Assembly (NCBI GenBank): GCA_011051715.1
Contig: DRKP01000187.1
Span: 1 to 33,635 of the forward strand
DNA from: Sedimenticola thiotaurini
GTDB taxonomy: Bacteria; Pseudomonadota; Gammaproteobacteria; Chromatiales; Chromatiaceae
Direction: 5' to 3'
Length of the DNA: 33,635 bases
Positions 1 to 33,635 of the stretch are shown piece after piece. Position 1 is the stretch's first letter. Each line of letters opens with the position of its first letter. The translations under genes and the position numbers were made by a program. The notes beneath the pieces are model-generated. The model was not told the origin of the DNA. It saw nothing but the letters and a program-made list of their open reading frames with translations, and did no database searches.

Positions 1-1
1 A

Positions 2-388
2 CGTTACCTCAAGTCGCTCGACCGCAAGGTGGATCTGCTCGGGCGCGCCTTCCTGTTCCAGTTCAGCGATCTCTCCGAACTGCCTGCCCGGGCAGTCAAT
101 CTCAGTGCCGCCGGCATGGCCTTCTTCACCCAGGAACCGGTCGAGCCGGGCGCGGTGCTGGAACTGCGGCTGCTGCTGTTGCCCTCCTATACCGGCCTGT
201 TGATCTATGCCGACGTGGTCGCCTGCGAGGTGGAGCCGATGGAGGACGGCAGTGGGGGATACCACGTGCGGGTCGATTTCAGTCATCTGCGCGAGTGTGA
301 CCGCGACGTGCTGATCCGCCACATCCTGCAGCGCCAGGGGCAGATGCTGCAGAGGATGCGGGAGGAGCGGGACGGAAACGGGCAGTGA
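2..388 (+). CDS. PilZ-domain protein, 5' end outside the window
   Basis: The reading frame is already open at base 2 and stops with TGA at 386-388, so the gene probably starts before the window. The GTG at 29 is only an internal possibility. The visible 128 residues contain an N-x-S-x-x-G motif (NLSAAG, bases 98-115) followed by alternating beta-strand-like hydrophobic segments, which is the core of the PilZ fold that binds cyclic di-GMP. The usual upstream R-x-x-x-R motif is not seen; it may lie outside the window or be degenerate, so nucleotide binding is uncertain. PilZ proteins often act on motility or surface behaviour, and a flagellar cluster lies 4 kb away, but nothing here links the two directly. 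There is no signal peptide or membrane segment in the visible part. Confidence 0.7.
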   Translation, partial: RYLKSLDRKVDLLGRAFLFQFSDLSELPARAVNLSAAGMAFFTQEPVEPGAVLELRLLLLPSYTGLLIYADVVACEVEPMEDGSGGYHVRVDFSHLRECDRDVLIRHILQRQGQMLQRMREERDGNGQ

Positions 389-416
389 GGGGGCGCCGGG
401 CCGGCAGGTCCGGATA

Positions 417-425
417 TGGTAAAAT
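417..425 (+). promoter_or_regulatory. Probable extended -10 promoter for fmdB
   Basis: TGGTAAAAT is a good extended -10 element (TGnTAAAAT), about 72 bases before the fmdB ATG at 497. No convincing -35 hexamer is visible in the GC-rich DNA upstream, as is common with extended -10 promoters. It would drive fmdB and probably the close-set genes after it. This is a pattern match only. Confidence 0.4.
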
Positions 426-496
426 CCTTTGAATTCCGCGTGCCGGCCCCATATCGGGCGCGGCCGACGAACAGACGGAATCAGAGGATCGATACC

Positions 497-796
497 ATGC
501 CCATCTACGAATACGAATGCGAGTCCTGCGGCCACCAGCTGGAGGCGCTGCAGAAGATGAGCGATACCCCGCTCACCGAATGCCCCGCCTGCGGCCGGCC
601 GGCGCTGAAGAAACTGTTGTCCGCCGCTGCCTTCCGCCTCAAGGGCAGTGGCTGGTATGAGACCGACTTCAAGTCGGGTGGGAAGAGAAACCTGGCCGAC
701 AGCGGCGCCGGCGACAAGGGGAATGGCAACAAGGAGAGCAAGCCGAAGCAGGAGAAGAAGGCGGCCGGCGGTACGGCCACCGCCAGCGGCGGCTGA
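497..796 (+). CDS. FmdB-family zinc-ribbon protein
   Basis: The protein has 99 residues and begins MPIYEYEC, the signature start of the FmdB family. The ATG at 497 is chosen over an in-frame extension to 416 because the family always begins at this motif and because the extension overlaps a likely promoter. Cysteines 8, 11, 29 and 32 form two CxxC pairs able to hold one zinc ion. The tail from about residue 65 is rich in Gly, Lys and Ala and probably disordered. The family is named for a putative regulator of formamidase/amidase in Methylophilus, but its role in most bacteria is unknown. It stands eight bases before the DUF502 gene, with aspS beyond, an arrangement I believe recurs in gammaproteobacteria. 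Confidence 0.85.
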   Translation: MPIYEYECESCGHQLEALQKMSDTPLTECPACGRPALKKLLSAAAFRLKGSGWYETDFKSGGKRNLADSGAGDKGNGNKESKPKQEKKAAGGTATASGG

Positions 797-804
797 ATCG
801 CTCC

Positions 805-1458
805 ATGATCTCCTTCCTGCGTCGCTACCTGGTGGCAGGTCTGCTGGTGTGGGTACCCCTCGGGGTGACCCTGCTGGTGGTGCGCATGCTGGTACGCTGG
901 CTCGACGGCACCATGCTGCTGATACCGGAGCAGTACCGGCCGGAGCAGTGGCTGGGATTCAGCATCCCCGGACTTGGGGTGATCCTGTCGCTGCTGATCG
1001 TCTTCGTCACCGGCGTCTTCGCTGCCAACTTCTTCGGCCGCTCGGTGGTCTCGGTGTGGGAGCACCTGCTGGCACGCATCCCGCTGGTGCGGTCGGTCTA
1101 TTCCGGGACCAAGCAGCTGGCCGAGACCCTGTTCAGCAACCAGGGCACCTCCTTCCGCAAGGTGCTGCTGGTGGAGTTTCCGCGCAAGGGCCTCTGGACC
1201 CTGGGATTCCTCACCGGCGTCGACCAGGGGGAGGCGCAGCAGCGGACCGGGCGCGATGTGCTCAACGTCTATGTCCCCACCACCCCCAATCCCACCGGTG
1301 GCTATTTCATCATGGTACCGAGGGACGAGGTGATCGAGCTGGAGATGTCGGTGGACGATGGCCTGAAGATGCTGATGTCCATGGGCGCCGTGGTTCCCGT
1401 TCCCGGAGAGACCGGGGAACAGCGGGAGCCGCTTGCGCGACCCGGTACGGAAACGTAA
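805..1458 (+). CDS. DUF502 family inner-membrane protein
   Basis: This 217-residue protein has two clear membrane segments, at about residues 8-30 and 52-76, then a soluble C-terminal part of about 140 residues. The stretch with P-L-V-R-S-V-Y-S-G and the later N-P-T-G-G-Y are typical of DUF502, a family of unknown function found widely in bacteria and also in plants. The last 20 residues are polar and probably disordered. It follows fmdB by eight bases and precedes aspS by 64, so the three are probably co-transcribed. The family assignment is firm; no function can be deduced from the sequence. Confidence 0.85.
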
Positions 1459-1522
1459 CATTTCCGCCTTTCTGCGGCCACTTTTCCGGCCGCGCCTCCA
1501 ATTTGCATACGGGACAGGTCTC

Positions 1523-3307
<1,785 letters not shown>

Positions 3308-3318
3308 GCCGGCCTGCG

Positions 3319-3795
3319 ATGCCCCGGGGAGGAGGGGTAGGCATTGGCACCGGACGCGAAGATCATCCGCCCTGCAAGCGCCCCGAGTCGGTGCTGGTGG
3401 TGGTCCATACCCGTGGTGGCGAGGTGCTGATGCTGCGCCGCACCGCCCCGGCCGGCTTCTGGCAATCGGTCACCGGCAGCCTGCGCCGCGGTGAATCACC
3501 CCGGCACGCGGCCGAGCGTGAGCTGTTCGAGGAGACCGGCCTGCGCGCGGGGGGACGGCTGGTCGACTGCCGCCGGCGGGTCCGCTTTCCCATCGTCCGC
3601 GCCTGGCGCAGCCGCTACGCACCGGGGGTGCGCTTCAACCTGGAACACCAGTTCCGCCTGGAGCTGCCCCGGCGCCGCCTGATCCGGCTGAACCCGGACG
3701 AGCACCGGGAGTACCGCTGGCTGCCGCGGCAGCGCGCCGCCCGCCTGGCCAGCTCCTGGACCAACCGCGAGGCCATCCAGCGGCTTCCGCTCTGA
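3319..3795 (+). CDS. nudB: Dihydroneopterin triphosphate diphosphatase (Nudix)
   Basis: The 158-residue protein carries a complete Nudix box at residues 53-75 (G-x5-E-x7-REL-x-EE-x-GL), which binds the metal and removes pyrophosphate. It resembles E. coli NudB along its length, with KRP-S-VLVV near the start, FWQSVTGS before the box, RYAPGV in the middle and SW-NR-AI at the end. NudB acts on dihydroneopterin triphosphate in folate synthesis. The aspS-nudB neighbourhood is also found in E. coli, which supports the call. The ATG at 3319 is the only standard start, but it has no clear Shine-Dalgarno sequence; a strong GGGGAGGAGGGG lies just inside the frame (3325-3336), upstream of an ATT at 3343, so a rare non-ATG start 8 codons later cannot be excluded. 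Confidence 0.88.
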   Translation: MPRGGGVGIGTGREDHPPCKRPESVLVVVHTRGGEVLMLRRTAPAGFWQSVTGSLRRGESPRHAAERELFEETGLRAGGRLVDCRRRVRFPIVRAWRSRYAPGVRFNLEHQFRLELPRRRLIRLNPDEHREYRWLPRQRAARLASSWTNREAIQRLPL

Positions 3796-3817
3796 CCCGC
3801 CCCTGCGCCGTTCCGGG

Positions 3818-3834
3818 CAGCGGGGTCCCCGCTG
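3818..3834 (+). terminator. Possible terminator hairpin after nudB
   Basis: CAGCGGGGTCCCCGCTG is a perfect palindrome 23 bases after the nudB stop; flanking GGG/CCC can lengthen the stem with a bulge. There is no run of T after it, so it is at best a weak or Rho-assisted end of the aspS-nudB transcript. Confidence 0.3.
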
Positions 3835-4086
3835 TCCCGTTCACCGCATGCCCCCCTCCGCGCCAGGCACAGCCCGTGGCCGGATCGGTCGCTCCTTGCC
3901 GCCGGCCGGCGGGAAATTGCCGTTTTGAAATTATTCGTCGCCATTGCACCGGGTCATAGCGGGTGTACCGGGCGTCGGACATCGTTACAATTTACTCGAA
4001 TGATTAAGAAATAATACTATTAAAACAATAAGAAAAGGGTTGTTCATAAAGTATTTTCTGGTTTCTCTGTTGGCCGTCCCCTGTTC

Positions 4087-4101
4087 TGGCACGGTTTCTG
4101 C
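4087..4101 (+). promoter_or_regulatory. Sigma54 promoter of the flgBCDE operon
   Basis: TGGCACGGTTTCTGC matches the sigma54 consensus TGGCACG-N4-TTGC with one mismatch and has the required GG-N10-GC spacing. Transcription would start near 4113, about 26 bases before the flgB ATG at 4139. In Pseudomonas and Vibrio the early rod and hook genes are transcribed by sigma54 under the activators FleQ/FlrA and FleR/FlrC, which fits. The AT-rich DNA just upstream could bend to bring an activator into contact, but no specific activator site was identified. Confidence 0.8.
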
Positions 4102-4138
4102 TCCCGTATCCGCAGGCAACAGAGGACCGCTGGCTGGC

Positions 4139-4528
4139 ATGAAACTGGACGATGTATTTGGAATCCACGAACAGGCGCTGAAGCTCCGCACCCGGCGTGC
4201 CGAGGTGCTGGCGGCCAATATCGCCAACGCCGATACCCCCGGATACAAGGCCCGGGATTTCGATTTCCGTGCCGTGCTGCGCCGGGAGATGCCGTCGGCC
4301 GGACGCATGCAGGTGACCAGCGCGCGCCACATCCAGCCGGACAGCGGGCCGGTATCGGCGAGTGAGATGTTCTACCGCATTCCCACCCAGCCAAGCCTCG
4401 ACGGCAACACCGTCGACACCCAGCTGGAGCATACCGCCTACGCCGCCAATGCCCTGGAGTACCAGGCCAGCCTGCGTTTCCTCAGCGGTGATATCAAGAA
4501 ACTGATGCTTGCAATCAAGGGGCAGTAA
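4139..4528 (+). CDS. flgB: Flagellar proximal rod protein FlgB
   Basis: The product has 129 residues, a normal length for FlgB, a subunit of the rod that crosses the periplasm. Residues 22-50 hold the rod/hook family signature A-N-I-A-N-A-D-T-P-G-Y-K-A-R-D-F, and the C-terminal helix (about 97-129) contains the usual L-E-Y-Q-A. The start is placed at 4139 because FlgB proteins are exported by the flagellar type III apparatus without a cleaved signal peptide, and because the longer frame back to 4040 crosses the sigma54 promoter. AGAGGA at 4121-4126 is a possible though distant ribosome-binding site. flgC follows after two bases. No flgA, flgM or flgN precedes it. Confidence 0.93.
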   Translation: MKLDDVFGIHEQALKLRTRRAEVLAANIANADTPGYKARDFDFRAVLRREMPSAGRMQVTSARHIQPDSGPVSASEMFYRIPTQPSLDGNTVDTQLEHTAYAANALEYQASLRFLSGDIKKLMLAIKGQ

Positions 4529-4530
4529 TC

Positions 4531-4944
4531 ATGTCGATGTTCAAGATCTTCGATACCGCGGCCTCGGGCATGAGTGCCCAGTCGCTGCGGCTCAACCTGG
4601 TGTCGAGCAACCTGGCCAACGTGGACAGCGTCAGCAGTTCCGTGGACCAGGTCTACCGGGCGCGCCAGCCGGTGTTCGCCGCCATGGTCAACCGGCTCAA
4701 TGGCCGTGAGCCGGCGGTGGGGGTGCAGGTGAAGGGAGTGGTGGAGAGCCAGGCCCCCCTGATCAAGGAGTACGCACCCAACCACTCCATGGCGGACGAG
4801 GACGGTTACATCTTCCGGCCCAACGTCAATATCGCCGAGGAGATGGCCAACATGATCTCCGCCTCCCGCTCCTACCAGAGCAACGTGGAGGTGGTGAACA
4901 CTGCCAAACGGCTGATGTCGGCCACCCTGCAGCTGGGCCAGTAA
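4531..4944 (+). CDS. flgC: Flagellar proximal rod protein FlgC
   Basis: FlgC, 137 residues, is another rod subunit. Near the N-terminus S-G-M-S-A-Q-S-L-R-L and S-S-N-L-A-N form the family signature. The centre has the P-N-H-S-M-A-D-E-D-G-Y segment, and the C-terminal helix reads R-S-Y-Q-S-N-V-E-V-V-N-T-A-K. The length is typical. It lies two bases after flgB and 16 before flgD in the operon started by the sigma54 promoter at 4087. Confidence 0.95.
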   Translation: MSMFKIFDTAASGMSAQSLRLNLVSSNLANVDSVSSSVDQVYRARQPVFAAMVNRLNGREPAVGVQVKGVVESQAPLIKEYAPNHSMADEDGYIFRPNVNIAEEMANMISASRSYQSNVEVVNTAKRLMSATLQLGQ

Positions 4945-4960
4945 CGGAGAACCAAGCGCC

Positions 4961-5638
4961 ATGAATGCCGTCGATTCCAGCACCGATATCTACCAGTCCC
5001 TGGGCCTGACCGGCCGCGAGGCGGAGCAGGCCAGCACCAACGAGCTGACCCAGAAGGATTTCATGAAGCTGCTGGTGACCGAGCTCACCCACCAGGATCC
5101 GACCAAGCCCATGGACAACAAGGAGCTCGCCTCCCAGATCTCCCAGTTCTCCGTCGTCTCGGGGATCGACCAGCTCAACGACTCCTTTGCCGACTTCTCC
5201 AGCTCCATGATCTCGGATCAGGCGCTGCAGGCCTCGGGGCTGGTCGGTCGTGACGTGCTGGTGCCGGTGAACAGCGCGCTGCTGGAGACCGGGGGGACGA
5301 TCCGGGGCGTGGTCGGGCTGGACGGTTCGGCGGCGGATGTCCGGGTACTGGTGCAGGACGGCAGCGGTGCCCTGGTGCGGGAGATCGATCTCGGCACCCA
5401 GCCCAAGGGAGAGGTGAGCTTCACCTGGGATGGTCAGCGTGACGACGGCAGCTACGCGCCGCCGGGACAGTACCTGATCACCGCCCAGGCCAGCCGGGAC
5501 GGCAGCCAGATCGCCCCCTATGTGCTGACCCAGGCCAGCGTCGACAGCGTCAGCGTCGGCGGGGAGGGGCAGGGCCTGGCCCTGAACCTGCGCGGGCTCG
5601 GCGCCATCGCCTTCAAGGACGTGGCCGAGATCCGCTGA
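4961..5638 (+). CDS. flgD: Hook assembly scaffold FlgD
   Basis: FlgD, 225 residues, forms the temporary cap under which hook subunits assemble and is replaced when the hook is complete. The conserved N-terminal capping region is at about residues 32-75, with F-M-K-L-L-V-T-E-L, H-Q-D-P-T-K-P-M-D and Q-F-S-V-V-S-G-I-D. The C-terminal half is the beta-rich FlgD/FLG-Ig part, including F-T-W-D-G-Q-R-D-D-G. The start at 4961 has GGAG about nine bases upstream. flgE follows after 61 bases with its own ribosome-binding site. Confidence 0.95.
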   Translation: MNAVDSSTDIYQSLGLTGREAEQASTNELTQKDFMKLLVTELTHQDPTKPMDNKELASQISQFSVVSGIDQLNDSFADFSSSMISDQALQASGLVGRDVLVPVNSALLETGGTIRGVVGLDGSAADVRVLVQDGSGALVREIDLGTQPKGEVSFTWDGQRDDGSYAPPGQYLITAQASRDGSQIAPYVLTQASVDSVSVGGEGQGLALNLRGLGAIAFKDVAEIR

Positions 5639-5699
5639 GCGGATGCTCCGGGACCACGGCCCCTTTCGTTTCGAATACTGCTTCTAGGGAGTACAGACT

Positions 5700-6983
5700 A
5701 TGCCTTTTCGTATCGCACTCAGTGGGCTGGACGCGGCGGCCACCGACCTGGAGGTGACCGGTCACAACATCGCCAATGCCTCCACCAACGGCTTCAAGCA
5801 GTCGCGGGCGGAATTCGCCGACATCTACGCCACCTCGATCCAGGACGTCAGCGCCACCGCCGCCGGCCGTGGCGTCAAGGTGAGCCGGGTGGCCCAGCAG
5901 TTCGGCCAGGGCAACCTGGACTTCACCGCCAACAACCTGGACCTGGCGATCAACGGTGAAGGTTTCTTCATCATGCACGACGGGGGTGGCAACGTCTCCT
6001 ACAGCCGCGCCGGCGCCTTCAGCGTCGACCGGGACGGCAACGTGGTCAACCATGCCAACGAACGGCTGCAGGTGTTCGAGCCGATCGATACCGTGGGCAG
6101 CCGCTTCAATACCGGCAGCACGGTAGACCTGGTGCTGCCCACCCTGTCCGGTGCGCCGAGCGCCACCGACCGGATCCAGACCTCGCTCAACCTGAGTTCG
6201 TTCGAGACGCCGCCGACGGTGGCCTGGCCCGGTCCCCCGGCCAACGACGACGAGAACAATGTCACCACCGACATGTACAACCACGCCACCTCGACCACCA
6301 TCTACGACTCCCTGGGCACCTCCCACCGGGCCACCATGTACTATGTGAAGACGGCGACCCCGGGTGAATGGCAGGTCTATACCTACGTCGACGGCACCCT
6401 GGCCGAGGACGATGGCGCCAACGACTACTCCACCCTGGTGTTCGACGCCTCCGGGCGGCTCGATGTCACCGCCGGTGATGTCAATGCCCAGGGCCAGCTG
6501 ACCCTGTCGCCCTGGAACGATGCCGGCAACGGCTCCGATCCCATCACCCTCACCTTCGACTACTTCCACACCACCCAGTACGGCACCGACTTCGCCGTCA
6601 ACGAACTGACCCAGAACGGCTATACCGCCGGCCGCCTGAGCGGCATCGACGTGGACAACAGCGGCATCGTCTTCGCCCGCTTCACCAATGGCCAGTCCCA
6701 GGCCCTCGGCAAGGTGGCCATGGCCCGTTTCAACAACGCCCAGGGGCTGCGTCAGCTGGGCAACACCAGCTGGGCCGAGACCTACACCTCGGGTGATGCC
6801 CAGCTCGGCGAGGCGGGCACCTCCAGCTTCGGCCTGATCCAGTCGGGTGCGCTGGAGAACTCCAACGTCAACATCTCGGAACAGCTGGTCAACCTGATCG
6901 AGGCCCAGCGCAACTACCAGGCCAATGCCCAGGTGATCAGCACCGCCGACACCGTGACTCAGACCATCATCAACATCCGGTAG
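5700..6983 (+). CDS. flgE: Flagellar hook protein FlgE
   Basis: FlgE, 427 residues, builds the flexible hook. The N-terminus has L-S-G-L-D-A-A-A and H-N-I-A-N-A-S-T-N-G-F-K-Q-S, and the C-terminus has L-E-N-S-N-V-N-I-S-E-Q-L and R-N-Y-Q-A-N-A-Q-V-I, the paired helices that form the inner D0 layer. The outer domains between about residues 150 and 350 are acidic and rich in Thr and Asp. AGGGAG seven bases before the ATG is a good ribosome-binding site. No separate promoter is seen in the 61-base gap after flgD, so flgBCDE looks like one transcript. An unusually long 230-base gap separates it from flgF. Confidence 0.96.
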   Translation: MPFRIALSGLDAAATDLEVTGHNIANASTNGFKQSRAEFADIYATSIQDVSATAAGRGVKVSRVAQQFGQGNLDFTANNLDLAINGEGFFIMHDGGGNVSYSRAGAFSVDRDGNVVNHANERLQVFEPIDTVGSRFNTGSTVDLVLPTLSGAPSATDRIQTSLNLSSFETPPTVAWPGPPANDDENNVTTDMYNHATSTTIYDSLGTSHRATMYYVKTATPGEWQVYTYVDGTLAEDDGANDYSTLVFDASGRLDVTAGDVNAQGQLTLSPWNDAGNGSDPITLTFDYFHTTQYGTDFAVNELTQNGYTAGRLSGIDVDNSGIVFARFTNGQSQALGKVAMARFNNAQGLRQLGNTSWAETYTSGDAQLGEAGTSSFGLIQSGALENSNVNISEQLVNLIEAQRNYQANAQVISTADTVTQTIINIR

Positions 6984-6991
6984 CTCCCGGG

Positions 6992-7019
6992 CCCCCGGAC
7001 CCATGACCCGGGCCGGGGG
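6992..7019 (+). terminator. GC-rich hairpin after flgE
   Basis: CCCCCGG (6992-6998) can pair with CCGGGGG (7013-7019) across a 14-base loop, nine bases after the flgE stop. No T-run follows, so it may serve as a partial terminator or an RNA-stability hairpin rather than a full stop. It sits in the only long gap without a recognisable promoter in the flagellar block. Confidence 0.3.
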
Positions 7020-7170
7020 ATAGGACCATGACAGGAGGGCTTCTCCGATCCTCACACCATGCACCGGAGGACCATCGAAGTGGATCAGGTAACCGACAAC
7101 AGCAGAAACGCGACCGGGGGCCCGCAGTCGGGGGAACCCTTCCCTACAGCCGACCCCATTCCCGGGCTCC

Positions 7171-7191
7171 CGGCCCTCGGCCCTCGGCCCT
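7171..7191 (+). repeat. Three tandem copies of CGGCCCT
   Basis: The heptamer CGGCCCT occurs three times in a row without change, 22 bases before the flgF ATG. It resembles in unit size the CYCCTCA heptamers at 22194-22242. It lies in the transcribed gap before flgF, just upstream of the ribosome-binding site. Confidence 0.85.
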
Positions 7192-7213
7192 GCCGACCAA
7201 AGGGAGGCCCTGA

Positions 7214-7954
7214 ATGGACCGCATGATCTATGTCGCCATGAGCGGGGCCAAGGAGACCCTGATGGCTCAGGCGAACAACAGCAACAATCTCGCCAACGCC
7301 AACGCCTCCGGCTTTCTCGCCGATCTGCAGCAGTTTCGCAGCATGCCTGTGTTCGGTGACGGCTTCCCCACCCGGGTCTACAGCATGAGCGAGCGCCCGG
7401 GCACCGATTTCAGCCGCGGCGACGTAAAGGAGACCGGACGCGACCTGGACGTGGCGATCCACGGCGACGGCTGGTTCGCGGTACAGGCCCGGGACGGCAG
7501 CGAGGCCTACACCCGGCGCGGCGACCTGCAGATCGACAGTGCCGGCCGGCTCACCATCGGCAGCGGCCTGCCGGTGCTGGGCGACAACGGGCCGCTGGCG
7601 ATACCGCCGGCGGAGAAGATCGACATCGCCCCCGACGGAACCATCTCCGTGGTGCCGGTCGGGCAGCTGGCCCAGGAGGTGGTGGTGGTCGGCCGCATCA
7701 AAATGGTCTCCCCCGACCAGTCGCAGCTGGAGAAGGGGGACGACGGCCTGTTGCGGCTGCGCAACGGCAAGCGGGCCCCCGCCAGTGCCGAGGTCCAGCT
7801 CACCAGCGGCAACCTGGAGAGCAGCAACGTCAACATCGTCGATGCCATGGTGGACATGATCGAACTGTCCCGGCGCTACGAGCTGCAGGTCAAGATGATG
7901 AAGACCGCAGGTGACATCGAGGAATCATCGGCCAGCATCATGCGGATCGGCTGA
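7214..7954 (+). CDS. flgF: Flagellar distal rod protein FlgF
   Basis: FlgF, 246 residues, is a rod subunit of the FlgE/F/G family. The N-terminus reads M-D-R-M-I-Y-V-A-M-S-G-A-K, which is characteristic of FlgF rather than FlgG, followed by N-N-S-N-N-L-A-N-A-N-A-S-G-F. The C-terminus has L-E-S-S-N-V-N-I-V-D-A-M-V-D-M-I. The length is normal. GGGAGG eight bases before the ATG supports the start. It stands alone between two long gaps: 230 bases from flgE with no promoter seen, and 129 bases to flgG with a sigma54 promoter. It is therefore probably made by read-through from flgBCDE. Confidence 0.94.
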   Translation: MDRMIYVAMSGAKETLMAQANNSNNLANANASGFLADLQQFRSMPVFGDGFPTRVYSMSERPGTDFSRGDVKETGRDLDVAIHGDGWFAVQARDGSEAYTRRGDLQIDSAGRLTIGSGLPVLGDNGPLAIPPAEKIDIAPDGTISVVPVGQLAQEVVVVGRIKMVSPDQSQLEKGDDGLLRLRNGKRAPASAEVQLTSGNLESSNVNIVDAMVDMIELSRRYELQVKMMKTAGDIEESSASIMRIG

Positions 7955-8013
7955 CCGCTGTATTCCCGGGGATGACAAGGCGCCGGTGATCTCCCGGGCA
8001 GTGACAGAGAAAC

Positions 8014-8029
8014 TGGCAGATAAATTGCA
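8014..8029 (+). promoter_or_regulatory. Sigma54 promoter upstream of flgG
   Basis: TGGCAGATAAATTGCA keeps the essential GG-N10-GC and nearly the full consensus (TGGCA at -24, TTGCA at -12). The expected start is near 8040, about 44 bases before the flgG ATG. It would drive flgGHIJ separately from flgBCDE, so flgF lies between two sigma54 transcription units. Confidence 0.72.
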
Positions 8030-8083
8030 TCATAGCCTTCAGACCGACAAAGGCGACGGAAAACCAACACGAGGCAACCCCCT

Positions 8084-8869
8084 ATGTATCCCGCACTCTG
8101 GATCGCAAAGACCGGGCTCGACGCCCAGCAGACCCGCATGGCGGTCATCTCCAACAACCTGGCCAACGTCAATACCACCGGCTTCAAACGCGACCGGGCG
8201 GCGTTCGAGGACCTGATCTACCAGAACATGCGCCAGTCGGGGGCGAGCAGCAGCCAGAACACGGAACTGCCGTCGGGGCTGGCGCTGGGAACCGGCGTGC
8301 GCACGGTGGCGACCCAGAAACTGCACACCCAGGGCAATCTGACCCAGACCGGCAACAATCTGGATGTCGCCATCGAGGGGCGCGGCTTCTTCCAGATCCT
8401 GATGCCGGACGGCACCATCCAGTACACCCGCGACGGCACCTTCAGCCTCGACAAGGATGGCCAGATCGTCAACAGCAGCGGCTACCTGCTGGAGCCGGCG
8501 ATCGCGGTCCCGGACAACACCCTTAGCCTGACCATCGGCTCCGACGGCACCGTCTCGGCCCTGGTCGCGGGGGACGCCACGCCAACCCAGATCGGCGCCA
8601 TCGAGCTGGCCGACTTTATCAATCCCATGGGCCTGGAGGCGGTGGGTGGCAACCTGTATCGCGAGACCCTCTCCAGCGGTCCCCCGAACACCACGGTGCC
8701 GGGCCAGGACGGGGTCGGCACCCTGATCCAGGGCTCCCTCGAGAGTTCCAACGTCAACGTGGTCGAGGAGCTGGTCAACATGATCGAGACCCAGCGCGCC
8801 TACGAGATGAATTCCAAGGCGATCTCCACCACCGATGAGATGCTCTCCTACATCACCAACCAGCTGTAG
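8084..8869 (+). CDS. flgG: Flagellar distal rod protein FlgG
   Basis: FlgG, 261 residues, forms the distal rod; its length is very close to that of well-studied FlgG proteins. The N-terminus has [12 protein letters not shown] and [14 protein letters not shown], and the C-terminus [16 protein letters not shown] followed by Q-R-A-Y-E-M-N-S-K. An in-frame ATG earlier is not supported by the alignment. It is the first gene after the sigma54 promoter at 8014 and is followed by flgH after 16 bases. Confidence 0.96.
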
Positions 8870-8885
8870 CCGGTCTGACGACGCC

Positions 8886-9590
8886 ATGAAGATGCTCTCC
8901 ATCCCCCTGCTGCTGTCCCTGGTGCTGCTGCTGGCCGGCTGCAACTCGGCACCGGTGCGCGATCCCGCCTACGCCCCGGTGCGGCCGGCGATCCCGGCGC
9001 CGGCACCGGAGGAGAACGGTGCCATCTTCCATGCCGGTTACGAGACCGCCTGGTTCGAGAATCTGCGTGCGCGCCGGGTGGGGGACATCCTCACCATCCA
9101 GCTGGTGGAGAAGATGCGGGCCAACAAGAAGGCGAAGACCGACGTGGCGAAGGAGAACAGCACCGGCATCAGCAATCCCACCATCCTCGGCTCGACGCCC
9201 CAGTTCAATGCACCGGGATTCATTCCCCTGGCCAGCAACAGCAACAACAACCTGGCCTTCGGGCTGGAGTCGAAGAACGATTTCAAGGGCGACGGCAAGA
9301 GCGAACAGAGCAACCTGCTGGAGGGCAGCATCACCGTCTCCGTGGTGGAGGTTCTGCCCAACGGCTATCTGCGGGTCCGCGGGGAGAAGCGCATCGGCAT
9401 CAACCAGGGCAACGAATACATCCGGCTGTCGGGCATCGTGCGTCCCATCGACATCGATTCCACCAATACCATCGTCTCCACCCGGCTGGGCGATCCCACC
9501 ATCGTCTACGTGGGTGACGGTGCATTGGCGGATGCCAACGAGATGGGCTGGCTGGCCCGCTTCTTCAACAGTGCCCTGTTTCCCTTCTAG
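8886..9590 (+). CDS. flgH: Flagellar L-ring lipoprotein FlgH
   Basis: FlgH, 234 residues, makes the L-ring in the outer membrane around the rod. The first 19 residues are a lipoprotein signal peptide with the lipobox L-L-A-G-C, so Cys19 should carry the lipid. The start at 8886 puts this signal at the very N-terminus; the frame is open 17 codons further back, but that would spoil the signal peptide. The mature part has the conserved R-V-G-D-I-L-T-I-Q-L-V-E and, near the end, the V-R-P-x-D-I segment and G-W-L-A-R-F-F. It follows flgG closely and belongs with flgI and flgJ. Confidence 0.95.
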   Translation: MKMLSIPLLLSLVLLLAGCNSAPVRDPAYAPVRPAIPAPAPEENGAIFHAGYETAWFENLRARRVGDILTIQLVEKMRANKKAKTDVAKENSTGISNPTILGSTPQFNAPGFIPLASNSNNNLAFGLESKNDFKGDGKSEQSNLLEGSITVSVVEVLPNGYLRVRGEKRIGINQGNEYIRLSGIVRPIDIDSTNTIVSTRLGDPTIVYVGDGALADANEMGWLARFFNSALFPF

Positions 9591-9638
9591 GGCCACGCCG
9601 GGCATCCGCATCGTGTCAACAGATTCCAGGATCCGGCC

Positions 9639-10817
9639 ATGACCAGAACATCGCTCAACCCACTGCTGCACCGGCTGCGCTGCTGCCGCGACCGTATCCG
9701 TGACCGGGGGCTTCCGGCGCTGGTTGTCGCCCTCGTCGTTCTGCTGGCCACCGTCCCGGTACAGGTACGGGCGGAGCGGATCAAGGACCTGGTGACCCTG
9801 GCCGGTGTGCGCAGCAACCAGCTCATCGGCTACGGCCTGGTGGTGGGCCTGGACGGCAGCGGCGACAAGGAGAATGCATCGCCCTACACCATGCAGAGCC
9901 TGAAGAGCATGCTCACCCAGCTCGGCATCGTGGTGCCGCCCGGCGTCCGGCTGCGGCCGAAGAACGTCGCCGCCGTGGTGGTACACGCGGAGCTGCCCCC
10001 GTTCGCCAAGAACGGCCAGAGGATCGACGTCACCGTCTCCTCCGTGGGCGACGCCAAGAGTCTGCGCGGCGGCAGCCTGCTGATGACCCCGCTGAAGGGG
10101 GCCGACGGCAGGGTCTATGCCATGGCCCAGGGTAACCTGGTGGTGGGTGGACTCAGCGCCACCGGTGCCGATGGATCCAAGGTGACGGTCAATATCCCGA
10201 GCGCCGGCCGTATCCCCAACGGTGCCACCGTGGAGCGTACCGTGCCGACCCTGTTCAACAAGGGCAACCATCTGGTACTGAATCTGAAGAGCGGCGATTT
10301 CACCACCGTGCGGAACATCGTCGACGCCATCAACAAGGCGGTCGGCGCCGGCACCGCCCGGGCCATCGATGCGGCGTCGGTGGAGGTGGGGGCGCCGCTG
10401 GATCCCTCCCAGCGGGTCAGCTTCTTTTCCCTGATCGAGAACATCGAGGTGCAACCCGGGGTCGCCGCGGCGCGGGTGATCGTCAACTCCCGGACCGGGA
10501 CCGTGGTGATCAGCAGCCAGGTGCGGGTGGGGCCGGCGGCGGTCTCCCACGGCAACCTGGTGGTGACCATCAGCGAGAATGCCCAGGTCTCCCAGCCGGG
10601 GGCCTTCTCCCGCGTGGGCAACACGGCGGTGGTGCCCCAGTCCAACGTCGACGTGACGGAGCAGGACAACCGCATGTTCCTGTTCAACCCCGGTACCAGC
10701 CTGGACGACGTGGTGCGGGCGGTGAACCAGGTGGGGGCCGCCCCCAGCGACCTGGTGGCCATTCTCGAGGCCCTGAAACAGGCCGGCGCGCTGTCGGCGG
10801 AACTGATCGTGATCTGA
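9639..10817 (+). CDS. flgI: Flagellar P-ring protein FlgI
   Basis: FlgI, 392 residues, forms the P-ring in the periplasm around the rod. It has a long basic N-region followed by a hydrophobic core (about residues 26-41) and a likely signal-peptidase site after V-R-A at 43-45; mature FlgI then begins E-R-I-K-D-L. Conserved blocks include [11 protein letters not shown] and [10 protein letters not shown]. The 25-residue N-region before the hydrophobic core is longer than usual, and no later in-frame start gives a normal signal peptide. Its stop overlaps the start of flgJ by one base (TGATG), so the two are translationally coupled. Confidence 0.95.
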
Positions 10818-11737
10818 TGGCCGGGATCGCCGACGCCTCCGTCTATACCGATTTCAGCGGCCTGACCGCGCTGAAGGCGAAGGCGTCGCGGGATGCCAGG
10901 GGATCCCTGGCCGAGGTGGCACGCCAGTTCGAGTCCCTGTTCCTGGGGCAGATGCTGAAATCGATGCGCCAGGCGAGCCTGGGCGAGGGCATCCTGGACA
11001 ACGATCAGAGCCTGTTCTACCGGGACATGTTCGATCAACAACTGGCCCTGCATCTCGCCGGCAGTGGCGGCATGGGGCTGGCCGATGCGATCGAGCGCCA
11101 GCTCGGCGGGGCGGCAGTCCGGCCGGAGACCGGGGTGAAGGGGCTGGATGCCTACCTGTGCCGGCGCACGCTGCGCCAGCCGGCCCCCGCCACCGCACCG
11201 GCCGGAGAGGCGGGCGGTTCGGTCCGGCCGGAGACCGCGGACGACCCCGGCCGCTGGGACAGCCGCGAGTTCGTGCAGCGGCTCTGGCCCTGGGCGGTGG
11301 AGGCGGCGAAACAGCTGGGGCTGCGTCCCCAGGCCCTGCTGGCCCAGGCGGCGCTGGAAACCGGCTGGGGGCAGTACATGCTGCGCCGGCCCGACGGCGC
11401 ACCGTCGAACAACCTGTTCAATATCAAGGCGGGAAGGCGCTGGCAGGGGCCGAGCGTCGCCGTCGACAGCCTGGAGTACGAGCAGGGGGTGGCGGTGAAG
11501 CGGCGCAGCCGGTTCCGCGCCTATCCCTCGCTGCGCGACAGCTTCCGGGACTATGTCGCCTTCCTGCGGGAGAGCCCCCGCTATGGCCGGGCGCTGGAGT
11601 CGAGCGCGGACCCGGCCGGCTTCTTCTCCGCCCTGCAGCAGGGCGGCTATGCCACCGATCCCCGCTACGCCGAGAAGGTGCAGGCGGTGATGGAGGGGCC
11701 GGAGATGCGCCGGGCGCTGGCGGCACTGGGCATCTGA
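10817..11737 (+). CDS. flgJ: Rod cap and peptidoglycan hydrolase FlgJ
   Basis: FlgJ, 306 residues, has two domains. The N-terminal part (about 1-100) is the rod-capping domain, with A-R-Q-F-E-S-L-F-L and M-L-K-S-M-R. A Pro/Ala-rich linker follows (about 105-145). The C-terminal part (about 148-306) is a glucosaminidase of the GH73 family, with A-L-L-A-Q-A-A-L-E-T-G-W-G; Glu181 is the likely catalytic acid, and S-N-N-L-F-N-I-K follows. It opens a gap in the cell wall so the rod can pass. This dual-domain form is usual in gammaproteobacteria. The ATG overlaps the flgI stop. Confidence 0.95.
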   Translation: MAGIADASVYTDFSGLTALKAKASRDARGSLAEVARQFESLFLGQMLKSMRQASLGEGILDNDQSLFYRDMFDQQLALHLAGSGGMGLADAIERQLGGAAVRPETGVKGLDAYLCRRTLRQPAPATAPAGEAGGSVRPETADDPGRWDSREFVQRLWPWAVEAAKQLGLRPQALLAQAALETGWGQYMLRRPDGAPSNNLFNIKAGRRWQGPSVAVDSLEYEQGVAVKRRSRFRAYPSLRDSFRDYVAFLRESPRYGRALESSADPAGFFSALQQGGYATDPRYAEKVQAVMEGPEMRRALAALGI

Positions 11738-11831
11738 GCCTGCGGACCGGCCACGGGACCGGAGATCGGTCTGCGACCGGATCTCCCGGATCCCCGCCCG
11801 GGCCGCAATGAGGCTTGTTTGCGGGTTTCGC

Positions 11832-11858
11832 TAAAGTTCCACCACCAACGGCCGCTAA
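11832..11858 (+). promoter_or_regulatory. FliA (sigma28) promoter of flgKL
   Basis: TAAAGTTC at 11832-11839 and GCCGCTAA at 11851-11858, 11 bases apart, match the flagellar sigma28 consensus TAAAGTTT-N11-GCCGATAA with two mismatches. Transcription would begin near 11865, about 36 bases before flgK. Late expression of hook-junction proteins from FliA promoters is known in enteric bacteria. Confidence 0.85.
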
Positions 11859-11900
11859 AGGCCCAGCGGACCATTCGGCCAAGCGACAAGGAGCCACCCA

Positions 11901-13838
11901 GTGGCAGGCATACTCGACATCGGCACCTCCGGTCTTCTGGCGTTCCAGAACTCCCTCAACACCACCGGCCACAACATCGCCAACGCGGAGACCGAGGGCT
12001 ACAGCCGCCAGCGCACCCTGCTGGCCACCCGCACCCCCACGCTCACCGGTGTCGGCTGGATGGGCAGCGGGGTCAAGGTGGCGGACGTGCAGCGGCTGTA
12101 CGACGATTTTCTCGCAACCCAGGTCCGCTCCACCCAGTCGGCGGCGTCGGAGCTGGCCACCTACGCCTCTCACGCCAGCAACATCGACGACCTGCTGGCC
12201 GATCCCAACATCGGGCTGGACCCGGCGCTGCAGGATTTCTTCGACGCGGTTCAGGGCCTGGCCGACGACCCGGCCTCGATGCCGGTGCGCCAGGCGCTGC
12301 TGGCGGAGACCCAGTCCATGGTGGACCGGTTCCACGACCTGAACCGCCAGTTCACCAGCATGCAGGAACAGTTGAACCAGGAGCTGACTGCAGCCACCAC
12401 CGAGATCAACAGCCTGGCGGAGTCCATCGCCCGGGTGAACCAGAGCATCGTCGAGGCCATCGGCGCCGCCGGTGGTGACGATCCCAGCGACCTGCTGGAT
12501 CAGCGGGAGGTGTTGTTGAAGGAGCTGTCGAGCAAGGTGGACATCAGCGTGGTGCCCCAGGACGACGGTTCCTGGAATGTCTTCATCGGCAAGGGGCAGG
12601 CGCTGGTGATGGGCAGCACCCCGGCGACCCTCGCCACCCGGCCGGGAGCCGCCGACGTGGGCCAGCTGGACATCGCCTTCACCGACCTGACCGGCAGCCA
12701 TGTCATCACCAATCAGCTCAGCGGAGGGGAGATCGGCGGCCTGCTGTCGTTTCGCCAGGATATCCTGGATCCGGGACAGAACCGGCTCGGCCTGATCGCC
12801 ATCGGCATCGGCGAGGAGATGAATCGTCAGCACCGGCTCGGCGTAGATCTGAACGGCGACCTGGGCACTGCACTGTTCAAGCCGTCGCAGATGCAGATCC
12901 TGGCCAACGGCAACAACCTTGGCGCGGCGACGGCGACCGGCACCATTCTCGACAGCGGTGCCCTCACCGCCAGTGACTACCTGCTGGAGGCGGACGGTGG
13001 CGGTGGATATACCCTCACCCGCCTCGCCGACGACCGGCAGTGGACCTACAGCAGCGGCGACGTGGTCGACGGTTTCAGCCTGACCCTGTCCGGTGCGGCC
13101 AGTGCCGGCGACAGGTTCCTGGTTCGTCCCACCCGGCTGGGTGCCGAGATGCTGACCCTGGAGCTGAACGATCCGCGGCGGTTCGCCGCCGCCGGCCCCC
13201 TGCGCTCGGCACCGGCACCGGGCAACGGCGGTACCGGGAGCATGACCCAGCCGGTGGTGAGCGATCCCGATACCCTGAGCACCGCCACCAATATCACCCT
13301 GACCTTCGATGCCGCCGGCAACCGCTTCGATGTCGATACCGATGGCGATGGCGTGGCCGATACCACCCTGGCCTACGACCCGGCCAGCGACAGTGGCGGC
13401 AAGAGCTTCACCCTGAGCGGTTTCGGCGATCCGGAATTCACCGTCAGCGGCACCCCGCAGGATGGGGACCGCTTCACCATCGCGTTCAACCGCGGTGGTG
13501 TCGGCGACAATCGCAACGCCCTCGCCATGGCCGAATTGCAGCATGTCGACACCATGCTGGAGGACACCAGCGGCAACGGCACCGCCACGTTTCAGGAGAC
13601 CTATGCCCAGCTGGTCTCCGACGTCGGTTCCAAGACCCGCCACGCGGAGGTCAACTCGAAGGCCACCGACGGCCTGCTGGAGCGCCACGAGATGAGCCTC
13701 TCCGCCGTCAACGGGGTGAACCTGGACGAGGAGGCCGCCAATCTGATCCGTTATCAGCAGGCCTATCAGGCATCGGCCCAGGTGATTGCAGTGGCCAGCA
13801 CCCTGTTCGACACGCTGTTGAACGCCGTGCGCCGTTGA
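11901..13838 (+). CDS. flgK: Hook-filament junction protein FlgK (HAP1)
   Basis: FlgK, 645 residues, joins the hook to the filament. It starts with GTG at 11901, supported by AAGGAG seven bases upstream and by the family N-terminus (L-x-I-G-T-S-G-L-L-A-F-Q). N-terminal residues 20-32 read G-H-N-I-A-N-A-E-T-E-G-Y-S; the C-terminus has E-E-A-A-N-L-I-R-Y-Q-Q-A-Y-Q-A-S-A-Q-V-I, the paired coiled-coil helices. The protein is about 100 residues longer than the Salmonella one, with extra beta-rich sequence from about 330 to 560. Within this, residues 479-487 read DTDGDGVAD, a D-x-D-G-D-G-x-x-D loop like those that bind calcium in EF-hand-like and thrombospondin type 3 repeats. flgL follows after 12 bases. 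Confidence 0.95.
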   Translation: MAGILDIGTSGLLAFQNSLNTTGHNIANAETEGYSRQRTLLATRTPTLTGVGWMGSGVKVADVQRLYDDFLATQVRSTQSAASELATYASHASNIDDLLADPNIGLDPALQDFFDAVQGLADDPASMPVRQALLAETQSMVDRFHDLNRQFTSMQEQLNQELTAATTEINSLAESIARVNQSIVEAIGAAGGDDPSDLLDQREVLLKELSSKVDISVVPQDDGSWNVFIGKGQALVMGSTPATLATRPGAADVGQLDIAFTDLTGSHVITNQLSGGEIGGLLSFRQDILDPGQNRLGLIAIGIGEEMNRQHRLGVDLNGDLGTALFKPSQMQILANGNNLGAATATGTILDSGALTASDYLLEADGGGGYTLTRLADDRQWTYSSGDVVDGFSLTLSGAASAGDRFLVRPTRLGAEMLTLELNDPRRFAAAGPLRSAPAPGNGGTGSMTQPVVSDPDTLSTATNITLTFDAAGNRFDVDTDGDGVADTTLAYDPASDSGGKSFTLSGFGDPEFTVSGTPQDGDRFTIAFNRGGVGDNRNALAMAELQHVDTMLEDTSGNGTATFQETYAQLVSDVGSKTRHAEVNSKATDGLLERHEMSLSAVNGVNLDEEAANLIRYQQAYQASAQVIAVASTLFDTLLNAVRR

Positions 13839-13850
13839 GGAACACGAATC

Positions 13851-15065
13851 ATGAACCGCATATCCACCTATATGATGTTCCAGCGCTCGCTCACCGCAAT
13901 GTTGAATCAGCAGGGCAGCGTCAGCGAGACCCAGCTGCAACTCTCCACCGGCAAGCGGGTGCTGGCGCCGTCGGACGATCCGGCGAGCGCGGCGCGGATA
14001 CTCGGTCTCAACGGCGCCATCGGCACGGTTGAACAGTACCAGAGCAATGCCGAGCGGGCGAAATCGCGGCTGGAGAGCGAGGAGAGCATTCTCAATGGTG
14101 CCGTCAATGCGCTGCAGCGGGCCCACGAACTGGCGGTGCAGGGCAACAACGACAGTCTGACGGCAGACGATACCGGCTATATCGCCAAGGAGGTGCGGCA
14201 GCTGCTGGACCAGGTGTTCTCCCTGGCCAACACCCGGGACGGCAACGGCGAGTACATCTTCGCCGGCTTTCAGAGCAAGACCCGGCCCTTCACCCGGGAC
14301 GGCGGCGTATTCGCCTATCAGGGGGATCTCGGCCAGCGCCGGCTGCAGGTCTCGCCCGATCGCCAGGTCGCCGACGGCGACAACGGCTTTCGCGTGTTCA
14401 TGAACGTGGCGACGGAACCGACGGCCTCCGGCACCACGCTCGCGGCCACCGCCTTCGATGCCATTGCGGCAGGTGATATCGTCATCGACGGGGGCAACGG
14501 CAACGGCCCCGTCTCCCTGGGGGCGCTGCCGGCCGCGGCCAACGCCGCCGAGCGGGCGGACCAGTTGCTGCAGGCGATCAACGCGGTGACCGGGCAGACC
14601 GGGATCCGCGCCGTCCGGGAGAGTGGCAGCGACAACCTGACCCTGACCTCCGTCGGCAGCAGCGGCATCGATGTCACCCTTGCCGGCAGCGCCACGCTGG
14701 CGAACACCGGCCTGCAGGACATCGCCGCGGTCGATGATCCGCGCGACATCTTCGCCACCCTCGACCAGCTCGCCACCGCGCTGGAGAGCAACCGCCCGGT
14801 GGACCGCTACATCGCCGACCTGCAGCACGCCCTGGAGAACCTGGTGTCGGTACAGACCGGCATCGGTGCCCGTATCAACACCATTGATCAGCAGGGAGAG
14901 ATCAACGAGGATCTGAAGCTGTCGCTGCAGAAGCACCGCTCCGAGGAGCAGGATCTCGATTTCGCCGAGGCCATCGCCCGCTTCGAGCGCCAGATGACGG
15001 CCCTGCAGGCGGCCCAGCAGAGTTACGTCCGGATCAAGGGTCTCTCCCTGTTCAACTACCTGTAG
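13851..15065 (+). CDS. flgL: Hook-filament junction protein FlgL (HAP3)
   Basis: FlgL, 404 residues, is the second junction protein. The N-terminus has the flagellin-like L-S-T-G-K-R-V-L-A-P-S-D-D-P-A-S-A-A-R, and the C-terminus E-A-I-A-R-F-E-R-Q-M-T-A-L-Q-A-A-Q-Q-S. It is longer than the 317-residue E. coli protein. The additional part, about residues 205-290, resembles a flagellin_IN module (A-I-N-A-V-T-G-Q-T-G-I-R-A). Such long FlgL proteins also occur in Pseudomonas. It shares the FliA promoter upstream of flgK. No terminator is evident after it. Confidence 0.94.
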   Translation: MNRISTYMMFQRSLTAMLNQQGSVSETQLQLSTGKRVLAPSDDPASAARILGLNGAIGTVEQYQSNAERAKSRLESEESILNGAVNALQRAHELAVQGNNDSLTADDTGYIAKEVRQLLDQVFSLANTRDGNGEYIFAGFQSKTRPFTRDGGVFAYQGDLGQRRLQVSPDRQVADGDNGFRVFMNVATEPTASGTTLAATAFDAIAAGDIVIDGGNGNGPVSLGALPAAANAAERADQLLQAINAVTGQTGIRAVRESGSDNLTLTSVGSSGIDVTLAGSATLANTGLQDIAAVDDPRDIFATLDQLATALESNRPVDRYIADLQHALENLVSVQTGIGARINTIDQQGEINEDLKLSLQKHRSEEQDLDFAEAIARFERQMTALQAAQQSYVRIKGLSLFNYL

Positions 15066-15466
15066 CAGGGATCCTCGCGGCCTGAACCAGGGCATTACCC
15101 GTCGGCCAGGGAAGTCGCGCCGCCCTGCCGGGGGGACAGTGTTCAGGTGCTTGGTGCGGTCCAGGAACACCCCACCGGCGCTCTCCCCTGCGGCATTTCC
15201 GGGCAGGTACGGAAAAAGTCGCGAAACCGCTTCCCGGGAATTCCCTTACTCGGCAGAAAAACAGATAAGAATCAATACACTGTTTCGCCAATACTCGTTC
15301 CTTTCCCAATTCCCGACGGCACCCGTTTTTGCTAAAGGAAGCCCCCTTCCGGCCGTTACAGACACCGGAGGCGGTGAATGCACGAAACCGATCGAGCATA
15401 TCCGCCAGAGATCAACCTGACCCCCAGAGCGCCGGCGGACGGCAGCCGGGGGACTAGGAGAACATC
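15066..15466. other. Intergenic region between flgL and fliC
   Basis: This 401-base gap carries the FliA promoter of fliC (15333-15359) and an untranslated leader of about 100 bases. The part from roughly 15240 to 15330 is richer in A and T than its surroundings, which may help promoter opening. Short frames of 60-115 codons here show no resemblance to known proteins and have no ribosome-binding sites. No terminator with a T-run was found after flgL. Confidence 0.5.
15333..15359 (+). promoter_or_regulatory. FliA (sigma28) promoter of fliC
   Basis: TAAAGGAA at 15333-15340 and GCCGTTAC at 15352-15359 are separated by exactly 11 bases, as in the sigma28 consensus (TAAA-N15-GCCGATAA). Transcription would begin near 15366, leaving a leader of about 100 bases before fliC. 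FliA control of flagellin is the rule in gammaproteobacteria. Confidence 0.85.
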
Positions 15467-17014
15467 ATGGCACAAGTCATCAATACCAATGTCGCATCCC
15501 TCACCGCCCAGCGGAATCTGAACAAGTCCCAGGGCTCCCTGGCCACCGCGATGCAGCGTCTCTCTTCCGGCCTGCGCATCAACAGCGCCAAGGATGACGC
15601 CGCCGGCCTGGCCATCTCGGAGGGCATGACCTCCCAGATCCGGGGCCTGAATCAGGCCATTCGCAACGCCAACGACGGCATTTCCCTGGCGCAGACGGCG
15701 GAAGGTGCCCTGGCCGAGATGACCAACAACCTGCAGCGTATCCGCGAACTCTCGGTACAGGCTGCCAACTCCACCAACAGCGCCTCCGACCGCGGTGCCC
15801 TCGACAAGGAGGTGCAGCAGCTGCTGGCGGAGATCGACCGGGTGGCATCACAGACCTCGTTCAACAACCAGCGCATCCTGGACGGTACCTTCGGCACCGC
15901 TTCCTTCCAGGTGGGTGCCAATGTGGGCGAGACCATCAGCCTGAACCTGAGCACCAGCATGCGGACCACCTCCATCGGCAAGACCGCCGACTACGTGGAT
16001 TCGTCCACCGCCTTCGACACCACCAAGGCCCTCGGCTCCCAGGGTACCGGTGTGACCACCAGCGCCTTCACCTCCGGTGACCTGACCATTGCCATCGGCA
16101 CCAATGATGCCGTCAGTGTCGGCGCCTCCCAGGACTACACCTCCACCGGCGCCGGCCGCACCGCCTCCAGCGCCTATTCCAAGGCCGATGCCATCAACAG
16201 CGCCGGCATCAGCGGCCTGACGGCGACCGCGGACACCACGGTGCAGCTGGACATGGGTACCACCGCAGTGTCGGCCACCAACACCGGCTACTCCCTCTCC
16301 ATCAACGACGTGGCGATCGTCACCTCGTATGACGGCACCTCCTCGGGTGCGATGTCCGCGGACGAGCTGGTGGCGACGATCAACGCCAACGCCTCGGCCA
16401 CCGGTGTCACCGCCTCCTACGACAGCGCCAACACCCGGCTGACCCTGACCGCCGTCGATGGTCGTGACGTCAAGGTCTCCCAGACCAACACCACGACCAC
16501 CACCGACGGTATCCAGGACATGGAGGGCGACAACAACGCCGTCAACACCACGACCGACTTCACGCCGGGAGCGAGTGGCGTGGCAGCGACCTTCACCTAC
16601 AAGGGAACGATCCGGCTGACCGCGGCCGAGCAGATCACCATCGCCGGTTCCAACCCGGGTTACGCCGGCTTTTCCGCCGGCTCCCTGGCCCTGGGCAATT
16701 CGGCGCTCAGCTCTTCCTCGGTGACCACGGTGGAGAACGCCAACACCACCATCACGCGGGTGGATGCCGCGCTGGCCGCGGTCAACAACCTGCGCAGCAC
16801 CTTCGGCGCGATCCAGAACCGGTTCGATTCGACCATCTCCAATCTGAGCGTGACGTCAGAGAACCTGAGCGCTGCGCGCAGCCGTATCCGTGACGCCGAC
16901 TTCGCCGCCGAGACCGCCGAGATGACGCGCTCGCAGATCCTGCAGCAGGCCGGCGTGGCCATGGTCTCCCAGGCCAATGCGCTGCCGCAGAGTGTGTTGT
17001 CGCTGTTGCAGTAA
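15467..17014 (+). CDS. fliC: Flagellin FliC
   Basis: This 515-residue flagellin is the filament subunit. The N-terminal D0/D1 region (1-170) has M-A-Q-V-I-N-T-N, L-S-S-G-L-R-I-N-S-A-K-D-D-A-A-G and L-Q-R-I-R-E-L-S-V-Q, the last being the segment recognised by TLR5 in enteric flagellins. The C-terminal region (about 420-515) ends with A-N-A-L-P-Q-S-V-L-S-L-L-Q. The middle is variable, rich in Thr, Ser and Ala, and contains a flagellin_IN-like module near residues 285-345. It has no cysteine. AGGAG seven bases before the ATG is a good ribosome-binding site. It is the only flagellin gene in the window; flaG, fliD, fliS and fliT follow, as in Pseudomonas. Confidence 0.97.
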   Translation: MAQVINTNVASLTAQRNLNKSQGSLATAMQRLSSGLRINSAKDDAAGLAISEGMTSQIRGLNQAIRNANDGISLAQTAEGALAEMTNNLQRIRELSVQAANSTNSASDRGALDKEVQQLLAEIDRVASQTSFNNQRILDGTFGTASFQVGANVGETISLNLSTSMRTTSIGKTADYVDSSTAFDTTKALGSQGTGVTTSAFTSGDLTIAIGTNDAVSVGASQDYTSTGAGRTASSAYSKADAINSAGISGLTATADTTVQLDMGTTAVSATNTGYSLSINDVAIVTSYDGTSSGAMSADELVATINANASATGVTASYDSANTRLTLTAVDGRDVKVSQTNTTTTTDGIQDMEGDNNAVNTTTDFTPGASGVAATFTYKGTIRLTAAEQITIAGSNPGYAGFSAGSLALGNSALSSSSVTTVENANTTITRVDAALAAVNNLRSTFGAIQNRFDSTISNLSVTSENLSAARSRIRDADFAAETAEMTRSQILQQAGVAMVSQANALPQSVLSLLQ

Positions 17015-17030
17015 CGGGACCCTGGTGACA

Positions 17031-17061
17031 GGGGAACCCGGGCGGTTCGCCCGGGTTCCCC
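17031..17061 (+). terminator. Perfect 14-bp hairpin after fliC
   Basis: The arms 17031-17044 (GGGGAACCCGGGCG) and 17048-17061 pair without mismatch around a 3-base loop, 16 bases after the fliC stop. The T-run of an intrinsic terminator is missing. It may stop some transcripts or protect the 3' end of the abundant fliC mRNA from degradation. flaG starts 24 bases later. Confidence 0.55.
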
Positions 17062-17085
17062 GAAATGCCTGAACAGGTGACCACC

Positions 17086-17481
17086 ATGATCAACGAAATT
17101 TCTCGTGGCCTGCAGGGAGTGGCCGCTCTACGCTCCACCAGCGAAACGGAGGATGTTGCTCCAGCCAGGGAGGTGGAGCCCGAAGCCGGGGCCGCGAAGA
17201 GGGACGGGGGCCAGCCGGCCGGGGTGGATGGCAGTCAACTGAATACCATCGTCAAGGAACTGAACGACTTCGTGCAGGTGGTGCAGCGGCGACTGGAATT
17301 CAGCATCGACCAGGACAATGGCGAAGTGATCGTCCGGGTGGTGGATGCCGAGACCAGGGATGTGGTCCGCGAGATCCCGGCGGAAGAAGTGCGTGAGATG
17401 CGCAAGCGTCTCAGTGAGGTCTCGGAAAAACTTTTTCAGCCGGATGGCAACACCGCGATGCTGTTTCAGGCCAAGGCCTGA
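17086..17481 (+). CDS. flaG: FlaG family protein
   Basis: The product has 131 residues. The C-terminal two thirds match FlaG: a helix with L-N-D-F-V-Q-V-V-Q-R-R-L-E-F-S-I-D, then V-I-V-R-V-V-D-A-E-T-R-D-V-V-R-E-I-P. The first 45 residues are Glu/Ala/Gly-rich and likely unstructured. The start is placed at 17086 because AGGTGA stands five bases before it; an in-frame ATG at 17065 abuts the hairpin and has no ribosome-binding site. FlaG proteins are linked to filament length or stability in Pseudomonas and Vibrio, though the mechanism is unclear. It lies between fliC and fliD, the usual place. Confidence 0.88.
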   Translation: MINEISRGLQGVAALRSTSETEDVAPAREVEPEAGAAKRDGGQPAGVDGSQLNTIVKELNDFVQVVQRRLEFSIDQDNGEVIVRVVDAETRDVVREIPAEEVREMRKRLSEVSEKLFQPDGNTAMLFQAKA

Positions 17482-17493
17482 GAGCGATCGAAC

Positions 17494-17509
17494 TGGAACG
17501 ATGAGTGCA
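17494..17509 (+). promoter_or_regulatory. Possible sigma54 promoter of fliDST
   Basis: TGGAACGATGAGTGCA has the required GG-N10-GC, the ACG of the -24 box and the TGCA of the -12 box, with mismatches at two consensus positions. It is 41 bases before the fliD ATG and after the flaG stop. In Pseudomonas, fliD is transcribed by sigma54 while fliC uses FliA, so the arrangement is plausible. Confidence 0.5.
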
Positions 17510-17549
17510 GGTCGGCCGTCGGGCCGATACCATTTGTGAGGAGGTCTGA

Positions 17550-18911
17550 ATGGCTGGCATTTCCGCACCCGGTCTCGGTTCCGGCCTGGATGTAAACGGT
17601 ATCATCTCCCAGTTGATGGCGGTTGAACGTCAGCCGTTGACCAAGCTCGACCAGAAGGAGGCGGTCTACCAGGCCCAGATCTCCGGCTACGGCAGCCTCA
17701 AGAGTGCCCTTTCCAGTCTGCGCTCATCCCTCGACAAGCTGCAGGAGAGTGATCTCTTCCATGCCACCAGGGGAAACAGCAGTGATGAAGACGTACTGGT
17801 GGCCAGCAGCGATCCGGGCGCCGTTCCTTCGATCTACGATGTGACGGTCGACCGCATGGCCCAGAGGCACAAGGCCGGGTCCAGCGAATTCGCGTCCGAC
17901 GCCACCTTTGGGGGCGGTGCCGGCGATCAGTTGCAGATCATGATCGGTGCCAGCAGCTTCAGCATCGACCTGTCCGCCGGAATGACCCTGCAGGAGATTC
18001 AGGCGGCCATCAACGCGGATGACAATGGCACGGGAATCACCGCCGGCCTGATCACCGGTGACAGCGGCCGGCAGACGCTGGTGCTGACCTCACCGAAGAG
18101 CGGTTACGACGACCGTATCCAGTTTTCCTTTGGAGGTGGCATCGACGCCTCCACGTTCGGATTCACCACCCTCAACCGCGATGCCTCCGGCCAGCCACTG
18201 GCCGACGACACCGAACTCGACGCATCCCTGACGGTGGACGGGGTCTCCGTCACCCGGGGCACCAACTCTATCGACGATGTAATCGAGGGCCTCTCTCTCG
18301 AACTGAAGGGAACGGGGCATGCGGTCGCCAGTATCGACGACGATCCGGGAGCGGTGACGGCAGCGGTCAACGGTTTCATCAAGGCCTACAACGAGATGAA
18401 GGACCAGCTGGCGACCCTGTCGGAAGGCACGCTCAACGGCAGCAGCCTGTTGCGTACCGTCGAGTCCCAGGTCCGCGGAGTCGTCAACCGTTCCCTGAAC
18501 GGACTCGGCGACATCGGCTACCTGTCCCAGCTCGGCATCACCTCGGACGAGAAGACCGGTAAACTCTCCCTCGATGGCAGCATGCTGAACGACGCGCTGG
18601 ACCAGCACCGGGATGGCGTGGCGGCATTCTTCTCCGATTCGGACAGGGGTTTCGCCATCTCCTTCGATACCATGCTCGACGGCTTCCTGAAAAGTGGGGG
18701 CATGATCGATTCGGCGATCGACGGGACCAACAGCAGGATCGATCAGATCGGTGGTCGGCGTGAATCCCTGGAACGTCGGCTCGAGTCGATCGAGAGACGA
18801 TATCAGAATCAGTTCACCGCCCTGGACACCCTGGTTGCCCAGATGAACACCACCAGCAACTACCTGACGGGACAGCTCGAAAGTCTCGCCAACATGCTCA
18901 AGAACAAGTAA
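17550..18911 (+). CDS. fliD: Flagellar filament cap protein FliD
   Basis: FliD (HAP2), 453 residues, forms the cap at the filament tip that folds incoming flagellin. The N-terminus has the family pattern G-L-G-S-G-L-D-V-N-G-I-I-S-Q-L-M and Q-P-L-T-K-L-D. The C-terminus is a long helical region (about 375-453) with L-E-R-R-L-E-S-I-E-R-R-Y and the Q-F-T-A-L-D-T-L-V-A-Q-M-N block. The middle contains beta-rich flagellin_IN-like sequence. GAGGAGG before the ATG is a strong ribosome-binding site. fliS follows after 42 bases, giving the common order fliD-fliS-fliT. Confidence 0.95.
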   Translation: MAGISAPGLGSGLDVNGIISQLMAVERQPLTKLDQKEAVYQAQISGYGSLKSALSSLRSSLDKLQESDLFHATRGNSSDEDVLVASSDPGAVPSIYDVTVDRMAQRHKAGSSEFASDATFGGGAGDQLQIMIGASSFSIDLSAGMTLQEIQAAINADDNGTGITAGLITGDSGRQTLVLTSPKSGYDDRIQFSFGGGIDASTFGFTTLNRDASGQPLADDTELDASLTVDGVSVTRGTNSIDDVIEGLSLELKGTGHAVASIDDDPGAVTAAVNGFIKAYNEMKDQLATLSEGTLNGSSLLRTVESQVRGVVNRSLNGLGDIGYLSQLGITSDEKTGKLSLDGSMLNDALDQHRDGVAAFFSDSDRGFAISFDTMLDGFLKSGGMIDSAIDGTNSRIDQIGGRRESLERRLESIERRYQNQFTALDTLVAQMNTTSNYLTGQLESLANMLKNK

Positions 18912-18953
18912 CCCTGTGATCTGGACAACCTCCAGCGATCGAGGAATCACCCA

Positions 18954-19376
18954 ATGGTAAAATCAAGAATCAACAGCGCCCTCTCCCAGTATCAGAGCGT
19001 CAGCATCTCGTCCAGAGTGGAGGACGCAACGCCCCATCGTCTGATCCAGATGCTGATGGAGGGTGCGCTGGACAAGATCGCCACCGCCAAGGGCCACATG
19101 CTGCACGATGAACCGGCAGAGAAGGGGCGCCACATCAGCTGGGCGATCTCGATCATCAGCGGCCTGCAGAACAGTCTCGACATGGACCGGGGTGGCGAGC
19201 TGTCGCGCAACCTGGACGACCTCTACGACTACATGGTACGGCGGCTGGGCGAAGCGGGGGCCAGCAACGATCCCGCCATCCTGGACGAGATCTCCTCCCT
19301 GCTGCTGGAGGTGAAGGGCGCCTGGGATGTGATTCCGCAGCAACTGGCGGCGGAGAGCCGTAAGGCCGCCTCCTGA
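18954..19376 (+). CDS. fliS: Flagellin export chaperone FliS
   Basis: FliS, 140 residues, binds the C-terminus of flagellin in the cytoplasm and keeps it from polymerising before export. The sequence has the family core: Y-Q-S-V near residue 13, A-T-P-H-R-L-I-Q-M-L-M-E-G-A (about 25-38), a central A-I-S-I-I-S-G-L-Q-N-S-L-D, and L-D-D-L-Y-D-Y-M. It should be an all-helical bundle. Its stop overlaps the start of the next gene by one base (TGATG), so the two chaperones are coupled. Confidence 0.93.
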   Translation: MVKSRINSALSQYQSVSISSRVEDATPHRLIQMLMEGALDKIATAKGHMLHDEPAEKGRHISWAISIISGLQNSLDMDRGGELSRNLDDLYDYMVRRLGEAGASNDPAILDEISSLLLEVKGAWDVIPQQLAAESRKAAS

Positions 19377-19711
19377 TGCAGGAAGATCTCCCCATGCCGC
19401 CGCCGGTCCCGGAGCCACTGGCCGAGGCCCTGAAGCTGTCGGAACGGATGAGCCTTCTCGCCGGGGAGGCACAGTGGGACCAGGTCCGCTCCCTGGAGGA
19501 GGCGCGCCGTCCGCTGCTGCAACGCTGTTTTCCGCTGCACGGCGATCTTCCCGACCCGGCTGCAACCGAGCGGCAGATCCGGCGCATCCTGGAGCTGGAC
19601 CGCCGGGTCATGGAGCTGGCCGGGGCGGCCAGGGGCGAGGTGCAGGAGGCGTTGCGCAGGATGAGCCAGGGCCGCGCCGCGATTCAGGCCTACGACCGGG
19701 TCGGCACCTGA
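19376..19711 (+). CDS. fliT: FliT-like flagellar chaperone
   Basis: This 111-residue protein is predicted to be almost wholly helical. It contains A-G-E-A-Q-W-D-Q-V-R-S-L-E-E-A-R-R-P-L-L, similar to the W-D-x-L-x-x-L-E-x-x-R-x-x-L pattern of FliT, and a later R-I-L-E-L-D-R-R-V. FliT holds FliD before export and in enterics also restrains FlhDC. FliT sequences vary strongly, so position is important evidence: directly after fliS, overlapping its stop by one base. It ends the flagellar block; the next gene is convergent, with only 23 bases between stops and no clear terminator. Confidence 0.75.
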   Translation: MQEDLPMPPPVPEPLAEALKLSERMSLLAGEAQWDQVRSLEEARRPLLQRCFPLHGDLPDPAATERQIRRILELDRRVMELAGAARGEVQEALRRMSQGRAAIQAYDRVGT

Positions 19712-19734
19712 TCCACCCTATCTGTCGCCGCGCG

Positions 19735-20559
19735 CTAGCCGACCGTCCCCCCCCCCTTCAGCACCAGCTCGATCACGAACTTGCTGCCGAAATAGGCCAG
19801 CATCAGCACCACGAACCCGGCCAGGGTCCAGATCAGTGCCTTCTGCCCGCGCCAGCCGAAGCGGAAGCGCCCCCACAGCAATCCCCCGAACACCAGCCAG
19901 GCGGCGATGGAGAGGATGGTCTTGTGCACCAGGTGCTGGGCGAACATGTCCTGCAGGAACATGAAGCCGGTGATCAGGGCCAGGGTCAGCAGCACGAAGC
20001 CGACGCCGATCATCTCGAACAGCAGCGCCTCCATGGTCTGCAGTGGTGGCAGCGAGCGGATGAAGCCGCCAGGATGGCGGTGACGCAGGTGGTGGTCCTG
20101 GATCGCCAGCAGGATCGCCTGCACGCTGGCCATGGTGAGCAGGCTGTAGGCCAGCAGCGAGATCAGCACGTGGATGCGCAGTCCCCACGGGGCATGGGGG
20201 GACAGGAAGTGGGCAGCGGGGAAGCGGGCCTGGAACACGATGGCCAGGGCCGCCAGGGGCAGCAGGGCGATGCCCAGGTTCTCCACCGGCTTGGACAGGG
20301 AGGAGAGCATCAGCAGCAGCACGATGGTCCAGGAGATCATCGATGCGGCATCGAAGAATCCCAGGTTGATGCCGCTCTCGGTGAAGACATGCTGATAGAG
20401 ATAGATGCCGTGCAGCACCACGCCCACCAGTCCCAGACCGATCGCCAGCATCCGCGGGGGCTGCCGTTCGGCGCCGGGCCGAAACAGGCGCACGGCGACG
20501 ACCACCCCTGCGGTCAGATAGCAGAGGATGGCGACGATGGCGGTGGGGTGGCTGCTCAT
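19735..20559 (-). CDS. ypjD: YpjD/CcsA-like inner-membrane protein
   Basis: The 274-residue protein is highly hydrophobic, with about eight membrane segments, and resembles the cytochrome c assembly (CcsA/CcmC-like) family member YpjD of E. coli. E. coli ypjD also lies divergent from ffh, as here, which supports the identification. Histidines in H-V-L-I-S-L-L-A-Y-S, Q-H-L-V-H-K-T and elsewhere could bind haem as in the wider family, but the tryptophan-rich haem-handling motif is not evident. The start at 20559 gives a hydrophobic N-terminus at once; the longer frame into ffh is discarded. A run of ten C (ten G in the coding strand, 19747-19756) lies a few codons before the stop, so slippage would change the C-terminus. 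Confidence 0.82.
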   Translation of the reverse strand: MSSHPTAIVAILCYLTAGVVVAVRLFRPGAERQPPRMLAIGLGLVGVVLHGIYLYQHVFTESGINLGFFDAASMISWTIVLLLMLSSLSKPVENLGIALLPLAALAIVFQARFPAAHFLSPHAPWGLRIHVLISLLAYSLLTMASVQAILLAIQDHHLRHRHPGGFIRSLPPLQTMEALLFEMIGVGFVLLTLALITGFMFLQDMFAQHLVHKTILSIAAWLVFGGLLWGRFRFGWRGQKALIWTLAGFVVLMLAYFGSKFVIELVLKGGGTVG

Positions 20560-20677
20560 GACCGGGGGATAATCGCATATTTGGGTAGCAGGCTCTAGCT
20601 GCCCGGCAGGCGGGTAAGTACCCCGCGACGGGCCCCGGGAGGCCGGGGGCCGGTACCTCGAACCCGGTGCCTGGGGG

Positions 20678-20683
20678 TATACT
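20678..20683 (+). promoter_or_regulatory. Likely -10 box of the ffh promoter
   Basis: TATACT is a strong -10 hexamer 49 bases before the ffh ATG in the 172-base divergent gap with ypjD. A clear -35 partner is not visible. Confidence 0.4.
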
Positions 20684-20731
20684 ACGCCGATCGATCCCGG
20701 GCCCGTGCCCGTCACCGGACAAGCGACCAAC

Positions 20732-22126
<1,395 letters not shown>

Positions 22127-22190
22127 GAACTACAGGGCCGAGGAACTACAGGACCGAGGAACTACAGGGCCGAGGAACTACAGGGCCGAG
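22127..22190 (+). repeat. Four tandem copies of a 16-bp unit
   Basis: The unit GAACTACAGGGCCGAG occurs at 22127-22142, 22143-22158 (one change, GGGCC to GGACC), 22159-22174 and 22175-22190. The array begins immediately after the ffh TAG and ends three bases before a second, unrelated tandem repeat. Both are in the gap before rpsP. Confidence 0.95.
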
Positions 22191-22193
22191 GGA

Positions 22194-22242
22194 CCCCTCA
22201 CCCCTCACCCCTCACTCCTCACTCCTCACTCCTCACTCCTCA
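22194..22242 (+). repeat. Seven tandem heptamers, CCCCTCA x3 then CTCCTCA x4
   Basis: Seven exact heptamers of the form CYCCTCA run without interruption: three CCCCTCA followed by four CTCCTCA. The plus strand is almost purely pyrimidine over 50 bases. Heptamer arrays of this type are known as short tandemly repeated repetitive sequences in some bacteria, mainly cyanobacteria; I do not know whether this one belongs to a described family. It sits just upstream of the probable rpsP promoter. Confidence 0.95.
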
Positions 22243-22279
22243 CCCTCCCATCCCCCCTTCCAATTTTCCCGGAATTGCG

Positions 22280-22285
22280 TACAAT
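22280..22285 (+). promoter_or_regulatory. Probable -10 box of the rpsP operon
   Basis: TACAAT is a good -10 hexamer 71 bases before the rpsP ATG; TTCCAA at 22258-22263 is a weak -35 candidate with 16-base spacing. It would drive rpsP-rimM-trmD-rplS independently of ffh. Confidence 0.45.
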
Positions 22286-22356
22286 GCGCGGTTTACCTCC
22301 TGCCGGCTGGTCGGCCGGTGGTGCGTAACCGAAACAACTTTATTCAAGGGCAGGAT

Positions 22357-22620
22357 ATGGTCACGATTCGTCTCTCCCGGACCGGCGCCAAGAAGCGGCC
22401 GTTCTATCACATCGTCGTCACCGACAGTCGCAATCCCCGTGACGGGCGCTACATCGAGCGGGTGGGTTTCTTCAACCCGGTGGCCACCGGCGGCGAGGAG
22501 CGGCTGCGTGTCGACCAGGCGCGGGTGCAGCACTGGGTCTCCCACGGCGCCCGGATGAGCGACCGGGTGGCCCAGCTGGTGAAGCAGGCGGCCAGGCAGG
22601 CGGAGTCGGCGGCGGCCTGA
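22357..22620 (+). CDS. rpsP: 30S ribosomal protein S16
   Basis: S16, 87 residues, is a small-subunit protein needed for 30S assembly. The sequence begins M-V-T-I-R-L-S-R-x-G-A-K-K-R-P-F-Y and continues with [21 protein letters not shown], the strongly conserved family core. The start at 22357 is fixed by this; 13 extra upstream codons in frame are not part of the family. It is first in the rpsP-rimM-trmD-rplS operon, an order conserved across many bacteria. Confidence 0.97.
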
Positions 22621-22654
22621 CCGGCGTCCGCGGGGCCGGACGGCCCGCTCCGGC

Positions 22655-23167
22655 ATGGGGGACGATCGGGAGCAACGCTGGGTCGTGCTGGGGCGTGTCT
22701 CCGGCCTGTTCGGCGTTCGCGGCTGGGTCAAGGTGTTCTCCGATACGGCGCCACGGGAAAACATCCTCGATTACCGGAGCTGGTATCTGAAGCGGCGGGG
22801 CGAGTGGCGTCCCTACCGCTTGCTGGAGGGGCGGCGCCAGGGCAAGGGCATCGTCGCCCGGCTCGAGGGCTGCGGCGACCGGGAGCAGGCGGCGGAACTG
22901 GTCGGCGCCGATATCGCCGTCAGGCGGGAACAGCTGCCGGCGGCCGCCGACGGTGAGTACTACTGGACCGACCTGCAGGGACTGCGGGTGGTCAATCTCG
23001 GGGGGATCGATTTCGGCCGGGTGGACCACCTGTTCGAGACCGGCGCCAACGACGTGATGGTGGTGAAGGGCGAGCGCCGCCGTCTGATCCCCTTCATCGA
23101 TGGGGTGATCGACGGGGTGGACCTGGAGGAGGGGGTGATCCGGGTCGACTGGGACCAGGACTTCTAG
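22655..23167 (+). CDS. rimM: Ribosome maturation factor RimM
   Basis: RimM, 170 residues, helps the 30S head mature by binding S19. The N-terminal RimM domain has V-V-L-G-R-V-S-G-L-F-G-V-R-G-W-V-K-V and the C-terminal PRC-barrel domain has Y-Y-W-T-D-L-Q-G-L-x-V, then D-V-M-V-V-K-G-E, L-I-P-F-I and a final V-D-W-D-Q-D-F. The length is typical, so the protein seems complete. The last base of its TAG stop (23167) is also the first base of a 162-bp fold-back element that separates it from trmD. Confidence 0.95.
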   Translation: MGDDREQRWVVLGRVSGLFGVRGWVKVFSDTAPRENILDYRSWYLKRRGEWRPYRLLEGRRQGKGIVARLEGCGDREQAAELVGADIAVRREQLPAAADGEYYWTDLQGLRVVNLGGIDFGRVDHLFETGANDVMVVKGERRRLIPFIDGVIDGVDLEEGVIRVDWDQDF

Positions 23168-23328
23168 GAGCCTGTCGGACTTGATCGTTCGAAGCGCAAA
23201 TCACCGGGGGCGGATCAAATCGGTTTATCGAATGAGGCGAACAGCAGGGCTGTTTAACGAGTTCGATACGCTGAGTTGATCGCCATCCAGGGACTTGCAG
23301 CCAGACAGCATCAAGTCCGACAGGCTCC
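23167..23328. repeat. 162-bp fold-back (MITE-like) element
   Basis: The ends are a perfect 19-bp inverted repeat: GGAGCCTGTCGGACTTGAT at 23167-23185 and its complement at 23310-23328. Further pairs lie at matching distances inside: GATCAA 23213-23218 with TTGATC 23276-23281, TATCGAA 23226-23232 with TTCGATA 23262-23268, and a central hairpin AACAGC/GCTGTT at 23240-23254. All share one centre near 23247. There is no reading frame for a transposase. The clean ends and nested symmetry suggest a non-autonomous mobile element, but no target duplication is obvious at the borders. Confidence 0.8.
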
Positions 23329-23330
23329 CC

Positions 23331-23400
23331 GGGAACCTCCGGAGATTGGTCTGGACGCTTCGGCTGCCAGGTGCGGGTTCATGATTGTTCAGAGGTTCCC
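23331..23400. repeat. 70-bp palindrome-bounded sequence before trmD
   Basis: GGGAACCTC at 23331-23339 is repeated in inverse as GAGGTTCCC at 23392-23400, 52 bases apart and two bases beyond the fold-back element. The right arm, with the A before it, includes AGAGG, the best candidate for the trmD ribosome-binding site, 11 bases before its ATG. It may be a second small repeat or an RNA hairpin that can hide the start of trmD. Confidence 0.6.
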
Positions 23401-23406
23401 CAGGCC

Positions 23407-24150
23407 ATGCGCTTCGACGTGGTGACCCTGTTCCCGGAGATGTTCCGGGCCATGACCGGCAGTGGCGTCACCGGCCGCGCCTTCGATCGTGGGCGGGCGC
23501 AGCTGGTGTTGTGGAACCCGCGGGACTACACCCACGACGTGCACCGCACGGTGGACGACCGCCCCTACGGGGGTGGGCCGGGCATGGTGATGAAGATCGA
23601 GCCCCTGCTGGCGGCGATCCAGGCAGCCAGGGCGGCGGCCCCCACTTCCCGGGTGGCCTACCTCAGCCCCCAGGGGCGGCGCCTGGATCAGGCGGCGGCG
23701 GGGGAGATGGCGCAGCGCGACGGCATGATCCTGGTCGCCGGCCGCTACGAGGGCATCGACGAGCGTATCGTCGGGCGCTGCGTGGATGAAGAGTGGTCCA
23801 TTGGCGACTACGTGCTGAGCGGCGGTGAGCTGCCGGCCCTGGTGCTGATGGATGCGGTGATCCGGCTGTTGCCGGAGGTGCTGGGCGACGCGGAGTCGGC
23901 GCAGCAGGACTCCTACATGGATGGCCTGCTCGACTGCCCCCACTATACCCGGCCCGAGGTTTTCGACGGCGAGGCGGTGCCCGCCGTGCTGCTCAGCGGC
24001 GACCACGCGGCGATCCGCCGCTGGCGCCTGCAGCAGTCCCTGGGGCGAACCTGGCTGCGACGGCCGGATCTGCTCGAGGGGCGCCGGCTGAGCGACGAGG
24101 AGCAGGAATTGTTGAACGAGTTTATTCAGGCGCACACAGGCGCCGGTTGA
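23407..24150 (+). CDS. trmD: tRNA (guanine-37-N1)-methyltransferase
   Basis: TrmD, 247 residues, methylates G37 next to the anticodon and so prevents frameshifting. It starts [13 protein letters not shown]; the 12 in-frame codons before 23407 lie in repeat DNA and are excluded. The deep-knot SAM site is seen as [12 protein letters not shown] and [14 protein letters not shown], with Y-T-R-P-E later. It belongs with rimM before and rplS 19 bases after, but the gap to rimM has been filled by two repeat sequences. Confidence 0.96.
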
Positions 24151-24169
24151 GAGACAGGAGCATACGACC

Positions 24170-24514
24170 ATGAGCAACATCATCCAGGAACTTGAAGCCG
24201 AACAGATGGGCCGTGAGATCCCGGACTTTGGTCCCGGCGATACCGTGGTCGTCCAGGTCAAGGTGAAGGAGGGCAACCGCGAGCGCCTGCAGGCCTTCGA
24301 GGGCGTGGTGCTGGCGAAGAAGAACCGGGGTCTCAACTCCTCCTTCACCGTGCGCAAGATCTCCCATGGCGAGGGGGTGGAGCGGGTGTTCCAGACCTAC
24401 AGCCCGGTGGTGGCCGAGATCCAGGTGAAGCGTCGTGGTGACGTACGCCGGGCCAAGCTCTACTACCTGCGCGGCCGTACCGGCAAGGCGGCCCGGATCA
24501 AGGAGAAGATCTGA
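24170..24514 (+). CDS. rplS: 50S ribosomal protein L19
   Basis: L19, 114 residues, lies at the interface of the two ribosomal subunits. Recognisable blocks are [44 protein letters not shown] and [16 protein letters not shown]. The length is standard. It is the last gene of the rpsP operon; a transcribed tail with several hairpins and a terminator follows. Confidence 0.97.
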
Positions 24515-24590
24515 TCTGGTCGGGCCCCTTCCCGCCGGTGCCGGAATGAGCGCATGGCAGGAAGGGGTATCCGGCGATCTTCCATGGCCT

Positions 24591-24634
24591 CGACGCCGCC
24601 GCGGCGGTGTCGGGGGGTGGCCGGACGACCGGCC
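24591..24634 (+). other. Two GC-rich hairpins in the rplS 3' region
   Basis: CGACGCCGCC (24591-24600) pairs with 24603-24612 over a 2-base gap with one G-U pair, and GGCCGG (24619-24624) pairs with CCGGCC (24629-24634) over ACGA. A further palindrome, CCCGGGCGCCCGGG, lies at 24673-24686. No reading frame here looks like a protein. They form a structured tail about 200 bases long before the terminator. Confidence 0.45.
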
Positions 24635-24713
24635 ATTCCGGTGCCGGCCTGAATCCTGCGACTGAGCAGTCTCCCGGGCGCCCGGGGCCCTCTCCCGCCA
24701 TTTCCGTTTCCAG

Positions 24714-24742
24714 ACACCCCGCCTCGGCGGGGTGTTTGCGTT
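24714..24742 (+). terminator. Intrinsic terminator of the rpsP-rplS operon
   Basis: ACACCCCGCC at 24714-24723 pairs perfectly with GGCGGGGTGT at 24726-24735, followed by TTTGCGTTT. The GC-rich 10-bp stem and T-rich tail are those of a Rho-independent terminator. It ends 24 bases before the LexA box of imuA. Confidence 0.78.
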
Positions 24743-24763
24743 TCCGGCAGGGCCGACTAGAAT
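24736..24763 (+). promoter_or_regulatory. Probable imuAB promoter
   Basis: TTGCGT at 24736-24741 and TAGAAT at 24758-24763 are 16 bases apart and resemble -35 and -10 boxes. The -35 overlaps the tail of the preceding terminator, and the LexA box covers the expected start of transcription. Confidence 0.5.
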
Positions 24764-24764
24764 A

Positions 24765-24784
24765 TACTGTATATATACACAGTA
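24765..24784 (+). promoter_or_regulatory. LexA operator (SOS box) of imuAB
   Basis: TACTGTATATATACACAGTA contains CTGT-N8-ACAG and differs at only a few central bases from the E. coli consensus TACTGTATATATATACAGTA. It overlaps the likely transcription start and lies 30 bases before the imuA start. LexA bound here should block transcription until DNA damage activates RecA. Confidence 0.93.
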
Positions 24785-24813
24785 TATGACCGCACCCGCG
24801 GCCCCCTTCCCCG

Positions 24814-25443
24814 ATGTCGGCGAATCTCGAACGTCTGCTGCAGCATCATCCCGAACTCCGCCGTGGCCCCGGAATGGCCGCCGCGCCGGAGAAGGGCATC
24901 CCGACCGGCTTTCCGGTGCTCGACCGGCAGCTGCCGGGAGGGGGCTGGCCCGGCCGCGCGATCACCGAACTGCTGGTCGGCGGCGGGGGCGCCCATGCCC
25001 TCGGGCTGCTGCTGCCCGCCCTCGCCCGGTTGAGCCGGGAGGGTCGCTGGATCGTGCTGGTGGCGCCGCCCTGGCTCCCCTATGCCCCGGCGCTGCAGGC
25101 GGCCGGCGTCGACCTGGCCCGCCTGCTGCTGGTCGAGCCGGCCGCTGAACCGGACCGGCTCTGGGCCCTGGAGCAGGCGCTGCGCTCGGGCGGCTGCAGT
25201 GCCGTGCTGGCCTGGCCACGCCGGCTCCGTCCCAGCGCCCTGCGCCGGCTGCAGCTGGCGGCGGAGGCGGGGGCGGCCGGTGGCTTCCTGTTTCGCCCCT
25301 TCGCGGCTGCGGCGGAACACTCCCCCGCCGCCCTGCGGCTGCGGCTGGCGCCGGCGGGCGACGGCTGGGAGATCGATCTCCTCAAGCGCCGGGGGGGCTG
25401 GCCGCTGTCCGGCATCCGGCTGCCTCTCCGGCCGGCGGAATGA
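24814..25443 (+). CDS. imuA: ImuA, translesion-synthesis accessory protein
   Basis: The 209-residue protein matches the ImuA (also called SulA-like) family: G-F-P-V-L-D-R-Q-L-P-G-G-G-W-P-x-G-x-I-T-E-L-L near residue 30-53, then L-P-A-L-A-R-L and W-I-V-L-V-A-P-P-W-L-P-Y-A-P. It is a RecA-fold protein, but the Walker A site is replaced by a Gly-rich G-G-G-G-A, so ATP binding is doubtful, as in other gammaproteobacterial members. ImuA works with ImuB and usually DnaE2 in mutagenic repair. The start at 24814 gives a normal family N-terminus but has a poor ribosome-binding site. The LexA box upstream confirms SOS control. Confidence 0.88.
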   Translation: MSANLERLLQHHPELRRGPGMAAAPEKGIPTGFPVLDRQLPGGGWPGRAITELLVGGGGAHALGLLLPALARLSREGRWIVLVAPPWLPYAPALQAAGVDLARLLLVEPAAEPDRLWALEQALRSGGCSAVLAWPRRLRPSALRRLQLAAEAGAAGGFLFRPFAAAAEHSPAALRLRLAPAGDGWEIDLLKRRGGWPLSGIRLPLRPAE

Positions 25444-25473
25444 GCCGCCTCTCCCGGCCGATGGAACCCTGGC

Positions 25474-25609
25474 CCGAATGTTTCACCCGGGGACGCGAGG
25501 ACGCGTTCAGCGATGCCCGGCAACATTCTGTACTCCGCCAATATCCCGGGACTTCGTATGGAATACAGTACGTTGAAACCTGATTTCAGTGATCGGGTGA
25601 AATATCCGG
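25474..25609. repeat. Imperfect fold-back sequence at the imuA-imuB junction
   Basis: The outer arms 25474-25489 (CCGAATGTTTCACCCG) and 25594-25609 pair at 14 of 16 positions, nine of them in a row. Inner arms beginning AACATTCTGTACTCC (25522-25536) and GGAATACAGTACGTT (25560-25574) pair at 12 of 15. Between them lies CCCGGG. The whole resembles a cruciform-forming repeat of about 136 bp. All three possible starts of imuB lie within it, so it supplies the leader and perhaps the first codons of imuB. Confidence 0.65.
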
Positions 25610-27042
25610 GCTGGCTCGCCATCCACCTGCCCCGCCTCCCGCTGGAGGTGCTGGCACAGGAGGACGGTTTGCCCCTGGCCGTCGCTGAGCGCCAGGGGGG
25701 ACGCCGGCGGATCCTGCTCTGCAATGCCGCGGCGGCCGCCGCCGGGGTGGCCCCTGGCCAGGCGCCGGCGGCGGCCCGGGCCCTGTCCGGGGGGCTGCGC
25801 ATCCTGGCGCGGAACCCGCGGCGGGAGCGGATGGCGCTGGAGGAGCTGGCCCTCTGGGCCGGCCGCTTCACCTCCCGGGTGGTGCTGGAGTGGCCGCACG
25901 GGCTGTTGCTGGAGCTGGCCGGAAGCTACCGTCTGTTCGGCGGGCCGGGGCGTCTGACGGACGCGCTGGAGCGGGATCTGCAACGGACCGGCCATCTTTG
26001 CCATACCGCCCTGGCACCGACCCCGGCCGCGGCCATGCTGCTGGCCCGCGCCGGCAGGCGGGAGCGGGTGACGGATCTCCCCGGGCTGCCACGGGCGCTG
26101 GCGCCGACAGCGCTCGGGCTGCTGCCGTTGAGCGGGGAACAGCGCCAGGATCTGCAGGATCTGGGCATCCGCACCCTGGGCGAGCTGCTGGCCCTGCCGG
26201 CCGCCGGTCTGGCGCGGCGGCTGGGGCCGGAGCCGGCGGCGTGGCTGGAGCGGCTGCTGGGGCGGCAGCCGGACCCGCGCCCGCCGTTTCCCTTCCCCGA
26301 TCGTTTCCATCAGCGCCTGGAACTGCCGGCCGAGGTCTCCAGCCGCCAGGCCCTGTCGTTCGCCGCCCACCGGCTGCTGCTGGCGCTGGCCGGTTTTCTC
26401 ACCGCCCGCCAGGCCGGCTGCCGCCGCCTGTGCTGGTCCCTGGGACTGGGCGAGGGGCGGGAACAGGGCTTCGTCCTCGGGCTGCAGCTGCCGGAACGGG
26501 ATCCGGAACGGCTGCTGGAGCTGCTGCGGCAGCGGCTGGAGCGGGTCCGGCTGGCGGCCCCGGTGCGGGAGATCGGGCTGCGGGTGGAGGAGCTGGAACC
26601 CCTGGCCGGGCGGCCGGCGGGCCTGTTCCCGGAGACCCCGGCGAGGCCGGATCCGGGATTGCCGGAGCGGCTGCAGGCGCGGCTGGGGGAGGGAGCGGTG
26701 TGTGGCCTGGAGGTGGTGCCGGACCACCGGCCCGAGCGGGCCTGGCGGCGGACGGAGCCGGGGGCGGGCGGCTGCACGGAGGCCGGTCACCGGCCCTGGT
26801 GCGGGCGCCCCCCATGGCTGCTGCCGGCGCCCCGGCCGCTCCCCGTCGACGGGAGAGGCCGTCCCTGCCTGGACGGGCCGCTCTCCCTGGAGGGGGAGCG
26901 GGAGCGTATCGAAACCGGCTGGTGGGACGGACGGCCGGTGGCCCGGGACTATTTCGTCGCCCGCACCGCCAGCGGGGCCAGGGCGTGGATCTACCGGGAG
27001 CTGGGGGGAGGGGGGCGCTGGTATCTGCACGGCTGGTACTGA
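25513..27042 (+). CDS. imuB: ImuB, inactive Y-family polymerase homologue
   Basis: The protein (509 residues from this ATG) is a Y-family DNA polymerase relative of the ImuB type. Family blocks include G-W-L-A-I-H-L-P-R-L-P-L-E near the start, L-L-L-E-L-A-G-S-Y-R-L-F-G-G around 128-141, L-G-I-R-T-L-G-E-L-L-A-L-P (helix-hairpin-helix) and the C-terminal D-Y-F-V-A-R and W-Y-L-H-G-W-Y. The acidic residues that bind metal in active polymerases are missing from both catalytic blocks, as is usual for ImuB, which acts as an adaptor at the replication clamp. The start is uncertain: ATG 25513, ATG 25558 and GTG 25597 are all in frame; the last gives 481 residues, closer to the family norm. No dnaE2 follows. 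Confidence 0.87.
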   Translation: MPGNILYSANIPGLRMEYSTLKPDFSDRVKYPGWLAIHLPRLPLEVLAQEDGLPLAVAERQGGRRRILLCNAAAAAAGVAPGQAPAAARALSGGLRILARNPRRERMALEELALWAGRFTSRVVLEWPHGLLLELAGSYRLFGGPGRLTDALERDLQRTGHLCHTALAPTPAAAMLLARAGRRERVTDLPGLPRALAPTALGLLPLSGEQRQDLQDLGIRTLGELLALPAAGLARRLGPEPAAWLERLLGRQPDPRPPFPFPDRFHQRLELPAEVSSRQALSFAAHRLLLALAGFLTARQAGCRRLCWSLGLGEGREQGFVLGLQLPERDPERLLELLRQRLERVRLAAPVREIGLRVEELEPLAGRPAGLFPETPARPDPGLPERLQARLGEGAVCGLEVVPDHRPERAWRRTEPGAGGCTEAGHRPWCGRPPWLLPAPRPLPVDGRGRPCLDGPLSLEGERERIETGWWDGRPVARDYFVARTASGARAWIYRELGGGGRWYLHGWY

Positions 27043-27087
27043 GCCGTGCCGGTGCCCGCTCCCTCCGCTGCACGGAAGGCGGCACCG

Positions 27088-27588
27088 CTAGGTGGGGGCG
27101 GCACGCCTGCTGCGGCGCCGAAACAGGCGTCCCAGGCCCAGGGCCGGCAGGGCGAGGACGACACCGGCGACGACGGCGCAGAGCAGGGCCTCGGGGGTGA
27201 AGACCAGTCCCGGCTGGAACAGGGTCCAGCTGGCGGCCATGGCATCGGGTTCGCCGTTGCGCAGCAGGGTCACGATCTGGTCCGGCAGGTTCCCCTGCAG
27301 ACCGTTCATCGCCTCCGTCAGCCGGGCCACCTGGTCGGCCAGGGTGCGGATCGCCTCACCCTCGGCCCGGAACGCCGGGTCGCTGCTCTCCAGGTGGCGC
27401 CGGATCAGGGCCTCCAGGTCGCCGCCATGGAAGCGGTCGGCGATGGCCTGGAACAGGCCCAGATCGGCCCGCGCCTGCTGCAGCCGCCCGGCCAGGTACT
27501 GGCGGTAGCCATCGAGATACTTGGGCAGCTGGGAGCCGCCGAGGAAACCGGCGGCGAACAGCAGCCTGGCGGGGAGGTTGCGGATCAT
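27088..27588 (-). CDS. DUF2937 family membrane protein
   Basis: This 166-residue protein resembles DUF2937 members: a short hydrophobic N-terminus (about 8-22), a soluble helical centre with Q-A-R-A-D-L-G-L-F-Q-A-I-A-D-R-F-x-G-G-D-L-E-A-L-I, and a C-terminal membrane segment (about 133-154) followed by a cluster of arginines, which should lie in the cytoplasm. The function of the family is unknown. The ATG overlaps the stop codon of ppx (ATGA), so both are almost certainly translated from one message. It converges with imuB, with 45 bases between; CGGTGCC/GGCACCG at 27050-27087 may form a weak hairpin there. Confidence 0.78.
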   Translation of the reverse strand: MIRNLPARLLFAAGFLGGSQLPKYLDGYRQYLAGRLQQARADLGLFQAIADRFHGGDLEALIRRHLESSDPAFRAEGEAIRTLADQVARLTEAMNGLQGNLPDQIVTLLRNGEPDAMAASWTLFQPGLVFTPEALLCAVVAGVVLALPALGLGRLFRRRSRRAAPT

Positions 27589-29105
27589 CGGAACTTCAGG
27601 CGGAAGCCGGCCTTCTTCAACCGTTTCGCCTCCTGTTTCAGTTCCATCCGCGGCAGTGGGTGCGCCTGCAGCCAGCCGTCCGGGAACTCCAGCTCCAGCC
27701 GGTTGCCCTCCACCCGCAGCAGGGCATCGATGCGCAGGGTGGCGGAACGGGCCCGGTGCAGCAGCACCGACAGGCGCAGCAGCACCGCCAGCTGCATGGC
27801 GCACAGGGTGATGTCCGGCGGCAGGGCGCGGAACTGCTCCAGCGGGAAACGGCGCCGGTGCCCGCGCATCAGCGCCGCCAGCACCATCTGCTCCTGGCGG
27901 CTGAAGCCGGCCATGTCGGAGTGGGCCGCCAGGTAGGCGCTGTGCTTGTGGTAGCCGGCATGGGCCACGGTGAGGCCGATCTCGTGCAGGCGCGCCGCCC
28001 AGCCCAGGATCTCGACGTACTCGCCGCCGTGCAGCCCCCAGGGGGCGGCCGCCTGGGCGAACAGGGCGCGGGCGGTGCGCTCCACCCGCTCCGCTTGGGC
28101 CATGTCCACCTCGTAGCGGCGGCACAGGGCACGGACGCTGCTTTCGCGCACGTCCTCGTGGTGGATGCGTCCGAGCATGTCGTAGAGCAGGCCCTCGCGC
28201 AGGGCCAGATCGGAGACCTGCATCCGCTCGATGTGCAGCGCCTTGAACACCGACCGCAGCACCGCCACCCCACCGGCGAACACCGGGCGCCGTTCGGTGC
28301 TGAGCCCGTCGAGTTCGATCCGGTCGACCCGCCCGAACGCGACCAGGCGGTCACGCAGCTGCCGCAGGGCGTCGGCGGTGATGCCATCGCGCGGGTCGCA
28401 CCAGCCGGCCCGCTGGACCACGGTACGGATGGCGCGGATGGTGCCGGAGCTGCCGATCGCCTGCCGCCAGCCGGCCTCGCGGTACTCCACCTTCACCGGC
28501 CGCAGCTCCAGGGCGCCGGCCAGCTCGGCCCGCTTCATCGCCTTCGCGCCGATGCGGCCGTCGCCGAAATGGGCCTGGCTCATGCTGACGCAGCCCATCT
28601 CCATGCTCTCCATGTGGCGCGGGGCGAAGCCCTCACCGACGATCAGCTCGGTGCTGCCGCCGCCGATGTCCACCACCAGGCGCCGCTCGTCACCGGCGGC
28701 CAGTCCGTGCGCGACCCCCAGGTAGACCAGGCGCGCCTCCTCGCGGCCGGCGACGATCTCGATCGGGTGTCCCAGGGCGGCCTCGGCCGCGCGCAGGAAG
28801 GCGCCGGCGTCGCGCACCTGGCGCAGGGTGTTGGTGCCCACCGCGCGCACCGCTCCGGGAGGCAGAGAGCGTACCCGCTGGCCGAAGCGCTCCAGGCAGC
28901 CCAGCGCCCGCTGTGCCACCTCCGGTGCCAGGTTGCGCCGGGCGTCCAGCCCCTCGCGCAGGCGCACCATCTCGCGCAGCCTGTCCATCACCTGGAACTG
29001 GTTGTCCACCACCCGCGCCACGATCATGTGGAAGCTGTTGGAGCCCAGGTCGACGGCGGCGATGGTCTCCGGCGGCCGGCTCGGGATGGTGGGGGATGGA
29101 AACAT
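27585..29105 (-). CDS. ppx: Exopolyphosphatase / pppGpp phosphohydrolase (Ppx/GppA)
   Basis: The 506-residue protein belongs to the Ppx/GppA family, which removes phosphate from the ends of polyphosphate or converts pppGpp to ppGpp. The ASKHA-fold nucleotide motifs are clear: A-V-D-L-G-S-N-S-F-H-M near residue 16-26, V-G-T-N-T-L-R, V-D-I-G-G-G-S-T-E-L, S-S-G-T-I and F-A-G-G-V-A-V-L. The C-terminal part from about 310 has the HD-like helical domain, with G-W-A-A-R-L-H-E-I-G. The length is right for either Ppx or GppA and the sequence alone does not separate them. The ATG at 29105 fits the family start; a longer frame upstream has no similarity. Its end overlaps the DUF2937 gene. Confidence 0.9.
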   Translation of the reverse strand: MFPSPTIPSRPPETIAAVDLGSNSFHMIVARVVDNQFQVMDRLREMVRLREGLDARRNLAPEVAQRALGCLERFGQRVRSLPPGAVRAVGTNTLRQVRDAGAFLRAAEAALGHPIEIVAGREEARLVYLGVAHGLAAGDERRLVVDIGGGSTELIVGEGFAPRHMESMEMGCVSMSQAHFGDGRIGAKAMKRAELAGALELRPVKVEYREAGWRQAIGSSGTIRAIRTVVQRAGWCDPRDGITADALRQLRDRLVAFGRVDRIELDGLSTERRPVFAGGVAVLRSVFKALHIERMQVSDLALREGLLYDMLGRIHHEDVRESSVRALCRRYEVDMAQAERVERTARALFAQAAAPWGLHGGEYVEILGWAARLHEIGLTVAHAGYHKHSAYLAAHSDMAGFSRQEQMVLAALMRGHRRRFPLEQFRALPPDITLCAMQLAVLLRLSVLLHRARSATLRIDALLRVEGNRLELEFPDGWLQAHPLPRMELKQEAKRLKKAGFRLKFR

Positions 29106-29269
29106 GGTGGCCCCGTCAGCGGTGGGTGGCGATGGGATCCGGCCAGGGACGGACCGGGAACAGCGAGATGGTCCCTCCGCTCCCGACCCGGTTGGGGAAG
29201 GCTGCAGGACCGGGAACGCCACCGGGGAATCTCCGGGTTCCTCGTGCCCCGGCGGTGGCGAGGACCGGA

Positions 29270-30118
29270 TCAGGGCGCATACACCATCCGCACGTTGGTG
29301 GCCACCAGTCCCTCGTTCACGTCGCTCTCCTGCAGCTGGAACTCGACCACGGTGTCGCGGTTGGTCAGGTCGTCCCCGGTGACATCGTCGGCCAGCTCGT
29401 TGGCGTGGCAGAAGACGCTCTCGTAGGGGGAGTCGGGGTCGCGTGGATCGGTGATCCAGAGGTTGGGTGAGATCCGGCGGATGAAGCGCAGGAAACCGTA
29501 GCCCTTGTCCGGAAACCACTTGGTACAGATACCGCGGACCCGGGAGCCGACCTCGCCCCACTCGTTGCGCGGCTCCTGGGCCACCGGCAGCAGATCCGGG
29601 ATCAGGTAGCCGCGGAAGAAGGCATCGGACTGGCGCTGCAGCTGTCTGGAGACGTTCTTGAAGCCCAGCAGCTCCACCCGGCAGCCCCGGTTCTGCAGTG
29701 CCGACACCACCTGCAGGAAGTCGCCGTCGCCGGTCACCAGCAGCACCAGGTCCAGATTCTCCACCTGCAGCATGGCGTCCACCGCCAGATCCAGGTCGGC
29801 GTTGGCCTTGGTGGTGACATTGCCCTCGTCGTCGGTGAAGCGCCGCACCTGTTTGACGATCACCTTCCAGCCGAAGTCGCGCACCATCTGCTGATAGGCG
29901 TGCGACTTGCGGGCATAGTCCGGATCCTCCCGCGCCCGCTCCTGGTCGTAGGCCAGGTAGGTGTTGAGCCGCAGCAGGGTACCTCCGTTGCGCGCGGCGA
30001 AGCGCCGCAGCACATCGTAGCGCAGCTGGTAGCCGCCGTTGAACTTGATGTTTTCCGCGTCGACGAAGACGCCGACCTTGAGATCGCTCAATATTCCGTA
30101 CCCCGGTTCAGTCGACAT
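29270..30118 (-). CDS. NYN-domain nuclease with cold-shock-like C-terminus
   Basis: This 282-residue protein has two parts. Residues 14-178 form a NYN (LabA-like, PIN-related) domain, with V-G-V-F-V-D-A-E-N-I (Asp20), K-A-N-A-D-L-D-L-A-V-D-A (Asp108, Asp110, Asp114) and L-V-T-G-D-G-D-F (Asp131, Asp133), the acidic residues expected to bind metal for RNA cleavage. Residues 195-282 look like a cold-shock OB-fold: K-G-Y-G-F-L-R-F (205-212) corresponds to RNP1 and S-V-F-C-H-A-N-E-L (234-242) to RNP2. This suggests an RNA-binding nuclease, but the substrate is unknown. The ATG at 30118 is preferred to a GTG at 30136. TTAAAT (30127-30132, minus strand) could be a -10 box, leaving almost no leader. 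Confidence 0.82.
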   Translation of the reverse strand: MSTEPGYGILSDLKVGVFVDAENIKFNGGYQLRYDVLRRFAARNGGTLLRLNTYLAYDQERAREDPDYARKSHAYQQMVRDFGWKVIVKQVRRFTDDEGNVTTKANADLDLAVDAMLQVENLDLVLLVTGDGDFLQVVSALQNRGCRVELLGFKNVSRQLQRQSDAFFRGYLIPDLLPVAQEPRNEWGEVGSRVRGICTKWFPDKGYGFLRFIRRISPNLWITDPRDPDSPYESVFCHANELADDVTGDDLTNRDTVVEFQLQESDVNEGLVATNVRMVYAP

Positions 30119-30431
30119 GGAAGCGGATTTAACCACAGAGTACAGGGGGGGTGCAGCAGGCGGCCGTCGACACCGGATTCGCCGGGGATCCGGTCGGGGA
30201 CCGCGAAGGCATGGCCAGTGGCATCATCGCCCTGATCCCGGTGACCGGGTCCGGGGTCCTGCCGACCGCCGCCTGCATTGGGAGGGGCCCGGTCCATGGC
30301 CCGGGTGTCAAGGTGGTCCGTCGGCGGGAGATGGCCGCCGGGGGTCCGCTGCAGTTGCAGAGATCCAACGCGACAGTAAAGAAAAGGCCGGAGGCCCCGG
30401 GGCCCCCGGCCTGTCGGCGCCGTCGGCTGCC
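30119..30431. other. Gap between acs and the NYN gene
   Basis: This 313-base region holds the acs terminator (30376-30411) at one end and the likely promoter of the NYN gene near 30127-30140 at the other. Between them nothing recognisable was found: short open frames on both strands lack ribosome-binding sites and family features. Confidence 0.5.
30376..30411 (-). terminator. Intrinsic terminator of acs
   Basis: On the minus strand GGCCGGGGGCC (30411-30401) pairs with GGCCTCCGGCC (30396-30386) through one G-U pair over a CCGG loop, followed by TTTTCTTTA. The stem and T-run are classic. It lies about 20 bases after the acs stop. Confidence 0.85.
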
Positions 30432-32378
<1,947 letters not shown>

Positions 32379-32596
32379 GGGATCTCTCCTCAGGCTTTGT
32401 TATCGATGGTTCATTCAATGGCGGCCGGGCACCGGATTGCCGCTCGATCCGATAAAAATGCCCTGTTTCACCGGCTTGTTCAATCAGTTTTTGTCTGCGC
32501 CTTCCGCCCATGCCGATTCCCCCGGCGGGAGCCCGCGGTCACGGAGCGGGGGCGTCACCGGGTGCCGGCGGCGCCGGTGGGCATCGTCCAGCCAAC

Positions 32597-32611
32597 GCGA
32601 AAATCGTGCCG
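32597..32611 (-). promoter_or_regulatory. Possible sigma54 promoter of acs
   Basis: Read on the minus strand this is CGGCACGATTTTCGC, matching TGGCACG-N4-TTGC except at the first base and one base of the -12 box, with GG-N10-GC intact. It points to acs, but the leader would be over 200 bases long. The call is supported by upstream palindromes and by the activator gene next door, not by experiment. Confidence 0.45.
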
Positions 32612-32675
32612 GCCGGCCCATTTCCATGCCAAACAGATGGTTACGCCGGTGGTAAGGGGCCTCTTCCGGAAGGAC

Positions 32676-32690
32676 GTTACCTATGGTAAC
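32676..32690 (-). promoter_or_regulatory. Candidate activator-binding palindrome upstream of acs
   Basis: GTTACCTATGGTAAC is a perfect 15-bp palindrome (odd centre). More copies of its half-site lie at 32637-32643 (GGTTAC) and 32706-32711 (GGTAAC). It stands about 90-105 bases upstream of the start expected from the sigma54-like site, the usual distance for enhancer sites of NtrC-type activators. Confidence 0.4.
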
Positions 32691-32719
32691 CAGTGGCGTC
32701 CGGAAAGGTAACAGCCCCA

Positions 32720-32979
32720 TGGATTCCGGCCTTCGCCGGTATGACGGGGTGTTCAGGGGGCGTTCACTGGCTCTTCACCTCCTCTGCAACTGAAACTATT
32801 ACTCTCGCCAAGGCGCCAAGACCGCAAAGAACGCCAAGCGGCTTGTTTTCTCTTTGAGCGCATTGGCCACTGTGAATCGGGATCCTTCGTGATCTTCGCG
32901 TCCTCTGCGACTTTGCGAGTGGGAAATTGTTTCTCCGTCATTACCGTTACTCCGTCATTCCGGCGCAGGCCGGAATCCA
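32720..32979. repeat. REP-like inverted pair enclosing a second inverted repeat
   Basis: Two 27-bp sequences of the form CGTCATnCCGGCGnAGGC continuing to GGAATCCA lie at 32720-32746 (minus) and 32953-32979 (plus); they match at 25 of 27 positions. Inside, 32804-32838 and 32885-32919 form an imperfect inverted repeat, 25 of 35 positions, made of degenerate units like CGCCAAG and CGCAAAG. Both sequence types resemble dispersed intergenic repeats of proteobacteria. There is no coding sequence within. Confidence 0.7.
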
Positions 32980-33045
32980 GGTCACCGAGGGGGGGCGCAA
33001 TCCGGCCGGCCCGGGATGGTGGAAGGGAGCTTGCCCGGGGCCTCC

Positions 33046-33635
33046 CTAGGGTCTGCGGCTGCGTGGAATGCCGAACCGCTGGCGCCGCTCCCACAGGGCC
33101 TTGCGGCTGATGCCGAGACGGCGGGCCAGCTCGGTCTCGGTCATCCGCTCCTGGTGCTCCAGTACGAAACGGCGGAAATACTCCTCCAGTGACAGCTCCT
33201 CCTCCAGCGCCGGTGTGTCGCCGGGCCGGGAGTCGTGCAGGCTGTCGATGGCCAGCAGGTCCGCGCTGACGCGGTCGCCGTCGCACAGGATCACCGCCCG
33301 CTCCATGGCGTTCTCCAGTTCACGCACGTTGCCCGGCCAGTCGTAGGCGCGGATCGCCGCCAGCGCATCGTCGGTCAGGGTCATGGGTGGCCGGTTGAGA
33401 TGGGTGCGCGCCTTGTCGAGCAGGAACACCGCCAGCTCGACCAGGTCGTCGCCGCGTTCCCGCAGGGGCGGCAGCAACAGCTCCACCACCCGCAGCCGGA
33501 AGTAGAGATCGCTGCGGAAGGCGCCGGACTGCACCAGTTGTTTCAGGTCCCGGTGGGTGGCGGAGATCAGGCGGATATCCACGTGGCGCGCCTGCTCCGA
33601 GCCGACCCGCCGGATCTCGCCGTTCTGCAGTACCC
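33046..33635 (-). CDS. Sigma54-dependent activator (NtrC type), 5' end outside the window
   Basis: About 195 C-terminal residues are present; the frame is open to the window edge. They cover the end of the AAA+ domain, with V-L-Q-N-G-E-I-R-R-V-G-S, R-L-I-S-A-T-H-R-D-L, F-R-S-D-L-Y-F-R-L-R-V-V-E-L and W-P-G-N-V-R-E-L-E-N, then a linker and a Fis-type helix-turn-helix (T-E-T-E-L-A-R-R-L-G-I-S-R-K-A-L-W-E-R-R). Such proteins bind upstream sites and use ATP to open sigma54 promoters. The N-terminal sensory domain is not visible, so its signal is unknown. It is transcribed towards acs, which has a possible sigma54 promoter, making acs a candidate target. It could equally be a flagellar or nitrogen regulator. 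Confidence 0.92.
   Translation of the reverse strand, partial: VLQNGEIRRVGSEQARHVDIRLISATHRDLKQLVQSGAFRSDLYFRLRVVELLLPPLRERGDDLVELAVFLLDKARTHLNRPPMTLTDDALAAIRAYDWPGNVRELENAMERAVILCDGDRVSADLLAIDSLHDSRPGDTPALEEELSLEEYFRRFVLEHQERMTETELARRLGISRKALWERRQRFGIPRSRRP

Follow-up and report, generated by a model that had tools for sequence, protein, structure and literature searches.

Bacterial MITEs are usually regarded as the leftovers of insertion sequences (ISs). MITEs that target CTAG or YTAA are already known, and so are mobile repeats with folded transcripts. The accessible part of PMC3189936 describes MITEPsy1 of Pseudomonas syringae, whose transposition has been shown and which resembles the element presented here in being short and non-autonomous, with IS-like ends and a 4-nt duplication of CTAG or YTAA. 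The ERIC/IRU and Correia/NEMIS repeats are likewise mobile, ~100–200 bp long, and form long transcript hairpins that affect neighboring mRNA; the available text of PMC2229807 and PMC10969869 reports orientation-dependent effects for ERIC and processing of ERIC/Correia-type repeats by RNase III or RNase E. The transposase of the autonomous partner described below belongs to the IS1182 family, which includes IS1272 (excerpted from PMC5678879) and ISPse1, a 1653-bp IS with a 4-bp duplication (excerpted from PMC3281130).

The element lies in a 33,635-nt stretch of Sedimenticola thiotaurini DNA (hereafter, the window) in the gene order ffh, rpsP, rimM, element, trmD, rplS. The identities of RimM, TrmD, S16, L19, and Ffh were confirmed, and the sense strand of the element is also the sense strand of the operon. 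A first-pass annotation of the window had reported a 162-bp fold-back element with perfect 19-bp ends, beginning on the last base of the rimM stop codon and with no transposase nearby. The perfect ends were recovered (23167–23185 and 23310–23328, with 124 nt between them), and no transposase was present among the five named neighborhood genes. A fold-back element is indeed present, but its true size is 160 bp; borders set by copies elsewhere place the element proper at 23168–23327 (GAGCC...GGCTC) on the + strand, and the outermost base on each side is target. The rimM TAG does end on base 23167, as had been claimed, but this G belongs to the left target CTAG (23164–23167, including the TAG at 23165–23167) and not to the element, while C23328 is the right-hand target base. 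The predicted self-folding was borne out, with a 196-nt sequence folding at −99.5 kcal/mol vs. −62.9 ± 4.3 kcal/mol for 200 shuffles (z −8.5), none of which equaled it. Short tandem repeats, GAACTACAGGGCCGAG-like and then CCCCTCACTC-like, were seen by eye between ffh and rpsP (22126–22245).

The left terminal inverted repeat (GAGCCTGTCGGACTTG, 23168–23183, + strand) is an IS1182-type end, common to a 1563-bp IS1182 in a relative and to other CTAG-flanked IS1182 loci. The right one (23312–23327, − strand) is its inverted counterpart and matches the same 1563-bp IS. Inside the ends, the two strands of a subterminal internal loop, GAAGCG at 23191–23196 (+; GTAGCGA in other subtypes) and GCAGCC at 23297–23302 (+; GCAGTAG in other subtypes), fall in near-invariant columns of alignments A2 and A3. 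The conserved apical core, GAGGCG-hairpin-TAACGA, occupies 23234–23260 (+), and the window copy carries a compensated stem change in it, AACAG/CTGTT. Model R1 matched the whole element with 133 bits on the + strand. To its right, CCCG (23328–23331) stands where other copies have CTAG.

A second short repeat of 68 bp (23332–23399, + strand, ends GGAACCTC/GAGGTTCC) follows, and then CCAG (23400–23403), 3 nt before the trmD ATG (23407). The CCCG is probably a degraded CTAG duplication common to the element and the second repeat, and the CCAG is a probable degraded CTAG as well. When both insertions were removed by eye, the rimM end TTCTAG was followed by GCC and then by the trmD ATG, a 3-nt gap as in relatives; two insertions have probably widened this gap to 239 nt. 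The normally tight rimM–trmD spacing that the annotation had assumed was found in relatives: RimM was matched in 50 of them, 29 loci were examined, trmD was reached in 26, and all 26 lacked the element, with gaps of −1 to 149 nt (≤34 nt in 21 of the 26) vs. 239 nt here. No intrinsic terminator (GC stem plus T run) was found at 22900–23600 and no promoter at the rimM–trmD element site. An AGAGG at the right end of the second repeat could be a candidate ribosome-binding site for trmD.

Mobility of the element is well supported. The same genome holds 11 full copies (157–160 bp) and five short or partial ones (~66 bp). Identical 4-bp flanks were present on both sides of five of the 11 full copies, namely CTAG (L002, L006, and L008), TTAA (L007), and TTGA (L011), and the flanks of the remaining full copies have diverged on one or both sides. 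Across the GTDB family, 41 of 210 genomes contained a match; among the 43 of 60 family rows in which both ends were resolved (the other 17 were left out), lengths were 157–161 bp, with CTAG on both sides in 15 rows and TTAA on both sides in two. Thus, the features that define a MITE (short length, multiple copies, terminal inverted repeats, and target duplication) are all present, as 160 bp, 16 copies, and 4-bp CTAG/TTAA. The multiple copies, the intact IS with the same ends in a relative, and the empty sites of the relatives agree with the mobile repeat that the first-pass annotation had proposed; the element is neither unique to this site nor fixed there in all relatives.

Several members of the family depart from the full-length form. 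The core-less ~66-bp copies (L012–L016, one of them partial) seemingly have the same inner junction; since L012 and L016 have a substitution in common, the short form may have moved on its own. If these copies moved as such, the core is unnecessary for transposition, which suggests that transposition itself may proceed without the hairpin. In L280, L309, and L359, pairs of elements abut at a common CTAG, as in the insertion of one beside another. Longer members of ~230–300 bp (L129, L131, L136, L137, and L256) have inserted side hairpins in which a CCCCGAAGGGGTG motif recurs, in either orientation and in different genomes; this may be another small repeat lying within the element. Unusual ends (GAGTCTGGGCC, GGCATGTCCC, CAATTTGTTTTACG with TTAA, and GGAAGCTGTCTGG) were observed on the core-bearing hairpins L206, L218, L227, L289, and L406, which are possibly served by other transposases.

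Nine of the 16 own copies abut the stop codon of a predicted gene, and the six full copies at stop codons are all in the sense of the gene. Outside the elements, CTAG was found only 13 times in 76,463 bp of own-genome loci, vs. ~234 expected from base composition. With genes called by codon-position GC, these background sites comprised five stop codons, six intergenic positions, and two positions in genes; none of eight TTAA sites was a stop. An excess preference for stop codons did not reach significance when the copies were compared with CTAG sites alone (p = 0.46) or with both motifs (p = 0.09). How the elements land on stop codons is largely explained by the CTAG target, which is rare in this GC-rich genome and is often a stop codon, with a modest extra preference possible. 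The gene survives such an insertion, as its stop codon is re-formed by the duplication.

The intact IS sharing the ends was found in a relative (G113) and not in the own genome. G113 contained ten pairs of the same ends 1563 bp apart. Four of these IS copies were read, three with CTAG on both sides and one with ATAG/CTAG, and the encoded protein of 450 aa matched NF033551, a transposase of the IS1182 family (363.5 bits vs. a cutoff of 270). At several other IS1182 loci of the family, the CTAG-flanked ends were of the CAGCCTGTCGGACTT and GAGGCTGTCCGAGAATAG types, and both types are also present on hairpin elements. The 1563-bp IS1182 of the relative is an autonomous IS with the same ends and target, as is expected for a MITE. 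A search for a close transposase in the own (fragmented) genome gave two matches, of which the one listed was 31% identical, and the ends of the element were absent from the 3 kb around it (a region that stops at a contig end); the own-genome source of transposase is lost, unassembled, or external. An interior derived from the IS, which is often but not always required of a MITE, was not found. The hairpin core was absent from 10 IS1182 loci with up to five substitutions allowed, and model R1 had no match in the IS1182 loci submitted to it. Since the core was not found in the IS1182 loci tested, the interior looks unlike an IS remnant.

The second repeat has its own relatives. Its other copy in the genome is 78% identical with CTAG on one side, and eight further matches were found in the family, seven of them complete at 158–159 bp and one without a left end found. 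Identical 4-bp flanks (CTAG, CTAA, TTAA, TCAA, or CCAG) surround six of the seven complete elements. A CTAG-flanked IS of 1196 bp on a viral contig has the ends of the second repeat (a GGAACCTCTGAAC end) and encodes an IS5 transposase (NF033581, 349 bits vs. a cutoff of 140). The second repeat thus has the ends and target of an IS5-family IS, as would a MITE mobilized by IS5, although its flanks in the window are only CCCG/CCAG, and it is probably an internally deleted IS5-ended hairpin element. The seven full-length IS5-ended elements fold over their whole length, with the sense strand favored in all seven. Their apical hairpin is longer and is flanked by (G/A)AGGCG and CAAC motifs, with the motif start near position 56, not 67. 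R1, which was built almost only on IS1182-ended elements, matched one of the seven IS5-ended loci (E = 1.8e-10) and gave nothing at E up to 1 in the other six. Kinship of the IS1182- and IS5-ended hairpins is supported but not proven by this one match, the motifs, and the length. As the IS5 and IS1182 transposases cross-match below cutoff, the two are distant relatives and not independent families. The core was absent from three other short IS5-ended elements (L482, L487, and L488). The viral contig L496 contains a 161-bp IS5-ended hairpin between two TTAA sites, matched on both of its strands, together with another, unpaired end. One IS5-ended element that was searched for had no plasmid match, and its apical pattern was not found in viral contigs.

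The length of the hairpin is nearly fixed and its internal loops are conserved while the arms differ strongly. Changes on both sides affected 23 of 56 pairs among the 43 closer elements; in 57 diverse elements this rose to 56 of 65 pairs, with 93.4% of cells paired in a structure predicted from the same 57 rows. Cells with both-side changes in these rows numbered 849, vs. 254 ± 16 when shuffled and at most 322 with slid partners, where the rows are far from independent (at 70% identity, they chain into seven clusters, one of 38). The loop motifs that were kept are GNAGCGA opposite GCAG and GAGGCG opposite TAACGA. Rfam gave no match at gathering score in the window, and further Rfam searches, one of them covering 10 loci, gave only sub-threshold SNORA52 and mir-3914.

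The fold is also strand-specific. With RNA energies, the sense strand (GAGGCG...TAACGA) was the more stable one in every element of two sets (43 of 43 and 41 of 41), with mean differences of −13 and −18 kcal/mol; both sets had been chosen by similarity or core and not by folding, and the 84 tests cover 83 distinct elements. Disallowing G-U pairs reduced the margin to ~4 kcal/mol but left sense ahead in 43 of 43 and 40 of 41. A third set, biased in that it was chosen with a sense-strand covariance model, gave 42 of 42 with a mean of −18 kcal/mol after four of 46 model matches were left out as antisense duplicates. Together the three sets contain 125 distinct elements, many of them related (one of them appears in two sets, as L109 and L288). 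All seven clusters of the 57 diverse rows were sense-favored. Isolated G-U and A-C pairs, scored equally, occurred at 107:24 and 105:19. Arm slippage and simple palindrome upkeep would both treat the strands alike. DNA parameters favored sense as well (42 of 43 and 41 of 41, ~6 kcal/mol), so the energies do not separate RNA from single-stranded DNA as the folded form; RNA is favored because G-U pairs are so well tolerated.

Recent single changes in the own genome numbered nine to G-U and eight to A-C, which differs from the long-term ratio (p = 0.005). A second genome gave six to one, and both genomes together p = 0.02, with the ratios counted by different methods. This recent-change ratio hints weakly that landed copies drift and that selection acts only on the spreading lineage. 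Orientation relative to neighboring genes was balanced, at 38 sense and 33 antisense in a set of 124 and 21 and 20 in the 64 loci of <55% GC, as judged from simple ORF calls that are unreliable at high GC. Replication strands, assigned by hand in two genomes, were eight leading and 14 lagging (p = 0.29). With no clear orientation or replication bias and little constraint in landed copies, the element is unlikely to serve the host at each of its sites.

When the whole class was searched, many matches covered only element positions 67–93; the elements that contain them are similarly long but have other arms and, in some cases, other ends. The core pattern GAGGCGAATAGNNNNNCTATTTAACGA was found in at least 116 stretches of named genomes; among the matches listed, the carriers were Sedimenticola, Thiohalomonas, Hydrogenovibrio, Pseudomonas, Marinobacterium, Methylomonas, and Nitrosomonas, as well as Mariprofundaceae, Ghiorsea, Desulfobulbaceae and Desulfurivibrio MAGs, and others. 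The named carriers include Hydrogenovibrio halophilus DSM 15072, Nitrosomonas halophila Nm1, and Sedimenticola hydrogenitrophicus SB48. Isolated core matches in MAGs from remote phyla may result from faulty binning. Ends were located by a script that fails on cut contigs; 40 of 81 core matches measured 157–163 bp, with CTAG at 37 left and 36 right flanks and at both in 32, and 40 of the 81 were left out of the fold tests for length, contig ends, or unclear ends. At E = 1e-4, R1 matched 51 of 398 genomes of the phylum, namely the own genome with six further members of its class and 44 genomes from other classes. Of these 44, 42 belong to one family, which is probably in the Zetaproteobacteria given the names Mariprofundaceae and Ghiorsea among the core matches. 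The element of a relative has one copy on a Pseudomonas sp. MPC6 plasmid typed as conjugative, a plausible vehicle, and was not found in phages or E. coli. The window element had no plasmid match, and the core pattern matched two viral contigs, apparently with one element.

We consider it likely that the element is a miniature non-autonomous transposon, mobilized in trans by IS1182, whose interior is a selected structured hairpin module. An ordinary MITE would instead be a deletion derivative of IS1182, with the fold a by-product of inverted repeats and of template-switch correction between the arms. Its IS1182 ends, CTAG duplication, many copies, and core-less short copies all suit such a MITE, and the accessible part of the review PMC10969869 describes stable stem-loops in MITE transcripts. 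This reading is strained by the strand asymmetry: correction of a palindrome is strand-neutral, yet sense wins in 84 of 84 tests (83 distinct, chosen without a folding model). It also has to face the near-fixed length with conserved internal loops and very different arms, together with the core and R1 results in IS1182 loci (core absent from 10 at ≤5 substitutions, no R1 match), and we regard it as improbable. A folded form consisting of single-stranded DNA, arising in replication, conjugation, or transformation and recognized somewhat like integron attC sites, would accord with a strand-specific fold, with conserved unpaired loops, and with DNA parameters that favor sense too. The leading/lagging bias of 8 to 14 in two genomes was, however, not significant, and the matching transposases are of the IS1182 and IS5 families, DDE enzymes that, to our knowledge, need no single-strand substrate; the attC-like form is, on balance, unlikely.

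The other two explanations have far less in their favor. A sense orientation among essential operon genes and a strong fold could suggest a fixed regulatory RNA or attenuator of the rimM–trmD operon, but the site is empty in 26 of 26 relatives measured, there are 15 other copies in the own genome, and no terminator was found. This makes it very improbable, and we rejected a fixed operon regulatory RNA on the empty sites in those 26 relatives, with a local effect possible. GTAG is associated with REP, and GTAG tetranucleotides occur in many members of what is an extragenic palindrome in multiple copies, as in REP/REPINs or other repeats that a tyrosine transposase mobilizes. Such an origin is contradicted by the 4-bp target duplication and the ends common to IS1182/IS5 elements, as well as by the length near 160 and the lack of GTAG at that place in the subtype of the window, and we give it hardly any credence.

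In the reading that we prefer, an IS1182 transposase would recognize GAG-N-CTGTCGGACTT ends and insert at CTAG, or sometimes TTAA, with a 4-bp duplication; we infer this mobilization in trans from the common ends and targets. The insertion here would have used the CTAG of the rimM stop codon, leaving rimM intact, and a second short element with IS5-type ends would have used the same CTAG. The interior appears to be a defined module, unlike a plain IS deletion derivative, in which one strand would form a ~160-nt hairpin with conserved internal loops. This hairpin would be kept by pairwise compensation despite arms that diverge between lineages, and the same kind seems to occur with both IS1182 and IS5 ends. 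The most likely interpretation is a structured RNA that is mobile, with selection on its fold during the spread of the lineage and decay after insertion; the folded form would be RNA, not single-stranded DNA, and selection would be for spread rather than for host benefit. Reading in the sense of rpsP-rimM-trmD-rplS, the element would contribute a strong hairpin to the operon mRNA between rimM and trmD, which should separate their translation, reduce any coupling, and offer a site for double-strand RNases. By analogy with the ERIC and Correia repeats (parts of PMC2229807 and PMC10969869), the element may affect mRNA stability at this site, and trmD could be affected.

A wider form of this interpretation, to which we give somewhat less than an even chance, is a transposase-agnostic mobile structured RNA, i.e., a ~160-nt scaffold that has acquired ends from two or more IS families and is now distributed across Gammaproteobacteria, Zetaproteobacteria, and other groups, with the RNA fold selected during spread. 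If so, the RNA may serve the element (in protection, spread, or transposase control) and not the adjacent host gene. Structural selection on one strand of the interior is strong, its length is near-fixed while the sequence turns over, and counterparts occur on two IS families; whether MITE hairpins act for themselves becomes a directly testable question. The family also adds a structured-RNA candidate that is absent from Rfam and seemingly common in one family outside the class.

The first-pass annotation could not name the family, and no name emerged from Rfam at threshold or from descriptions in the open-access literature. The open text available from PMC5678879, PMC3189936, PMC5453526, PMC3281130, PMC7285500, PMC10969869, and PMC2229807 contained no description of it, a term search of PMC2267715 was empty, and one of four core-sequence strings occurs in 18 open-access papers; in the paper with two matches to the first string both are primers, and no family description was apparent in the others. 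Palindromic repeats of Thiomargarita have their consensus sequences in supplements to the paper excerpted here (PMC4853749), and a description of the family there is possible.

Compared with the known systems, the element has an autonomous partner of the same transposase family as IS1272, but IS1272 replaces a stem-loop target without duplication (according to the accessible part of PMC5678879), whereas the present clade duplicates CTAG. MITEPsy1 has ends that resemble those of the second repeat; it differs in being 100 nt long with IS5-type ends (marked 'IS5?'), and the available text of PMC3189936 presents it without a conserved structural core or strand-specific fold. ERIC and Correia repeats have TA termini in the table of PMC2229807 and are listed there for Neisseria and enterobacteria; the ends found here are instead GAG...CTC with a 4-bp CTAG/TTAA duplication. 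Relative to ERIC and Correia as described in those excerpts, the present element is distinguished by its CTAG/TTAA target, its IS1182 or IS5 ends, and arms that diverge while structure and length stay.
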